A program made the position numbers and the translations under genes. This document shows positions 1-64,000 of a stretch of DNA of 64,000 nt, in pieces. The notes beneath the pieces were generated by a model, which searched no databases, had not been told where the DNA came from, and saw nothing but the letters and a program-made list of their open reading frames with translations. How positions within the stretch are numbered: the first letter of the stretch is position 1; each line of letters opens with the position of its first letter. The DNA comes from Gemmatimonadota bacterium (lineage in GTDB: Bacteria; Gemmatimonadota; Gemmatimonadetes; Gemmatimonadales; Gemmatimonadaceae): positions 50,215 through 114,214 of the forward strand of contig JAJPIS010000019.1 in assembly GCA_021324635.1 (NCBI GenBank), read 5' to 3'.

Positions 1-83
1 TCGAGGGCGGCCGCCATCCCGGCGAGGGTCCCCTGGTCGACCGGCGTCCGGTCGCGGTTGATGATCCCGACTATGCCGCACAT
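1..83 (-). CDS. asnB: Asparagine synthase / class II glutamine amidotransferase, N-terminus only (truncated by window edge)
   Basis: Reverse complement from 83 translates MCGIVGIINRDRTPVDQGTLAGMAAAL; the N-terminal MCGI(V/A)GI with Cys2 nucleophile is diagnostic of class II GATase. Too short for the ORF track. Confidence 0.8.
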   Translation of the reverse strand, partial: MCGIVGIINRDRTPVDQGTLAGMAAAL

Positions 84-93
84 GGACGGGTCC

Positions 94-1197
94 TCAGGAT
101 GCGGCGCCGGACGCCGCACCGGACGCCGCATTGGACGCGGCGCCACCGGCGCCCGCGCGGGCCGGCCGGACGTCGGCGACCGCGGAGGTGACCGACGGCG
201 GGGCGGGCGAGTGCGCCGCGCTGGCCACCGCGGCGTCCGGAACGCGAAGCGGCGTCTCCCGCGCCAGGATCGCCCGCGCATGGGTCGTCATGTCGACGAG
301 CCGGAAGTGCTCGCCGAGGACGCCCATCACGCGGGCGAAGAGCGCCGCCTTGCGCCGGCCGGAGAGGTCCATGCCGGGGAAGAATCGCAGCGCCGGGGCC
401 TGATCCCCGCCCAGCAGGTCGAGCGGGTGCAGCAGGAAGCTCGGCTCCGTCCCCGTCGCCCGGCACATCGCCAGCGCGAAGCGCAGGTAGCCCATCATGG
501 CCACCTCGGAGATGCGACTCAGGTACAGGAGGTAGCTCAGATGGAACGGGGTCTTGAGGATCGGCGTCGTGGTGACCGGGATCTCCAGCAGGGTGCGGCC
601 GGCCGGGAGGGCCCAGCGGTACGGCCGCACGGGCCGGAAGCCGTCGCGTGCCGATCCGAACAGCGCCGCCCGCTGTGCACGCTCCGCCGCCGTGAGGCGC
701 GACGTCCAGAAGTAATAGGTCCGCGCCAATGGCCCGAGATAGGTCGGGAGCGTCGACGCATCGTAGAGATAGCCCCGATCGAGCAGGATCTCGAGGAGGG
801 TCGGGCTCCAGCTGTATCCGGGCCCGCGAAACCCGACCGGGCGCCGGCCGGTCGCGCCGGTGATCGCCGACTCGGCGCGCCCGATCTCGGCCTCGAGCTG
901 GTCCGGCGCATACCGGTGCAGCCACGGCTCGTGCTCGTACGAGTGGTTGCCGACGTCGTGCCCGGCCGCCACCATCGCCCGCAGCAACGGCTCGTGCGCC
1001 GGCACCGCCGCGTCGCAGCCGACGACGAAGAAGGTGATCCTGAGCCCCAGCCGCTCGAGGATCGGCAGCACGGTCGGGAAGAAGACGTCGTAGTACGACG
1101 GGCGCTGCTCCCACCCCGGATCGCCGTGCGTCTTGAGGTAGGACCAGAGATTGTCGACGTCGAGCGAGACGCTCGCGAGCGGGCGCTGATCGGTCAT
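94..1197 (-). CDS. Polysaccharide deacetylase (CE4/NodB family)
   Basis: SLDVDNLW, FFVVGCDA, HDVGNHSYEHEPW, GFRGPGYSWSP motifs. Confidence 0.85.
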   Translation of the reverse strand: MTDQRPLASVSLDVDNLWSYLKTHGDPGWEQRPSYYDVFFPTVLPILERLGLRITFFVVGCDAAVPAHEPLLRAMVAAGHDVGNHSYEHEPWLHRYAPDQLEAEIGRAESAITGATGRRPVGFRGPGYSWSPTLLEILLDRGYLYDASTLPTYLGPLARTYYFWTSRLTAAERAQRAALFGSARDGFRPVRPYRWALPAGRTLLEIPVTTTPILKTPFHLSYLLYLSRISEVAMMGYLRFALAMCRATGTEPSFLLHPLDLLGGDQAPALRFFPGMDLSGRRKAALFARVMGVLGEHFRLVDMTTHARAILARETPLRVPDAAVASAAHSPAPPSVTSAVADVRPARAGAGGAASNAASGAASGAAS

Positions 1198-1219
1198 CGG
1201 TGACGAGAGAGGGACGCGC

Positions 1220-2818
1220 CTAGCGCTCGGCGGTGGTGGATGCTGTCTCCGTGACGGCCGCGGCCTGCCGGGACCCGGCGTAGGAGCCCCGCGGATCCGC
1301 GTCGGCCACTTCGGCGGCGCTGGCTGAACCGGGCCCCGGTGCGTGGGCGTGTCGACCGCGGGCCGGGGTGCTCCGGCGGCGGCCGTCCTTGGCGCCCCCG
1401 ATGCTGCCGCCGCTCGTCCGGGTGGCGGGCCCGCCCGGCGCCGCCTGGGTGCCGAGGAAGAGCGCCAGCGCGGCTGCCTGCCGGGCGGCGAGACCGAGGG
1501 TCTCGTTCACGTTCAGCGTGCCGTAGGCGATCTGCGCCGAGTTGACGATGTAGACGCCGTCGACCGAGGTGCGCAGCGGTGGCAGCAGCGCGCGCGAGTA
1601 ATCGAGCGTCGAGATCGCCAGCACTTCCCGCGCCCGAGCGACCCGGGTGGCGACGACGTCGGCCGGCCGGAAGCCGGGGTACATCCGCCCGAGCACGTCG
1701 ATCGACTCGGCGACCAGATCCTCATCCGTCCGGTTCCACGTCGCGTCGTCCTGCGCCAAGTAGCGAGGCAGGTACACCAGCGAGTGACCGCCGAACGTCG
1801 CGGGGTCGACGAGCGCCGTCATCTCGATCACACCCGTGAATGGCACCCACCGATCGGTGATGTTCGTCACGTAATACCCGGAGAGCGGCCGCCGGAGGAG
1901 CAGCGACGGGCAGATCACGCCCTGGTACACGACGCCCCGGAGCCGTGACCGCTCCTCGGCGCTGAGCTGGGGACAGAGCGCGGCCACCTGGGAGCACGGC
2001 ACCGTGAGCACGACCGCGTCGAAGCGGCGAGTCTCGCCGCCGGCGAGCTCCACGACCGCCCCCGCCCCCGCCCCCGCACCCGTTCCCGTCTCCGCGCCCC
2101 CACCCCCTCCCGCCCGGTCGGCGCGGACCGACACGACCGGCTGGCCACAGCGGAGCGCGACGCCGCGTGTCTGGACCCGTGCCCGGAGCCGCGCCAGCAC
2201 CGCGTCGTAGCCCCCGTCGACGTAGCCGAACATCTCGCGCTTGAGCCCCGACCGTCGAGCGGCGTACAGGCGGGCGATGATCGCCCAGATGAAGGCCGCG
2301 CTCGCCTGCTCGGCGTGGTCGCCCAGCTTGCTGCGGAGGAGCGGCAGCCAGATGCGCTCGACCGTCCGCCGGCCGGAGAGTCGGGTCAGCCACTCGACCG
2401 CCGTCAGATGCTCGAGGGGGCCCGGATCCGTGATGCGCGCTGCCGCCAGGATCGTGTACGCCAGCCGCGCCTTGGACACTGGCCCGAGCGGCGGGAAGCG
2501 CAGGAAATCGAGCGGCGTCGTCATCGGGACGAGCCGGCCGTCGGTGAAGAAGCCGGTCCGGGTCGTCCGCCACTGGATCCGGTCGCCCAGCCCGATCTCG
2601 TCGAGCAACGCCCGGAGATGGGTGTCCGACAGCAACGTGACGTGGTAGAACCGATCCCAGGTCACGTCACCGATCCGATCGGCCCGGGCGAGCCCGCCGA
2701 CCCCCGTGCCGCCCTCGAGCACGGTCACCTCGTGCCCGGCCTCGATCAGCCGGAGCGCGAGCCCGAGGCCGAGCATCCCGCCGCCGACGATGCCGATGTG
2801 CGACGCCCCTGCCGTCAC
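1220..2818 (-). CDS. NAD(P)/FAD-dependent amine-oxidase/protoporphyrinogen-oxidase-like oxidoreductase of EPS locus
   Basis: N-terminal GIVGGGMLGLGLALRLIEAGHEVTVLEGGTGVGGLA dinucleotide-binding motif; C-terminal YIVNSAQIAYGTLNVNETLGLA; Gly/Ala low-complexity insert. Confidence 0.8.
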   Translation of the reverse strand: MTAGASHIGIVGGGMLGLGLALRLIEAGHEVTVLEGGTGVGGLARADRIGDVTWDRFYHVTLLSDTHLRALLDEIGLGDRIQWRTTRTGFFTDGRLVPMTTPLDFLRFPPLGPVSKARLAYTILAAARITDPGPLEHLTAVEWLTRLSGRRTVERIWLPLLRSKLGDHAEQASAAFIWAIIARLYAARRSGLKREMFGYVDGGYDAVLARLRARVQTRGVALRCGQPVVSVRADRAGGGGGAETGTGAGAGAGAVVELAGGETRRFDAVVLTVPCSQVAALCPQLSAEERSRLRGVVYQGVICPSLLLRRPLSGYYVTNITDRWVPFTGVIEMTALVDPATFGGHSLVYLPRYLAQDDATWNRTDEDLVAESIDVLGRMYPGFRPADVVATRVARAREVLAISTLDYSRALLPPLRTSVDGVYIVNSAQIAYGTLNVNETLGLAARQAAALALFLGTQAAPGGPATRTSGGSIGGAKDGRRRSTPARGRHAHAPGPGSASAAEVADADPRGSYAGSRQAAAVTETASTTAER

Positions 2819-2828
2819 CGGTCCCCCG

Positions 2829-4742
2829 TCAGACGCGTCGCGGGGCCGTGGCGCGGCGCATCGCGAGCCGCGCCAGGAGCCCGAGGTGGCCGACCACCGT
2901 GCGCAGCACCTTCATCTTCGATCGCCCGATCATCCGCACCTCGAGCGTGGTCGGGAACTCGACGATCCGCGAGCCGTGGAGGTCGAGCCACCCGAGCATC
3001 TCGGCGACGCCGAGGAAGCCGGTGTGCGCCACCCGGACTGCCGACGCCGCGCTCCGGCGGTAGACGCGGAAGCAGCTCGTGTACGTGTTGAGCTTGTGGT
3101 GCAGCACGAGCCGGTAGAGGTGGGAGAGCGACTTGGAGAGCCCGAGCCGCCACCGCGGGACGTTGCGGACCTGCCCGTCGGGATGGTACGGCGAGGCCGT
3201 CACGAGATCGACGCCGTCGGCCAGGAGCGGAATCATGCGCCCGAGCTCGTGCGGGTCGTACGTGCAGTCACAGTCCATCGAGCAGACGATGTCGGTTGTC
3301 GCCCGCTGGATGCCGGTGAGGATGCCGGCGGCCACCCCGCGATTCACCGCGTGCCGAATGAGGACGCAGTTCGGCTTGGCGCCGAAGACGCGATGGAGCG
3401 CGTCCCACGTCCCGTCCGTGCTGTGGTCGTCGACGAAGATGAACGTGAAGTCGTACTGGGTGAGCCGCGCCTCGACGCTCGCCAGCGTGTTGGCGAGGTA
3501 TGGGAGGATCAACTCCTCGTTGTAGCACGGGATGATGACCGACACCGGCGTCGGCGCGGCGACGGCGGCCGTCGTGAACGCCGCGATCCCGCCCGTCTCC
3601 GCGAGTGTCTCGCCCCCGCCGCCCCCGCCGCCCCCGCCACCCCCGCCACCCCCGCCACCCGCGCCCGCCGCCGCTCCGGCCGGAATCAGGTTGACGACGC
3701 CGCCCGACGTGCGCACGCGACGTCGCGGCTCCGTGGCGACCACCGGCTCCGCGGTCAACCCCAGATACGCCGCGGCGCTCGTGAACTCGTAGCGCTGCAT
3801 GAAGTACTGGAGGTAGTCCGCCATCCGATCGAGGTTCCGGTACTGGCGGATCCGCGAAAACCAGGGTGCCGAGTTGATCTTCGGTTGATCCGGATCAAGC
3901 TCCCAGGTGTGGAAATACATCACGAACGGGGCGGTGTACGTGCGCGTCCAGTGTGCGACGGCGCGGCGCACGAACCCCTGCGGGAACTGCCGGAAGTAGT
4001 TGCCGCCCGCGATCGGAATCAGAAAGCCGAAGAGGTCGACGGTCGAGATCGGCAGCTCCCAGAGCGTACGCTCGCCGCACCGATGGAGGTGCGTGAAGCG
4101 GCGCCAGGGCTGCGAGTGATAGCGTCGCAGGATCGGACCGATGCTCGAGTCGTATTCGTAGCCTTCCTCGGCCAGCACGTCGAGCGCCCACAAGTCATTC
4201 GGCTGGAACCAGAAGTCGGCGACACGATACCCCAGCACCCGCCGGCCGCCCGCCCGCTCCAGCGCCTCCCGCGCACGCGTGAGATCATCCCGGAACTCGC
4301 CCGGCGTGAGTTGCCCGATGTTCCGGTGGTAATAGCCCTTGCTGGCGACCTCGTGCCCGCGCTCGGCCACCAGCCGCACCAGCTCGGGCATGGTGTCGGC
4401 GACCCATCCGAGCACGAAGAACGTCGCGCGGGCCTTGAACTGGTCGAGCAGGTCGAGCGTCCGATTGGTGCTGTACTCCAGGCGCCGCTCGAATCGATAC
4501 CACTGTCCCCGCTGAATGACGCGATTGAAGGCGCCGACCTGGTAGTAGTCCTCGAGCGCGATCGTGAGGATGTGCGGGCCGACGGGGAACGGGTCGGCGC
4601 CGGCGCTCGCGCGCCGCACCGGAGCCGTCCCGTTGGCCGCCGAGGCGCCAAAACGCACCGGCTGGAGGTCGCGAGCCGAGCGCGCCCCCGGCGTCCAGGG
4701 CGACGGGGCGTTCTTTGAGCCGAGCGAGCCTTTCACGGGCAT
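2829..4742 (-). CDS. Fusion: XrtA-type polysaccharide deacetylase-like domain (DUF3473-like) + GT2 glycosyltransferase joined by a polyglycine linker
   Basis: ILTIALEDYYQVGAF...SRIRQYRNLDRMADYLQ, poly-Gly linker, then PVSVIIPCYNEELILPYL...FVDDHSTDGTWD. Confidence 0.85.
   Translation of the reverse strand: MPVKGSLGSKNAPSPWTPGARSARDLQPVRFGASAANGTAPVRRASAGADPFPVGPHILTIALEDYYQVGAFNRVIQRGQWYRFERRLEYSTNRTLDLLDQFKARATFFVLGWVADTMPELVRLVAERGHEVASKGYYHRNIGQLTPGEFRDDLTRAREALERAGGRRVLGYRVADFWFQPNDLWALDVLAEEGYEYDSSIGPILRRYHSQPWRRFTHLHRCGERTLWELPISTVDLFGFLIPIAGGNYFRQFPQGFVRRAVAHWTRTYTAPFVMYFHTWELDPDQPKINSAPWFSRIRQYRNLDRMADYLQYFMQRYEFTSAAAYLGLTAEPVVATEPRRRVRTSGGVVNLIPAGAAAGAGGGGGGGGGGGGGGGGETLAETGGIAAFTTAAVAAPTPVSVIIPCYNEELILPYLANTLASVEARLTQYDFTFIFVDDHSTDGTWDALHRVFGAKPNCVLIRHAVNRGVAAGILTGIQRATTDIVCSMDCDCTYDPHELGRMIPLLADGVDLVTASPYHPDGQVRNVPRWRLGLSKSLSHLYRLVLHHKLNTYTSCFRVYRRSAASAVRVAHTGFLGVAEMLGWLDLHGSRIVEFPTTLEVRMIGRSKMKVLRTVVGHLGLLARLAMRRATAPRRV
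3613..3657. repeat. 9-bp in-frame tandem repeat (CCCCCGCCR x5) encoding polyglycine linker
   Basis: Direct reading of the sequence. Confidence 0.9.
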
Positions 4743-5005
4743 CTACCTCAGCAAGCCGGCGGCCACTCCGGTGGCCCCCGCCGCCATCCAGGCAGGCTGT
4801 GTCCGGGAACAACCAAGCCATTCCCGTTGAAGGACTTGCGAACACAGAATGAACATACGTGTCCCAAGGGTAGCGACATGTGACGGTCTGCTTCCCACGA
4901 GGTCTCCCACAAGTGTCGCAGCGCAGCCACACCCGAGCCGTCGAGAGGAGCGACACCGCCAGTTCTCGCTGTGGCGCCCCGGCCGACGGCAAACAAGCCC
5001 GCGAC

Positions 5006-5049
5006 GTCTACCCGGCGTCTACCCGGCGTCTACCCGGCGTCTACCCGGC
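5006..5049. repeat. 11-bp tandem repeat GTCTACCCGGC x4
   Basis: Four exact contiguous copies in the intergenic region between divergent EPS genes. Confidence 0.95.
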
Positions 5050-5137
5050 GCCGTCACAACTCGTGCCGGGCGCGACGCGCCGTGTACAACCGGCAAAGAC
5101 TGGTCCGCTGTCCTGCGGCACAGTAGAGTGACTCTCC

Positions 5138-6379
5138 GTGCGAGAGCCGTCCCGAGCGCTGTCCATCCTCCACGTCCTCGCACCGGCCCCGGTGGGCGGG
5201 CTGGAACGCGTGGTTCAGGCGCTCGCGGCCGGACAGGCCCGTCGAGGACACGCGGTCGCCGTCGCCCCGATCCTGACCGGGCACGACGGCCCGTCGCGCC
5301 TGTCGGACCTGATCGATCGGGTCCCCTTCATCGCAGCGCTGTCGGCCGCGGCACCAGGGGTCGCGATCCTCCCGGTGCTGGTCGGCGGCCGCGGCTACCG
5401 GCAGGAGCGGGCCGCGATTGCAGGGCTGGCCGCCCACCCCGGAGGCGCGAGGCCGGCGGCCGACGTCGTCCACACGCACGGGTACCGGCCGGATGTGGTC
5501 GACGCGCTCCACGCCCGGGCGCGCGGCTATCCGATCGTCACCACGGTGCACGGCTTCACCGGCGGTGGCTGGCGGAACCGCCTCTACGAGCGCCTCCAGC
5601 GGCGGGCTTTCCGGCGCTTCGATGCCGTGGTGGCCGTGTCGGCGCCCATGGTCGAGGACCTCGTCCGGAACGGCGTGGCGCGATCGCGCATCCACCTCGT
5701 TCCCAACGCCTACGCCGCGCCCGGTCCCCCGCTCGCGCGCGATGCGGCCCGGGCCGCGCTCGGTCTGTCGCCGGACGAGTTCGTGATCGGATGGGTCGGT
5801 CGAATCTCGGCCGAGAAGGGCCTGGATGTGTTGCTCGACGCTCTCGCGCGTGACCGGCGGTCGGCCGTGGCCGTCCTCGGGGTTGGACGCGAGCGCACGG
5901 CGCTCGAGGCGCGGGCGCAGCGCGCAGGGATCGCGGCCATGGTCAGGTGGCTCGGTCTCGTTCCCGATGCCGGGCGGTTGTTCCGCGCGTTCGATGTATT
6001 CGTGCTGAGCTCGCGCACCGAGGGGACTCCGATCGCGCTCTTCGAGGCCATGGATGCGAACGTTCCGATCATCGCGACGGCAGTCGGGGGCGTTCCGGCG
6101 GTCGTGAGCCCGGCCGAAGCGGTGCTGGTTCCGTCGGAGGACCCGGCGGCGCTCGCGGCCGCGATCCGCGGCGTCCGCGACGACCCGACCTCTGCCGGCC
6201 GGCGGGCCGCCGCGGCTCGCGAGCGGCTACGAGCCGTCTACGGGCCCGAACGCTGGGTGGACCGATACGACGATGTCTATCGCGCGATCGTGCGTGACGC
6301 GCCCGGTGACGCCGCGGCCCCCCCCGCCCCCGGGGGTGACGTCGTGAGCCCCGACGAGCGCACGATGAACCCACGATGA
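5138..6379 (+). CDS. Glycosyltransferase family 4
   Basis: ILHVLAPAPVGGLERVV, GWVGRISAEKGLDVLLDAL, SSRTEGTPIALFEAMDANVPIIAT; GTG start. Confidence 0.85.
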   Translation: MREPSRALSILHVLAPAPVGGLERVVQALAAGQARRGHAVAVAPILTGHDGPSRLSDLIDRVPFIAALSAAAPGVAILPVLVGGRGYRQERAAIAGLAAHPGGARPAADVVHTHGYRPDVVDALHARARGYPIVTTVHGFTGGGWRNRLYERLQRRAFRRFDAVVAVSAPMVEDLVRNGVARSRIHLVPNAYAAPGPPLARDAARAALGLSPDEFVIGWVGRISAEKGLDVLLDALARDRRSAVAVLGVGRERTALEARAQRAGIAAMVRWLGLVPDAGRLFRAFDVFVLSSRTEGTPIALFEAMDANVPIIATAVGGVPAVVSPAEAVLVPSEDPAALAAAIRGVRDDPTSAGRRAAAARERLRAVYGPERWVDRYDDVYRAIVRDAPGDAAAPPAPGGDVVSPDERTMNPR

Positions 6380-6398
6380 GCCGCGCGATGAACCCACG

Positions 6399-7706
6399 AT
6401 GAGCGTCATCGACGTCGTCGCCCTGGGATTCGTGCTCGCGCCCGCCCTGATGCTCGGCTACGCCTACATCGGGTATCCTGTTGTCCTTGCCCTGCTCGCC
6501 CCGCTCGCCTCGGCCGCCCGCGCCCGGTCCGCGCGGACGCGCGGGGTGCCCCGTGGGTCCTCGTCCAGCTCGGTCACCGACTCGGCCACGAACTCGGCCG
6601 CCGCTTCGGCTGCCGCCTTGTGCCCCGAGCGGCCCGGGCGCTCCGAATGTCCCGGAGCCGGCGAGTGGCCGGAGATCACGATCACCGTGCCGGCCTACAA
6701 CGAAGCCCGCTCGATCGCCGCGACGCTCGACAATCTGTTGGCGCTCGACTACCCAGCGGAGCGCCGCCACATCCTGGTCGTGTCCGACGCGTCCACCGAT
6801 GACACCGACGCGATCGTTCGGCGATACGAGTCTCGCGGGGTCGAGCTACTCCGGCTCCCGGAGCGGGGGGGGAAGACGGCCGCCGAGAACGCCGCGGCCC
6901 GCCACGTCCGATCGGGGCTGATCGTGAACACCGACGCCTCGGTCCGCGTGCTGCCGCAGGCGATGAAGCCGCTCGTGCGGGCGTTCGCCGACCCGACGGT
7001 CGGCGTCGCCTCCGGGCGCGATGTCAGCACCGGGGACGAGGCGGTGGAAGGGAACCGCGGCGAGTCCGGCTACGTCGGCTACGAGATGTGGGTCCGCGGG
7101 CTCGAGACGCGCGTGGGGTCGATCATCGGCGCCAGCGGCTGCTTCTACGCATTCCGTCGGGACGTGTACGATCCGAGCTTCCCACCGGAGCTGAGCCGCG
7201 ACTTCGCGAGCGTGCTCATTGCCCGCGAGCTGGGGTACCGGTCGGTCTCCGTCGACGCGGCGGTGTGCGTCGTCCCGCGCACGACGTCCCTCGAGGCCGA
7301 GTTCCGGCGCAAGGTGCGGACGATGGCGCGGGGGCTGGCGACGCTCTGGCACAAACGGGCCCTCCTCGATCCCACGCGGTACGGAGTGTTCGCCTTCATG
7401 CTGCTGAGCCACAAGCTCGCGCGCTGGCTGGTGTACGCCCTGCTCCCCTTTGGTCTCGTCGGGCTGCTCATCCTGAGCCCGGGCCACCCGGCGGCGGCGG
7501 TCGCGGTCGTGATCGCCGCCCTCGGCATGGTGGTCGGTGCCCTTGGGCTCCGGCGATCGGTGGCCGGCGCCGCGGCACCGCCGCCGCGGCCCGTGGCGCT
7601 CGCCGCGTTCGCCTGGGCGAGCGCGCTCGCCGGCGTCCTCGCCTGGCGCGACGCGCTGGTCGGCCGGCGGCGCGCGGTGTGGGAGCCTACCCGGCGGCCG
7701 ACGTGA
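6399..7706 (+). CDS. Membrane glycosyltransferase family 2
   Basis: ITITVPAYNEARSIAATLDNLLALDYP...VVSDASTDDTD; C-terminal TM helices. Confidence 0.85.
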   Translation: MSVIDVVALGFVLAPALMLGYAYIGYPVVLALLAPLASAARARSARTRGVPRGSSSSSVTDSATNSAAASAAALCPERPGRSECPGAGEWPEITITVPAYNEARSIAATLDNLLALDYPAERRHILVVSDASTDDTDAIVRRYESRGVELLRLPERGGKTAAENAAARHVRSGLIVNTDASVRVLPQAMKPLVRAFADPTVGVASGRDVSTGDEAVEGNRGESGYVGYEMWVRGLETRVGSIIGASGCFYAFRRDVYDPSFPPELSRDFASVLIARELGYRSVSVDAAVCVVPRTTSLEAEFRRKVRTMARGLATLWHKRALLDPTRYGVFAFMLLSHKLARWLVYALLPFGLVGLLILSPGHPAAAVAVVIAALGMVVGALGLRRSVAGAAAPPPRPVALAAFAWASALAGVLAWRDALVGRRRAVWEPTRRPT

Positions 7707-8640
7707 GCCGCCAGACGCACACGAGCGCCCAGGCGATCACCGTCAGGATCAGCGTCCGGTCGGCCCACACGGCTTCGGTCGGCGTCTCGCCCTTGCCGCC
7801 GCGCTCGACCAGGAACCAGTACCGAAAGAGCCCGAACAGCACGAAGGGCATCGAGACGTTGAGGCGCGGCTTGACGGTGACGACGAACAGGCCGTAGAAG
7901 ACGATCGCGCTGAGCGCCGCCGTCTCCGCATAGCGGTCGAGCAGGCGCAGTGTGTAGAACTGGAGGACCGACCGGCTGGCCGCGCCGCTGGTGGCCAGCT
8001 CCTCCCGCCGCTTGATCGCCGCCAGGTAGAGCGCGAGCGACAGGGTCGTGATCAGCGTCCACGATGAGACCGGGACCGCGATCGCCGCGGCGCCCGCGTA
8101 GACTCGCAGCACGAAGCCCGCGGCCAGGACGAAGATATCGACGACCGGGACCCGCTTGAGCCGCAGCGAGTAGGCGATGTTGAGCGCGAGGTAGCCAGCC
8201 GCGACCGCCGCCGTCTCGACGCTCCAGGCGAACGCGGCGACGAGCGGCACGACGAGCATGGCGAGGACGATGCGGGCGTCGGACATCGACAACGCGCCGC
8301 TCGCGAGCGGGCGGGTGCGCGACTTGACCGGGTGGAGGGCGTCGGCCCGCGCGTCCACCATGTCGTTGATGACGTAGCCCGCCGACGCGGCCACGCAGAA
8401 GAGCAGGAACGCGAGCGCGGCGGCGGCAACCGCCCGGGAGTCGAAGACCAACCCCGAGAAGATCAGTGGGGCCAGGACGAAGCCGTTCTTGACCCACTGC
8501 CGCGGGCGGAGCAGCCGCGCGAACGCTTCCACTCGCCGCATCGGCGCCGCCGGCGGCGGCGTCGGCGCCGGCCGCGCCGCTGACGGCTCCGGTGACGACC
8601 CGCGCGACGCGCCGGGGGTGGTCACGGAGCCGCCCGTCAC
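7687..8640 (-). CDS. UbiA-family decaprenyl-phosphate phosphoribosyltransferase-like protein
   Basis: LLRPRQWVKNGFVLAPLIFSG, GYVINDMVDARADALHPVKSRTRPLASG, LRLKRVPVVDIFVLAAGFVLR. Confidence 0.8.
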   Translation of the reverse strand: MTGGSVTTPGASRGSSPEPSAARPAPTPPPAAPMRRVEAFARLLRPRQWVKNGFVLAPLIFSGLVFDSRAVAAAALAFLLFCVAASAGYVINDMVDARADALHPVKSRTRPLASGALSMSDARIVLAMLVVPLVAAFAWSVETAAVAAGYLALNIAYSLRLKRVPVVDIFVLAAGFVLRVYAGAAAIAVPVSSWTLITTLSLALYLAAIKRREELATSGAASRSVLQFYTLRLLDRYAETAALSAIVFYGLFVVTVKPRLNVSMPFVLFGLFRYWFLVERGGKGETPTEAVWADRTLILTVIAWALVCVWRLTSAAG

Positions 8641-8653
8641 GAGGCGCGCGCGG

Positions 8654-9535
8654 CTACCAGCCGCCGCGCTTGAAGAGCATCACCGGGACGGTCTTCAGCA
8701 TGATGCGGACGTCCTCCGCGACGCTCTGCCGGCGCAGGTACTCCAGATCGTAGCGGACCTTCTGGCGCACATCGTCCAGGGTCTGGTCGTACGAGTGGTT
8801 GATCTGCGCCAGCCCGGTGATCCCGGGCTTGGCCCGGTGGCGGAGGGCGTATTCCGAGATGTCCTTCCGCAGTTGCGCGACGATCGAGGGGCGCTCGGGC
8901 CGCGGCCCGACGATGTTCATGTCACCCTTGAGCACGTTGAACAGCTGCGGGAGCTCGTCGAGTCGCGTCTTCCGGAGCACGCGCCCGACCGGCGTCACCC
9001 GCGGGTCGTTGGGTGTCGCCCAGACGGCCCCGCACTGGCGCTCGGCATCCACGTACATCGACCGGAACTTGTACATGGTGAAGACGCACCCGCCGGCGTC
9101 CCGGGCGCGCCGGTCGTAGAGCGCCAGGGCGCGGCGGGAGCGCCGATCGATGCCGACGCGCGACTGCATGTAGAGGATCGGGCCCGGCGAGGTCAGTCGG
9201 ACGAGCAGGGCCACGACCAGAAAGACGGGACTGAGGATCACGATCGCGAGCAGCGCGAGGGTCACGTTGAGTGCCCGGCTCGTGCTCTCGGACCGGGATC
9301 GGATGGCGCGCATGACGTGCGCGCCGGTCGTGCGGGTCGACGGGACTCCGTCGGCGTTCCGAAGGACGGGGATCGAGCGGGGCTCATCGCTCAACGCCCG
9401 CGCCGCGGCGCCCCGGGCCCTGAGGTCGCCCGCCGCGCGGGCGGCGGCGGCCGCCCCCGAGGCGGCGGCAAAGTCGGGCACGATCGCGCCCGTGGCCATC
9501 GCGGAGAGGTCGAGCTGCGAACGAGAGAGATCCAT
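8654..9535 (-). CDS. Bacterial sugar transferase (undecaprenyl-phosphate hexose-1-P transferase family)
   Basis: TYKFRSMY-like FTMYKFRSMYVDAE, VLRKTRLDELPQLFNVLKGDMNIVGPRPERP, HRAKPGITGLAQI. Confidence 0.9.
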   Translation of the reverse strand: MDLSRSQLDLSAMATGAIVPDFAAASGAAAAARAAGDLRARGAAARALSDEPRSIPVLRNADGVPSTRTTGAHVMRAIRSRSESTSRALNVTLALLAIVILSPVFLVVALLVRLTSPGPILYMQSRVGIDRRSRRALALYDRRARDAGGCVFTMYKFRSMYVDAERQCGAVWATPNDPRVTPVGRVLRKTRLDELPQLFNVLKGDMNIVGPRPERPSIVAQLRKDISEYALRHRAKPGITGLAQINHSYDQTLDDVRQKVRYDLEYLRRQSVAEDVRIMLKTVPVMLFKRGGW

Positions 9536-9553
9536 AAAGGGGTCGGGGAAATG

Positions 9554-10408
9554 CTATCGGGTCGCGATGATGGCGATGCTGGTACCGATGCCGGCGACCA
9601 CGCCTACGATTTCCAGGATGCGCAACGCGTTCCCTCCCGCCGGCCGCTCGGGTACGATGAGCTGATCGCCGGGGCGGAGGTCGAGCTGGTCGATCGTCTC
9701 ACCACGCGCCATCGCCGTCTCGACGGCCTTGGCCGGGAGCACGACGTCGGGTCCCCGGCGGACGACGGTCTTGTTCACGTTGGCCGAGGTGGTGGGACCG
9801 CCCGCGCGCATGAGCATGTCGCTCACGAGCGCGTCGGCCGGCGCGGAGTAGTAGCCCGGACGCTGGACCTGGCCGAGAACCGCCACCCGGACGAGCGGCG
9901 TCGCGCGCACCACGGGGTTGCGCAGGTACCGCGCGATCTCCTGTGCCAGCCGGGCCTGAAGCTCCGAGTGCAGGACGCCGTGCAACGAGACGTCCGTCAG
10001 GTTGTCGAGGTGCACGACCTGACCCTCCCGCACGGTGACGGTGTCGGTGAGCGCCGACTCTCCCTGCACCGTGAGGGCGATCCGATCACCGACCTGGAAG
10101 TCACCATTGGTGAGCCGCTGCTGCGCCTTGGCGCCCGCGGCACCACCGGCGGCGGCGATCCGCTCGAGATCGGCGCGCGTCGCGAACTGCCCGATCCCCA
10201 GGGCGTCGGGACGGTAGGGCGCCGCTTGCGCCTCGCTCCCCTGCTGCGAGCGAAGCGCCCCCGGGACCACGATGGCGACCAACCACGCCGCCGCCACCAG
10301 GCAGCGGCGGGCGACGACCGCCGCTTGCGCGGGGCGCGATGGCGGCTGGACCGCCTGAGTGACGAGAGATCGGACGACGGATCGGGTCACGAGATGCAAC
10401 GGCGGCAA
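9554..10408 (-). CDS. Polysaccharide export protein (SLBB / Wza-like) with C-terminal TM segment
   Basis: GDRIALTVQGESALTDTVTVREGQVVHL, VRVAVLGQVQRPGYYSAPADALVSDML, LRPGDQLIVPE. Confidence 0.75.
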   Translation of the reverse strand: MPPLHLVTRSVVRSLVTQAVQPPSRPAQAAVVARRCLVAAAWLVAIVVPGALRSQQGSEAQAAPYRPDALGIGQFATRADLERIAAAGGAAGAKAQQRLTNGDFQVGDRIALTVQGESALTDTVTVREGQVVHLDNLTDVSLHGVLHSELQARLAQEIARYLRNPVVRATPLVRVAVLGQVQRPGYYSAPADALVSDMLMRAGGPTTSANVNKTVVRRGPDVVLPAKAVETAMARGETIDQLDLRPGDQLIVPERPAGGNALRILEIVGVVAGIGTSIAIIATR

Positions 10409-11015
10409 TGGAGAGAGGGGTGTCCGGGGTGGAAGAGCCTTGCCTCGCCCCCGGCATACGCACCAGCCGTGCTACCGACCGACTCGCCTCGACTTGCGAC
10501 TAACTCCTTATGGCCACGCGCCTTGCAGTCATCGCCCGCCGCCTTGCGCCCGCACGACATGCGCAATGTGTGGGGTCTGAACCACACGTCTGTAGCGAGT
10601 TGCAGCATGCCTGGGACCAGTGATCGATTTGCGTGCCACGCGGCCGACGCTCGGGGTACGTCGGGGCGGCTGACCACGCGACCGGGCGAGGGACCGCAGG
10701 ACCGGCGCGATGTCGGCGCAATCGCCGCCGGCAGGACGTCGCGTCGGCGTTCGTCCCGCGCGGTGCCGAGCGGTGTCCGACGCGGCGATCCCACGTGATC
10801 CAACCTCTCGGATGCGGCGCGTGGGCGCTCAGGGCGGGCCCCATGCGACCGGGTGACGTTCGTGTCTCGGTGTGTCACGATCCGACATCGATGGTGTGGG
10901 ATCGGTGCGTCATCTCTACAATATGGCTGAGCACGCCGCCAGGACCAAAGCCGTTGTACGAAAGGGGCTTTGTCCCGTCCCGGCCCCCCGCACGAGACGT
11001 GCATCGCGGCCGAGC

Positions 11016-12035
11016 ATGGTCGATGCCGCCGACTCCGCACGTGCGCCGGGTGCCCGTTCCACCCGCCCGTCCCGTCCATCCCGCCCGCCGCTGGTGCTCA
11101 TCGCGAACGATCAGGAATGGTCGGCGCGGTCGCTCGAGACGATTCTGGGCCCGCACGGCTACGCCGTGCTGCGCAGCTACACCGCGCGGCAGACGATCGA
11201 CCTGGCGCGGCGCGTCCGCCCCGACGTCGTGATCCTCGACGTGCGGATGCCGGACGGCGACGGGTTGGAGCTCGCCCGTCAGCTCCGTGCTGCCGACTCC
11301 CTCGGCTCGACGACGCCGATCCTCATCACGTCGTCCGATCCCGGCCATCGCGGCCAGCAGGTCGCGGCATACGCGGCCGGCGCCTGGGACTACATCCTCC
11401 TCCCCCTCGACGGCGAAGTCCTGATCCACAAGCTGGACACCTTCGCGGCCGCGAAGCGCGAGGCGGACAGCGTCCGGGACGAGGGGCTCCTCGACACCGC
11501 GACGGGCCTGTACAACGCGAAGGGTCTCGCCCGCCGGGCGCAGGAGATCGGCGCCGAAGCGTCGCGCCGCCGCGACCCGCTGGCGTGCGTGGCCGTGATC
11601 CCGACGCCGGAAGACGGGTCGGCGTTCGATGAGACGACGTCCGACGACGTCGTCAAGCGGGTCGCGGCCAGGGTCGGGGAGCTGCTCCGACGGACCGGTC
11701 GCGTCTCGGATGCCGTTGGCCGGCTGGGTCGCACCGAGTTCGCCATCATTGCGCCCGCGACCGAGCCGGCGGGCGCTCACCGCCTGGCCGAGCGCGTGCG
11801 GGCGGCGGTCGACGCCGAGCGGATCGCGGCGAGCGCCGAGCCGACGGAGGCGAGCGGCGGGCATATCCGCGTGCGCGTCGGGTACTACGCGGTGCCCGAC
11901 TTCGCCGAATCGACCGTCGATGCGGTCGAGATGCTCGTCCGCGCGACCTCTGCCCTCCGCCAGTCGGTGACGACCGGTGTCCGGGCCCCCATTCAGGCTT
12001 TTGGCACCGCCCAGGAGTCCGTCGTCGGGCTCTGA
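11016..12035 (+). CDS. Response regulator with REC domain and degenerate GGDEF-like domain
   Basis: PLVLIANDQEWSARSLETIL...VVILDVRMPDGDGLELARQL; DTATGLYNAKGLARRA and GRLGRTEFAII in place of GGDEF. The ORF track extends to 10872; ATG at 11016 preferred. Confidence 0.75.
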   Translation: MVDAADSARAPGARSTRPSRPSRPPLVLIANDQEWSARSLETILGPHGYAVLRSYTARQTIDLARRVRPDVVILDVRMPDGDGLELARQLRAADSLGSTTPILITSSDPGHRGQQVAAYAAGAWDYILLPLDGEVLIHKLDTFAAAKREADSVRDEGLLDTATGLYNAKGLARRAQEIGAEASRRRDPLACVAVIPTPEDGSAFDETTSDDVVKRVAARVGELLRRTGRVSDAVGRLGRTEFAIIAPATEPAGAHRLAERVRAAVDAERIAASAEPTEASGGHIRVRVGYYAVPDFAESTVDAVEMLVRATSALRQSVTTGVRAPIQAFGTAQESVVGL

Positions 12036-12047
12036 CTCCGACCCGGC

Positions 12048-14606
12048 TCACGGCGTCGGCGCGGCGACCTCGCCGACTTTGGACGGGAGCTGCGCCCGCT
12101 GCTCCCCATCGTCCAGCTCGTAGCCGTACAGATACGAGTAGTACCGGAACGCGCCCTCGGCCTTCACATCGTTGAGGATCGCGCCGAGCACCCGCACCGG
12201 GTAGCGATCCAGCACGGCGAGCTTGGCCTGTGCCATCTCCCGATCGCTGCGCCCGATCCGGAGCACGACCGCCATCGTGCCGGTCGCCGCGCCGAGCGCG
12301 AACGGATCGATCCCGGCGCCGAGCGGCGGGCTGTCGACGATCACCATGTCGAACTGCGGGCGGATCGCGCTCAGGAACTGGAGCATCGCCGGGGAGGCCA
12401 GCAGCTCCGGGCCCCGATGGCGGCGCGCGCCACAGCTGACGATCCAGAGCCGCTCGTAGTCGGTTTCCTGGAGGATCTCCTCGAGCGACGCACTCCCGGC
12501 GAGATAGTCGAGCAGGCCTGGCGACTGATGGACCCCGAACGTCGCGTGCAACTGACCGCGCCGGATGTCGCCATCGATGATCAGCGTCCGCCGCCCGCTC
12601 TCGGCGAACGACATGGCGAGGTTGGACGAGACCAGCGACTTGCCGTCCCCGGCCCCGGGGCTCGTGATGGTGACGATCGCCGGGCCGGTGGGATCGAGCA
12701 GGTGCAGCAGGTTGAGCCGAATCGTCCGGAACGCCTCGACCACCTGTGAGGCCTCGTCCGGGTCGAAGTCCTTGCCCGCGCGCGGCTGGACCGCCGGCAC
12801 GGTGCCGATGATGGGCAGGCCCAACTCGTCCGTCGCCTGCTCGGGGTAGCGCACCCGATGGTCCAGGCGGTCGAGCAGCAGCGCGAGCCCGAGGCCGGCG
12901 CCGAAGCCACACACCACGGCGAGCAGGAAGATCCGGGGCTTCGTGTTGCGGCTCGGCGCGACCGGCGCGACCGCCCGGTCCAGCACCTGGACATCGGGGA
13001 TCGCGCTCTGCTCGGCCAGCAGCGCCTCCTCGTATCGCGTCTGGAGCGTGTTGTAGATCTGGTTGGCCGTCGCGACGTCCCGCTCGTGCCGCATCTCCTC
13101 GATCTCCGTCGTCGGCAACTGTGTCGCCGTCGCGGACGCCGAGGCCACCCGCGCGCCGAGCGTCTGCTCCCGCGCCTCGAGGCGGGCGAGCGCCTCGCGA
13201 GCGAGCTGTGGGATCGCCTGCACCTGGAGCGCCGTCACCTGCGCCTGGAGGTCCTGCACCGGCTTGTAGGCGTCGGTGTATTTCAGCTTGAGTTGCCGCA
13301 GCTCGGTGGCCTTGGTCGTGTACTCCTGGATCGCGGCGCGCAGCTCATCCGCCCCGACCATGAGCGCGGGGACGGTGAGCAGGTCCTCGGGGTCGAGCCG
13401 ACCCTGCGGTGCGCGCGCGAGCAGCGTCTGCACCCGCTGGATGTCGTCGTGCAGATTGTCGCGCGCGAACTTGAGACCGTAGTAGTCCGTGACCGGGGAG
13501 GCGTTGGTCACCGACGGCGGCGTGAGCTGCGGCCCGCTCGCGCCGCCGCTCGCGTCCAGCCCCTGGGCCGACATGAGGGCGGCGTTGGCGCGCCCGGCGC
13601 TGATCGCGCCCTGCTCTCCGCGGGCGATCGCCGCCCGCTCGAACCCCTCCAACGACTGCTCGGCGTCGGTGAGGCGCTGGCGCGCGATCGTCGTCTGCGT
13701 CTGGAGGATCGACGTGAGCTGGGCGACCTTTCGCCGCTTCAGCTCCCCGGCCACGTTGAGGAACTGCGTCAGCCACTCGTTGAGGGTGGCGGCCGTCGCC
13801 CGCGGCGAATTGCCGACGAGCGAGACGCGCATGTAGCTCGGGTTGTCGGGGAGGACCGTCGTCAGGTTGGCGACCAGCCCTTCGGACGCCTGACTGAGCG
13901 ACGCGACGCCCATATCGACGGTCCCGATCCGGCGCAGCGCCGCGGCGCTCGGCTGCCAGCGGAAGCCGAGCCGGCGGCCGACGGAGTCACCGAGCGGTCC
14001 GCGGTCGACGATCGTGTGCTCGGGGCCGGTGGTGAGGATGTACTGATCACCGGTGGGACTGACCGAGAGCTCGTAATTCCCCGGTTGGTACGCCTGGGCG
14101 ACCGTGAAGGTGGCGAAGAGGGCCGAGTCGAGCGGCGGGAAGGAGAGATACAGCCGCCGCTTGAGGACCACCGAATCGGTGACGCGGAGGCTCCGGAACA
14201 TCTCGTCCCAGCCGGTCGGATTGAGCAGTTGCTGCGCGGCGATCGGTCCGTTCTGCGACCCTCCCCCCCGACCCGCATCATCGCTCGCGATCCAGATCGT
14301 CGCGTGCGCCTCGTACTCGGGGGTCACGAACCGCGTGGCGGCGTAGCCCCCGCCGGCGCCCAGCAACAGACAGCCGAGCACCAGCCAGCGGTAGCGCCGG
14401 AGCGCTGCCCGATACCGGTGCCAGGGCGTCGGCCGCTCAGCCGCCCCATCGCCGTACGAGGGGGGAGGCCCCGCCGGCTCGGCGGCCGCCGGCAGGTTGG
14501 CATCAGCCGAATTGGCGCGAGCGGGGAGATGAGCGGTTGGAAACTGGGGGGTGCCCATGCTGGCTGTGATCGAGTGGCGCCGCCGCGCGGGGATACGCGG
14601 GATCAC
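12048..14606 (-). CDS. Polysaccharide chain-length determinant / tyrosine autokinase (Wzc/CpsD-like); start may be 14558
   Basis: Wzz-like N-terminus RYRWLVLGCLLLGAGGGYAATRFV; Walker A VTITSPGAGDGKSLVSSNLA; Walker A' IIDGDIRRGQ; C-terminal Tyr cluster YYSYLYGYE. Confidence 0.88.
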   Translation of the reverse strand: MIPRIPARRRHSITASMGTPQFPTAHLPARANSADANLPAAAEPAGPPPSYGDGAAERPTPWHRYRAALRRYRWLVLGCLLLGAGGGYAATRFVTPEYEAHATIWIASDDAGRGGGSQNGPIAAQQLLNPTGWDEMFRSLRVTDSVVLKRRLYLSFPPLDSALFATFTVAQAYQPGNYELSVSPTGDQYILTTGPEHTIVDRGPLGDSVGRRLGFRWQPSAAALRRIGTVDMGVASLSQASEGLVANLTTVLPDNPSYMRVSLVGNSPRATAATLNEWLTQFLNVAGELKRRKVAQLTSILQTQTTIARQRLTDAEQSLEGFERAAIARGEQGAISAGRANAALMSAQGLDASGGASGPQLTPPSVTNASPVTDYYGLKFARDNLHDDIQRVQTLLARAPQGRLDPEDLLTVPALMVGADELRAAIQEYTTKATELRQLKLKYTDAYKPVQDLQAQVTALQVQAIPQLAREALARLEAREQTLGARVASASATATQLPTTEIEEMRHERDVATANQIYNTLQTRYEEALLAEQSAIPDVQVLDRAVAPVAPSRNTKPRIFLLAVVCGFGAGLGLALLLDRLDHRVRYPEQATDELGLPIIGTVPAVQPRAGKDFDPDEASQVVEAFRTIRLNLLHLLDPTGPAIVTITSPGAGDGKSLVSSNLAMSFAESGRRTLIIDGDIRRGQLHATFGVHQSPGLLDYLAGSASLEEILQETDYERLWIVSCGARRHRGPELLASPAMLQFLSAIRPQFDMVIVDSPPLGAGIDPFALGAATGTMAVVLRIGRSDREMAQAKLAVLDRYPVRVLGAILNDVKAEGAFRYYSYLYGYELDDGEQRAQLPSKVGEVAAPTP

Positions 14607-14625
14607 GCGGGATCGCGCGGGATCG
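14596..14625. repeat. 10-bp tandem repeat (R)CGCGGGATC x3 at 5' end of Wzc-like gene
   Basis: ACGCGGGATC ACGCGGGATC GCGCGGGATC. Confidence 0.85.
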
Positions 14626-14809
14626 CACCGTGCGGCGGCGGCGAACGGGAGCCTGGACCGGAAATCTATGAAACGTTTTGCAACGTTCGCTGACCAGGAT
14701 GTGACGCACCGGCCGCCCGAACGCTTCAGAGCCGCGTGCCGGACGCAAGTTTAGGCCCACCCCTGGCCCCCGGAGGAACGCGCCAACTCGAGAAACATCT
14801 GGGTGCCAT

Positions 14810-14907
14810 TGTAGCAGATGAGCTACATGATGTGGCTGTTACAATACATGTGTGTGTTGCCGATGCAACGAAAATGTCTTGACACACGCAACAGAAGGTG
14901 GTTAAGT
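14810..14907 (+). promoter_or_regulatory. AT-richer divergent regulatory region with two inverted repeats and a candidate sigma70 promoter upstream of the sigma54 regulator
   Basis: TGTAGC-AGATGA-GCTACA (14810-14827); GTTGC-CGAT-GCAAC (14856-14869); TTGACA (14879-14884) + 17 bp + TTAAGT (14902-14907). Confidence 0.5.
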
Positions 14908-14946
14908 AGGGGCTGCTTGATCTGACCCGATACCCGGGAGTGTGGG

Positions 14947-16608
14947 ATGACGTCACCCGTCGGTTCGCCGTCCGGGGCCGCCTCGGATCCGATTATTGTC
15001 GCGGCGCGGGAGACCAGCGGCGATGCCGATGGCGCGCCGGATGGTGGCGCGCTCGCCGGCGCGGCGGTCGCCGGCCCTGCGGTCGCCGGCGCTGCGGTCG
15101 CGGGTGCGGGGCTCGCGGGCGGTGCGGTGCGCGAGGCGGCGGGCGAGCGGGCGGGGGCCGCGCCCAGCGACTCGGCCAGTCGACTCCAGGTGTTGCTGGT
15201 CGACGACGACCGGACGCTCCGCGACGGCTGCGCCAGCGTGCTCCAGATCGACGGCTACCACGTCACCTCGACCGGGCGCGGGGACGAGGCGATCGATCTC
15301 CTCAAGCGGCGCAAGTTCGACATCGTGCTCGTGGATCTCTACCTCACGCCGATCTCGGGGATGGATATCCTGCGGGCCGCGCTCGCCGCCCATCGCGAGA
15401 CGATCGTCATCGTCATGACGGGGAACCCGAGCGTCGCGACCAGCATCGAGGCGCTCCGCGCCGGGGCCTGGGACTACCTGCCCAAGCCGTTCTCGGCGCA
15501 GCACATGCAGATCCTGCTCGGCCGCGCGTCGCACGCCGTGGCCGCCTCGCGCGAGACGCGGTCCTTCCGCGACCAGCTCGTGGAGCAGCACGGCAACAGC
15601 GACCGCATCACGCTGCTCGGCGTCTCCCCCGCCTTCCGCCAGGCGGTCGAACTGGCGCGCAAGGTCGCGCCGACCGACGCGTCGGTGATGATCAGCGGGG
15701 AGTCGGGCACGGGCAAGGAGCTGATCGCGCAGTTCATCCATCGGCACAGTCGGCGCGCGGGCCGCAAGCTGGTGCCGATCAACTGCGCCGCGCTGCCCGA
15801 GCCGCTCCTCGAGTCCGAGATGTTCGGCCACCGCAAGGGTGCGTTCACCGGCGCCGACCGGGACAAGGCGGGACTTCTCGAGACGGCCAATGGCGGCACC
15901 CTCTTTCTCGACGAGCTGACCGAGATGTCGCACCCGCTCCAGGCGAAGCTCCTTCGGGTGCTCCAGGACGGGGTCGTGCGGCGCGTCGGGAGCGAGCAGC
16001 AGGATGCGGTGGTGGATGTGCGCTTCATCTCCGCCACCAACCGCGAGCCGCAGGACGCGGTCAACAGCGGGATCCTGCGCGAGGATCTCTTCTACCGGCT
16101 GCGCGTGGTCCCGATCAAGCTGCCGCCGCTGCGCAAGCGGCTCGAGGACATCCCGCTCCTCGCCAACCACTTCCTGGCGCACTACTGGGAGCGGCACCGC
16201 CCGGCCGGCGACACGCCGCCCAAGCTCACCGACGGCTGCGTCGAGTTCCTGCGCTCGCGCCCCTGGCGCGGCAACGTGCGCGAGCTCCAGAACGTGATCG
16301 AGCACGTGGCCGTCATCGCCGAGCCCGGCCGCCCGATCCGCCCCGAAGACGTGCCGGTCTACGACGATCCGGCGACGCACCCCCCCGGCGAGGCGGTGCC
16401 CGCCGCGATCATGAGCGACGCCTATCACTCGGCCAAGGACAAGCTGGTCGCCCACTTCGAGAAGGAGTACCTCCAGCGGCTCGTCGTGCGCGCCGGGGGC
16501 AACATGTCGCGCGCCGCCCGGCTGGCGAACATCGATCGCACGACGCTGTATCGGTTGATGGAGAAGCACGGCTTCCGTCGCGACGAGCTCTCGGGGACGC
16601 TGGAGTGA
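14947..16608 (+). CDS. Sigma54-dependent response regulator (REC-AAA+-HTH), PrsR/AtoC-like
   Basis: LLVDDDRTLRDG; GESGTGKELIAQFIH; MFGHRKGAFTGADRDKAGLLETANGGTLFLDEL; C-terminal Fis-type HTH. Confidence 0.92.
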   Translation: MTSPVGSPSGAASDPIIVAARETSGDADGAPDGGALAGAAVAGPAVAGAAVAGAGLAGGAVREAAGERAGAAPSDSASRLQVLLVDDDRTLRDGCASVLQIDGYHVTSTGRGDEAIDLLKRRKFDIVLVDLYLTPISGMDILRAALAAHRETIVIVMTGNPSVATSIEALRAGAWDYLPKPFSAQHMQILLGRASHAVAASRETRSFRDQLVEQHGNSDRITLLGVSPAFRQAVELARKVAPTDASVMISGESGTGKELIAQFIHRHSRRAGRKLVPINCAALPEPLLESEMFGHRKGAFTGADRDKAGLLETANGGTLFLDELTEMSHPLQAKLLRVLQDGVVRRVGSEQQDAVVDVRFISATNREPQDAVNSGILREDLFYRLRVVPIKLPPLRKRLEDIPLLANHFLAHYWERHRPAGDTPPKLTDGCVEFLRSRPWRGNVRELQNVIEHVAVIAEPGRPIRPEDVPVYDDPATHPPGEAVPAAIMSDAYHSAKDKLVAHFEKEYLQRLVVRAGGNMSRAARLANIDRTTLYRLMEKHGFRRDELSGTLE

Positions 16609-17537
16609 CGCCTGCCGGGCCGGGCGTCGTGCGGCGTGCCAACGCCGCCCACGAGGCCGCGCGCGAGGCCGGACGCGAGGCCGGACGCGACGGTGTACAC
16701 GAGGGTGGAGCCGAGGCTGAGCGCGACGCGGATCGTGCGGCTGCGCGCGACGCTGCCCGGGAGGCGCAGCCACGGGAGGGCGCCGGTGGCGGCACGTCCG
16801 AGGCGCTGGCGCTCGGCGAGCAGTTTGCCCGCCGGCTCTCCGGGCCGGACGCGCTCCAGTTGATCATCGAGGTCGCGCACGACATGCGGTCGCCGCTGGG
16901 CTCGATCCTGTTCCTGGCCGAGCGGCTTCGCAGCATGCAGAGCGGCCCGTTGACGTCCGTTCAGGAGCGGCAGATCGGCCTGGTGTACAGCGCGGCCTTC
17001 GGGCTGAGCGCGCTCGCGGGCGATGTGATCGAGCTGGCGCGCGGCGGGGAAGGGCTCGTGCACCAGCGCCCGATCCCGTTCTCGGTCACCGATGTGATGC
17101 GCTCGGTGGCGTCGATCGTCCAGCCGATCGCCGAGGAGAAGGGGCTGACGGTGCGACTCGCGACGCCCCCGGCCGACTCCCGGCTCGGCCAGCCGGTGGC
17201 GCTCAGCCGGGTGCTGCTCAACCTCACCACCAACGCCCTCAAGTTCACCACCGACGGGAGCGTCGAGGTGTCCGCGACGCAGCGGTCGCGGACACGCCTC
17301 GAGTTCGCGGTGCAGGACACCGGGCGCGGGATCCCGTCCGAGGTCATGGCGACCCTCTTCGAGCCCTTCCGCCGCCGGCAGGACACCGATCGCCACGTCT
17401 TCTCGAGCGCGGGGCTCGGCCTCGCCATCTGCCGGCAGCTCGTCGGCGCCATGGGCGGCGAGCTGGGCGTCACGACGTCCGACGCGGGCACCCGGTTCGC
17501 GTTCGAGATCGACCTCCCGCTCGCCACGAAGCTGTAG
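16605..17537 (+). CDS. Soluble sensor histidine kinase (HisKA + HATPase), probable partner of the preceding regulator
   Basis: GTG start in GTGA overlap with the upstream stop; EVAHDMRSPLGSILFLAERL; NLTTNALKFT; DTGRGIP; GLGLAICRQLVGAMGG. Confidence 0.88.
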   Translation: MTPAGPGVVRRANAAHEAAREAGREAGRDGVHEGGAEAERDADRAAARDAAREAQPREGAGGGTSEALALGEQFARRLSGPDALQLIIEVAHDMRSPLGSILFLAERLRSMQSGPLTSVQERQIGLVYSAAFGLSALAGDVIELARGGEGLVHQRPIPFSVTDVMRSVASIVQPIAEEKGLTVRLATPPADSRLGQPVALSRVLLNLTTNALKFTTDGSVEVSATQRSRTRLEFAVQDTGRGIPSEVMATLFEPFRRRQDTDRHVFSSAGLGLAICRQLVGAMGGELGVTTSDAGTRFAFEIDLPLATKL

Positions 17538-17542
17538 GCGCT

Positions 17543-17596
17543 GTCGGCGCTCTCGGCGCGGTCGGCGCTCTCGGCGCGGTCGGCCCTCTCGGCGTC
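17543..17596. repeat. 18-bp tandem repeat GTCGGCGCTCTCGGCGCG x3 (third copy diverged)
   Basis: Direct reading, immediately after the histidine kinase stop. Confidence 0.85.
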
Positions 17597-17761
17597 GGAC
17601 CGCGTCGGCCCCACCACCGCCGCGCACGGGCGGCGCGCGTTAGCTTTCCGTGGGCGCCGCCACCCCCGGGGCGCGCCTCGTCGCGTACCGCGCCTCGCCG
17701 CGGCCCGCGGCGTCGTTGCCCGGGCGGTCCCGGGCTCCTTCCGCGCCTCTTTCCGCTCCGC

Positions 17762-19120
17762 ATGTCCGATCTCCTCGAAGTCAACGACTCGCGTACCGGC
17801 AAGCACTACACGATCCCGATCGCCGACGGGGCGATCCGCGCCTCGCAGCTCCAGCAATTGCAGGGCTCGGCCGACGACCACGGGCTCCTGAGCTACGATC
17901 CGGCGTTCATGAACACGGCGTCCTGCCGGAGCGCGATCACGTTCATCGACGGCGACAAGGGCATCCTGCGCTACCGCGGGTACCCGATCGAGCAGTTGGC
18001 CGAGCGCGCCAGCTTCCTCGAGGTCGCCTGGCTGCTGCGACATGGCGAGCTGCCCACCCAGTCGCAGTACGACGGGTTCGTGCACGAGATCACGTACCAC
18101 ACGTACGTGCACGAGAACATCAAGAAGTTCCTCGAGGGCTTCCGCTACGACGCGCATCCGATGTCGATGCTGTGCAGCGCGGTCGCGGCCCTCTCGTCGT
18201 TCTACCCCGAGTCGAAGGCCATCTTCGATCCGGTGCAGCGCAACATCTCCATCATCCGGTTGCTGGCCAAAGTGCCGACGATCGCCGCTTTCATCTACCG
18301 GCACATCAAGGGGCTCCCCTTCGTCTATCCCGACAACGAGCTCTCCTACGGCGAGAACTTCCTGTCGATGGTGGCGCGGATGAGCGAGCCCAAGTACCGC
18401 TCCAACCCCGTCTTCACGCGCGCGATCGAGGTGCTGTTCATCCTCCACGCCGATCACGAGCAGAACTGCTCGACGAGCGCCGTGCGCGGGGTCGGGTCGT
18501 CGCACGTCGACCCGTACTCGGCGATCGCCGCCGGCATCGCTGCGCTCTACGGCCCGCTCCACGGGGGCGCCAACGAGGCGGTGCTGCGGATGATCGAGGA
18601 GATCGGCGACAAGTCGCGCGTGCCGGCCTTCATCGAGGGCGTGAAGAAGGGATCGGGTCGCCTCATGGGCTTCGGCCACCGCGTCTACAAGAGCTACGAC
18701 CCGCGGGCGAAGATCGTGAAACAGCTCGCGTACGACGTCTTCCAGTCGGTGGGCGTCGATCGCGACCTCGAGATCGCGCTCGAGCTCGAGCGGATCGCCC
18801 TCCAGGACGACTACTTCGTGTCCCGCAAGCTCTACCCGAACGTCGACTTCTACACGGGCCTCATCTATCGCGCGATGAAGTTCCCGACGTCGTTCTTCAC
18901 CGTGCTCTTCGCGATCGCCCGCACGTCGGGCTGGCTCGCGCAGTGGGAGGAGATGCTGCTCGACAAGGAGCAGAAGATCGCCCGCCCCCGCCAGATCTAC
19001 GTCGGCCCCGGCGAGCGCCCCTACACGAGCACCCTGAAAAAGCGGATCGTCACTCCCGCTTCCGCCCTCTCCTCCGGCACTCCCACCAGCTCGGCCGCGC
19101 TCGCCGCCGCCACCGGGTAG
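17762..19120 (+). CDS. gltA: Citrate synthase
   Basis: GILRYRGYPIEQLAE, GPLHGGANEAVLRM, MGFGHRVYKSYDPRA. Confidence 0.95.
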   Translation: MSDLLEVNDSRTGKHYTIPIADGAIRASQLQQLQGSADDHGLLSYDPAFMNTASCRSAITFIDGDKGILRYRGYPIEQLAERASFLEVAWLLRHGELPTQSQYDGFVHEITYHTYVHENIKKFLEGFRYDAHPMSMLCSAVAALSSFYPESKAIFDPVQRNISIIRLLAKVPTIAAFIYRHIKGLPFVYPDNELSYGENFLSMVARMSEPKYRSNPVFTRAIEVLFILHADHEQNCSTSAVRGVGSSHVDPYSAIAAGIAALYGPLHGGANEAVLRMIEEIGDKSRVPAFIEGVKKGSGRLMGFGHRVYKSYDPRAKIVKQLAYDVFQSVGVDRDLEIALELERIALQDDYFVSRKLYPNVDFYTGLIYRAMKFPTSFFTVLFAIARTSGWLAQWEEMLLDKEQKIARPRQIYVGPGERPYTSTLKKRIVTPASALSSGTPTSSAALAAATG

Positions 19121-19149
19121 ACGCCCGTCGCGATGTGAGCGCGCTGGTG

Positions 19150-19213
19150 CCCTCGATGCGAGGGACGTGTGGGCTCCGGTGCGAGGGGACGATCGCGCCG
19201 CGATCGTCCCCTC
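19150..19213. terminator. Two tandem hairpins between convergent gltA and mutY (bidirectional terminator-like)
   Basis: CCCTCG-ATG-CGAGGG (19150-19164) and perfect 14-bp stem GAGGGGACGATCGC-GCC-GCGATCGTCCCCTC (19183-19213); no U-tract. Confidence 0.6.
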
Positions 19214-19216
19214 GTG

Positions 19217-19909
19217 TCATCGTCCGGCTCGGCCGGTCCTCGGACGTCGGGGTGCGCCGGCGCTCCGGCACACCGGCCGCACCGGGCAGCGCCCGCAGTG
19301 CGCGACACGCGCCGTGCAGATCAACGCGCCGAGCTCCATGAGCGCCTGGTTGTGGACATACGCCGCGCGTCCCGTGTGAGGGAGGATGCGCTCGGCGATC
19401 GCCCACGCGGCCCGACGCCCCGCTGCGCTGCGGGGATCGAGCCGCGGCGCAAAGACGCGCGTGAGCACGCGGGCGACGTTGGTGTCGACGAGCGCCGCCG
19501 GACGCTCGTACGCGAACGAGGCGACCGCTCCCGCCGTGTACGGTCCGATCCCGGGGAGTCGCCGGAGCGCGGCCGGATCCGCCGGAAGCCGCACGACGCG
19601 GCGCGCGAGCGCATGCAGGTTGCGGGCGCGCGCGTAATAGCCCAACCCGCTCCACGCCTCGCAGACCTGCGCCGGCGTCGCCGCGGCCACCGCCTGGAGC
19701 GTCGGGAAGCGCGTCAGGAACTCCCCGTACTTGGGGATCACGCGTCCGACCTGGGTCTGTTGGAGCATGAGCTCGGACACGAGCACCTGGTACGCGTCCC
19801 GGGTGCGGCGCCAGGGGAGGTCGCGCGCGTTGCGTCGGTACCAGGCGCGGAGCCGCCGCCCGAATCCGGCCGGCGCCGCCAACCGGGCCGCCGACCGATC
19901 AGCCGGCAC
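19217..19909 (-). CDS. mutY: A/G-specific adenine glycosylase (MutY), short form without C-terminal NUDIX-like domain
   Basis: SELMLQQTQV, LPGIGPYTAGAVASFAYERPAALVDTNVARVL, FeS loop C-X6-C-X2-C-X5-C. Confidence 0.88.
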   Translation of the reverse strand: MPADRSAARLAAPAGFGRRLRAWYRRNARDLPWRRTRDAYQVLVSELMLQQTQVGRVIPKYGEFLTRFPTLQAVAAATPAQVCEAWSGLGYYARARNLHALARRVVRLPADPAALRRLPGIGPYTAGAVASFAYERPAALVDTNVARVLTRVFAPRLDPRSAAGRRAAWAIAERILPHTGRAAYVHNQALMELGALICTARVAHCGRCPVRPVCRSAGAPRRPRTGRAGR

Positions 19910-20030
19910 CGCCCTCGGCGCTCACCACGTGGCGGCCCGACACAGAGGGCCGGCGGTCAATGTCGCGCCGACGCGGTGCGGCTCGGCTCGACCACGGAGC
20001 TGGGCGTCGTCGCGGAGCGCCCGCGGGCGC

Positions 20031-20240
20031 TCAGGCGTTGCCGCTGGCCGACACGCGGCGATGGATGCGGTCGACCATCTGCCGGTGATTCCCGCACACC
20101 CACATGCCTCGACACCGGTGCCGGCCGGGCTGGTCACAGATCGCGCATGGGTGAACCTGCCCGCGTCGTTCCAGCCAGAGCACGAGGCTCCCGATCAGCA
20201 CCATCGCGGCCAGTCCGATGATCGTATACACGGCGGGCAT
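20031..20240 (-). CDS. Small membrane-anchored putative zinc-binding protein (69 aa)
   Basis: MPAVYTIIGLAAMVLIGSLVLWLERRGQVHPCAICDQPGRHRCRGMWVCGNHRQMVDRIHRRVSASGNA: TM helix then C-X2-C-X7-C-X5-C-X2-H. Confidence 0.6.
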   Translation of the reverse strand: MPAVYTIIGLAAMVLIGSLVLWLERRGQVHPCAICDQPGRHRCRGMWVCGNHRQMVDRIHRRVSASGNA

Positions 20241-20248
20241 GCCCAACA

Positions 20249-21511
20249 CTACCGCGCCCGGCCGGCCGGGGCCAGGGGTCGACGACCACTTCCTCCATTT
20301 CGCCCGCTTCGCCCGCTTCGCCCGCTTCGCTCGCTTCGCCTGCCTGGCCCGCTTGGCCCGTCGCTCCCCTCGCGACGCCGCGCGGCGCCGCGCGGCGCGG
20401 CGCGCGAGGAGCCGTGCCGGGCGAGGAGCGCCAGCGAGCTCCGCCCGTCGGGCACGATCTGATCGATCGTGCACTGACGGGGCGCCTTGTCCGGTCGCCA
20501 CCGCACGAAGCCGGTCCCGTGCCGGAACCGCCCATCGCTGAAATGGTCGTACGTCACTTCGACGACCAGCGCGGGCGCCAGCGGCTCCCAGGCCGCGCTC
20601 CGGGCCGAGCTCCACCGGCTCGGCCCCCCGGGCGCCTGGCCGGTGAAGCCGGGTGACTCGATGAGCGCCTCCAGGCGATCGGTCAGCGGTATCCGATCGG
20701 CCGTCCGGATCGCCGACGTGAAGCCCACGTGGTGCAGGAGCCCCGCACCATCGTAGAGCCCGAGGAGCAGCGAGCCGACAACCGGCCGACCCTGCATGGG
20801 CGCCGATGCGTACCGGAACCCGCCGACGACGCAGTCGGCGGTCTGCTGCGGCTTGACTTTCACCATCCCGATCCGTGTCCCCGATTCGTACGGGAGCGTC
20901 GTCCGCTTCGCGATCACACCGTCCAGCCCTCCGCGTTGCGCGCGGAGCCACTCCTCGGCGCGCCGGGTATCGCGTGCGACGGGCGAGAGAGCGAGGCCCG
21001 CGACTCCCGGGGACGCCCACGCCGCTGGCGCCTGGTGTGCGAACCGGACGGCGGCAAATGCCTCGAGTCGCCGCCGGCGCTCCGCCAGCGGGGGCCGGAG
21101 CAGCGATTCCCCACGCCCGTCCGCCAGCAGATCGAACACGATGTAGAGCGCCGGATGGGTCGATGCCAACAGCTGGACGCGGCTCGCCGCCGGGTGGATT
21201 CGCTGGAGCAGTTGATCGAACGACAGACTCGCTCCGTCGCCGTCGCCGCGCGAGGGAATGACGATCTCGCCGTCGAGCACGCACCGCCCGACCCCGCCGC
21301 TCGGCCCCGTGATCGCCGCCACGACGTCGGGGAAGTACCGCGTCAGCGACTTGCCGGCCTTGGACCGCAGCTCGACCCGGTCGCCGTCGCAGAAGGCCAG
21401 GCAGCGGAATCCGTCCCACTTGGGCTCGTATTGCCACCCGGGACCGGCCGGGATGTGGGTGACCGGCCGAGCCTCCATCGGGGCGAGCGTCCGTGAAAGC
21501 GCAAAGGGCAT
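20249..21511 (-). CDS. Stand-alone ATP-dependent DNA ligase (LigC/LigD ligase-domain-like); start 21511 or 21478
   Basis: WQYEPKWDGFRCLAF (adenylation motif I K-x-DG), VLDGEIVI, GGLDGVIAKR, MVKVKPQQTADCVVGGFRY. Confidence 0.9.
   Translation of the reverse strand: MPFALSRTLAPMEARPVTHIPAGPGWQYEPKWDGFRCLAFCDGDRVELRSKAGKSLTRYFPDVVAAITGPSGGVGRCVLDGEIVIPSRGDGDGASLSFDQLLQRIHPAASRVQLLASTHPALYIVFDLLADGRGESLLRPPLAERRRRLEAFAAVRFAHQAPAAWASPGVAGLALSPVARDTRRAEEWLRAQRGGLDGVIAKRTTLPYESGTRIGMVKVKPQQTADCVVGGFRYASAPMQGRPVVGSLLLGLYDGAGLLHHVGFTSAIRTADRIPLTDRLEALIESPGFTGQAPGGPSRWSSARSAAWEPLAPALVVEVTYDHFSDGRFRHGTGFVRWRPDKAPRQCTIDQIVPDGRSSLALLARHGSSRAAPRGAARRREGSDGPSGPGRRSERSGRSGRSGRNGGSGRRPLAPAGRAR
20301..20360. 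repeat. 9-bp degenerate tandem repeat (CGCCCGCTT) in 3' end of ligase gene
   Basis: About 6 copies; gives a basic/Ser-Gly-Arg low-complexity ligase tail. Confidence 0.8.
21496..21503 (+). promoter_or_regulatory. Candidate Ada box AAAGCGCA between ligase and ada
   Basis: Exact 8-mer matching the E. coli Ada-box core, same orientation as ada. Confidence 0.35.
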
Positions 21512-21664
21512 GGCGCTCAGCCGACGGGCAAGCGCGGGACCGGGCCGGATATCCACAGGTTCCGCACAGCGGGCGACCCGACTTTGAGCGCACGATCCAC
21601 CGGGCGTGGCGCCGCCAGATCCGGGATACTTCTTCCCGTCCGATGGATTCCTCGAGGAGATTAC

Positions 21665-22756
21665 ATGTCGAGCATGGCACTGATGAGCACGCGGGTGACG
21701 GACCGGGCGGCGGGCGATGAGCTCGCCTGGGCGGCGGTGATCGGCCGCGATCGGCGCCGGGACGGGGCGTTCGTCTACGCCGTGTCCACGACGGGCGTGT
21801 ATTGCAGGCCGAGCTGCCCGGCGCGCCGCCCGCGGCGCGAGCACGTGTCCTTCTTCGCGGCGCCCGCCGATGCGGAGCGTGCCGGGTACCGCCCCTGCCG
21901 CCGCTGTCGGCCGCACGCGGCGTCGGGAACGCCGACCGAGCGGAGCGTCCGGGCCGCACGCGAGTACCTCGACCAGCACACCGACAGAGCGGTGACACTG
22001 GCGCGGCTCTCGCGCGAGGTCGGCCTCAGCCCCGCGTACCTCCAGCGGGCGTTCACGCGGCTCGTCGGGATCTCACCGAAGGCCTATCAGGATGCCGCGC
22101 GCCGGGAGCGTCTCAAGGCTCGGCTTCGCGGAGGTGACACCGTGACGCGGGCGTCCTACGAGGCCGGGTTCGGCTCGACGAGCCCGTTGTACCGAGGCTC
22201 GCGCACCCCGCTCGGGCGCGGCATCACCCCCGGCGCATACCGGCGCGGGGGTGCCCACCTGCGCATCGACTACGCGATCGTCCCGTGCTCGCTTGGCCGA
22301 GTGCTCGTCGCGGCGACCGAGCGGGGCGTCTGCGCCGTGATGCTTGGCGACGATGACACGGCGCTCTCGCGCGAGCTCGCAGCGGAGTTCCGGGCGGCGC
22401 AGATCATACGTGACGACGAGGCGATCGCCCCGTGGGTGAGAGCGGTCGTGGCTCAGGTCGACGGGGCGACTCGGGATGCCGCCGTGCCGCTCGATCTTCA
22501 CGGCACCGCGTTTCAGCTTCGTGTGTGGCGAGCTTTGCAGGCGATTCCCTTCGGCGAGACTCGATCGTACGCGCAGTTGGCGGCCGCGATCGGCCAGCCG
22601 TCCGCCGTGCGCGCCGTCGCCGGCGCCTGTGCGTCGAACCACGCATCGATCATCGTCCCCTGCCATCGCGTGATCGGGGCCAATGGCACGCCCACCGGTT
22701 ACCGCTGGGGAATCGAGCGCAAGCGGCGGCTGCTCGCCCGCGAGCACGGCGGCTGA
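21665..22756 (+). CDS. ada: Bifunctional Ada (methylphosphotriester-DNA/O6-methylguanine methyltransferase, AraC HTH)
   Basis: FVYAVSTTGVYCRPSCPARRPRREHVSFF...GYRPCRRCRP; AraC HTH; active site IIVPCHRVIG. Confidence 0.93.
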   Translation: MSSMALMSTRVTDRAAGDELAWAAVIGRDRRRDGAFVYAVSTTGVYCRPSCPARRPRREHVSFFAAPADAERAGYRPCRRCRPHAASGTPTERSVRAAREYLDQHTDRAVTLARLSREVGLSPAYLQRAFTRLVGISPKAYQDAARRERLKARLRGGDTVTRASYEAGFGSTSPLYRGSRTPLGRGITPGAYRRGGAHLRIDYAIVPCSLGRVLVAATERGVCAVMLGDDDTALSRELAAEFRAAQIIRDDEAIAPWVRAVVAQVDGATRDAAVPLDLHGTAFQLRVWRALQAIPFGETRSYAQLAAAIGQPSAVRAVAGACASNHASIIVPCHRVIGANGTPTGYRWGIERKRRLLAREHGG

Positions 22757-22795
22757 GGACACCGTAACCGTGGCACCGTCCGGCTGCGCGCGGCC

Positions 22796-22824
22796 TTGAC
22801 CGGCTCCGTCGCCGGTCGTTAGAT
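22796..22824 (+). promoter_or_regulatory. Candidate sigma70 promoter of LVIVD-family gene
   Basis: TTGACC - 17 bp - TTAGAT. Confidence 0.4.
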
Positions 22825-22929
22825 CGCCCGTAGCGCGCCGCGGTCGCATCGCGGCGCGCACGAGCGTCGCCGCGCCGGATGTTCGGACGGGACGCCCTCG
22901 CCCTTCAATTTTTCAGGAGGTCGTCCCCG

Positions 22930-24363
22930 ATGCAGTCGCGCGCTGCCATGTTGGTGCCGGCGCTCTGTGCCTCGGCCACGCTCGTCGCGCTCCCCCGATC
23001 CAGTGCAGCCCAGGCGGCGCCCAGCGAGCAACCCGGCCAATCTCCGCCCGGCATCATCCCGGGCGTGAAGATGGGCGGCAGCCCCAACATCCGGCTCCTG
23101 GGCCACATCCCACTCGGCGGGTACTTCCGCGTGATGGACGACGAGCTCGAGCAGGATCCGAATCGGCCGTACGCCTACGTCTCCCAGGCGCGGGACCGCC
23201 CCGGCTTCACGATCGTGGATCTGCACGACCTCAACAACATCCACGTCCTGTACAACTGGCGCATCGAGAATCCCGAGCTCCACAAGGGCTTCGGCGGGAT
23301 GGATGGGAAGTACTTCAAGTCGCACGGGCGCTACTACTACGTGCAGTCGCTCCAGTTCGACCCCGGCACGCCGGACGCCGACTTGGGCGCGGTCGTCGCC
23401 GACGTCACCGGGCTCCCCGACACGACGAAGGTCAGGATCGTCGCCCGCATCCGCGACGCGTCGGCCCCGGGCGGCTTCCACAATCTATTCGCCTACCGGC
23501 ACTCGGACGGACGCAACCTGCTGGTCACGACCGTCAACGCGCCGCACGCGAATATCTACGACCTCGACAAAGTGCTCGCCGGCGGTGACCCCGCGAGTTG
23601 GAAGATCGGCGAGATCCCCGTCCCCGAGAACGGGAACACCGGCCGCTTCGGCCGCTTCGGCTACCACGACTTCTACATCGGGTACGATCCCGCGACACAC
23701 CAGGACAAGTTCTACGGCGCCGGCCGGGGCGGATACTACATCTACGATATCTCCACTCCCGCCCAGCCCAAGCTGCTGACGTCGATCACCGGCGTGGCCG
23801 GTGTCGAGTTCGGGCACACGTTCACGCCGACGCCGGACGGGAAGTACGCCGTGACCGAGACCGAGTACCAGTACGCGCCGCTCCGCATCTTCGACCTTCA
23901 GCCGGGCCTTCAGGGCAAGGTGCAGGCGATCACGCGCCCGATCGGCGCCTGGACGGCCGACTGGCACGACCTCTCGCACAACCACGAGGTCCGCTGGCCG
24001 TTCGTGTTCGTGTCGGCGTACGAGGACGGCCTCCAGGTGTTCAGCATGTACGACCCGACCAACCCGACGACGGTCGGCTGGTACTACACGTGCCAGTGCG
24101 CCCACGAGCACGGCTTCGGCGGGCTTCCACAGTGGGAGGGCACGAGTGTCGAGCAGGGCGCCTTCGGGATCGACATCCGGAATCGCGATGGGCTGATCAT
24201 GATCAGCGACTCCAACACGGGGGTCTGGTTCTTCAAGATGGACGGCTTCAACGGCTGGAACGGCCACGACTGGGGGATGCCGAACATCTCCAGCGTCCAG
24301 GACTGGGACCACGGCCCGGAGGGCGCGCAGACGACGACGTCCCACGTGGCCGCCATGCCCTGA
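22930..24363 (+). CDS. Secreted LVIVD/beta-propeller-like repeat protein
   Basis: RBS AGGAGG at 22915-22920 then ATG 22930; signal peptide ...ALPRSSAAQA; repeated blade-like segments (FTIVDLHDLNNIHVL, YYIYDISTPAQPKLL, LQVFSMYDPTNP). Confidence 0.7.
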   Translation: MQSRAAMLVPALCASATLVALPRSSAAQAAPSEQPGQSPPGIIPGVKMGGSPNIRLLGHIPLGGYFRVMDDELEQDPNRPYAYVSQARDRPGFTIVDLHDLNNIHVLYNWRIENPELHKGFGGMDGKYFKSHGRYYYVQSLQFDPGTPDADLGAVVADVTGLPDTTKVRIVARIRDASAPGGFHNLFAYRHSDGRNLLVTTVNAPHANIYDLDKVLAGGDPASWKIGEIPVPENGNTGRFGRFGYHDFYIGYDPATHQDKFYGAGRGGYYIYDISTPAQPKLLTSITGVAGVEFGHTFTPTPDGKYAVTETEYQYAPLRIFDLQPGLQGKVQAITRPIGAWTADWHDLSHNHEVRWPFVFVSAYEDGLQVFSMYDPTNPTTVGWYYTCQCAHEHGFGGLPQWEGTSVEQGAFGIDIRNRDGLIMISDSNTGVWFFKMDGFNGWNGHDWGMPNISSVQDWDHGPEGAQTTTSHVAAMP

Positions 24364-24378
24364 TGCCCCGCCCCGCCG

Positions 24379-25572
24379 TCAATATTTGGGGACGCTCGGG
24401 TCCACGTCGTCGCTCCATCGGGTGATGCCGCCGGCGAGGTTCCACACCTGACGGAACCCCGCGGCCTGGAGCGCCCGGACGGCCCGCGCGCTCCGGCCCC
24501 CGACCTTGCAATGGACGACGATCTCGCGCGCCGGGTCGAGCGTGTCGAGCCGCTCGGGCAACGTCGCGAGCGGGATGAGCCGGGCGCCCGCGATGCGCGC
24601 GATCGCGTACTCGTGCGGTTCGCGCACATCGATGAGATCGAAATCATCGCCCCGCGCTACCTTGTCCGCCACCTCGCGCGGCGTCAGCTCGCGCACGACG
24701 GGCGCCGCGACCTCCTCGGCCGCCGCACCGCGCAGGCCGCAGAACTCCTCGTAATCGATGAGCGTCGTCAGCTCGCGCGTACCGCACGCCGGACAGGACG
24801 GGTCGCGGCGGAGCGTGAGCGTGCGGAACTGCGCGCGCAGCGCGTCGACCAGCAGCAGCCGACCGATGAGCGGCTCGCCGATGCCGAGGATCAGCTTCAC
24901 GGCCTCGGTCGCCTGAATGGTTCCCACGAGCCCCGGTAACACGCCGAGCACACCCCCCTCGGCGCAGCTCGGCACGAGTCCGGGCGGCGGCGGCTCCCGG
25001 AACAGGCAGCGGTAGCACGGGCCGTCGGTGGTGGCGAACACCGACGCCTGTCCCTCGAACCGGAAGATGCTGCCGTAGACATTGGGCCGGCCGGCCAGGA
25101 CGCAGGCGTCGTTGACGAGATAGCGCGTCGGGAAATTGTCCGTCCCATCGACCACGAGGTCGAACTCGCGGATGATGTCGAGCGCGTTGGCCGACGTGAG
25201 CCGTGTCTCGAACCGCTCCAGGTCGACGTGCGGATTGATGTCCGTGAGTCGGTCGGCCGCCGAGTCGAGCTTGGGACGCCCGACGTCGGCGGTGCCGTGC
25301 AGCACCTGCCGCTGGAGATTCGTGACATCGACGACGTCGAAGTCCACGAGCCCGAGCGTCCCGACCCCGGCCGCGGCGAGGTAGAGCGCCGCCGGGGAGC
25401 CGAGCCCGCCGGCGCCGACCAGGAGCACGCGCGCCGCCTTGAGTCGCCGCTGGCCCTCGAGGCCGACGTCAGGCAGGATGAGGTGGCGGCTGTAGCGGAG
25501 GATCTCCTCCCGCGACAGCTCGGGCAGCGTGTCGGGCGCGACGTCCCGGTCGACGCTCACCGTCGTGGCCAC
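24379..25572 (-). CDS. MoeB/MoeZ/ThiF-type sulfur-carrier adenylyltransferase with C-terminal rhodanese domain
   Basis: RYSRHLILPDVGLEGQRRLKAARVLLVGAGGLGSPAALYLAAAGVG; CPACG; rhodanese HCKVGGRSARA. Confidence 0.92.
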   Translation of the reverse strand: MATTVSVDRDVAPDTLPELSREEILRYSRHLILPDVGLEGQRRLKAARVLLVGAGGLGSPAALYLAAAGVGTLGLVDFDVVDVTNLQRQVLHGTADVGRPKLDSAADRLTDINPHVDLERFETRLTSANALDIIREFDLVVDGTDNFPTRYLVNDACVLAGRPNVYGSIFRFEGQASVFATTDGPCYRCLFREPPPPGLVPSCAEGGVLGVLPGLVGTIQATEAVKLILGIGEPLIGRLLLVDALRAQFRTLTLRRDPSCPACGTRELTTLIDYEEFCGLRGAAAEEVAAPVVRELTPREVADKVARGDDFDLIDVREPHEYAIARIAGARLIPLATLPERLDTLDPAREIVVHCKVGGRSARAVRALQAAGFRQVWNLAGGITRWSDDVDPSVPKY

Positions 25573-25575
25573 CGG

Positions 25576-25851
25576 TCAGCCTCCCGCCACGGCGGGCACG
25601 ACCGTGACCTCGTCGCCGTCGCGGACCAGCGCGTCGAACCCGCCGGTGAAGCGGATGTCCTCATCGTTGAGATAGTACGTGACGAATGGGTAGGGGTTCC
25701 CGGCGTCGTCGACGAGCCGTGGCCTGAGGGCCGGGAATCGGGCCGACACCTCGCCGACGGCGGCGCCGACCGTCGCACCGTCCGCTTCGACGGTGCGCTG
25801 GCCGTCCGCCAGCTTGGCGAGCACGTTGGGAAGATGGATCGTGATGGGCAT
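25576..25851 (-). CDS. MoaD/ThiS/CysO-like sulfur carrier protein (91 aa, C-terminal GG)
   Basis: MPITIHLPNVLAKLADGQRTVEADGATVGAAVGEVSARFP...GDEVTVVPAVAGG. Confidence 0.88.
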   Translation of the reverse strand: MPITIHLPNVLAKLADGQRTVEADGATVGAAVGEVSARFPALRPRLVDDAGNPYPFVTYYLNDEDIRFTGGFDALVRDGDEVTVVPAVAGG

Positions 25852-25853
25852 GA

Positions 25854-27194
25854 TCAGATCTCCCGCACCAGCGCCTCGACCTCGCGGACACGCGGGCCGA
25901 TCGTCGGTGTATCGGTGAGGGTGGGAGCGACGGCTTCCACGGTCTTGAGTCCGTGACCGGTGATGCACAGGACCACTTCGTCCGACGGCGCCAACCGTCC
26001 GCTGCGAGCCAGCTCGAGCGCGGCCGCCACGGTCGTCCCACCCGCGGTCTCGGTGAAGATGCCGGTCGTCTCGGCCAGCACGCGGATGCCACGCACGATC
26101 GCCTCGTCGCTGACGGCGGCCGCCCATCCGCCGGTCTCGTGGATGGTTCGGGCGGCGAGCGATCCGTCGGCCGGATTGCCGATCGCGAGCGAGCGGGCAA
26201 TCGTGTTCGGCACCTCCGGGACGAGCCGGTCACCCCTGGACTGCACGAGCCGCGCGATCGGCCCGCACCCCGCGGCCTGCGCGCCGTAGAGTCGCGGCAA
26301 GGGGCCGCCCGCCGCGAGCCCGGCCCCCCGAAACTCCGCGAACCCCTTGCGCAACTTGGTCACCAGGGACCCACCCGCCATCGGCGCGACGACCGCGGTC
26401 GGGAAGCGCCATCCGAGCTGCTCCACGATCTCGAACGCCACCGTCTTCGACCCCTCGCCGTAGTAGCTGCGGAGGTTGACGTTCGCGATCCCCCAGCCGA
26501 ATCGGTCGGCGATCTGCGCGCAGAGGCGATTCACGTCGTCGTAGGTGCCGCGCACGCGGACGACGCGGGCCCCGAAGACGAGCGTGCCGATCACCTTTCC
26601 GAGCTCGAGGTCGTGCGGGATGAAGATCCACGCCGGCACGCCGGCCCGCGCCGCGTGGGCGGCGACGGCGTTGGCGAGGTTCCCGGTCGAGGCGCAGGCG
26701 AGCGTGTCCAGGCCGAACGCCCGCGCCGCGTTGATCGCCATCGCGACGACCCGGTCCTTGAACGAGAGCGAGGGATGCGAGACGCTGTCGTTCTTGACCC
26801 ACGCCCGCTCGACGCCGAGCGCGCGAGCCAACGCCGGCGCCTCGACGAGCGGCGTCCACCCGCTGTCGAGCGAGAGAGTCGGCGTTCCGGTGAACGGAAG
26901 CCACTCGCGGTAGCGCCAGAGCGAGGTCGGGCGGCTCGCGATCGCGTCCCGGTCGGGCAGGGACCGGTCCGGGTCGTACACCGGCTCGACCGGTGCGAGG
27001 CAGTTCTCGCAGATGGCGATCGGCCCCGCCTCGAACGCCGCGTCGCACTCGCGGCAGGCGAGCGCGAGCGCCCGCAGCGCGCCCGCACCCGACGCGAGTC
27101 GTGGGGTCGAGAGGGTGCGTGGTGGGTCGAGCGGGGGCGCGGGGTGGCCGCCGGATTCCGCAGCGGCCGCTGGTCGTGGGGCGATCGTCGTCAT
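25854..27194 (-). CDS. thrC: Threonine synthase family PLP enzyme with N-terminal zinc ribbon
   Basis: CRECDAAFEAGPIAICENC; HPSLSFKDRVVAMAIN; STGNLANAVAAHAARAG; APMAGGSLVTKL. Confidence 0.85.
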   Translation of the reverse strand: MTTIAPRPAAAAESGGHPAPPLDPPRTLSTPRLASGAGALRALALACRECDAAFEAGPIAICENCLAPVEPVYDPDRSLPDRDAIASRPTSLWRYREWLPFTGTPTLSLDSGWTPLVEAPALARALGVERAWVKNDSVSHPSLSFKDRVVAMAINAARAFGLDTLACASTGNLANAVAAHAARAGVPAWIFIPHDLELGKVIGTLVFGARVVRVRGTYDDVNRLCAQIADRFGWGIANVNLRSYYGEGSKTVAFEIVEQLGWRFPTAVVAPMAGGSLVTKLRKGFAEFRGAGLAAGGPLPRLYGAQAAGCGPIARLVQSRGDRLVPEVPNTIARSLAIGNPADGSLAARTIHETGGWAAAVSDEAIVRGIRVLAETTGIFTETAGGTTVAAALELARSGRLAPSDEVVLCITGHGLKTVEAVAPTLTDTPTIGPRVREVEALVREI

Positions 27195-27240
27195 CGGGTC
27201 TGCTCCCGCCCCGCGCGCCCGGAGCCGTCGGCGCCGGGAC

Positions 27241-27333
27241 AAAAAAACGCCCCGACGCTGAAAAGCCGCGGGGACGCGAGGGCTTTTTAGCATTTGTTTA
27301 ACGTGGCTGCAATACGCCGCAAATCCACCACGT
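27241..27333 (-). promoter_or_regulatory. SAM-II (SAM-alpha) riboswitch aptamer plus terminator/antiterminator expression platform, leader of thrC-moaD-moeB operon
   Basis: RNA: ACGUGGUGGAUUUGCGGCGUAUUGCAGCCACGUUAAACAAAUGCUAAAAAGCC. P1 ACGUGG/CCACGU; pseudoknot AUUUG/CAAAU; conserved UUGCAGCCACGUUAAACAA..GCUAAA. Followed by overlapping AAAAGCC/GGCUUUU and CG(U)CCCCG/CGGGGCG + U7. Confidence 0.85.
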
Positions 27334-27352
27334 GTGATCGGTTGTCGATGCT

Positions 27353-27381
27353 ACTCTATCGCGATCGATGGGCCCGCGCAA
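27353..27381 (-). promoter_or_regulatory. Candidate sigma70 promoter for the riboswitch-thrC operon
   Basis: Minus strand TTGCGC - 17 bp - TAGAGT, positioned just upstream of the aptamer. Confidence 0.4.
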
Positions 27382-27434
27382 GTCCTCGCGCGCCGCGGTT
27401 ACGTTGCGGACATGCCCGTGACAGGACAGCACCG

Positions 27435-28427
27435 ATGACCGTGACAGCCGAACAGCAACTCAGGGCGGGGCCCCGCGTCGATCGCGTGATCGGCCACACG
27501 CCGGTGGTCAGGCTCGAGCGTGTCGTCGAGCCCGGGATGGCCGAGGTGTGGGTCAAGCTCGAGGGGCTCAACCCGGGCGGTTCGATCAAGGACCGGACGG
27601 CGCTCGGCATGATCCTCGATGCCGAGGCGCGGGGCGTGCTCCAGCCCGGCGGGACGATCGTCGAGCCGACGTCCGGCAACACCGGCATCGGTCTCGCCCA
27701 GGTGGCCGCGGCGCGGGGGTATCCCCTCGTCCTCTGCGTTCCGTCGTCGATGAGTGAGGAGCGGAAGCGAACGCTGCGCGCCTACGGCGCGGAGATGGTG
27801 CTGACCGATCCGGAGCGGCGGATGCTGGCGGCGATCGAGGAGGCCGAGCGAATCCGGGATGCGACGGGCGCGTGGATGCCGAACCAGTTCGCCAACCCGG
27901 CCAACCCGCGCATCCACTACGACACGACCGGCCCGGAGCTCTGGGAGGCGATGGCCCACGACGTCGACGCCTTCGTCTACGGCTCGGGGACCGGCGGGAC
28001 GATCGCCGGCGTCGGCCGGTTCCTGCGGGAGCAGAACCCTCGCGTGATCGTCGTCGCCGTCGAGCCGGCACGCTCGCCGGTGCTGTCCGGCGGTGTGCGC
28101 GGGCAGCATCAGTTCCAGGGCATGGGGCCGGGGTTCGTCCCGCCCAACTTCGATTGGTCGGTGGTGGACCGGGTCGTGCAGGTCTGGGAGGAGGACGCCT
28201 TCCCGCTCGCGCGCCGGCTCGCGCGCGACGAGGGCCTCTTCGTCGGCATGTCGAGCGGCGCGATCGTCTGGGCCGCCCTGGCCCTCGCCCGCGAGCTCGG
28301 TCCGGCGGCCCGCATCGCCACCATCGCCCCGGACAGCGGCGCCCGCTACCTGTCGACCGCGCTGTTCGCCGACGCCGTCCCGTTCCTCAGCTCACCTTCC
28401 GGGTCTTCTTGCGCAGAAAGTCCATGA
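27435..28427 (+). CDS. Cysteine synthase family PLP enzyme (CysK/CysM)
   Basis: LEGLNPGGSIKDRTALGMI; EPTSGNTGIGLAQVAAARGYPL; GSGTGGTIAGVGRFLRE. Confidence 0.9.
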   Translation: MTVTAEQQLRAGPRVDRVIGHTPVVRLERVVEPGMAEVWVKLEGLNPGGSIKDRTALGMILDAEARGVLQPGGTIVEPTSGNTGIGLAQVAAARGYPLVLCVPSSMSEERKRTLRAYGAEMVLTDPERRMLAAIEEAERIRDATGAWMPNQFANPANPRIHYDTTGPELWEAMAHDVDAFVYGSGTGGTIAGVGRFLREQNPRVIVVAVEPARSPVLSGGVRGQHQFQGMGPGFVPPNFDWSVVDRVVQVWEEDAFPLARRLARDEGLFVGMSSGAIVWAALALARELGPAARIATIAPDSGARYLSTALFADAVPFLSSPSGSSCAESP

Positions 28428-29667
28428 GGATGAACTGGCCGAGCGTCATCGTATTCGTGAAATAGGCCTTTCCGCGTGAGATCTCGGAGACCCGCTTCAC
28501 GAACTCGACCAGCGCCCGGTCGCGCGCGAGCATGAACGTGTTGATCATGATGCCCGCCTTGCGGCAGAGGGCCACCTCGCGCAGGGTCTGCGCGATCACC
28601 GTCGCGTCGAGCCCCATCGAGTTCTTGTAGATCTGCCCGTTCGGCATCGTCAGCGCGCTCGGCTTGCCGTCGGTGATCATCACGATCTGCCGCATGTCCT
28701 TCTTCTGCGAGAGCAGGATCCGGCGCGCCAGCTTGAACCCTTCCGCCGTGTTCGTGTGGTAGGGCCCGACCTGCGCGTGGGCCAGCCGCGCCAGCGGGAT
28801 CTCCTCGGCCGAATCGTGGAACAGGATCACCCGGATCGAGTCGCCGGGGAACTGGGTCCGGATGAGGTGCGTGAGCGCCAGCGCCACCTTCTTGGCCGGC
28901 GTGAAGCGATCTTCGCCGTAAAGGATCATCGAGTGCGACGTGTCCAGCATCAGCACCGTCGCGCAGGACGACCGGTACTCCGCCTGTCGCACCATCAGGT
29001 CGCGATAGTCGAGATCGAGCGGCACGCCGATCCGGCCGGTCCGGGCCATCGCGTGCTTGAGCGTCTCGTTGACATCGAGGTTGAGGGTGTCGCCGAACTC
29101 GTACGGCTTGCTGAACCCGTCGGCCTCGATCCCGGTCGCCAGGTACGGCGTGTCGTGACTGCCGAAGCTCGACTTCCCGAGCGACCCCAGGATGTGCCGG
29201 AGCGTGCGGTAGCCGAGGAAGTCGATTCCTTTCTCGGTGAGACTGAACTGCACGTCCTTGGACGCCGCCCGCGCGAGCCCGCCAGGGCCGACGACCGGCT
29301 GCTGCCCGCTCGGCATCTGGGGCGGCGCCTGCACGTTGAGGTACCCCTCGGACGCGAGCCGTTGGATCAGGTCGTCGAGGAGCTGCGCCAGCTTGGCCTG
29401 TGACGCCGCGTCCCCTTCACCCCGCAGCGCCTCCAGCATCTCGGCGTTGAACTGCCCGCTCTCGATGAGCGCGTTGAGGATCGCCTCGCGGAGCGCGTCG
29501 AGCGAGCGGTCCTCCTCGCCGCCGAACTCCCCCCAGTACGGGTTGTAATGCTGCCCGCCGGCGAATCCCGATTGGAGCAGAAAGTCCGCGAGCTTGTCGA
29601 GGAGCGATTGAAGGTCGACGGCGTCCGCCGACTCGGGACTGAACCGCGTGTAGGTGTGGAAGCGCAT
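28387..29667 (-). CDS. VWA (MIDAS) domain protein
   Basis: [28 protein letters not shown] (DxSxS); [12 protein letters not shown]. Confidence 0.85.
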
Positions 29668-29799
29668 GGACCCCCGGGAAGCCGCTCCCCGCAATATACG
29701 CGCGGGCTCCGGGACGTTGCGGGCGGGCGTGCTCGCGCGTCCAGCGCGCGTGGCGGTGGACGGGTCGGCGGGCGCCGGAGTGGTCGGGGGGGCGCCGCA

Positions 29800-31158
29800 A
29801 TGAAGCAGGCACTGGTTACCTTAGACGAGCCCGAGTGCCGGCCGGCTCCGTCGCCGGCGCGTGCACCTGGTGCCCCGCGCGCCGTCCGTCCGCGCCCCAC
29901 CTCTCGCTACCCCCTGACGCCCGCCGACCGCCGCTCGCTCAACCCGTTCCGGACGCTCGTCCGTCACCGGAACTTCCGGCTCTTCTGGACCGGGCAGACG
30001 CTGTCCCTGATCGGGACGTGGATGCAGGTCATGGCGCAGGGATGGCTGGCGCTCGAGCTGTCGAACAGCCCGTTCCTGGTCGGACTCGTGGCGTCGATCG
30101 GCTCCCTGCCGATCCTCATCCTGTCGCTCCCCGCCGGCGTGCTCGCGGACCGCGTCCCCAAGCTCCGCCTCGTCACGGTGATGCAGAGCGCGATGCTCGT
30201 CGAGGCGACCGCGCTCTGGCTCCTCACGTGGACGCACCACGTCACCATCGGCTGGCTGCTCGTCCTGGCGACGGTGAACGGGATCTCCTCGGCGTTCGAG
30301 ATTCCGGCGCGGCAGGCGATGATGGTGGAGCTGGTCGGGCGGGACGACCTGCACGACGCGATCGCGCTCAACTCCAGCGGGTTCAACCTGGCGCGCGTGG
30401 TCGGCCCCGCGGTCGGCGCGGCCGTGATCGCGACGGCGGGGATCGCCTGGTGCTTCGCCCTCAACGCCGCGAGCTACCTCGCGGTCCTCGCCGGGCTGGC
30501 GCTCATTCGACTCCCGGCGCCGACCCCCGATCTCGCGCCGGCCGCGACGCCATCGGCGATCGCGGAGATGCTCGAGGGGCTGGCATATGTTCGGGAGACG
30601 CCCGATGTGAGCGCGCTCATGCGGCTCACGACGGTCTTCTCGATCTTCGGCATTCCGTACATCGTCCTCATGCCGGTCGTCGCGCGCGACCTGCTCCACA
30701 CGGGCGCCGGCGGCTACGGCGTGCTGCTCGCCTGTGTCGGGATCGGCGGGCTGAGCGGCGCGCTGTTCCTCGCCTCGGTCGGCCGGCGACTGCGCCGGGG
30801 TCGCCTGCTTCGCGCCTCGTGCAATGCGTACGCGCTGCTGCTCGTGCTGTTCGCGCTCTCCCGGTCGGAGCTGCTGGCGGGCGCGTTGCTGCTCGGGGCG
30901 GGGTTCGCGATGATCCTCAACGGGGCGCTCGCCAACGGACTGCTCCAGAGCGTCGTCCCCGACGCCCTGCGCGGGCGCCTGATGGCGGCCTACTCGTTCG
31001 TGGTCGTCGGGCTCGCCCAGGTCGTCGGTGCGTTCGTCGCCGGGAGTGTCGCCAACGCCGTCGGCGTCGATTGGACGATCGGCGGTGCGGCGGTCATCAT
31101 GCTCCTCTACACGCGATGGGCCTTCGGCAGGTCGCCGGAGCTCAGGCGGATGCGCTGA
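29800..31158 (+). CDS. MFS transporter (MFS_3/EntS-like)
   Basis: RNFRLFWTGQTLSLIGTWMQVMAQGWLALELSNSPFLVGLV; multiple TM helices; LRGRLMAAYSFVVVGLAQVVGAFVAG. Confidence 0.88.
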   Translation: MKQALVTLDEPECRPAPSPARAPGAPRAVRPRPTSRYPLTPADRRSLNPFRTLVRHRNFRLFWTGQTLSLIGTWMQVMAQGWLALELSNSPFLVGLVASIGSLPILILSLPAGVLADRVPKLRLVTVMQSAMLVEATALWLLTWTHHVTIGWLLVLATVNGISSAFEIPARQAMMVELVGRDDLHDAIALNSSGFNLARVVGPAVGAAVIATAGIAWCFALNAASYLAVLAGLALIRLPAPTPDLAPAATPSAIAEMLEGLAYVRETPDVSALMRLTTVFSIFGIPYIVLMPVVARDLLHTGAGGYGVLLACVGIGGLSGALFLASVGRRLRRGRLLRASCNAYALLLVLFALSRSELLAGALLLGAGFAMILNGALANGLLQSVVPDALRGRLMAAYSFVVVGLAQVVGAFVAGSVANAVGVDWTIGGAAVIMLLYTRWAFGRSPELRRMR

Positions 31159-31774
31159 AGCGATCCCGCGCCGCGCGGACGATGACGTCCGTGGCACCGG
31201 CCACGCCGAGCCACTCGGTGTTGACGCAGAGATGGTAGTTCTCCGGCGCCCCCCATGACCGGCCATAGTGGCGCTGCACGGAGAGCGCGCGCTGCCGATT
31301 GGCCTCCGTGACCCGCCGCTCCGCCTCCGCCAGGCTCACCCGCTCCCGCTCGGCGACACGGCGCGCGAGCGCCGCTCTGGGCGCGTAGCAGAAGACGTGG
31401 ATCGCGGCGCCGTGCTCACCGAGCACGACCTGCGCGCCGCGGCCGACCACCACGACGGGCCCGCGAGCGACGGCATCTTCCATGACGCGCCGCGTCGACT
31501 CGATCATCCGCTCGTCCGTGGAGAGCACGGCGGCACCGGCCGCCGGTGGGATGACCTCGGGCGCGCCGATCGCGAGCGCGTCGGCGACCCGCGCGATCAG
31601 CGGCGGCTGCCGCTCATCGAGCGCGCGGACGGTCTCCGCGCTCACGCCCATCTGGGCGGCGATGGCGTCGACGATCGTGTTGTCGAGCAGGGTCCAGCCG
31701 AGCGCCTCGGCCACCCGCGCGGCGATCTCCGACCCGCCCGACCCGAACTGCCGGCTGATGGTGATGATCGGCAT
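31142..31774 (-). CDS. Cytidylate kinase-like family protein
   Basis: MPIITISRQFGSGGSEIAARVAEALGWTLLDNTIVDAIA; VVVGRGAQVVL. Confidence 0.85.
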   Translation of the reverse strand: MPIITISRQFGSGGSEIAARVAEALGWTLLDNTIVDAIAAQMGVSAETVRALDERQPPLIARVADALAIGAPEVIPPAAGAAVLSTDERMIESTRRVMEDAVARGPVVVVGRGAQVVLGEHGAAIHVFCYAPRAALARRVAERERVSLAEAERRVTEANRQRALSVQRHYGRSWGAPENYHLCVNTEWLGVAGATDVIVRAARDRFSASA

Positions 31775-31777
31775 CGG

Positions 31778-32347
31778 TCAGCGCGACGGGAGGGCGGTGG
31801 AGGTGGCGGAGCTCGTGGGGGCGTCGGGGGTGGGGTGCGTGCGTCGGATGCGGAGATGCTCGACGACGGTGAAGCCGAGTGACTCCCAGGCGTCGTTCGC
31901 AGCCGCCGAGCCCGCGACGCTGTGGAGGCGTATCTCGTCGAGGTGACGGGCATCGCACCAGGCGATCGCGTGGTCGAGGAGCGTGCGAAGCACGCCGAGC
32001 CGGCGCGCGGCGGGGACGACGTACGCTGACGAGACGTACGCGTATCGCTCCGGCTCGAGCAACGGTGAGCCGCCCGCCTCCGCGCACCGGAGGATGCCGA
32101 CAGCCGTCCCGCCGCGGTCGGCCAACAGGGTGACCTCCAGCGGCGACTCGAGCTGGAGTCGGAACAGCCGCTGCGCGCGCCGCGTCACGTCGGCGCGCAG
32201 CCGGCCATAGATGGGGCTGTCGTGCGCCTCCCGGAGCAGCGCGAGGCGGAGCGCGAGGACGGTGTCGAGATCGGCCCCCGTCGCCGTGCGCACGACGACG
32301 GAGGACGCCGGGGCGGGCGGCTGGGCCGCGGGCCGAGCTCTCGCCAT
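31778..32347 (-). CDS. GNAT N-acetyltransferase
   Basis: VVVRTATGADLDTVLALRLALLRE; AYVVPAARRLGVLRTLLDHAIAWC. Confidence 0.8.
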   Translation of the reverse strand: MARARPAAQPPAPASSVVVRTATGADLDTVLALRLALLREAHDSPIYGRLRADVTRRAQRLFRLQLESPLEVTLLADRGGTAVGILRCAEAGGSPLLEPERYAYVSSAYVVPAARRLGVLRTLLDHAIAWCDARHLDEIRLHSVAGSAAANDAWESLGFTVVEHLRIRRTHPTPDAPTSSATSTALPSR

Positions 32348-32372
32348 GCGGTCGGCCCCGGCGTCGTGCGCG

Positions 32373-33845
32373 TCAGGCGGACAGTCCGCCGCCGAACATG
32401 TCCTGCCCCGGGCGGCGGCGCGGCTCCTGAACGGCCCGCCCGTATTGCCCGGCGTCGGAGCGCGAGATCTTTTTCCGGGCGACCAGCGACTCGAGCACCA
32501 GCTCACACGCGGCGGCGGTCACCGCGGCGTCGCCCTTGCGCGCCAGTCCCGTGTTCCGGACCACCGCGACCAGTCCGGGCACCGTCTCGAAGCCCTTGTA
32601 CACGGCGTCGGCCGAGACGTCGTCGGCGACCTGGAGCGCGCCGCCGGCGTCGAACCACATCACGATGTCGTCGGTGTTGGCGCCGCCGGCGCGCTCGCGG
32701 AACGTCGCGTCGGCCGCGCGGCGGATCAGCTCCCGCGCGATCGCGTGCCCGCCGACCAGCTCGCCCTCGTACTCCAGCTCCAGCTTGCCCGTGATCGCCG
32801 GGAGCGCGGCGTAGATGTCCGAGATGCGCGGCACGATGTCCGTCTCCCCGGTGGTGAGCGCCCGGCGCTCGGCGTTGGAGACGACGTTCTCGAGCACGCT
32901 GATCGGGAGCCGCTGTGAGACCCCCGAGCGGCGGTCGACGCGCTTGTCCGTCCGGGCCTCGAACGCGATCCGCTCGACCACCTCGGCGATGAAGTCCGGG
33001 ATCCGCACCCCGGGCCCGCGCCGGGTCGTCCAGGCTTCCTGGCGCGTGATCGTCACGCCGAGATCCACCGTCTCCGGATAGTGCGTGATGATCTCGCTTC
33101 CGATGCGGTCCTTGAGCGGCGTGATGATCTTCCCCCGGGCCGTGTAGTCCTCGGGATTGGCGGTGAAGCAGAGCAAGAGGTCGAGGGGGAGCCGGACCGG
33201 ATACCCTTTGATCTGAACGTCCCCCTCCTGCATGATGTTGAACAGCCCGACCTGCACCTTGCCGGCGAGGTCCGGCAGCTCGTTCAAGGCGAAGATGCCG
33301 CGGTTGGCGCGGGGGAGCATGCCGAACTGGATCGTCAGCTCGTCGGAGAGGAGATGGCCGCCGCGCGCGGCCTTGATCGGGTCGAGGTCGCCGATGATGT
33401 CGGCGATGGTCACGTCGGGGGTGGCGAGCTTCTCGACGTAGCGGCTGTCGCGATCGAGCCAGGCGATCGGCGTGTCGTCTCCCGCGTCGGTGACGAGCTG
33501 CCGCCCGAACTTGGAGATCGGGCGGAACGGGTTGTCGTTCACCTCGCTCCCGGCGACGATCGGGATCGCCTCATCGAGCAGGGTGACCAGCGAGCGCAGG
33601 ATGCGGGATTTCGCCTGGCCGCGCAGGCCGAGCATGATGAAGTTGTGTCGTGACAGCACGGCGTTGACGAGCTGCGGCATGACCGTGTCGTCGTAGCCGA
33701 TCACGCCGGGAAAGAGCGGGCTGCCCTCGCGCAGGCGCGCCAGCAGGTTCTGGCGCATCTCGTCCTTGACCGACCGACAGGCGATGTCGGCCGTGCCGAA
33801 GGGGGATCGTTTGAGCGCGCCGAGGGTCTCCGGGTAATGCGTCAA
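32373..33845 (-). CDS. MoxR/Mg-chelatase-like AAA+ ATPase
   Basis: MLGLRGQAKSRILRSL (Walker A), IFALNELPDLAGKVQVGLFNIMQEGDVQIKG, LLLCFTANPEDYTARGKII. Confidence 0.85.
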   Translation of the reverse strand: MTHYPETLGALKRSPFGTADIACRSVKDEMRQNLLARLREGSPLFPGVIGYDDTVMPQLVNAVLSRHNFIMLGLRGQAKSRILRSLVTLLDEAIPIVAGSEVNDNPFRPISKFGRQLVTDAGDDTPIAWLDRDSRYVEKLATPDVTIADIIGDLDPIKAARGGHLLSDELTIQFGMLPRANRGIFALNELPDLAGKVQVGLFNIMQEGDVQIKGYPVRLPLDLLLCFTANPEDYTARGKIITPLKDRIGSEIITHYPETVDLGVTITRQEAWTTRRGPGVRIPDFIAEVVERIAFEARTDKRVDRRSGVSQRLPISVLENVVSNAERRALTTGETDIVPRISDIYAALPAITGKLELEYEGELVGGHAIARELIRRAADATFRERAGGANTDDIVMWFDAGGALQVADDVSADAVYKGFETVPGLVAVVRNTGLARKGDAAVTAAACELVLESLVARKKISRSDAGQYGRAVQEPRRRPGQDMFGGGLSA

Positions 33846-33989
33846 CTGAGCTCTCCGATACGGAAAAGAGGTGAGACACCCGGTCGGGGCCCGGACGTTC
33901 GGGGCCGCCGACGCTGCCGGGCGCGGCCAGTGCGGCCGCCCGAGGCATGGCCGCCTGTGCCGCCCGGGCCCGGGCGGCCACGCCGCCCC

Positions 33990-36089
33990 TCAGACCGGCG
34001 TCACCTCGACCAGGTTGTCGTAAAATACCGGGCCGCGCCCCATGTCCGTCTCCCATTCGGCGGTCGTGGCGTTCGCGTTCTGACGGTCCCCGGTCAGCTT
34101 GCCCCACCAGATCGAGGGCGCCCACACCACTCCGGGCCGCACGCCGTCGTGCACGCGGGCGGTGGCCCGGAACGCGCCGCGATCGTTGCGGATCGTCACC
34201 GGCGCACCGTCCGTGATCCCGCGGGGCGCCGCGTCGGCCGGATGTACCCGACACTCCGGCTCGGCGTTCCGGCGGAGCGACTCGACGTTCACGAAGGTCG
34301 AATTCAGGAACTGGTGTCTGGGCGATGAGATGAGCGTGAGCGGATATCGTGCCGCGAGCGCCGGGGCCGTGGCGGGCGACTCCCGCGGCGGCGTATATGT
34401 CGGCACCGGGTCGTAGCCAAGGCTGGCCAATCGCTCCGAGTAGAGCTCGCACTTCCCGCTCGGCGTCGCGAACTCGCCATCCCTGAACGGCAGGTACGGA
34501 CGCGGGAGCGCCAGTCGGGCCCAGCCGTCGCGCATCAACCGCTCGAACGTGACACCGGCCAGGCGCGGATCCCCGGAGCCGAGGGCTTGGCGGATGAGCG
34601 TGAGATCGTCGTCGGCGAGCGCCGGATCGTCGAGGCCGAGCGCGCGCCCCAGGAGCCGGAAGATCTCGCTGTTCGGCTTGCACTCCCCGAGCGGCGCGAT
34701 CGCCGGCCGGTTGAGGGTCGCGTAGTAGTGGCCGTAGGCGAAGTGGATGTCCCAGTGCTCGAGCTGCGTCGTCGCCGGGAGCACGTAGTCGGCGTAGTCG
34801 GCGGTGTCGGTCTGGAAATGCTCGAGCACGACCGTGAACAGGTCCTCGCGCGCCAACCCGCGGAGCACCCGGTTGCGGTCCGGCGCGACCGCCGCCGGAT
34901 TGCTGTTGTAGACGATCAGCGCCTGGACCGGCGGCCCGCCCACACCCGCGTCGGGCGTGGTGAGCGCCTCGCCGAGTCGGATCATGTTGATCGTTCGGAC
35001 CGGGGGCGAGAGGTCCGGCCGCCGCAGCGTCGGGTAGTCGTACGCGAAGGCGCCGCTCGTCGAGAGCTGGACGCCCCCTCCCGGATGCCGCCAGTGCCCC
35101 GTGAGCGCCGCCAGGCAGGTGATCGTCCGGACCGCCATGCCCCCGCCATAGTGCCGCTGGAGGCCATAGTTGATGCGGACGAACGCCGAGCGGGCCCGCG
35201 CGTACCGGCGGGCCAGGTCGGCGATCACCTCGGCGTCCAGCCCGGTGATCGCCGCGACCCGAGCCGGCGGGTACTCGCAGGCGCGGCGCCGCAGAGCGTC
35301 CGCCCCCACCGTATGCTGGGCCAGGTAGTCGCCGTCCTCCAACCCCTCGGCGAAGATGACGTGCATCATGCCGAGTGCGAGCGCGGCGTCCGTGCCGGGC
35401 TGGATCGGCAGCCACTCGTCGCACTGCTCCGCCGTGCGGGTGCGGATCGGATCGATGCAGATGAGCGGCGCGCCCCGCTCGCGGGCCCGCAGGATGAACG
35501 GCCAGAGGTGTGGGTTGGACGTGAGGGTGTTCGTTCCCCAGAGGATCACCAGGTCACACTCGGGCACCCCCTCGGGGTCGGGGCCGAGCCCGGCGCCGAT
35601 GGTCATCTTGAGCGCGAACTCGCCGGCCGAGGAGCAGATCGTCCGATCGAGCTTGGATGCGCCGAGAAGATGGAAGAACCGGCGGTCCATCGAGCCCGCC
35701 TGCACGAGCCCCATCGTGCCGGCGTACGAGTACGGAAGGATCGCCTGCGGGCCGGCGGGGGATCGCCGCACGGCGTCCAGCCGGGCCGCGATCTCACGGA
35801 GCGCCTCGTCCCAGGAGACCGGCTCGAACTGGCCCGGCCCGGTCGCGCCCTTCGGTCCAACGCGGCGGAGGGGGCGCGTCAGGCGGTCGCGGTGATACGT
35901 GCGCTCGAGGTACCGATTGACCTTGGCGCACAGAAACCCTTGCGTCACCGGATGATCCGCGTCGCCGGCGATGCGGGTGGCGCGCCCATCGGCCACGGTC
36001 ACGAGGGTCGCGCAGGTGTCGGGGCAGTCGTGCGGACACGCGCCGCGGACAACCCCGTCGGAAATCAGCTCGGTCAGTGTCGCGCTCAT
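33990..36089 (-). CDS. Molybdopterin-dependent oxidoreductase (CISM family)
   Basis: ACPHDCPDTCATLVTV...GFLCAKVNRY; FVRINYGLQRHYGGGMAVRTI; C-terminal molydop-binding domain. Confidence 0.88.
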   Translation of the reverse strand: MSATLTELISDGVVRGACPHDCPDTCATLVTVADGRATRIAGDADHPVTQGFLCAKVNRYLERTYHRDRLTRPLRRVGPKGATGPGQFEPVSWDEALREIAARLDAVRRSPAGPQAILPYSYAGTMGLVQAGSMDRRFFHLLGASKLDRTICSSAGEFALKMTIGAGLGPDPEGVPECDLVILWGTNTLTSNPHLWPFILRARERGAPLICIDPIRTRTAEQCDEWLPIQPGTDAALALGMMHVIFAEGLEDGDYLAQHTVGADALRRRACEYPPARVAAITGLDAEVIADLARRYARARSAFVRINYGLQRHYGGGMAVRTITCLAALTGHWRHPGGGVQLSTSGAFAYDYPTLRRPDLSPPVRTINMIRLGEALTTPDAGVGGPPVQALIVYNSNPAAVAPDRNRVLRGLAREDLFTVVLEHFQTDTADYADYVLPATTQLEHWDIHFAYGHYYATLNRPAIAPLGECKPNSEIFRLLGRALGLDDPALADDDLTLIRQALGSGDPRLAGVTFERLMRDGWARLALPRPYLPFRDGEFATPSGKCELYSERLASLGYDPVPTYTPPRESPATAPALAARYPLTLISSPRHQFLNSTFVNVESLRRNAEPECRVHPADAAPRGITDGAPVTIRNDRGAFRATARVHDGVRPGVVWAPSIWWGKLTGDRQNANATTAEWETDMGRGPVFYDNLVEVTPV

Positions 36090-36158
36090 GGTCTGTGCGG
36101 GCCCTCGCGGAAGCTAGTACCGTGTTGCCGCGCCGCAACTTGGGCCAGCGGGCTGGTC

Positions 36159-36186
36159 TTGACACCGGAAGGGGTGCGGATAACTT
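36159..36186 (+). promoter_or_regulatory. Candidate sigma70 promoter of Met/Lys-rich lipoprotein
   Basis: TTGACA - 16 bp - TAACTT. Confidence 0.5.
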
Positions 36187-36283
36187 TCCGCCGGCCGATT
36201 CCGGGCACACGGGCGTGCGCGGACGACGGCGTTTTCTTTACAGGTAACACTCCCGACCTGCCCACACTCCGAGGAGATCGTAG

Positions 36284-36556
36284 ATGAAGCGCCTGGTCGT
36301 TGTCGCCGTGCTGCTGGCGGTTGCCGCGTGTAAGACGAAGGATACGAATTCGACCATGACCGACTCCACGTCGACCACGACGACGACCCCGGCGATGTCG
36401 CCCGCGCCGGCGGACACGGGCATGAAGAAGGACACGTCCATGAAGGGCATGAACATGGACACCGGGATGAAGGCCAAGGACACCGGCATGGCGGCGATGA
36501 AGGACACCACCATGAAGAAGACCACGACGACCAAGAAGACGAAGAAGACCTCCTGA
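36284..36556 (+). CDS. Small Met/Lys/Thr-rich putative lipoprotein (MxKDx-like repeats)
   Basis: Signal + lipobox MKRLVVVAVLLAVAAC; periodic TGMKKDTSMKGMNMDTGMKAKDTGMAAMKDTTMKK; RBS GAGGAG. Confidence 0.8.
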   Translation: MKRLVVVAVLLAVAACKTKDTNSTMTDSTSTTTTTPAMSPAPADTGMKKDTSMKGMNMDTGMKAKDTGMAAMKDTTMKKTTTTKKTKKTS

Positions 36557-36580
36557 CGTCGGTCGGGTCCAGTGTGACGG

Positions 36581-36613
36581 CGGGGCGCGACGGATGTCGC
36601 GCCCCGTTGTTTT
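36581..36613 (+). terminator. Rho-independent terminator
   Basis: Perfect 11-bp stem CGGGGCGCGAC-GGAT-GTCGCGCCCCG followed by TTGTTTT. Confidence 0.9.
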
Positions 36614-36637
36614 GCCTGCCGTCCGCCGCGCCGGCCC

Positions 36638-37282
36638 TCAGGCGCGCGACAGTGCGGCGTCGAGCCGGGCCACCCGCTCTCCGAGCTCCGCGTCGCTCAG
36701 GACCGGCGCGGCGTCCGTCACATCGACATCCTCGTCCAGCTCGACCCAGGACACGCACCCGCGATAGCGTGGGAGCTCGGGGCGCGTCACGGGGCTCCGA
36801 AGTCGCGCTACACGGACCGCGACGACCTGGATCCCGGGCTCGCGATACCGAAAGCGGGACTCCACCGCGCGCCACGCCAACCCGTGCGCCATCTCGATCG
36901 CGCGGAGCGGCTCCAACGCCGAGAGCGCCCACACCCGCTCGACCTCGGCGACGAGCGTGATCGGCACCGAGTTCGGCCCGTCGCGCGGCGCTCCGGCGCC
37001 GGCCTCCAGCGATCCCCGGAGTCGCGGCGCGAGCTCGCCCACGTTCTCGTGAAAGCGGGTCGGGTAGAGGAGAAAGCGATCGTGGCGCACGACGAAGCCG
37101 GCGCGACGCTCGCGGATCCCGCCCTTGCGGACGAGCGCGATGATCTCGCCGCGCGCCATCGCCCGCACGAGGACATCCCATTCCTTGAGGGCCGTTCGCT
37201 CCACATCCCCGCCGCCGGTGTGCACCGCCGTCGCGGCGCCCGCCGCGGTGGGCGCCGTGGTGGGCGCCGGCCGCATTCTCAT
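36638..37282 (-). CDS. DUF1802 family protein (unknown function)
   Basis: ALKEWDVLVRAMARGEIIALVRKGGIRE...FLLYPTRFHE; ATGA overlap with ygfZ-like gene. Confidence 0.75.
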   Translation of the reverse strand: MRMRPAPTTAPTAAGAATAVHTGGGDVERTALKEWDVLVRAMARGEIIALVRKGGIRERRAGFVVRHDRFLLYPTRFHENVGELAPRLRGSLEAGAGAPRDGPNSVPITLVAEVERVWALSALEPLRAIEMAHGLAWRAVESRFRYREPGIQVVAVRVARLRSPVTRPELPRYRGCVSWVELDEDVDVTDAAPVLSDAELGERVARLDAALSRA

Positions 37283-38436
37283 GGGCCGGTGAACGGAAGG
37301 CCGGCGACCGTCACCTGCACGCTGCCGCTGGCGCGCCCGATCCCCGCTCCCGCCGTCTGGCTGGCGGCGCCGCCCACCTCCCCGGTGACGCCGCCGCCAC
37401 CCTCTCCCCAGCGAGCGGTGAGCGCGGCGCCGATCGGCACCTCGCGCCGGACCATGGCGAGGGCGATCGGGCCCAGGCGTGGCGAGCGGACCGAGGAGCG
37501 TACGTCGCCGACCGGCTTGCCCTCGGCGTCGACGAGTGAGGCGCGGAGGGGCGGGATCTCTCCGGTTGCCGGCATCCGGAGCCCGCGCAACTGCCGGTTG
37601 ACGTGGCCGCGAAAGTGCAGCCGGGCGACCGTCTCCTGGCCGGTGTAGCACCCTTTCGTGTAGGAGATCGCGTTCAGCTCGTCGAAGTTCGCCTCCTGCG
37701 GGATCGTGGAGTCATCGATGTCGAGCCCCCACTCCGGACGTCCCGCCTCGACCCGGCCGATCTCGAACGCCGCCAGCCCGCCCATCGTGGCCCCTGTGCC
37801 CGCCAGACGCTCGATGACGGGCGCACGTGCCGCCGTTTCGACGAACAGCTCGAACCCGTCGACCCCCGCGTCGGGCACGCGCGCGACCGTCATGCGCGCG
37901 TCCGGATCGGGCAGCCCCGCCAACTGCACCTCGATGTGGCCGTAGAGCGGCAGCGCGAGCAGCGCCTCGTGCGGCACCTCGAGCGCCGCGCCCGCGATCC
38001 GGGCGGCCTGGGCGCCGAAGAGTCCGAGGTCGGCGACCCTCGCGGAGACATCGCGGTACGCCGTCTGGCGGGGATTCACGTACTTGCGGACCATCTCGGT
38101 CCAGCCGGCGGCCGCTCGTGGCGGAACGTCGACCAGGAGACCGTCCGCGCGAACGAAGACCCGCACGTCGGCGATGATCTTCCCTTTGGGGGTGAGCGCG
38201 GCCGCGTAGCATCCGTGGCCGGGGGTCTGCCCGGCGACATCGTTGGTGACGAGCCCGGTCACGATCGCCGCGGCCCGCGGGCCGGGGAAGATCATCCGGC
38301 TCCGGTGGCTGCGGTCGACGAGCAGCGCCCCGGTGTGCATCGCCGCGTCATCGGCGTCCGGATCGCCGCGGTGCCACACGATCTGTTGCCCCGCGACCTC
38401 GACGACACAGGGCTCGGCGGCGGTCGGATGGGCCAT
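37279..38436 (-). CDS. ygfZ: YgfZ/GcvT-like folate-binding protein
   Basis: KGCYTGQETVARLHFRGHVNRQLRGL signature. Confidence 0.9.
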   Translation of the reverse strand: MAHPTAAEPCVVEVAGQQIVWHRGDPDADDAAMHTGALLVDRSHRSRMIFPGPRAAAIVTGLVTNDVAGQTPGHGCYAAALTPKGKIIADVRVFVRADGLLVDVPPRAAAGWTEMVRKYVNPRQTAYRDVSARVADLGLFGAQAARIAGAALEVPHEALLALPLYGHIEVQLAGLPDPDARMTVARVPDAGVDGFELFVETAARAPVIERLAGTGATMGGLAAFEIGRVEAGRPEWGLDIDDSTIPQEANFDELNAISYTKGCYTGQETVARLHFRGHVNRQLRGLRMPATGEIPPLRASLVDAEGKPVGDVRSSVRSPRLGPIALAMVRREVPIGAALTARWGEGGGGVTGEVGGAASQTAGAGIGRASGSVQVTVAGLPFTGP

Positions 38437-38467
38437 GCGTGCAAGTAAGCCGGCGTGCGGGGAGGGC

Positions 38468-39931
38468 TCAATCCCCCCACGCGGCGTCGACGAGGTCGAC
38501 CGGGTGCACGACGCCGATCGCGCTCCCGGCCCGGCGCAGACCGGCGCCGATCTGCATCAGGCAACCCGGATTGCCGGTCGCGACCACGGTCGCCCCGGAT
38601 GCGGCGATGGCTGCCAGCTTGAGCGCGAGCACGCTCTCCGAGACCTGCGGCTGGAGCAGGTTGTAGATCCCCGCCGCGCCGCAACACTGATCGGCATCGG
38701 GGATCGAGACGATCTCGATCCCGGGCAGTGCGCTCAGCATCGCGCGCGGCGGGTCGTCGACGCGTTGCGCATGCAGGAGATGGCAGGGTGGGTCGTACGC
38801 GACGCGCGGTCGACGCGACGCTCCCTCGTGCCGAGCGTGCCGAGCGGGCACCGCCGCGGCGCGGCCCGGCCCGAGGCCGGCGGCGATGGCAGGGGCGACG
38901 ACCTCGCTGATGTCCCGCGCCGCCGCCGCGACGGCGGCGGCACGCTCGGCCCAGACGGGGTCGTCGCTGAGGAGATGGCCGTAGCTCTTGAGCATCGCGC
39001 CACAGCCCGCCGAGTTGGTGACGATCACGGGCGCGCCGCCGCCCGCGCCGGTCCCGGCTGCGGCTTGCGGGGCCGCGGCGGTGAGCGCGGCCGAGAACGC
39101 CGCCACGTTGGCTCGCGCGAGTGCGCGCGCTCCCTCCAGGTCACCGGCGTGCGCGTGGAGCGCCCCGCAGCACACCTGGTCCCGGACCTCCACCAGTCGC
39201 GCACCGACCCGCACCAGCAGCCGCTCGGTGGCCCGATTCGTCTCGCGAAACACGCCGTGCATGACACACCCGCGCAGCACGGCGGTCGGGGCGGTCGGAG
39301 CACTCGGCACGTCGGCACTCGGCACGCCAATACTCGGCGCGCCGGTACTCGGCGCGCCGGCGACGGGAGCCCTCGTCGCGCGGGCGAGGCGCCCGCGGCG
39401 GGGCGCGGTCGAGGCGAGCATCGCCATCGCGAAGCCGAGGCGCCCCGGGAGGAGCGCGAGGAGCGCGGCGAGCCGCGATGCGCGCACCGCCCGCGCCATG
39501 GCGCACGCCGCGGCGATCCGCCGCGGGTGCGCGACGACCCACAGCACCATGCGGCCCAGCAGGGGGATCGGGCGGTCGATCGCCAGTGTCGCGCGCGTGG
39601 CCTCCAGCAGCTCGCCGTACGGGACGCCCGACGGGCAGGCGGTCTCGCAGCCGCGGCACCCGAGGCAACGATCGATGTGCGTACGCAGATCGGCGTCGTC
39701 GGCGCCGAGCGTGCCGTCGAGGAGGGCCCGCATCAGCAGCAGTCGGCCGCGCGGGCTGTCGTTCTCGTCCTCGAGCGTCAGGTAGGTGGGACACGCCTGG
39801 AGGCAGAACCCGCAGTGCACGCAGGCGTCGAGTCCCGCCCGGGCCCGCGCGAGGGGCGTCGCGGCCGGGGTCGGCGTCGCGAGGTCGCGCGGCGCGGCGG
39901 GCGACGCACTGGCGGGCGGCTGCTCAGGCAT
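38468..39931 (-). CDS. glcF: Glycolate oxidase iron-sulfur subunit
   Basis: CVHCGFCLQACPTYL, CLGCRGCETACPSGVPYG, CCG-type cysteine motifs. Confidence 0.9.
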   Translation of the reverse strand: MPEQPPASASPAAPRDLATPTPAATPLARARAGLDACVHCGFCLQACPTYLTLEDENDSPRGRLLLMRALLDGTLGADDADLRTHIDRCLGCRGCETACPSGVPYGELLEATRATLAIDRPIPLLGRMVLWVVAHPRRIAAACAMARAVRASRLAALLALLPGRLGFAMAMLASTAPRRGRLARATRAPVAGAPSTGAPSIGVPSADVPSAPTAPTAVLRGCVMHGVFRETNRATERLLVRVGARLVEVRDQVCCGALHAHAGDLEGARALARANVAAFSAALTAAAPQAAAGTGAGGGAPVIVTNSAGCGAMLKSYGHLLSDDPVWAERAAAVAAAARDISEVVAPAIAAGLGPGRAAAVPARHARHEGASRRPRVAYDPPCHLLHAQRVDDPPRAMLSALPGIEIVSIPDADQCCGAAGIYNLLQPQVSESVLALKLAAIAASGATVVATGNPGCLMQIGAGLRRAGSAIGVVHPVDLVDAAWGD

Positions 39932-41243
39932 GCTCGGCGCCCTCGCCCAGGATCCCGGGGTTGAGGATGTGGTCCGGGTCGAACGCCTGGCGCACGCGGC
40001 GCGAGAGCGGGTCGCGCGCCGGGCTCGGGGCCATCGCGCCCCACAGCCGGAGGGGCAGCCGCTCGGCGGCGCACGTGCCGGCGAAGGCCTGGGCCGCCTC
40101 GGCCAGGTGCGCCGACGACGCGCGATGTTCGGGGCGCGGGATGATGGTGCGCACGACGCCGCGGCCGAGCGAGGCGTGGATGCACGCGTCCGGGTAGGGG
40201 GCGGAGGCGCGGAGTGCGTGGCGCCACGTCTCGCCGATCCGGCTCGGGAGCTGGGACCATCGGATCACCGCGGCGCCGGGCATCTCGGATTCGATCCGCG
40301 AGAGCGCACGCCACACGTCGGCGCCGTCGGGGACCGGCGCCACATCGCCGACCGCCGACAGCGCCGCGCGCCCCGCCGCGACCTGCTCCGGGTTTCCCCC
40401 GAGTCGAACGAGGAGCACCGGTGTCTCGGTCCCCGCCTCGCCGATCGCGGGGGGCGTCGGGCGCTGGGTGGCGAGCTGGGTCGGGAGTTGAGTCGGGAGT
40501 TGGGTCGCGAGGCGCGACACGAGGCGCGACACGAGGCGCGCGTCCAACAGCTCGGCCGCGAGCGGCGAGACCGGCGCGCCGCGCAGCGCCGCCGCCAGCT
40601 CGTCGATCCCGGCGGGGGCGGGCGGCGGCTGGCCCGGCCGTGCGGCGCGGGCGATCGGCGGGGGCGGCCGGACGACGGCAAACGTCTCGTCGACGGCCGG
40701 GCGACCCCGGAGCCGGACCGTCACCTCGGTGATCACGCCGAGCGTGCCCCACGCGCCGGTCATGAGTCGCGTGAGGTCGAACCCGGCGACGTTCTTGACC
40801 ACACGGCCGCCGCCGCGGATGACGCGTCCGTCGGCGGTCACCACTTCGACCCCGAGCACGACGTCGCGGGGGAGCCCGCAGGCGTGCGCGAGCGGGCCCG
40901 CGGAGGCGGTCGCGATCGTGGCGCCGATCGAGCCGCCATGGTGGGCGGCGGCAAAGGGGTCGAGCGCGAGCCACTGCCCTTCGGCCGCCACCGCGTCGGC
41001 GATCGCGCCGAGCGTCGTTCCGGCCCGAGCCGTCAGCGTCAGGTCACCGGGCGTGTACTCCGTGATCCCGGCGAGCGCGTCGAGGTGGAGCGCACAGGCG
41101 TTGCTCGAAGTGGGATGGCCGGCATCGAGCCAGGTGCCGCACCCGATGATGCGGAGCGGCATGCGCCGCGCCGCGGCCGCGCGCACCGCCTCGGCCACGC
41201 CCGCCGTCCCGTCCGAGATCCCGGCGGCGAGGGCGCTGCTCAT
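39924..41243 (-). CDS. glcE: Glycolate oxidase FAD-binding subunit
   Basis: LTLTARAGTTLGAIADAVAAEGQWLALDPF, GGRVVKNVAGFDLTRLMTGAWGTLGVI. Confidence 0.9.
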   Translation of the reverse strand: MSSALAAGISDGTAGVAEAVRAAAARRMPLRIIGCGTWLDAGHPTSSNACALHLDALAGITEYTPGDLTLTARAGTTLGAIADAVAAEGQWLALDPFAAAHHGGSIGATIATASAGPLAHACGLPRDVVLGVEVVTADGRVIRGGGRVVKNVAGFDLTRLMTGAWGTLGVITEVTVRLRGRPAVDETFAVVRPPPPIARAARPGQPPPAPAGIDELAAALRGAPVSPLAAELLDARLVSRLVSRLATQLPTQLPTQLATQRPTPPAIGEAGTETPVLLVRLGGNPEQVAAGRAALSAVGDVAPVPDGADVWRALSRIESEMPGAAVIRWSQLPSRIGETWRHALRASAPYPDACIHASLGRGVVRTIIPRPEHRASSAHLAEAAQAFAGTCAAERLPLRLWGAMAPSPARDPLSRRVRQAFDPDHILNPGILGEGAEHA

Positions 41244-42682
41244 GCCGACGACCGACCCGCCCACTCGCGGCAACTGCGCACGGGGACCACCTTGCCCGGA
41301 TTCGCCCGGCGCGCCGGATCGAAGACATCCCGCAACCGACACTGCGCCGCGAGCGAGTCGGCGGAAAAGATCAGCTCCATGTACTCGAGCTTGTCGAGCC
41401 CGACCCCATGCTCGCCGGTGATCGAGCCGCCCGCGTCGATGCACGTCCGCATGATCGCGCGCATGGCTCGGCCGACGCGCGCCGACTCGTCGGGATCGTC
41501 CGCCCGGTAGCCGATGTTGGGGTGGAGATTCCCGTCGCCGGCGTGGAAGACATTGCAGACCGTGACGCCGTGCTCGGCGGCGATCTCGCGGATGCGGGCC
41601 AACACGGCCGGCAACCGCGTGCGCGGAACGACCGCGTCCTGAACGACCAGATGGGAGGAGATCCGTCCCATCGCGCCGAACGCCTTCTTCCGGCCCTGCC
41701 AGAGCCGCGCCCGCTCGCCAGGGTCGGACGCGATGCGCACCGTCCGTGCGCCCTGCGCCGTGCACAGACTGGCGATCGCCCGCGCGTCGGCGTCGAGACC
41801 GGCCGCGTGCCCGTCGACCTCGACGAGGAGTACCGCATCGGCATCGACGGGGTACCCGGCGGCGTAGATCGACGCCTCGATGGCCCGGATGGTGGGGCCG
41901 TCCATGAGCTCGAGGGCGGCCGGGAGGATGCCGGCGGCGACGATGGCCGACGTCGCGCGGGCGGCGTCGTCGAGCGACAGGAAGTCGGCGAGCAGTGTGC
42001 GGGCGGCCGGTGGGACGGGCGTGAGCTTCACCGTGACATCGAGGGCGACGCCGAAGCACCCCTCGGAGCCGACGAACGCGCCCACGAGATCGTAGCCGAG
42101 CGACTCACCGCCGGCGGCGCCGGCGCCGAGGGTCACGATCTCGCCGTCGGGGAGCACGGCCGTCACGCCGAGCACGTGGTTGACGGTGACCCCGTACTTG
42201 AGGCAGTGCGGGCCGCCGGCGTTCTCGGCCACGTTCCCACCGATGGTGCACGCCGCCTGACTCGATGGATCGGGCGCGTAGTGCAGCCCGAACGGCGCCG
42301 TCGCGCGCGAGAGCGCCGCGTTGACGACTCCGGGCTCGACGACGGCGATCGCGTTCTCGGGATCGATCGCCAGGATCCGGCGCAGCCGATTCAACCCGAG
42401 GAGGACCACGCCATCGGCCAACGCGCCACCCGAGAGGCCGGTACCCGCGCCGCGAGGAACGAACGGCACCCCACGCTCCGCCAGGGCGCGGATCACCGCC
42501 ACGACCTCGTCGCGGGTGGCCGGGAAGACGGCGAGCGAGGGAAGCTTCCGATATCCCGGTAGGCCGTCGGCCGTGTACACCAGCAGCTCGCTCTCGCGCC
42601 AGCGGACGCCGTTCGCCCCCACGATCCCCTCGAGGTCCCGCCGGACCGCCGTCCAGTCCGCCCCGTCGCCGGCCGCGGGCAT
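41240..42682 (-). CDS. glcD: Glycolate oxidase subunit GlcD (FAD-linked)
   Basis: FVPRGAGTGLSGGA, GGNVAENAGGPHCLKYGVTVNHVLG, NVFHAGDGNLHPNI, GEHGVGLDKL. Confidence 0.93.
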   Translation of the reverse strand: MPAAGDGADWTAVRRDLEGIVGANGVRWRESELLVYTADGLPGYRKLPSLAVFPATRDEVVAVIRALAERGVPFVPRGAGTGLSGGALADGVVLLGLNRLRRILAIDPENAIAVVEPGVVNAALSRATAPFGLHYAPDPSSQAACTIGGNVAENAGGPHCLKYGVTVNHVLGVTAVLPDGEIVTLGAGAAGGESLGYDLVGAFVGSEGCFGVALDVTVKLTPVPPAARTLLADFLSLDDAARATSAIVAAGILPAALELMDGPTIRAIEASIYAAGYPVDADAVLLVEVDGHAAGLDADARAIASLCTAQGARTVRIASDPGERARLWQGRKKAFGAMGRISSHLVVQDAVVPRTRLPAVLARIREIAAEHGVTVCNVFHAGDGNLHPNIGYRADDPDESARVGRAMRAIMRTCIDAGGSITGEHGVGLDKLEYMELIFSADSLAAQCRLRDVFDPARRANPGKVVPVRSCREWAGRSSA

Positions 42683-42686
42683 GGCG

Positions 42687-43358
42687 TCAGCCCGGGGGCG
42701 GGAGCGGATGTGGTCCGTGCCCGTTCCCCCTGGCCCGCACATGCACCGCCGCCCGGTGCTCCAACGACTCGACCGCCGGCGCGAGCAGCAGCTCGATCTC
42801 CCGGAGCCGCCCGCCCGGCGAGCGCGAGGTGAGCAGTCGCTGCCGCGCGTTGACGTCCATGTCGATCACCGCCGCGATCGCGAACGCGAGGAGCGCCGGA
42901 TCCTCGGGCAGCGCCGGCAGGGCGTCGGCGTCGTCGGCGAGCGTGCGGGCCGCCGTGCCGACCCGCTGGAACAGCTCCCGCACCCGGTCGGCCACCGGCG
43001 CCAGCGCGAGCACCGACTCCTCCGTGTCGTCGTAGTCCGAGATCACGCCGACGTGGTACGGGCGATCACTCTCCTCGAAGGACTCGAGCACGAAGCGGTG
43101 CGCGCCCGAGACGAGGATGTTCGCTCGTCCGTCCGGCAGCGTCTCGGCCCGCTCGACCTGCGCGACGCAGCCGACGTGACCGGCCGGGATCTCGCGCTCG
43201 CGCACCCCTTCGGGCCTGAAGAGGACGCCGAACACCCGATCCCCGGCCAGGCAGTCCGCGAGCATCTGGCGGTAGCGCGGCTCGAAGATGTGGAGCGGCA
43301 GGTGCCCGCCCGGGAACAACACCATCGGCAGCGGAAAGAGCGGGATCCGCGTCGACAC
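42687..43358 (-). CDS. LON substrate-binding-domain protein
   Basis: GTG start; VSTRIPLFPLPMVLFPGGHLPLHIFEPRYRQMLADCL. Confidence 0.85.
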   Translation of the reverse strand: MSTRIPLFPLPMVLFPGGHLPLHIFEPRYRQMLADCLAGDRVFGVLFRPEGVREREIPAGHVGCVAQVERAETLPDGRANILVSGAHRFVLESFEESDRPYHVGVISDYDDTEESVLALAPVADRVRELFQRVGTAARTLADDADALPALPEDPALLAFAIAAVIDMDVNARQRLLTSRSPGGRLREIELLLAPAVESLEHRAAVHVRARGNGHGPHPLPPPG

Positions 43359-43375
43359 GGTAGCCCCTCCCAACG

Positions 43376-46300
43376 TCAGGACGCGACCGGCAGTCGCACG
43401 GTCGCCTTGCGCTCCAACTTGCCCCACCCGACGACCCGTCCCTGGATGGCGGCCATGAACGAGCGGACCACGACCCAGTACATGAGCTGTCGATACGCGA
43501 ACCGCTGGATCAGGATGAGCCAGGTGAGGGACTTGTCCTCGCCCGGCTCCATGAGAAAGGCGACGGCGGCCGCGAGCCAGTCGACGAGCAGGAAGATCGC
43601 GTAATAGGTGAAGACGTGGGCCATGCTCGTCATCGCGTAGGTCGTCCCGTGATAGTAGCGCGTCAGGAGGATCGACACGAGACTGTACACGAACGCCAGG
43701 TCGGCGAGCGGGGAGATGGCCGGCAGCAGGAGCTGAAAGAGCCACGTGTTGGGCAGCGCGGCCCAGCCGAGCGTTCCGTAGCGCGGGCGGAGCAGCGTGT
43801 GGCGATACTTCCACGCGCATTGGAGCGTCCCGAACGACCACCGGAAGCGCTGCCGGGCGAGCGTGCGCAGCGAGTCCGGCGCCTCGGTGTAGCCGATCGC
43901 TCCGTCGGCGTAGGCGATCGAATGCCCGCGCTCGCGGATGCTGAGCGTCAGGTCCTGATCCTCGGCCAGCGTGTCGGCCCGGAAGCCGCCGGCGCTCTGG
44001 ACCAGCGACTTGCGCCAGGCGCCGACCGCGCCCGGCACGACGGTGATCCCGTCGAGGAGCGAAAAGGCGCGGCGGTCGAGGTTCTGGCTGGTGACGTACT
44101 CGAGCGCCTGCCAGCGCGTGACGAGGTTGACGCGGTTGCCGACCTTGGCGTTGCCGGCCACCGCCCCCACCGTCGGGTCGGCGAGCGGTTGCACCAGCTC
44201 GTCGATCGTGTCGGGCGCGAACAGCGTGTCGGCGTCCAGGGCGACCACGACGTCGTAGCGGGCCCGCGCGAGCCCGAAGTTGAGCGCGCTCGCCTTCCCG
44301 CCGTTCTCCTTGCGGTAGACGGAGACGACCCGACCGTCGGGATAGGCGTCGCGCACGAGCTGGTAGGTGTTGTCGGCCGACCCGTCGTCGACGACGATCA
44401 CCTCGAGCGGGCCCGCGTACCGCTGGGTGACGAGACTGCCGATCGTCTTCAGGATGACCTTGCCCTCGTTGTACGCCGGCACGACGATGCTGACCGGCGG
44501 GCTGAACGTCGTCGGAACCCCGCGCCGCTGGTGCCGGAGGATGCGTTGTGCGAGCGCGAGCGGGCCGATGACGACGAGGCGCCCGATCCCGAGAACCACG
44601 GCCACCATGAAGATCCAGTAGAGCGTCAGCTCCCCGTAGCCGAGCGTCGCCCACCCGGCCAGCCGGATCAGGCGGGCGCCCTCGCTGACACCCGGGAGCG
44701 GCGGCATGGCCTCGTCCCGGGAGATGCCGACCAGTTCCGACAGCAGGACGAGCGTGTCCCCGTTGGCGCGAAGGGAATCGATGATCGGCCCGAGGACCGC
44801 GACCGTGCGCGAGCGATCCCCGCCGCCGTCGTGCATCAGCACGACGTTCCCGGTGTCCCGGCCCCCGAGCGTGAGCTTGATGATCGAGTCGGTCGGGATC
44901 GCCTGCCAGTCCTCGGAGTCGTCGCGCAGGCCGACCGTGTAGTAGCCCTTGCGGGTGGCGATCCCGGCCGACGACAGCTCGTCGGGCGTGGTGGGTGTCG
45001 CATCACCGAAGTAGGGCGGCCGGAAGAACGCCGTGCGGTGATCGAGGACGGACTCCAGCAGGCTCTCGTTGGCGTCGAGCTCGAAGCGTGTCCGCTGGTC
45101 GGAGACGAGGGCGAGGTTCGGGTGCGAGTAGGTGTGATTGCCGACCTCGTGCCCTTCCTCGTAGATGCGCCGCGTGAGCGGGATGTGCGTGTCCACGTTC
45201 TCGCCGATGACGAAGAACGTCGCCGGCGCGTGGCGCGATCGCAGGGTGTCGAGGATCATCGGCGTCCACCGCCCGTCGGGCCCGTCGTCGAACGTCAGCG
45301 CGACCTCGTGCTCGCGCTGGCCGTAACGATCCACGACGTACGGCTTGGGGTAGACGACGATCGAGTCGTGGACGATCGTCCCGCCGCCATCGGCGGCGGT
45401 CAGCCGGGCACCGGGCGTCGGCCACGCCCGGACGCGCAGGATGTCGCCGCCCGAGTCGGGCTCCTCGTCGGGCCCCGGACACTCGTGGCGCTCACCCCGG
45501 GTCCGCGGGATCTCGGGACGGCGCTTGCCGCAGACGACGTCGTTGACGAACTCCACATCGTAGCCTGGGGGGACGATCCGCAGGCTGTCGGGGCCGCCGT
45601 CCAACCCGCGACGTCCGAGCACCGCCCACAGTGACGCGTCCTCCTGACCGAGGCGCCAGATCGCCGTGCCGGCGACCCCCATGTCGCGGCCGACGCGGAT
45701 CTGGTTGTAGGCGGTCGCCGCGTCGAGGTACCAGATCACGTGGTCGGTGGAGTCGGGGTCGGTCCACGTGATGTACGGGTTGAGCGCATCCGGGTCGAAG
45801 CGGGTCGCCGCGTGGTGGTCGCGCGCCGCCTGCATCACTTCCTGGAACGTGGTCATCTGGCCGGACGTGGCGCGCTCGTCGGGGTCGTCGTTCCAGTTGT
45901 AGCCGTAGGCGCCGACCATGAGGATCAGCTTCTCGGGCGGGACCACGGCCGCGAACTCGCGTGCCCGCTGGACGTAGAACGACTGACTCGCGATCGGCCC
46001 GGGGTTGCCGCCGCCGTAGTGCTCATCGAAGAGCATCGCGAAGACGTAGTCGTTCACGGCCGCGATCCGCTCGAGCTCCGGACGGGTGGCGTAGGACGGG
46101 ACGGCCTGGGTGACGATCCGCTTGAGCGGAGCGAGCGCGGCGCGGAGGTTCGCCTCGAACGTGACGGCCGGCCCCTCGAGATCGGCCGGCATGTCCTCGA
46201 AGTCGACCGTGACACCGGCCAGCGAGTCGCGCACCACCAGGTCACGCAGTTGCGCCACCGCCCGCTCGCGCGCCGCGGGCGATCCGAGGAAGGCTCGCAG

Positions 46301-46939
46301 GGCCGCCGGGTTGAAGTGCTTGCCGGTCGGCACGGCGGCCGACTGCGGCCGGCGGTCGAAGTTGCTCACCATGAGGAGGATCGCCGGCGGCGTCCGCACC
46401 GACGGCTTCCGCACGACGTCGAACACCTTGCGGTTGACCTCGAAGTCGATCGAGTCGCCGAGCGGGGCGAGAAACCCCCACTCGCAGACGACCCAATCGA
46501 GATCGGTGACGTGCTGGTTGAGCGACGCGAGCGAGTTGTCGGCCCAGTTCACGTAAAAGGCCGCGACGATCGGCGAGGTCCGCGTGCCGCGGCGCGCGAT
46601 GAGCCGCCCGCCGCCGGGCGGCGTCTGACGCCCGCGGCGGGCCGGGGGGGCGGGGCGGAACGCGTGGGCGAGGCTCCGGCGCATGGCGATCCGCTCGCGC
46701 TGATCACGCGTCACCGCGACCGGCGGGACGATGCTGTGGTCCACCGGGAGCGCCGGGACGAGTGGCGGAACGGCGACGCCGACGACGAGGAGGGCCGCGA
46801 GCCCGGTCGCGACACCGCCGACCATGATCCAGAACCGTCGCCATCCGCGCGCCCGGCGGCCGTCCGGGTCGAGGAAGACCGGGTTCGGCGGCGGTGGGGC
46901 CGGGGCGGGCGGCGACGGTGGCGAAGAGGCTGTCGGCAT
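43376..46939 (-). CDS. Three-domain GH18-like + CE4 deacetylase + GT2 (PgaC-like) protein, 1187 aa
   Basis: GH18-like LAGVTVDFEDMP and AIWRLGQEDASLW; CE4 VALTFDDGPDGRWT/GHEVGNHTYSHPN; GT2 VSIVVPAYNEGKVIL...DADT...AEDQDLTL...QRFRW. Confidence 0.9.
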   Translation of the reverse strand: MPTASSPPSPPAPAPPPPNPVFLDPDGRRARGWRRFWIMVGGVATGLAALLVVGVAVPPLVPALPVDHSIVPPVAVTRDQRERIAMRRSLAHAFRPAPPARRGRQTPPGGGRLIARRGTRTSPIVAAFYVNWADNSLASLNQHVTDLDWVVCEWGFLAPLGDSIDFEVNRKVFDVVRKPSVRTPPAILLMVSNFDRRPQSAAVPTGKHFNPAALRAFLGSPAARERAVAQLRDLVVRDSLAGVTVDFEDMPADLEGPAVTFEANLRAALAPLKRIVTQAVPSYATRPELERIAAVNDYVFAMLFDEHYGGGNPGPIASQSFYVQRAREFAAVVPPEKLILMVGAYGYNWNDDPDERATSGQMTTFQEVMQAARDHHAATRFDPDALNPYITWTDPDSTDHVIWYLDAATAYNQIRVGRDMGVAGTAIWRLGQEDASLWAVLGRRGLDGGPDSLRIVPPGYDVEFVNDVVCGKRRPEIPRTRGERHECPGPDEEPDSGGDILRVRAWPTPGARLTAADGGGTIVHDSIVVYPKPYVVDRYGQREHEVALTFDDGPDGRWTPMILDTLRSRHAPATFFVIGENVDTHIPLTRRIYEEGHEVGNHTYSHPNLALVSDQRTRFELDANESLLESVLDHRTAFFRPPYFGDATPTTPDELSSAGIATRKGYYTVGLRDDSEDWQAIPTDSIIKLTLGGRDTGNVVLMHDGGGDRSRTVAVLGPIIDSLRANGDTLVLLSELVGISRDEAMPPLPGVSEGARLIRLAGWATLGYGELTLYWIFMVAVVLGIGRLVVIGPLALAQRILRHQRRGVPTTFSPPVSIVVPAYNEGKVILKTIGSLVTQRYAGPLEVIVVDDGSADNTYQLVRDAYPDGRVVSVYRKENGGKASALNFGLARARYDVVVALDADTLFAPDTIDELVQPLADPTVGAVAGNAKVGNRVNLVTRWQALEYVTSQNLDRRAFSLLDGITVVPGAVGAWRKSLVQSAGGFRADTLAEDQDLTLSIRERGHSIAYADGAIGYTEAPDSLRTLARQRFRWSFGTLQCAWKYRHTLLRPRYGTLGWAALPNTWLFQLLLPAISPLADLAFVYSLVSILLTRYYHGTTYAMTSMAHVFTYYAIFLLVDWLAAAVAFLMEPGEDKSLTWLILIQRFAYRQLMYWVVVRSFMAAIQGRVVGWGKLERKATVRLPVAS

Positions 46940-47111
46940 GGATCAGATCGCGCGGGGTGCCGGCCCGATGCCTGGGACCCCGTGCGCCGGGCGCGCATCA
47001 CACGGCGCCGCGAGCACTGCGCGCGCTGCGCAGGCTGCACCGTGCGGGGCGTCGAGCGCCGACGGAATCGTCGGGACCGTCCAAACAGCGAAATCTAGCG
47101 CGCGCGGTGCG

Positions 47112-47633
47112 CTACGGGGCCGTCCCGCTGCGCTCCCCGCCGGACCCAATGCCCGACACCCGGCGGACGAGGGCCCGCAGGTCGGCGAGATCGAACGGCT
47201 TCTGGAGCACCGGGCAGGCGGTCCGCTGGACGAACTCGGCGGCCTCGGCCGAGACGGCATCACCGGTGGCCACGATGAACCGGTCGAGGAGCTCGGGGCG
47301 GGCGCGCCGCAGATACTCGTGCAGTTCGACACCGCCCAGGCCGGGCATGCGCAGGTCGCAGATGACGATGTCGTAGGCGGGGGCGGGACCACTCGGGGGG
47401 ATCAGCTTCTCCAGTCCGCTGCGGCCGTCGAACCCCTCATCGACGAACCAGCCGTCCCGCGTCAGGAAGCGCCGCAGCGCGAGCCGGATGGACGACTCAT
47501 CGTCGATGACGAGCGCTCGCGGTGCCTGGGCTCCCGGGGTGCTCGCGGCCGGCGCGCTCCCGCCGGGGCCGGGCGTACCGGGGCGATCAGGCGGCCCAGA
47601 ATCCTGCGAGGGCGGATCCGTCGGGAGATTCAC
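47112..47633 (-). CDS. Single-domain response regulator (REC)
   Basis: RALVIDDESSIRLALRRFL; DIVICDLRMPGLGGVEL; VLQKPFDLADL. Confidence 0.85.
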   Translation of the reverse strand: MNLPTDPPSQDSGPPDRPGTPGPGGSAPAASTPGAQAPRALVIDDESSIRLALRRFLTRDGWFVDEGFDGRSGLEKLIPPSGPAPAYDIVICDLRMPGLGGVELHEYLRRARPELLDRFIVATGDAVSAEAAEFVQRTACPVLQKPFDLADLRALVRRVSGIGSGGERSGTAP

Positions 47634-48477
47634 GCAGCTTCTCGAACGCCCGCTCCCGAATCTGACGGATGCGCTCGCGCGTGACGCCCAGAAGGGCCCC
47701 GATCTTCTCCAGGGTCATCGCTTCGGACCCTTCCTCGAGTCCGTAGTACAGGTACAGGATCTTCCGCTCCCGGGGCGTGAGGTACTTCCGGAAGACGCGG
47801 TCGATGAACTCCCGCATGAGCTTGAAGTCGGTGATCTCCTCCATCTCGGCGCCGTCGACACCCGCGAAGCGTTCGCCGAGCGTGCACGCCTCCCGATCGG
47901 ATCGATCGACCGGCGCGTCGAGGGAGATCTCGGTCGACGACATCTGCCGCGACGCCCGAACGGATTCCGGTGTCTCCTCGATGAGGCGCCCGATCTCCGT
48001 GTCCGTCGGGTCGCGCTTGAGCACCTGCGACAGCACGGTCTCGGCGCGGGCGAGCTTGATGAGCTGGGAGTTCTGGTTGAGCGGGATGCGAACCGATCGG
48101 GTCTGCTCGGCGAGGGCCTTGAGCACCGCCTGGCGCACCCACCAGACGGCGTAGGAGATGAACTTGACGCCCTGGTCCGGGTCGAACTTCCGGACTGCTT
48201 TGAGGAGCCCCTCGTTCCCGATGGCGACCAGCTCACTCAGGTCGAGCCCGTGACCCTGGTACTTCTTCACGTACGAGATCACGAACCGGAGATTGGCCGT
48301 GACCAGCCGCTCGGCAGCGCGTTCGTCACCGCGCTGGACCCGCCGGGCGAGGCGGCGCTCCTCTTCTGCGTCCTGTATCAGCGGGAGCTTCTGTATGTCT
48401 TGCAAGTACTGATCGAAAGCGGTCGAGGGCGAGCTGCGGAAGTACCCTTTGGACCTACTCTCGGTCACTTGCTGCAT
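47587..48477 (-). CDS. Sigma70-family RNA polymerase sigma factor (RpoD/RpoS-like, group 1/2, no region 1.1)
   Basis: DQYLQDIQKLPLI; NLRFVISYVKKYQGHGLDLSELVAIGNEGLLKAVRKFDPDQGVKFISYAVWWVRQAVL; GVTRERIRQIRERAFEKLR. Confidence 0.93.
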   Translation of the reverse strand: MQQVTESRSKGYFRSSPSTAFDQYLQDIQKLPLIQDAEEERRLARRVQRGDERAAERLVTANLRFVISYVKKYQGHGLDLSELVAIGNEGLLKAVRKFDPDQGVKFISYAVWWVRQAVLKALAEQTRSVRIPLNQNSQLIKLARAETVLSQVLKRDPTDTEIGRLIEETPESVRASRQMSSTEISLDAPVDRSDREACTLGERFAGVDGAEMEEITDFKLMREFIDRVFRKYLTPRERKILYLYYGLEEGSEAMTLEKIGALLGVTRERIRQIRERAFEKLRESPDGSALAGFWAA

Positions 48478-48622
48478 ACCCGCCCCTTCGGTCGAGAGTG
48501 TCGTATGTCCCGCGGACTCATCGCCCGCGAGGAGGCACCTGATGAGTGCACTGGCCGACCCCCACCCGCCGACGCATCAGCTGCCTGCACCGGGCGCCCG
48601 GCTACCCCGCAAACCGGCCGTC

Positions 48623-48651
48623 AGTGTAACAGCGCGAACAGATGAGGTCAA
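48623..48651 (-). promoter_or_regulatory. Candidate sigma70 promoter of sigma factor gene
   Basis: Minus strand TTGACC - 17 bp - TACACT. Confidence 0.5.
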
Positions 48652-48666
48652 CAGCCAAAACGCGTG

Positions 48667-48745
48667 CCAGTCACCTGCCCGTCACCGGCGACTCACCCAC
48701 GCGTCACATGGCGAGTCACCCGCGCGTCACAGGGCGAGTCACCGA
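48667..48745. repeat. ~23-bp degenerate tandem repeat (CGAGTCACCCGCGCGTCACAGGG-like), 3+ copies
   Basis: Direct reading. Confidence 0.75.
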
Positions 48746-48748
48746 CGG

Positions 48749-49816
48749 CTACGCGAGGGCGTCGTGCACGAAGGCGTCGGGGAGCGGGATGCTCCACCCG
48801 CGCTCCTCGCCCGCCATCGCACCGATCCGCACCGGCAGCGCGTACTCGACCGATCCGGCCCGGGCCTTCTTGTCGTGGTGCGTGCGGGCGACGAGGTCGC
48901 CGGCCGCGAGGGTCGGTGGGATGCCGATCGGGAGCCCGGCCCCGTCGAGGACGGCACACACCTCGGCCGTGATGCCGCACTCGGCCACCCCCGCCAGCTC
49001 GGCCAGCCGGCACTCGGTCGCCATGCCGACCGCCACCGCCTCGCCGTGCAGCAGCGTATAGCCGCTCGCGGCCTCGACGGCGTGGCCGATCGTGTGACCG
49101 AAGTTCAGGATCTTGCGCCGCCCGTGCTCGCGCTCGTCGGCGGCCACGACCCGCGACTTGATCGCGATGCTGCCGGCGATGAGCGCCGTCATGGCGTCGC
49201 TCGTCGGGCCCTGCCTCGCCAACAACGCCGGCAGGTCGGCGCTCGTGCGGGCGAAATACCCGGCGTCGGCGATCACCCCGTGCTTGATGGCTTCCGCCAG
49301 GCCCGAGCGGAGCTCGCGGATCGGCAGCGTCGCAAGCACCCCCGGGTCGACGATCACGCAGGCGGGGCGGTGGAAGGCGCCGACGAGATTCTTCCCCGTC
49401 GGGGTATCGACCCCCGTCTTCCCGCCGATCGCGGCGTCGATCATGGCCAGGAGCGTGGTCGGCACCTGCACGATCGGAACCCCGCGCATGAGGGTCGCCG
49501 CGACGAAGCCGGCGAGATCGCCCACGACCCCGCCGCCGAGCGCCACCACGGTCGTGTCCCGGCCATGGCCGCGCGAGAGCAGCTCGTCCGTCACCTGCGC
49601 CCATCGCTCGCGCGTCTTGCTCCCCTCGCCGGGCGGGATCGCCAGCACGTCGGGCCGCGCCGCGCCGAAGGACGCTGCCGCCCGCGCGCCATGGAGCGCG
49701 CCGACCGTCTCGTCGGTGATGATCACGTAGCGGTGGGCCGGCGCCGCCGCCCGGACCCGCTCGCCCAGCGTCGCGAGCGCGCCGCGCTCGATCACGACCT
49801 CGTCGTCGGTCGTCAC
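48749..49816 (-). CDS. aroB: 3-dehydroquinate synthase
   Basis: VVALGGGVVGDLAGFVAATLMRGVPIVQVPTTLLAMIDAAIGGKTGVD; KILNFGHTIGHAVE. Confidence 0.95.
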   Translation of the reverse strand: MTTDDEVVIERGALATLGERVRAAAPAHRYVIITDETVGALHGARAAASFGAARPDVLAIPPGEGSKTRERWAQVTDELLSRGHGRDTTVVALGGGVVGDLAGFVAATLMRGVPIVQVPTTLLAMIDAAIGGKTGVDTPTGKNLVGAFHRPACVIVDPGVLATLPIRELRSGLAEAIKHGVIADAGYFARTSADLPALLARQGPTSDAMTALIAGSIAIKSRVVAADEREHGRRKILNFGHTIGHAVEAASGYTLLHGEAVAVGMATECRLAELAGVAECGITAEVCAVLDGAGLPIGIPPTLAAGDLVARTHHDKKARAGSVEYALPVRIGAMAGEERGWSIPLPDAFVHDALA

Positions 49817-50358
49817 CAGGTGACCTCCCCCGCACCCGCGCGGTGGTTGGCGACGCGGGCGAGCACGAAGAGCAGGTCGGAGAGCCGATTGAGATAGATC
49901 CCGACCAGCGGGGGAAGCTCGACCGTGCGGGAGAGCGCGACGACGCGCCGCTCGGCGCGGCGGCAGACGGTACGCGCCACGTGCAGCGCCGCGGCCTTGG
50001 GGGTGCCGCCCGGCAGGATGAAGGCCCGAAGCGGCGTCAGCTCGGCCTCACCCGCATCGATCGCGTGCTCGAGCTCCGCGATGCGGTCCGCGTCGATGCG
50101 CGCCTTGACGAGATGCTCGTGCATCTTGTCGTGATCGGGCGTCGCGAGGAGCGCTCCGAGACTGAAGAGGTCGCGCTGGACCGGGACCAGCACCTCGTCG
50201 ATCCGCGGCATCACGTCGATCGCGCGCGCCAGGCCGAGCGCCGCGTTGAGCTCGTCGACCTCGCCGTACGCCTCGACGCGGGCGTCCTCCTTGCCGACCC
50301 GTCCCCCGCCGAACAGCCCCGTGGTCCCCGCGTCCCCCGTGCGCGTGTAGATCTTCAT
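49813..50358 (-). CDS. Cob(I)yrinic acid a,c-diamide adenosyltransferase (PduO type)
   Basis: MKIYTRTGDAGTTGLFGGGRVGKEDARVEAYGEVDELNAALG; RRAERRVVALS; YLNRLSDLLFVLAR. Confidence 0.92.
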   Translation of the reverse strand: MKIYTRTGDAGTTGLFGGGRVGKEDARVEAYGEVDELNAALGLARAIDVMPRIDEVLVPVQRDLFSLGALLATPDHDKMHEHLVKARIDADRIAELEHAIDAGEAELTPLRAFILPGGTPKAAALHVARTVCRRAERRVVALSRTVELPPLVGIYLNRLSDLLFVLARVANHRAGAGEVTW

Positions 50359-50380
50359 GCGCGGAAAGTACTCGGTCCGA

Positions 50381-50440
50381 CACCCGCGGCCACCCGCGGC
50401 CACTCGCGGCCACCCGCGGCCACCCGCGGCCACCCGCGGG
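50381..50440. repeat. 10-bp tandem repeat CACCCGCGGC x6
   Basis: Direct reading; one T variant. Confidence 0.95.
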
Positions 50441-50460
50441 CGCGGGCTCGCGCGGTGGGT

Positions 50461-50526
50461 GACCGGGTGTGACCGGGTGTGACCCGGTGTGACCGGGTGT
50501 GACCCGGTGTGACCGGGTGTGACCGG
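50461..50526. repeat. 10-bp tandem repeat GACCGGGTGT x6.5
   Basis: Direct reading; GACC(C/G)GGTGT variants. Confidence 0.95.
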
Positions 50527-50541
50527 CGGGTTACCGGCGGC

Positions 50542-51594
50542 TCACCAGGGCGGCCACCAGCGGCGACGCCCGTTCTCGGCGCCCACGGCCGACCGCTTCG
50601 CCGATCGCTTGAGGTTCGAGAACGACGTCTGCTCCGCCGGATGCCGGGTCAGCGGCTGGTACGTCGTCGGGAAGAGCTTCGCCAGGTGATCGTGCAGCAG
50701 GTCGGGGGTCGGCACGTGCGCCTGACCGGCGCACCACCGATCGAGATCGCGCCCCATGGCGGCCGCCGTCGGCCGGTGCGCCGGGTCCTTGCTCAGGGCG
50801 ACGGAGATGATCTGCTCGAGCTCGGGGTCGAGGCCCGGGATCTTGGCGCGGATGTTGGGCGTCGGGAGCACGGCCACTTCATCGATCGCGAGCTGGGTGA
50901 TGTCCTCGCGGAAGAGCGGCTCGAGCGCCAGCAGCTCGAAGAGCACGACGCCCATTGCGAACACGTCGCTGCGGGCATCGACATTGAGGCCGAGGATCTG
51001 CTCGGGGCTCATGTAGTGCTTCTTGCCCATGAGCATCTGGCGGCCGGCGGCGGGATCGATCGATGTCCGCGCCTTGGCAATGCCGAAATCGGCGAGCTTG
51101 ATGTGGCCGTCCCACGAGGCCATGATGTTGCCCGGCGACACGTCGCGGTGCACGATGTCGAGCCGTCGCTTGTCGGGGGCGACGAAGTTGTGCGCGAAGT
51201 CGAGCGCGCGGCAGACGCGGCTCGCGACGTAGGCCGCGAGGTGCACGGGGATGCGCTGACCGATCTCCCAGTGCCGGTCGATGACCGAGCGCAGGGTCGG
51301 TCCCTGGATGAACTCCATGGCGATGAAGTACTCGCCTGCGACCTCGCCGAGCTGGTAGATCTGCACGATGTTTCCGTGCATGAGGTTGGCCGAGAGCTTC
51401 GCCTCATCGATGAAGAGCTGAAGCCACTCCGTCTGCCGGGCGTACTGCGGGTGGATCACCTTGAGCGCGATGCGCTTGGCGAAGCCGGCCGGGCCGAGCT
51501 GCTCGGCTTCGTACACGGTGGCCATCCCGCCCACGGCGACCTTGCGCACGAGGCGAAAGTGGCCGGCGTACTCGATGAAGCGATCGTCGCTCAC
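50542..51594 (-). CDS. Ser/Thr protein kinase (soluble, PknB-like)
   Basis: VAVGGMATVYEAEQ; IALKVIHP; DIVHRDVSPGNIMASWDGHIKLADFGIAKA; YMSPEQI. Confidence 0.92.
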   Translation of the reverse strand: MSDDRFIEYAGHFRLVRKVAVGGMATVYEAEQLGPAGFAKRIALKVIHPQYARQTEWLQLFIDEAKLSANLMHGNIVQIYQLGEVAGEYFIAMEFIQGPTLRSVIDRHWEIGQRIPVHLAAYVASRVCRALDFAHNFVAPDKRRLDIVHRDVSPGNIMASWDGHIKLADFGIAKARTSIDPAAGRQMLMGKKHYMSPEQILGLNVDARSDVFAMGVVLFELLALEPLFREDITQLAIDEVAVLPTPNIRAKIPGLDPELEQIISVALSKDPAHRPTAAAMGRDLDRWCAGQAHVPTPDLLHDHLAKLFPTTYQPLTRHPAEQTSFSNLKRSAKRSAVGAENGRRRWWPPW

Positions 51595-51701
51595 CGGCGC
51601 CGCTCCCGCTGCTCCCGCTGCTTTCGCCGCTCCGTGGCGCGCGACGCGTCGCGATACCGCGCGCTCACCTTGCCGACCCCTGCCGGCGCGCCGATGTTAC
51701 G

Positions 51702-52796
51702 GTGATGACACACGACGTGGTCGACATCACGATCATCGGCGCTGGCCCGACCGGGCTCTTTGCGAAGTTCTACGCCGGGATGCGTGGCGCGACGGCCCGG
51801 ATCGTCGACGCCCTACCGCAAGCCGGTGGCCAGCTGACGGCGCTGTACCCCGAGAAGTTCATCTTCGATGTCGCCGGCTATCCGAAGGTGCTCGCCAAGG
51901 ATCTGGTTCGGCTCCTCGTCGCGCAGGCCGACCAGTTCGGCCAGCCGACCTTCCTCCACCAGCGGGTGCTCGGCCTCGAAGAAGACGGTGGGGTCTTCAC
52001 GCTGGTCACGGAGACCGACCGATTCCCGTCGCGCGCGGTCGTGATCGCGGCTGGGATCGGCGCCTTCTCGCCCCGCCGCCTGCCGCAACCCTGCGCGCAG
52101 CCGTGGTACGGCCGCGGCATCCACGAGGTCGTGACCGACCCCGACGCATTCCGCGGGAAGCGGGTCGTGATCATCGGCGGGGGCGACTCGGCGTTCGACT
52201 GGGCGCACCAGCTCGCCGATCGCGCCGCCTTCGTGACCCTCGTGCACCGGAGCGATCGCTTCCGCGCCCACGCCGCCACCGTGCGCGAGGTGCAGGCCGC
52301 CGCCGCCGCCGGGCGCGCCGAGATCCTGACCTTCCACGAGCTACACGACGTGCTCTCCCCGACCGGTGGCAACACCGCCGGCAACACCGCCGGCAACACC
52401 GGCGGCAACACCGCCGGCGCGAACGGCGGCGCGAACGACGGCCCGCTCCAGGCGATCGTCGTCCGCGACACCAAGCGCAAGACGACCCGCGAGGTCGCGG
52501 CCGACGCGGTCCTGCCGATGCTCGGCTTCGTGAGCGATCTCGGGCCTCTCGGCGAGTGGGGCGTGACGCTGGCGAACGACGAGATCGTGGTGTCGAGCAC
52601 GATGGAGACGGGCCGGCCCGGACTCTACGCGGCCGGCGACATCACCACCTACCCCGGGAAGCTCAAGCTCATCGCCACCGGCTTCGGCGAAGCGGCCACC
52701 GCCGTCAACCAGGCGGTCCACTGGATCTATCCGGAGAAGAAGGTCGCCCCGGGGCACAGCTCCAACATGGCGCTCTTCGGGCAAACGGATGATTGA
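51702..52796 (+). CDS. Thioredoxin-reductase-like ferredoxin-NADP reductase
   Basis: DITIIGAGPTGLFAKFYAGMRG; VVIIGGGDSAFDWAHQL; GLYAAGDITTYPGKLKLIATGFGEAATAVNQAV. Confidence 0.88.
   Translation: MMTHDVVDITIIGAGPTGLFAKFYAGMRGATARIVDALPQAGGQLTALYPEKFIFDVAGYPKVLAKDLVRLLVAQADQFGQPTFLHQRVLGLEEDGGVFTLVTETDRFPSRAVVIAAGIGAFSPRRLPQPCAQPWYGRGIHEVVTDPDAFRGKRVVIIGGGDSAFDWAHQLADRAAFVTLVHRSDRFRAHAATVREVQAAAAAGRAEILTFHELHDVLSPTGGNTAGNTAGNTGGNTAGANGGANDGPLQAIVVRDTKRKTTREVAADAVLPMLGFVSDLGPLGEWGVTLANDEIVVSSTMETGRPGLYAAGDITTYPGKLKLIATGFGEAATAVNQAVHWIYPEKKVAPGHSSNMALFGQTDD
52368..52439 (+). repeat. 12-bp in-frame tandem repeat GGCAACACCGCC x4 plus 2 diverged copies inside FNR gene
   Basis: Encodes GNTAGNTAGNTGGNTAGANGGAND. 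Confidence 0.9.
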
Positions 52797-52813
52797 GGCG
52801 GCCGCGCGCGCGC

Positions 52814-52835
52814 ATCGGCGCCCCGCGGCGCCGAT
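52814..52835. terminator. GC hairpin downstream of FNR gene
   Basis: ATCGGCGCC-CCGC-GGCGCCGAT; no U-tract. Confidence 0.45.
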
Positions 52836-53007
52836 CGGCGCCGGTCTGGCGCGCATCGGCGATCGTCGCGCGCCGCGGGCCGCGTCGTGATTCGGCGCGG
52901 TCGATCGTCCTACCCGTGCGGCGGCGCGCGCGGGCCCGGTTGACAGTGCCGGCCGGCGCGCGAGAACTTTCCCGGTCTCCCCCGAGACGCTGATTGCCAC
53001 GGACACG

Positions 53008-53928
53008 GTGAGTTACATCCTGTACGCCGATGACCACGAGGACATGCGGCTGATGGTGCGCGCGGTCCTCTCGTCGGCCGGGCACGAGGTGGGGCTCGTA
53101 CCCGACGGCCGCGCCGTATTGGCGGCCGTCCAGGAGCGGGAGCCGGATCTGCTGCTGCTCGATGTCATGATGCCCGGGATCAGCGGCCTCGACGCCTGCC
53201 GGACGGTCAAGGCCAATCCGTTCACGGCCCGGATCCCGATTCTCATGCTCACCGGGGAAGGGCACATCGAGAGCAAGGTCGAGGGGTTCGAAGCCGGCGC
53301 CGACGACTACCTGGCCAAGCCCTTCGATCCGCGCGAGCTCCAGGCGCGCGTCAACGCCCTGCTGCGCCTCGTGCGCCGCGAGGCCGACCGCAACCCCACG
53401 AGCGGGCTCCCGGGCGGGCGGGCGATCGAGGAAGAGATCATGCGGCGGGTCCGCGCCGAGCAGTCGTTCGCCGTCTGCTACCTCGATATCGACTACTTCA
53501 AGCCGTTCGCCGACACGTTCGGCTTCGCCGCCGCCGATGCCGTGATCCGTGGGACCGGGACCGCGGTGCTGGAAGCGGTGGCGGCGGTCGGCGACGCGGC
53601 GGATTTCGTCGGCCACGTCGGCGGCGATGATTTCCTGGTCGTGACGTCGCTCGATCGCGCGGCCGGCGTGGTGCGCGAGAGCGGCCGCCGGTTCCGGGAT
53701 GTGATCGGCGGCGTCGTCGGGTGCGACACGCTCGAGCGGGGCGCGTTCGACGGGATCGATCGCGACGGCCTGCCGCGGCCCTTCCCGATCGCCGCCATGT
53801 CGGCCGCGATCGTGCTCATGCGCCCGCACCAGTGGGTCTCGATCGGCCATCTCGGCGAGCTCGCCGCCGATGCCAAGCGGCGGGCCAAGCAACAGGGCGC
53901 GGGGACGGTCCTCGTCAACGCTGTCTGA
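53008..53928 (+). CDS. Response regulator with GGDEF-family output (GGDDF variant)
   Basis: GTG start; YILYADDHEDMRLMVRAVL...LLLDVMMPGISG; CYLDIDYFKPFADTFGF; HVGGDDFLVV; TTGACA upstream at 52940. Confidence 0.85.
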   Translation: MSYILYADDHEDMRLMVRAVLSSAGHEVGLVPDGRAVLAAVQEREPDLLLLDVMMPGISGLDACRTVKANPFTARIPILMLTGEGHIESKVEGFEAGADDYLAKPFDPRELQARVNALLRLVRREADRNPTSGLPGGRAIEEEIMRRVRAEQSFAVCYLDIDYFKPFADTFGFAAADAVIRGTGTAVLEAVAAVGDAADFVGHVGGDDFLVVTSLDRAAGVVRESGRRFRDVIGGVVGCDTLERGAFDGIDRDGLPRPFPIAAMSAAIVLMRPHQWVSIGHLGELAADAKRRAKQQGAGTVLVNAV

Positions 53929-56299
53929 GCGGCCTACGCTGCGTACTCCACTGCGGCGGAGCGGTCGCCGGGCGGCCCCCCCGCGAGCAGCGCGCCGGGT
54001 CACCCGGGTCACCCGGGTCGCCCGGTTCAGCCGGGTCACCGGGGTCGTGCCAGCGGTGGTCGCGATCCTGGCCGCGTCGCTCGCCGCGGCGCCGATCCGG
54101 GCGCAGGACCTCACCTGCGGCCCCGGCGACACCGAGGTCAGGCGCCTCGCCATCACCGGCAACCACGCCTTCGACGCCTCGACGCTCGCCCAACTGATCG
54201 TCACCACGCCGTCGAGCTGGATCCAGCGCGTCTTGGGGGTCTTCGGCACCCGGCGCTGCCTCGACCGCGCCGAGTTCCCGCGGGATCGCCTGCGACTCAT
54301 CCTGTTCTACCGCAACAGCGGCTACCCCGATGTGCAGGTCGATACGGCGCTCCGCCCCGTCCGACCGCACGTGGTGGACGCCGTCTTTCGGATCCGCGAG
54401 GGCCAGCCGATCCGGATCCGATCACTCGCGATCACCGGCCTGGACTCGCTCGCTGCAGGCGTCGAGCGCCGCATCACGCGCAACCTGCCGGTGCGCCGGG
54501 GCGGCCCGTTCGACAAGTACGCGATCGCCGCCGCGATCGATACCCTGACGCAGCGACTCCGCAACAACGGCTTTCCCTACGCGGACGTCCTGCCCCACGA
54601 CTCGAGCGATGTCCCGACCCGGTCGGCGACGGTCGCGTTCACCGTCGTGCCTGGTCCCGAGGCCCGCTTCGGCCGCGTGATCGCGACCGTCCAGCCCCGG
54701 CAGGCCGGCAAGGAGCCGTCGATCGCGCCCTCGGCGGTGACGGGGGTGATGGGGATCCGTGCCGGCCACCTGTACCGCCTGAGCGATCTCGTCGGCGCGC
54801 AGCGCGCGCTCATCCAGACCGATGCGTTCCAGCACATCCGGGTGGCGATCGATTCGGCGCCCGCCCCGGGCGGCCACGACTCGACGGTCGACGTGCACGC
54901 CGATGTGGTCGAGGGCTACTTGCACACGGCCCGCCTCGGGGCGGGGTGGGCGACGCTCGACTGCTTCCGCACCCGCGGCGAGTACGCGAACCGCGACTTC
55001 CTGGGCGGCCTCGATCTCCTCCGCCTGAGCGCGAGCGTCACCAAGGTGGGCATCGGATACCCGTTCGGCTTCGCGCCCGGTCTCTGCCCCCAGGCCCGCA
55101 ACGACATCTACAGCGACACGCTCAACTACAGCGCGTCGGCGGCGTTCCGGACCCCCGTCCTCTTCGGGTCGCACCTCGACCCGACGGCGACGATTTTCAG
55201 CCAGCGGCAGTCCGAGTACAACGCCTACGTCCGGTCGGTGCCCGTCGGCGGGTCGGTCACGCTGACCCGGCATCTGACCGCCTCCACGACGATCCAGCCC
55301 GAGTACCAGTTCGAGTACGGGCGCACGACGGCGCAGCCGGCGCTCTACTGCGCCGTGTTCAACCTGTGCCAGCCCCAGGACATCGTCCCGCTCCAGGCCC
55401 TGCTGCCGTTCGCGTATGGCGGCGTGATCATCGACCAGGACCGGCGCGACAACGTCGACGATCCCCACGCCGGCTCGCTCATCCAGACCGAGGGACGGGT
55501 CGGCTCGCAATACCTCGGCTCCTCCCCCCGGCTCCAGTTCGACTGGGCGTCGGTCGACGCCGCCGGCTACCTCGGGCTATCGAGCGGCGCCGTGCTCGCG
55601 GCGCGGCTCCGACTGGGTGCCGTCGTGGCGCAGGGCCGCGAGGGAGGCGGCTTCATCCCGCCGCAGGAGCGGCTCTACGCCGGCGGCCCCACGACGGTGC
55701 GCGGCTTCGTGCAGAACCAGCTCGGGCCCGTGGTCTACATCCCCAACACGCCGCTCACGACCCCGCCGGAGACGACGCTCGCGAACGGCGACACGGTGTA
55801 CCGGCTGACGCCGAGCGGCCGGGGGCAGCGCGTGGTCCCGGAGGGCGGCAACTGGTCGGTCGTCGCCAACCTCGAGTACCGGTCGCCGCGCTTCTTTCGC
55901 AGCCTCCTCCAGTGGGCCGCGTTCGGCGACGCGGGGCAGGTCTGGAACGGGAGCGTCTCCCGGATCCACGGCCTGTTCTGGACGCCGGGGCTCGGAATCC
56001 GGGCCTTCACCCCCGTCGGCCCACTTCGCGTCGATATCGGCTACAATCCCTATCTACTCCCCGTCGGGGCGGCCTACTTCAACGCCGCGGCGATCGCCGC
56101 TAACGCCGTACCCCTCTACTGCGTCAGTCCTGGGAACACCATCCCCGTGACCACGCATGCGGTGACGCTCGGGGGCAAGGTCTACCAGATCCCGGAGCAG
56201 CAGCCGGGGGCGGCCTGTCCGGCGACGTACCGGCCCCTCCAGTCGCAAGGCTTCTTCCATCAGTTGACATTTAACATCTCGATTGGACAGGCCTTCTGA
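53870..56299 (+). CDS. tamA: TamA/BamA-type Omp85 outer-membrane protein (start uncertain)
   Basis: Signal-like VPAVVAILAASLAAAPIRAQ; POTRA-like segments; C-terminal beta-barrel RLYAGGPTTVRGFVQNQLG, GLGIRAFTPVGPLRVDIGYNP; adjacent tamB. Confidence 0.82.
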   Translation: MPSGGPSNRARGRSSSTLSERPTLRTPLRRSGRRAAPPRAARRVTRVTRVARFSRVTGVVPAVVAILAASLAAAPIRAQDLTCGPGDTEVRRLAITGNHAFDASTLAQLIVTTPSSWIQRVLGVFGTRRCLDRAEFPRDRLRLILFYRNSGYPDVQVDTALRPVRPHVVDAVFRIREGQPIRIRSLAITGLDSLAAGVERRITRNLPVRRGGPFDKYAIAAAIDTLTQRLRNNGFPYADVLPHDSSDVPTRSATVAFTVVPGPEARFGRVIATVQPRQAGKEPSIAPSAVTGVMGIRAGHLYRLSDLVGAQRALIQTDAFQHIRVAIDSAPAPGGHDSTVDVHADVVEGYLHTARLGAGWATLDCFRTRGEYANRDFLGGLDLLRLSASVTKVGIGYPFGFAPGLCPQARNDIYSDTLNYSASAAFRTPVLFGSHLDPTATIFSQRQSEYNAYVRSVPVGGSVTLTRHLTASTTIQPEYQFEYGRTTAQPALYCAVFNLCQPQDIVPLQALLPFAYGGVIIDQDRRDNVDDPHAGSLIQTEGRVGSQYLGSSPRLQFDWASVDAAGYLGLSSGAVLAARLRLGAVVAQGREGGGFIPPQERLYAGGPTTVRGFVQNQLGPVVYIPNTPLTTPPETTLANGDTVYRLTPSGRGQRVVPEGGNWSVVANLEYRSPRFFRSLLQWAAFGDAGQVWNGSVSRIHGLFWTPGLGIRAFTPVGPLRVDIGYNPYLLPVGAAYFNAAAIAANAVPLYCVSPGNTIPVTTHAVTLGGKVYQIPEQQPGAACPATYRPLQSQGFFHQLTFNISIGQAF
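53996..54049. repeat. 9-bp tandem repeat CGGGTCACC x5-6
   Basis: Direct reading, around the possible tamA start. Confidence 0.85.
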
Positions 56300-59200
56300 G
56301 TGATCCGCCGCCGGCTGGTCGTCGCGTTCAGTGCCCTGCTGCTCGTCGTCGTCGGGATCGTCGGGCTGGCGGCGATCCTGGCCGTCACGCAGACGGACTG
56401 GGGGCGGGCGCACATCCGCACGCTCGCCCTGGCGGAGCTTCGGCGCGTCGTGCACGGCAGTGTCTACGTGGGCCGGATCGAGGGGACCCTGTTCACGGGG
56501 ATCACGATCGACTCCGTCGAGCTGCGTGATCCCACGGGTCACATCTTCTTCGCGGCGCGCCGCGTCCACGCCGAGTACGACCCGCGCGACCTCGCCGACC
56601 GCCGCATCCTCTTCCAGCGGCTCGAGCTCGACCGGCCCTACGTCCGCCTCGTGCATCACCACGACGGCACCTGGAACTTCCAGCACATCTTCCCGCCATC
56701 GCGACGGCTGCCCGAGCCGCAGGCACGCGGCTTCGGCGATTTCATCGTCGCCACGAATGTGGCCATCCACGGCGGAGACTTCTACTACAGCAATCGCTGG
56801 AGTCCCGAGGATTCGCTCCCCGGCCCGCGCCGCGACAGCGCCGTGCGCGAGGGACTCCGGCGGCCGCACTACGGGCTCGTCCGCGAACCGGAAGGGCTCA
56901 TGCGCACGTTCTCCTGGACCGGGCTCGAGCTGGAGTCGCCCTACGCGCGCATCGTCGACCCGGACAGCGTCGGGGTCGCGGTGCAGATCTCCCGCCTCGA
57001 TGCCGACGAATTCTTCCCGCCGTTCAGGATCGCCCGCGCGCGCGGCCGGGTGACGATCGCCCACGACACGCTCCGCGCCGTCCTCCCCCACGTCGAGCTG
57101 CCAGGCTCGGTCCTCCAGGCGGAAGGCAAGGTCGCCGTGGGGTCGGGGCGCCCGCCGATCTACACGCTGCACTTCACGAGCGACTCGATGGCGCTCGCCG
57201 ACATCGCGTGGGTGTACCCCAATCTGCCGCGTACCGGGGGCGGGCGGGCGGTCATCGACATCCTGACCGACCACGCCAACCCGGACATCACCGACTTCGC
57301 GGTGCACGACATGGATCTCCGGTCCACGGCGTCGCGGCTCCGCGGCGACATGACATTCGAGACGGGCCGGCCCGGGCTCGTGATCAAGAATGTCGCCCTC
57401 GAGGCGGCGCCGGTCGATTTCGCGCTCATCCGGGTGCTGGGCGGGGGGAAGCCGTTCCCGGTTCCCTGGGCCGGCCAGTGGACGGGTCGCGTCCGCGGAC
57501 CGGGCGGGCCGCTCACCCGCTGGCGCGTGGACAGCGCCGACCTCACGCTACACGACGCCCACGTCCCCGGTGCCACCACCCGGCTCGCGGGCGCCGGCGA
57601 GCTCGATGTCTCGGACCCAGCGCTGCTCGCCTTTCACCACTTCCGTCTGTGGGTCCCGCGGCTCGACCTCCGCACGCCGCAGGCGGTCCTGCCCGAGTTT
57701 CCGCGCCTCCACGGGGTGGTGTCGGGGGTGGCGACGGTGGATTCCGTCTGGAACGATGTCCGCTTCGCCGACGCGGACGTGACGCACACCGACGGGGGCG
57801 CGGTCCCCGAGCGGATCACGGGCGATGGCCGCTTCACGCTCGCCGACTCGGTCGCGCGCTACGACATGTCGCTCTCGGCGCAGCCGATCTCGTTCACGAC
57901 GCTCGCCCGGTCGTACCCCAGCCTGCCGCTGCGCGGAGAGTTCTCCGGCCCCGTCACGCTCCAGGGGACCCTCGGCGACCTCGATGTGACCGCCCAGCTC
58001 AACGGGGCGCCGGGGGCGTTCGCCGTCGACGGCCACGTGGATGCGACATCGCCCGGACTCTCCGCATCCGGCGCGCTCATCCTCTCCGAGGTGGACGCCC
58101 AGGCGATCCTCGGTAACGACTCGCTTCCGCAGACGGGCCTCACCGGGCGGATCGACATCGACCTCCGCGGCGATTCCCTCCCGGCCCTCAACGGTGCGAT
58201 CACTGGCACGCTGGCGCGCTCCTCGATCGGACGGGTGCGCCTCGACACGGGACGGTTCGTCGGCCGCTTCGGCGACGCGCGGCTGCGCGTCGACTCGCTC
58301 AGCGTCGAGTCGCGCGGCGGCCTGCTCACGGGCAGCGGTGGACTCGCGCTCGCCCCGGAGCTGCGCGACTCGCTGGCGCTGGCGTTCACCACCGACTCGC
58401 TGGGCGGCTGGCGGCGCTACCTGGTCGGCGAGTCCGCTCCCGATTCGACCCATCCCGATCCGCTGGCCGGCGCGATCCGGGTCACGGCGGCGCTCACCGG
58501 ATCCATCGACTCGCTCGCCGCCTCCGGCGCCATCGGCGGCAACGGAGTGCGCGTCGGCGGCCTGACGGTCCGGGGCCTCACGGGCGCGTTCACGCTGCCC
58601 AGGATCCGCGGCCCGCTCCTCGGAGACGCCTCGCTGACGCTCGACGGGGCGACGGTGAGCGCCCCGAGCACGGTGGCTTTCGACCGGATCACGGTCGGGG
58701 CCGAGTTTCGCGGCCCGGCGCCGACCGCACTCGGCCTGACGGTGACCACATCGACGGGGCCGCACGCCACCGCGGCCGCCACGCTGGCGCGATCGCCGGG
58801 CGCGCTCCACCTGGCGCTCGATACCCTCGACGTCATCACGTCGCAGGATGCCTGGCACCTGGCGGCGCCGGCGCACTTCACGCGGGACACGGCCGGTATC
58901 GCGCTCGACAGCCTCGTGATGCACGGGGTCGCCGGCACGGTCGCGGCACGCGCCCTCGTTCCCGACGCCGGCGCCATCTCGGCGACCTTCACCGGCGACA
59001 GCGTCGCCCTCGCGGATGTGGGCGAGCTGCTCCAATCGCCGGCGACCTACGCCGGGCGGGCTGGCTGGCAGATGACGGTCGGCGGCGACCGTGCCCGTCC
59101 GACGATGACACTGGACACGCGCCTCGATAGCGCCGAATTCGGCGATGTCCGGCTCGAGGAGCTGCTCGTGCACGGCGCCTACGACGCGCGCCGCCTCTTG

Positions 59201-60865
59201 GTACACGGTGACCTCGTGCAGCGGCACGACACGACGCTGCACGCGCTCGTCTCGGTGCCGATGGACCTGGCGCTCGCGCGCGGGGTGCCGCGGCTGCTCG
59301 ACGACTCGCTCCGCGGCTCGGTGCGCGCCGACAGCGTCGGCTTCGCCGCGTTCGCGACGATCTACCCCACGCTCCAGAACCCGCGTGGGGTGTTTCAGGC
59401 GCACATCGACATCGGCGGGACGCCCCGCCACCCGACCCTGAACGGGGATGTCCGCCTCACCGACGGCGAGGCCGGGTTCCCACGCCTGGGCGTGCGGTTC
59501 ATCGGCATGCATGCCGACCTGCACCTCACCGGCGATAGTCTCGCCGTCCGCGACCTGACGATCGGCAGCCTCGAGGGGCAGACGCACGGGCGGGCCACGC
59601 TACGCGGCTGGCTCACGTTCGCCGACCTCGACGACCCGCGGTTCGACCTGACGCTCGCCGCGACCGACATCCACGCGATGAGCAATCCTCGGGTTGCCGA
59701 CGTCGCGCTCTCGACCGAGCCCGGTGCACCGCTCCACCTGGTCGGGCAGCTCTCGGCCGCCCACGTCTCGGGCGCGGCGGTCGTGGACCGCGGGACGATC
59801 TTCCTACCGGACATCCTGACCCAGAAGAAGGTCGTGAGCCTCGACGACCCGTCGTTCTACGACCTGGTCGACACGTCGCAGTTCGTCAACCGCTCGCTGC
59901 TGTCCGCCGCGCCCCCGCGCCTGCTCCAGCATCTGAGTCTCGAAGGGGTGCGGATCGCGCTCGGCAACGATGTCTGGCTGCGCTCGTCCGAGGCCAACAT
60001 CAATCTCACCACCGCCGCCGCGCCGCTGGTCGTGACCACGGCGCCGACCGGCCGGGACTCCACGCGCGGGCTGGCCCTCTCGGGCACGCTCATCGCGGCG
60101 CGGGGGACGTACCGGCTCAACCTCGGCATCGTCCAGCGGAGCTTCACCGTCGACACGGGATCGGTCCGGTTCACGGGCACGACCAACATCGACCCGGACC
60201 TCGACATCCACGCCCGCTACGTGGTCCGCCAGCCGCCGTCGACGGCCACGGGGAGCGTGAGCGCCGAGGTCCCGATCGAGATCATCCTGTTCGGCCCGCT
60301 CTCCGATCCGAAGGTCCGCCTGACCAGTCCCGACTCACTGCTGTCGCTCTCGCAGTCGGACTTGCTCAGCTACCTGATCACGGGGCAACAGTCGTTCGCC
60401 GTGGGGCAGGGCACCCCCGGCGGCACGGGTGCGCAGGTCGCCAACTTCGTGCTTCCGACGCTGGGCACGGCGATCAGCAGCCGCCTCTCCGGCGGCTGGC
60501 TCGACTACGTGAACGTGCAGACGGGGGCCGGCTACGACCCGTCCGGCACCCAGAACGGTTTCGCGACCGCGCTCTCGGCGACCCGCATCGGTGCCGGCAA
60601 GCAGCTCGGCCGCTCGACGTTCCTGAGCGCCGACCTGGGCGTGTGCACGCTGGCGGGCAACGGGGCCGGAACAGGGACCGCCGGCGCCACCGCCTCACAG
60701 ATCGGCGTCCGCCTCGAGCAGCAACTGACGCGCAGCTTCTCGCTCGCGGCGAGCTCCGAGCCCGGCACCTCCGGCATCTACTGCACGGAAGGCGCGTTGA
60801 GCCGCAGCTTCGTCACGACACCCCGGCAATGGGGGCTCGACCTGTTCCACACCTGGCAGTTCTGA
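56300..60865 (+). CDS. tamB: Translocation/assembly module TamB (DUF490), 1521 aa
   Basis: N-terminal TM anchor, long repetitive beta sequence, C-terminal DUF490: DPDLDIHARYVVRQPPS...PIEIILFGPLSDPKVRLTSPDSLLSLSQSDLLSYLITGQ. Confidence 0.9.
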   Translation: MIRRRLVVAFSALLLVVVGIVGLAAILAVTQTDWGRAHIRTLALAELRRVVHGSVYVGRIEGTLFTGITIDSVELRDPTGHIFFAARRVHAEYDPRDLADRRILFQRLELDRPYVRLVHHHDGTWNFQHIFPPSRRLPEPQARGFGDFIVATNVAIHGGDFYYSNRWSPEDSLPGPRRDSAVREGLRRPHYGLVREPEGLMRTFSWTGLELESPYARIVDPDSVGVAVQISRLDADEFFPPFRIARARGRVTIAHDTLRAVLPHVELPGSVLQAEGKVAVGSGRPPIYTLHFTSDSMALADIAWVYPNLPRTGGGRAVIDILTDHANPDITDFAVHDMDLRSTASRLRGDMTFETGRPGLVIKNVALEAAPVDFALIRVLGGGKPFPVPWAGQWTGRVRGPGGPLTRWRVDSADLTLHDAHVPGATTRLAGAGELDVSDPALLAFHHFRLWVPRLDLRTPQAVLPEFPRLHGVVSGVATVDSVWNDVRFADADVTHTDGGAVPERITGDGRFTLADSVARYDMSLSAQPISFTTLARSYPSLPLRGEFSGPVTLQGTLGDLDVTAQLNGAPGAFAVDGHVDATSPGLSASGALILSEVDAQAILGNDSLPQTGLTGRIDIDLRGDSLPALNGAITGTLARSSIGRVRLDTGRFVGRFGDARLRVDSLSVESRGGLLTGSGGLALAPELRDSLALAFTTDSLGGWRRYLVGESAPDSTHPDPLAGAIRVTAALTGSIDSLAASGAIGGNGVRVGGLTVRGLTGAFTLPRIRGPLLGDASLTLDGATVSAPSTVAFDRITVGAEFRGPAPTALGLTVTTSTGPHATAAATLARSPGALHLALDTLDVITSQDAWHLAAPAHFTRDTAGIALDSLVMHGVAGTVAARALVPDAGAISATFTGDSVALADVGELLQSPATYAGRAGWQMTVGGDRARPTMTLDTRLDSAEFGDVRLEELLVHGAYDARRLLVHGDLVQRHDTTLHALVSVPMDLALARGVPRLLDDSLRGSVRADSVGFAAFATIYPTLQNPRGVFQAHIDIGGTPRHPTLNGDVRLTDGEAGFPRLGVRFIGMHADLHLTGDSLAVRDLTIGSLEGQTHGRATLRGWLTFADLDDPRFDLTLAATDIHAMSNPRVADVALSTEPGAPLHLVGQLSAAHVSGAAVVDRGTIFLPDILTQKKVVSLDDPSFYDLVDTSQFVNRSLLSAAPPRLLQHLSLEGVRIALGNDVWLRSSEANINLTTAAAPLVVTTAPTGRDSTRGLALSGTLIAARGTYRLNLGIVQRSFTVDTGSVRFTGTTNIDPDLDIHARYVVRQPPSTATGSVSAEVPIEIILFGPLSDPKVRLTSPDSLLSLSQSDLLSYLITGQQSFAVGQGTPGGTGAQVANFVLPTLGTAISSRLSGGWLDYVNVQTGAGYDPSGTQNGFATALSATRIGAGKQLGRSTFLSADLGVCTLAGNGAGTGTAGATASQIGVRLEQQLTRSFSLAASSEPGTSGIYCTEGALSRSFVTTPRQWGLDLFHTWQF

Positions 60866-61938
60866 TGACGGCCGGTGGCACGACAGCGGGGCGCCATCCC
60901 CCCGTCCCGCCGCTCGAGCCGCCCCTGCCCCCGCCCCCGGCCCGGGGGCCGGGCGTGCGGGGGGAGCCGGCGGCCGGCGCCGGCCGGGCCCCACGGTTCG
61001 CGCGCGCCCTCCTCGTCGTCAATCCGGCCTCCCGCCGCGGCGCGCACTTTCAGCGCCGGGCGCTGCGGGCCTTTGCCCGGGCCGACGTCTCCTGCGATGT
61101 GGTGTCCACGGCGCACGCCGGCCAGGGTGCGCACCTGGCGGCCACGCTGGCCGCCGCCTACGACGTGATCTTCACCCTGGGCGGGGACGGCACGGCCATG
61201 GAGGTGGTCGGCGCCCTGGCAGGCAACGGCGGTCCGCCGGTCGGCATCCTCCCCGGCGGGACGGGCAACCTGATCGCCCGGACGCTCGGTATCCCGCTCG
61301 ACGTCCGGCGGGCGGTTCCGAGCCTCCTCGGGGGGGTCAACGCCAGCGTCGACCTGGGCGTGCTGACGGGCGCCCGGCCGGGACTGCGCCGGCGCTTTGC
61401 CTTCGCGGCCGGCGTCGGGGTCGACGCCACCATGATCGCCGACGCCTCGGTGACGCTCAAGCGCCAGCTCGGGGTCGGGGCGTACGTGCTGAGCTGGTCC
61501 CGGGCCGTGCTCCGCCGGCAGGCGTTCCTGGCCCGCGTCTGGGTGGACGGCGAGCCGATCGAGCGGCTGGCCTCGGCCGTCATGGTCGCGAACTTCGGCG
61601 CCGTCCTCAACGACCTCATTCGCCTGGGCCCCGGAATCCGGCAGGATGACGGGAAGCTGGACTTGTGCGTCTTCTCACCAGGAACCGCGCGCGACGCGGT
61701 CCGGGTAGCCTGGAAGCTGCTCCGAAAGGACTTTCGCGCCGACCCGTGCATGCTGTATCGCGCGGGCCGCCACTTCCGGGTCGAGACGGACCCACCGCGC
61801 ATGGTCCAGGCGGACGGCGAGCTGCTCGGGAAGACGCCGTTCGAGATCGCGGTGGAGCCGCTGGCGGCGCAGTTGCTCGTGCCGCGGCGGTGGGCCGCGG
61901 CCGGACGGGCAGCGGGAGGGGGAGGGGGAGGGGAATAG
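60865..61938 (+). CDS. YegS/DagK-family lipid kinase
   Basis: ALLVVNPASRRG; VIFTLGGDGTAMEVVGALAG; GILPGGTGNLIARTLGIP; TGATG-coupled to tamB. Confidence 0.9.
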   Translation: MTAGGTTAGRHPPVPPLEPPLPPPPARGPGVRGEPAAGAGRAPRFARALLVVNPASRRGAHFQRRALRAFARADVSCDVVSTAHAGQGAHLAATLAAAYDVIFTLGGDGTAMEVVGALAGNGGPPVGILPGGTGNLIARTLGIPLDVRRAVPSLLGGVNASVDLGVLTGARPGLRRRFAFAAGVGVDATMIADASVTLKRQLGVGAYVLSWSRAVLRRQAFLARVWVDGEPIERLASAVMVANFGAVLNDLIRLGPGIRQDDGKLDLCVFSPGTARDAVRVAWKLLRKDFRADPCMLYRAGRHFRVETDPPRMVQADGELLGKTPFEIAVEPLAAQLLVPRRWAAAGRAAGGGGGGE

Positions 61939-62047
61939 AAGCACACGGGCGCGGCGCCGCCGGGCGTCCGGGATGGTGGGAGGGGCGGAGGGGAGCGGGA
62001 CCACCAGGTCATCGGATCGGACTCACCAGCACACGAGCCAGCGCCGG

Positions 62048-63406
62048 ATGCCGTCAGTACTCATCGTGGACGACGAGCCGTCGATCACCCAAGCGCTCGG
62101 GGCATTCTTCGAGCGAGCGGGCGGTCACGTCGTCACGGCCGTACACAGCGGCGCCGACGCGGTGACCCAGTTCGAGCGCATCCGACCGGACCTCGTCCTC
62201 CTCGATGTCCGGCTGCCCGACATGACCGGCTTCGACGTGCTGGCGCGTCTGCGGGAGAACAATCCGGTGGTGATCATGATCACCGGGTACGGCGATGTGC
62301 CGCTGGCCGTGCAGGCGATGCAGAACGGAGCGGAGAACTTTCTCACCAAGCCGGTCGAGCTGGATCATCTCGGCGTGGTCGCCGAGCGGGCGTTCGAGAA
62401 AGCGCGGCTCCGTCAGATGAACCGATATCTGGCGTCGCGTCATGGCGCCGGCACGCCGGCCCTCTCGCTGGGTGTGTCGCGCCCGATGCAGGAGCTGGCG
62501 GCGCAGACGGACATGATCGCCGCCAGCGACCGGACGACCGTGCTCCTCATCGGGGAGAGTGGCTCGGGCAAGGGGCGAGTGGCGGAGCTGATCCACGCCC
62601 GGAGCCCCCGCGCGACGCGTCCGTTCGTCGAGGTCAACTGCGCCGCGCTGACGGCGAGCTCGCTCGACGTCGAGCTGTTCGGGCAGGACCGGGGTGGTGA
62701 CGGCAACGGCAACGGGACACCGGCGCATCGGGAGCTCAAGCCGGGCCTGTTCGAGGTCGCCGACGGCGGCACGCTGTTCCTCGATGAGATCGGCGATCTG
62801 GACCCGCAGCTCCAACCCAAGCTCCTGCGCGTCCTCGAGGGGAAATCCTTCCGCCGCGTCGGGGGCACGCAGGAGATCTTCGCCAACGTGCGCCTCGTCG
62901 CCGCGACGAGCAAGGATCTCGTGAACGAGGTCACGGCCGGGTCGTTCCGCGAGGATCTGTACTACCGGTTGAACGTCATGCCGGTGTATCTCCCGCCCCT
63001 TCGGGCCCGCTCCCGCGAGGATCTCCTCGAGCTGGTCGGGCGGATCATCGATGAGTTGCGTCCGATCCTGCCGGACGCGCCGACGGCGGTCGGCGAGCCG
63101 GCGCTCGAGCGCATCCTGCGCTACGGGTGGCCGGGGAACATCCGCGAGCTGCGGAACGTGCTCGAGCGCGCCATGATCATGGCGCGCGGTCAGTCGGAGA
63201 TCGGCCCTCAGCACCTCCCGGTCGATGTGCGGGAGAGCGCCGGGGCGACGCACGAGCACCACGTGCCCAAGTCGCTGGAGGAGGTCGAGCGGGGGCACAT
63301 CGAGCGCACGCTGCGCGCGCACGGCGGTAATCGGACGCACACCGCGCGCGAGCTCGGGATCTCGCGCGCGACGCTGATCAAGAAGATCAAGGCGTACGGG
63401 CTATGA
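62048..63406 (+). CDS. NtrC-family response regulator lacking the GAFTGA loop (REC-AAA+-HTH)
   Basis: VLIVDDEPSITQALG; GESGSGKGRVAELIHARSPRA; ELFGQDRGGDGNGNGTPAHRELKPGLFEVADGGTLFLDEIG; C-terminal Fis HTH RTHTARELGISRATLIKKIKAYGL. Confidence 0.92.
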   Translation: MPSVLIVDDEPSITQALGAFFERAGGHVVTAVHSGADAVTQFERIRPDLVLLDVRLPDMTGFDVLARLRENNPVVIMITGYGDVPLAVQAMQNGAENFLTKPVELDHLGVVAERAFEKARLRQMNRYLASRHGAGTPALSLGVSRPMQELAAQTDMIAASDRTTVLLIGESGSGKGRVAELIHARSPRATRPFVEVNCAALTASSLDVELFGQDRGGDGNGNGTPAHRELKPGLFEVADGGTLFLDEIGDLDPQLQPKLLRVLEGKSFRRVGGTQEIFANVRLVAATSKDLVNEVTAGSFREDLYYRLNVMPVYLPPLRARSREDLLELVGRIIDELRPILPDAPTAVGEPALERILRYGWPGNIRELRNVLERAMIMARGQSEIGPQHLPVDVRESAGATHEHHVPKSLEEVERGHIERTLRAHGGNRTHTARELGISRATLIKKIKAYGL

Positions 63407-63615
63407 GCGACCGCGGGGAATCCGAGCGGCCGGCGCTTCAGGAGCGCGACGCGATGGTCTGCCGGCGCTGTGGCAAGGAGGAGCGGGCGTCGGAGGGGTA
63501 TCCGTGCCGCGGCTGCGGCACGTTTCTCTGCCTCATCTGCACCTTCCGCGGCCACGATCTCTGCCTGGGGTGCGAAGCCGGTCAGGCCCCGCCGTCGTCG
63601 TCGCCGTCGTCGTAG
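63403..63615 (+). CDS. Small zinc-ribbon-like protein with four CxxC motifs
   Basis: MVCRRCGKEERASEGYPCRGCGTFLCLICTFRGHDLCLGCEAG; ATGA overlap with upstream regulator. Confidence 0.7.
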   Translation: MSDRGESERPALQERDAMVCRRCGKEERASEGYPCRGCGTFLCLICTFRGHDLCLGCEAGQAPPSSSPSS

Positions 63616-63636
63616 GGGCGGCCGCCAGGCCGCCCC
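63615..63636. repeat. Palindromic repeat GGGGCGGCC-GCCA-GGCCGCCCC abutting the stop codon
   Basis: Perfect 9-bp stem. Confidence 0.85.
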
Positions 63637-63644
63637 GTCGTAGG

Positions 63645-64000
63645 GGCGGCATTCATGCCGCCCGCCGATCGCATCCCGCACGGATGCCTGGCGGCATTCA
63701 TGCCGCCCGCCGATCGCATCCCGCACGGATGCCTGGCCCCGCATTTCGCCGCGGGTTCCGCGTCCCGCGGCCACCAAAGGAAGGGGTTTTTTTTGATGGT
63801 GCAGGGGCAATTCGCGTTGCGAATTGCCCCTGCACCGGGAACAACAACGGCGGGGGCGGGCCACCGTGGTGTCCTCGTAGGGGCGGCATTCATGCCGCCC
63901 GCCGATCGCATCCCGCACGGATGCCTGGCGGCATTCATGCCGCCCGCCGATCGCATCCCGCACGGATGCCTGGCGGCATTCGTGCCGCCCGCGACGCGCA
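63645..64000. repeat. 45-bp repeat GGCGGCATTCATGCCGCCCGCCGATCGCATCCCGCACGGATGCCT in two tandem pairs plus a diverged fifth copy
   Basis: Copies 63645-63689, 63690-63734, 63882-63926, 63927-63971, partial 63972-64000; each contains GGCGGCAT-TC-ATGCCGCC and GCATCC-CGCAC-GGATGC. Confidence 0.95.
63798..63836. repeat. Perfect 18-bp inverted repeat with GTT loop
   Basis: GGTGCAGGGGCAATTCGC-GTT-GCGAATTGCCCCTGCACC. Confidence 0.95.

Follow-up and report, generated by a model that had tools for sequence, protein, structure and literature searches.

Organization of the locus and identification of a SAM-II aptamer

The window analysed here, a 64 kb stretch of DNA from a member of the Gemmatimonadota, carries on its minus strand an operon of three genes headed by a SAM-II riboswitch aptamer, with a divergently oriented cysteine synthase gene on the plus strand. 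The features of the locus are as follows:

27435..28427, plus strand: divergent cysteine synthase CysK, 330 aa (TIGR01139, 420 bits)
27266..27341, minus strand: SAM-II (SAM_alpha) riboswitch aptamer (Rfam RF00521, 39.7 bits, E 1.9e-5)
27301..27333, minus strand: P1 hairpin, ACGUGG 27333-27328 with CCACGU 27306-27301 (sequence reading and Rfam structure line)
27292..27324, minus strand: P2 pseudoknot, AUUUG 27324-27320 with CAAAU 27296-27292 (sequence reading)
27283..27291, minus strand: conserved aptamer 3' element GCUAAAAAG, common to aptamer and antiterminator
27255..27293, minus strand: predicted antiterminator hairpin, 27293-27283 with 27267-27255 (minimum free energy fold; covarying across loci)
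27241..27277, minus strand: predicted intrinsic terminator, GCG(U)CCCCG ... CGGGGCG then UUUUUUU (-17.4 kcal/mol, aptamer 3' end withheld)
25854..27194, minus strand: MetM-type threonine-synthase paralogue, 446 aa (TIGR00260, 254 bits; separate clade; clade-specific residues)
25576..25851, minus strand: MetO/CysO-type sulfur carrier of the ThiS fold with C-terminal AGG, 91 aa (PF02597)
24379..25572, minus strand: MoeZ, with E1-like ThiF domain and rhodanese domain, 397 aa

The aptamer is the sole Rfam match in the entire window, and both the P1 stem and the H-type pseudoknot are present. The initial annotation had named rejection by a covariance model as the outcome that would speak against it; the element instead scores above the curated RF00521 cut-off of 36 bits, and the P1, pseudoknot, GCUAAAAAG, GGCUUUU and terminator arms singled out earlier were all recovered on the minus strand where they had been placed. 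It is a SAM-II aptamer by these measures, and would be expected to bind SAM. The aptamer is kept across 61 loci, and its context is that of methionine and sulfur metabolism for all three copies of this genome, as well as in relatives, where metH, metF, metX or metY are the genes concerned.

The genes of the operon had escaped recognition in the initial annotation, and this payload of the SAM-II element proved to be the more informative part of the locus. The first gene is annotated as a threonine synthase, and its product scores above the TIGR00260 cut-off. The carrier gene adjoins it in nearly all loci, and the best solved relative of the carrier is Mycobacterium tuberculosis CysO (3dwg, E 5e-21). 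The cysteine synthase gene is not under the riboswitch, and its arrangement is kept only within the genus (L047, L048, L076, L080). Beyond moeZ, a plus-strand gene at 22879-24363 encodes a protein of 494 aa whose N-terminus resembles a signal peptide and for which Pfam gave no match at E 0.001.

A predicted terminator/antiterminator switch

Folding of the leader with ViennaRNA, the pseudoknot being left out, yielded an antiterminator in which (AU)GCU.AAAAAGCC at 27293-27283 pairs with GGCUUUU.AGC(GU) at 27267-27255; this pairing reaches further than the one first suggested. When the aptamer 3' end was kept from pairing, the remaining RNA folded into a terminator of -17.4 kcal/mol, whose arms CG(U)CCCCG (27276-27269) and CGGGGCG (27254-27248) are followed by seven U (27247-27241). 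The terminator 5' arm is trapped in the antiterminator loop, and the two structures exclude each other because they cross and share a short overlap near 27258-27255. Mutual exclusion, as originally claimed, is supported both by folding and by the comparison of 50 loci, with the nuance that the antiterminator 3' arm, which includes GGCUUUU (27267-27261, minus strand), lies mainly inside the terminator loop.

For the cross-locus comparison, the regular expression describing the aptamer was widened to include the GCCACGTAAAA form. Among 50 non-redundant Gemmatimonadota loci, the duplex between the aptamer tail and its own downstream partner had a mean energy of -8.95 kcal/mol, as against -8.27 +/- 0.21 kcal/mol when partners were exchanged between loci (11 of 20,000 permutations were as low as -8.95, with kinship ignored) and -6.66 +/- 0.25 kcal/mol when the downstream sequence was shuffled. 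Covarying partners include CTAAAACGC with GCGTTTTGG in L031, CTAAAGA with TCTTTGG in L037, and CTAAAAAGC with GCTTTTTGG in L021. A terminator-like element was found 3' of 43 of the 50 aptamers; dinucleotide shuffles gave 18 on average and 25 at most. This constitutes comparative evidence for a SAM-II antiterminator, which is open to mutational testing.

These observations support the interpretation of the leader as a riboswitch of the transcriptional terminator/antiterminator type, with termination as its predicted output. When SAM is scarce, the aptamer 3' end (AUGCUAAAAAGCC) would pair with GGCUUUUCAGCGU to form the antiterminator, which would trap the terminator 5' arm and allow the operon to be transcribed. 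When SAM is bound, the CAAAU/GCUAAAA stretch would be held by the pseudoknot, the terminator would form, and transcription would end ahead of the start codon (ATG at 27194). Counting against this reading, the leader showed no recognisable sigma-70 promoter.

SAM-II riboswitches across the Gemmatimonadota

The genome contains two more SAM-II copies above the cut-off, three in total:

G000:C1:20253-20327, plus strand: SAM-II copy L001, preceding a sulfite/nitrite reductase gene
G000:C23:13344-13418, minus strand: SAM-II copy L002, preceding a MetH-type homocysteine methyltransferase gene

SAM-II was detected in 107 of the 151 sampled Gemmatimonadota genomes and in none of 14 control genomes; weak copies at other loci of the phylum were missed at the gathering cut-off and recovered with a relaxed Rfam search. 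It had been remarked at the outset that a SAM-II element would be notable if the host were not an alphaproteobacterium. The host is indeed none, as it belongs to the Gemmatimonadota, as do the named relatives of the downstream gene; the occurrence thus lies outside the Alphaproteobacteria, but it is in no way unusual for the host phylum. Since SAM-II is phylum-wide in the Gemmatimonadota, the window copy is no stray occurrence.

Known SAM-II riboswitches (SAM_alpha, metA element, RF00521) resemble that of the window in aptamer sequence, P1, pseudoknot and methionine-gene targets, and many of them have a downstream intrinsic terminator and were interpreted as OFF switches (PMC1273637, PMC2258182). 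They were, in contrast, reported from the Alphaproteobacteria, some other proteobacterial groups and the Bacteroidetes (PMC1273637, PMC2258182, PMC4239095), whereas here the class is common in the Gemmatimonadota. Literature searches combining SAM-II with the names of this phylum listed no report covering both; SAM-II thereby emerges as a common regulator of a whole phylum that goes unmentioned in the SAM-II literature examined. A close mechanistic parallel is the Sinorhizobium meliloti metZ element, for which Rho-independent termination is likewise predicted to be SAM-induced (PMC9373788), albeit in another phylum and on a target that belongs to the acyl-homoserine route rather than the O-phosphohomoserine route.

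At four loci (L019, L020, L022 and L024) the aptamer directly abuts the Shine-Dalgarno sequence and ATG of a MetH-type gene, without a terminator. These copies are likely to be under translational control, and therefore both expression platforms would exist within one phylum. They also lend some credence to the alternative that the aptamer of the window acts mainly on translation or mRNA stability, its terminator being constitutive, as does the metA copy of S. meliloti, which controls translation and whose terminator is not predicted to be SAM-linked (PMC9373788). Here, however, the aptamer is separated from the ATG by some 90 nt that include a strong terminator, and the alternative pairing covaries; we accordingly regard this alternative as improbable.

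A distinct clade of threonine synthase paralogues

In a maximum-likelihood tree, the paralogue groups with full support in a clade separate from the other Gemmatimonadota threonine synthases; sequences from Acidobacteria and Actinobacteria also belong to this clade. L144 and L150 lie inside this clade, even though the tree labels, which were set by a score cut-off, put them outside. The clade is invariant at 26 positions at which the other threonine synthases differ from it. The canonical motifs of the latter (NPTGSFKDRG, NPxRxxGQ and the GNxGN loop) are carried by the solved Thermus thermophilus and Aquifex aeolicus enzymes and are not matched by the paralogue. In its clade: 1) the residues after the PLP lysine differ, SFKDRVV standing where SFKDRG is canonical. 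2) NLRxYYxEGSK stands in place of NPxRxxGQK, with the arginine of NPxRxxGQ replaced by tyrosine. 3) The GNxGN PLP-phosphate loop is replaced by AGGSL (AGGSLxTK).

Association with methionine synthesis

SAM-II heads the paralogue operon in 32 of the 35 paralogue-bearing Gemmatimonadota genomes; of the exceptions, one has the gene at the end of a contig, and the other two are genomes of another class. Outside the phylum, SAM-I precedes the same gene pair in all 13 Acido-/Actinobacterial loci and in Nonomuraea (14 of the 14 tested). SAM riboswitches of two classes are consequently linked to the paralogue across three phyla.

Gene content within the operons offers further clues. A homoserine kinase gene is inserted between metM and metO in L057, L066 and L095, and homoserine kinase is the source of O-phosphohomoserine. 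L058 has a gap of similar size at this position, and a PanB gene lies between SAM-II and metM in L057, L058 and L066. In two distant Gemmatimonadota lineages (L210, L211), a JAMM (Mec-like) peptidase gene is found inside the operon of metM, metO and moeZ/E1.

The paralogue also shows a complementary distribution with the acyl-homoserine route, defined here by MetX, MetY or MetA, with MetX classes assigned by score and coverage. Among the 151 genomes, 6 have both, 29 only the paralogue, 70 only the acyl route and 46 neither (Fisher p 6e-6, with kinship ignored); the corresponding numbers for the host family alone are 1, 12, 27 and 13 (p 2e-4, again ignoring kinship). The exclusion is not absolute, the overlaps being 5 with MetX/MetY and 1 with MetA. 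In 23 sister genomes SAM-II lies directly upstream of metY or metX, and of 28 genomes from other phyla that carry the paralogue, some of them incomplete, 20 lack a MetX match. Judged from gene content, the paralogue tends to replace MetX/MetY/MetA.

These data bear on the possibility that the riboswitch is real and the gene a second ordinary threonine synthase, with the carrier and MoeZ serving molybdopterin synthesis, tRNA thiolation or the like. Its TIGR00260 score, the fact that its best solved relatives are threonine synthases, and a cyanobacterial MetM homologue with threonine synthase activity (PMC12172450) are in keeping with such a role. Nevertheless, the same genome encodes a housekeeping thrB-thrC operon elsewhere, and the separate clade with its substituted active-site motifs, the recurrent SAM control and the tendency to replace MetX/MetY all argue against it, leaving this explanation with little probability. 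Less probable still is that the paralogue and carrier make cysteine, like Mycobacterium CysM and CysO, and that SAM represses them along with sulfur assimilation in general. CysO is the closest relative of the carrier, the sulfite reductase is also under SAM-II and relatives have clusters of JAMM, CysK and carrier genes, but CysK is encoded next door, the homoserine kinase in relatives' operons points to O-phosphohomoserine, the paralogue belongs to the ThrC and not the CysM family, and its presence tracks the absence of MetX/MetY in the survey of methionine genes.

Relationship to known systems and proposed function

In Streptomyces, a SAM riboswitch has been reported to control MetM, a homocysteine synthase that acts on O-phosphohomoserine, together with the sulfur carrier MetO (Hasebe et al. 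2024, Appl Environ Microbiol 90:e01247-24, as related in PMC12172450). By that description, the Streptomyces system likewise has a ThrC-like PLP enzyme gene beside a carrier gene and a SAM riboswitch, and the window operon differs from it in SAM-II instead of SAM-I, in the inclusion of moeZ and in its phylum. The distinct ThrC-like enzyme, the adjacent gene for a carrier with C-terminal GG and the upstream SAM riboswitch are all found in the window, and SAM-I is the class present in its actinobacterial relatives. The Nonomuraea locus, with SAM-I, a ThrC-like gene whose product is 49% identical to the window protein, and a carrier gene followed by GroEL, fits what we take to be the Streptomyces metM-metO arrangement. 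Given the published system, as so related, and this fit, the window operon is most likely metM-metO-moeZ.

Two other carrier-dependent systems are instructive. CysM-CysO-Mec of M. tuberculosis shares a fold-type II PLP enzyme, a thiocarboxylated carrier homologous to that of the window and the E1/rhodanese protein MoeZ; in contrast, it makes cysteine from O-phosphoserine, and its JAMM peptidase is absent from the host genome. Wolinella succinogenes uses a sulfur carrier for homocysteine, as proposed for the window operon, with a fold-type I MetY-like enzyme on acetylhomoserine, unlike the fold-type II enzyme of the window. Its protein-thiocarboxylate methionine route is alluded to in PMC5764234. 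The same paper names Acidimicrobium, Aquifex and Pyrolobus as organisms without a known homocysteine route. The idea, prompted by this open question, that the operon represents an undiscovered homocysteine pathway was dropped in view of the 2024 publication of MetM-MetO, cited in PMC12172450.

We therefore consider it highly probable, on the strength of comparative sequence evidence, that the SAM-II element is a transcriptional SAM OFF-switch of a homocysteine/methionine operon, metM-metO-moeZ. The threonine synthase paralogue, a fold-type II PLP enzyme, would make homocysteine from O-phosphohomoserine, the carrier would deliver sulfur as a C-terminal thiocarboxylate, and MoeZ would load the carrier. 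Taken singly, the class of RNA, its mechanism and the pathway have all been described before, and it is their combination and the phylum that are new within the literature examined: namely SAM-II control, occurrence in the Gemmatimonadota, the inclusion of MoeZ or JAMM among the operon genes, and an apparent interchange of the operon with metY/metX under a single class of riboswitch.

A broader proposition, to which we assign somewhat less than an even chance, is that in the Gemmatimonadota a single riboswitch class governs two interchangeable homocysteine routes, metY/metX in some genomes and metM-metO-moeZ (some with thrB or JAMM) in others. On this view, operons that contain MoeZ and JAMM would identify the thiocarboxylate on the carrier as the sulfur donor in the cell, and peptidase-less genomes such as that of the host would release homocysteine in an undescribed way. 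Many 'threonine synthase' annotations in the Gemmatimonadota, Acidobacteriota and Actinomycetota may denote homocysteine synthases, and reannotation would remove false gaps in the predicted methionine synthesis of organisms without MetX/MetY.

Release of homocysteine and other candidate enzymes in the host

No CysO-type JAMM peptidase was found in the host genome, where the sole PF14464 match is weak (25.5 bits), and a JAMM motif scan of L046-L155 returned nothing. Homocysteine might be obtained without such a peptidase by transfer of sulfide from the carrier or through another peptidase. The three Cys/Met-metabolism PLP enzymes of the host genome could also be a source of homocysteine, provided that they received an acyl- or phospho-homoserine donor; neither MetA nor MetY was found there.

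The only MetX-like protein of the host (L156, G000:C92:10709-11623, 154 bits) was examined as a source of acyl-homoserine and rejected, as it has a signal-peptide-like N-terminus and the motif GFSMGAEQ, while a true MetX is expected to carry GGSMGG. It is probably an exported alpha/beta hydrolase. Additional MetX-like copies of this kind seem to occur in relatives that possess a true MetX.
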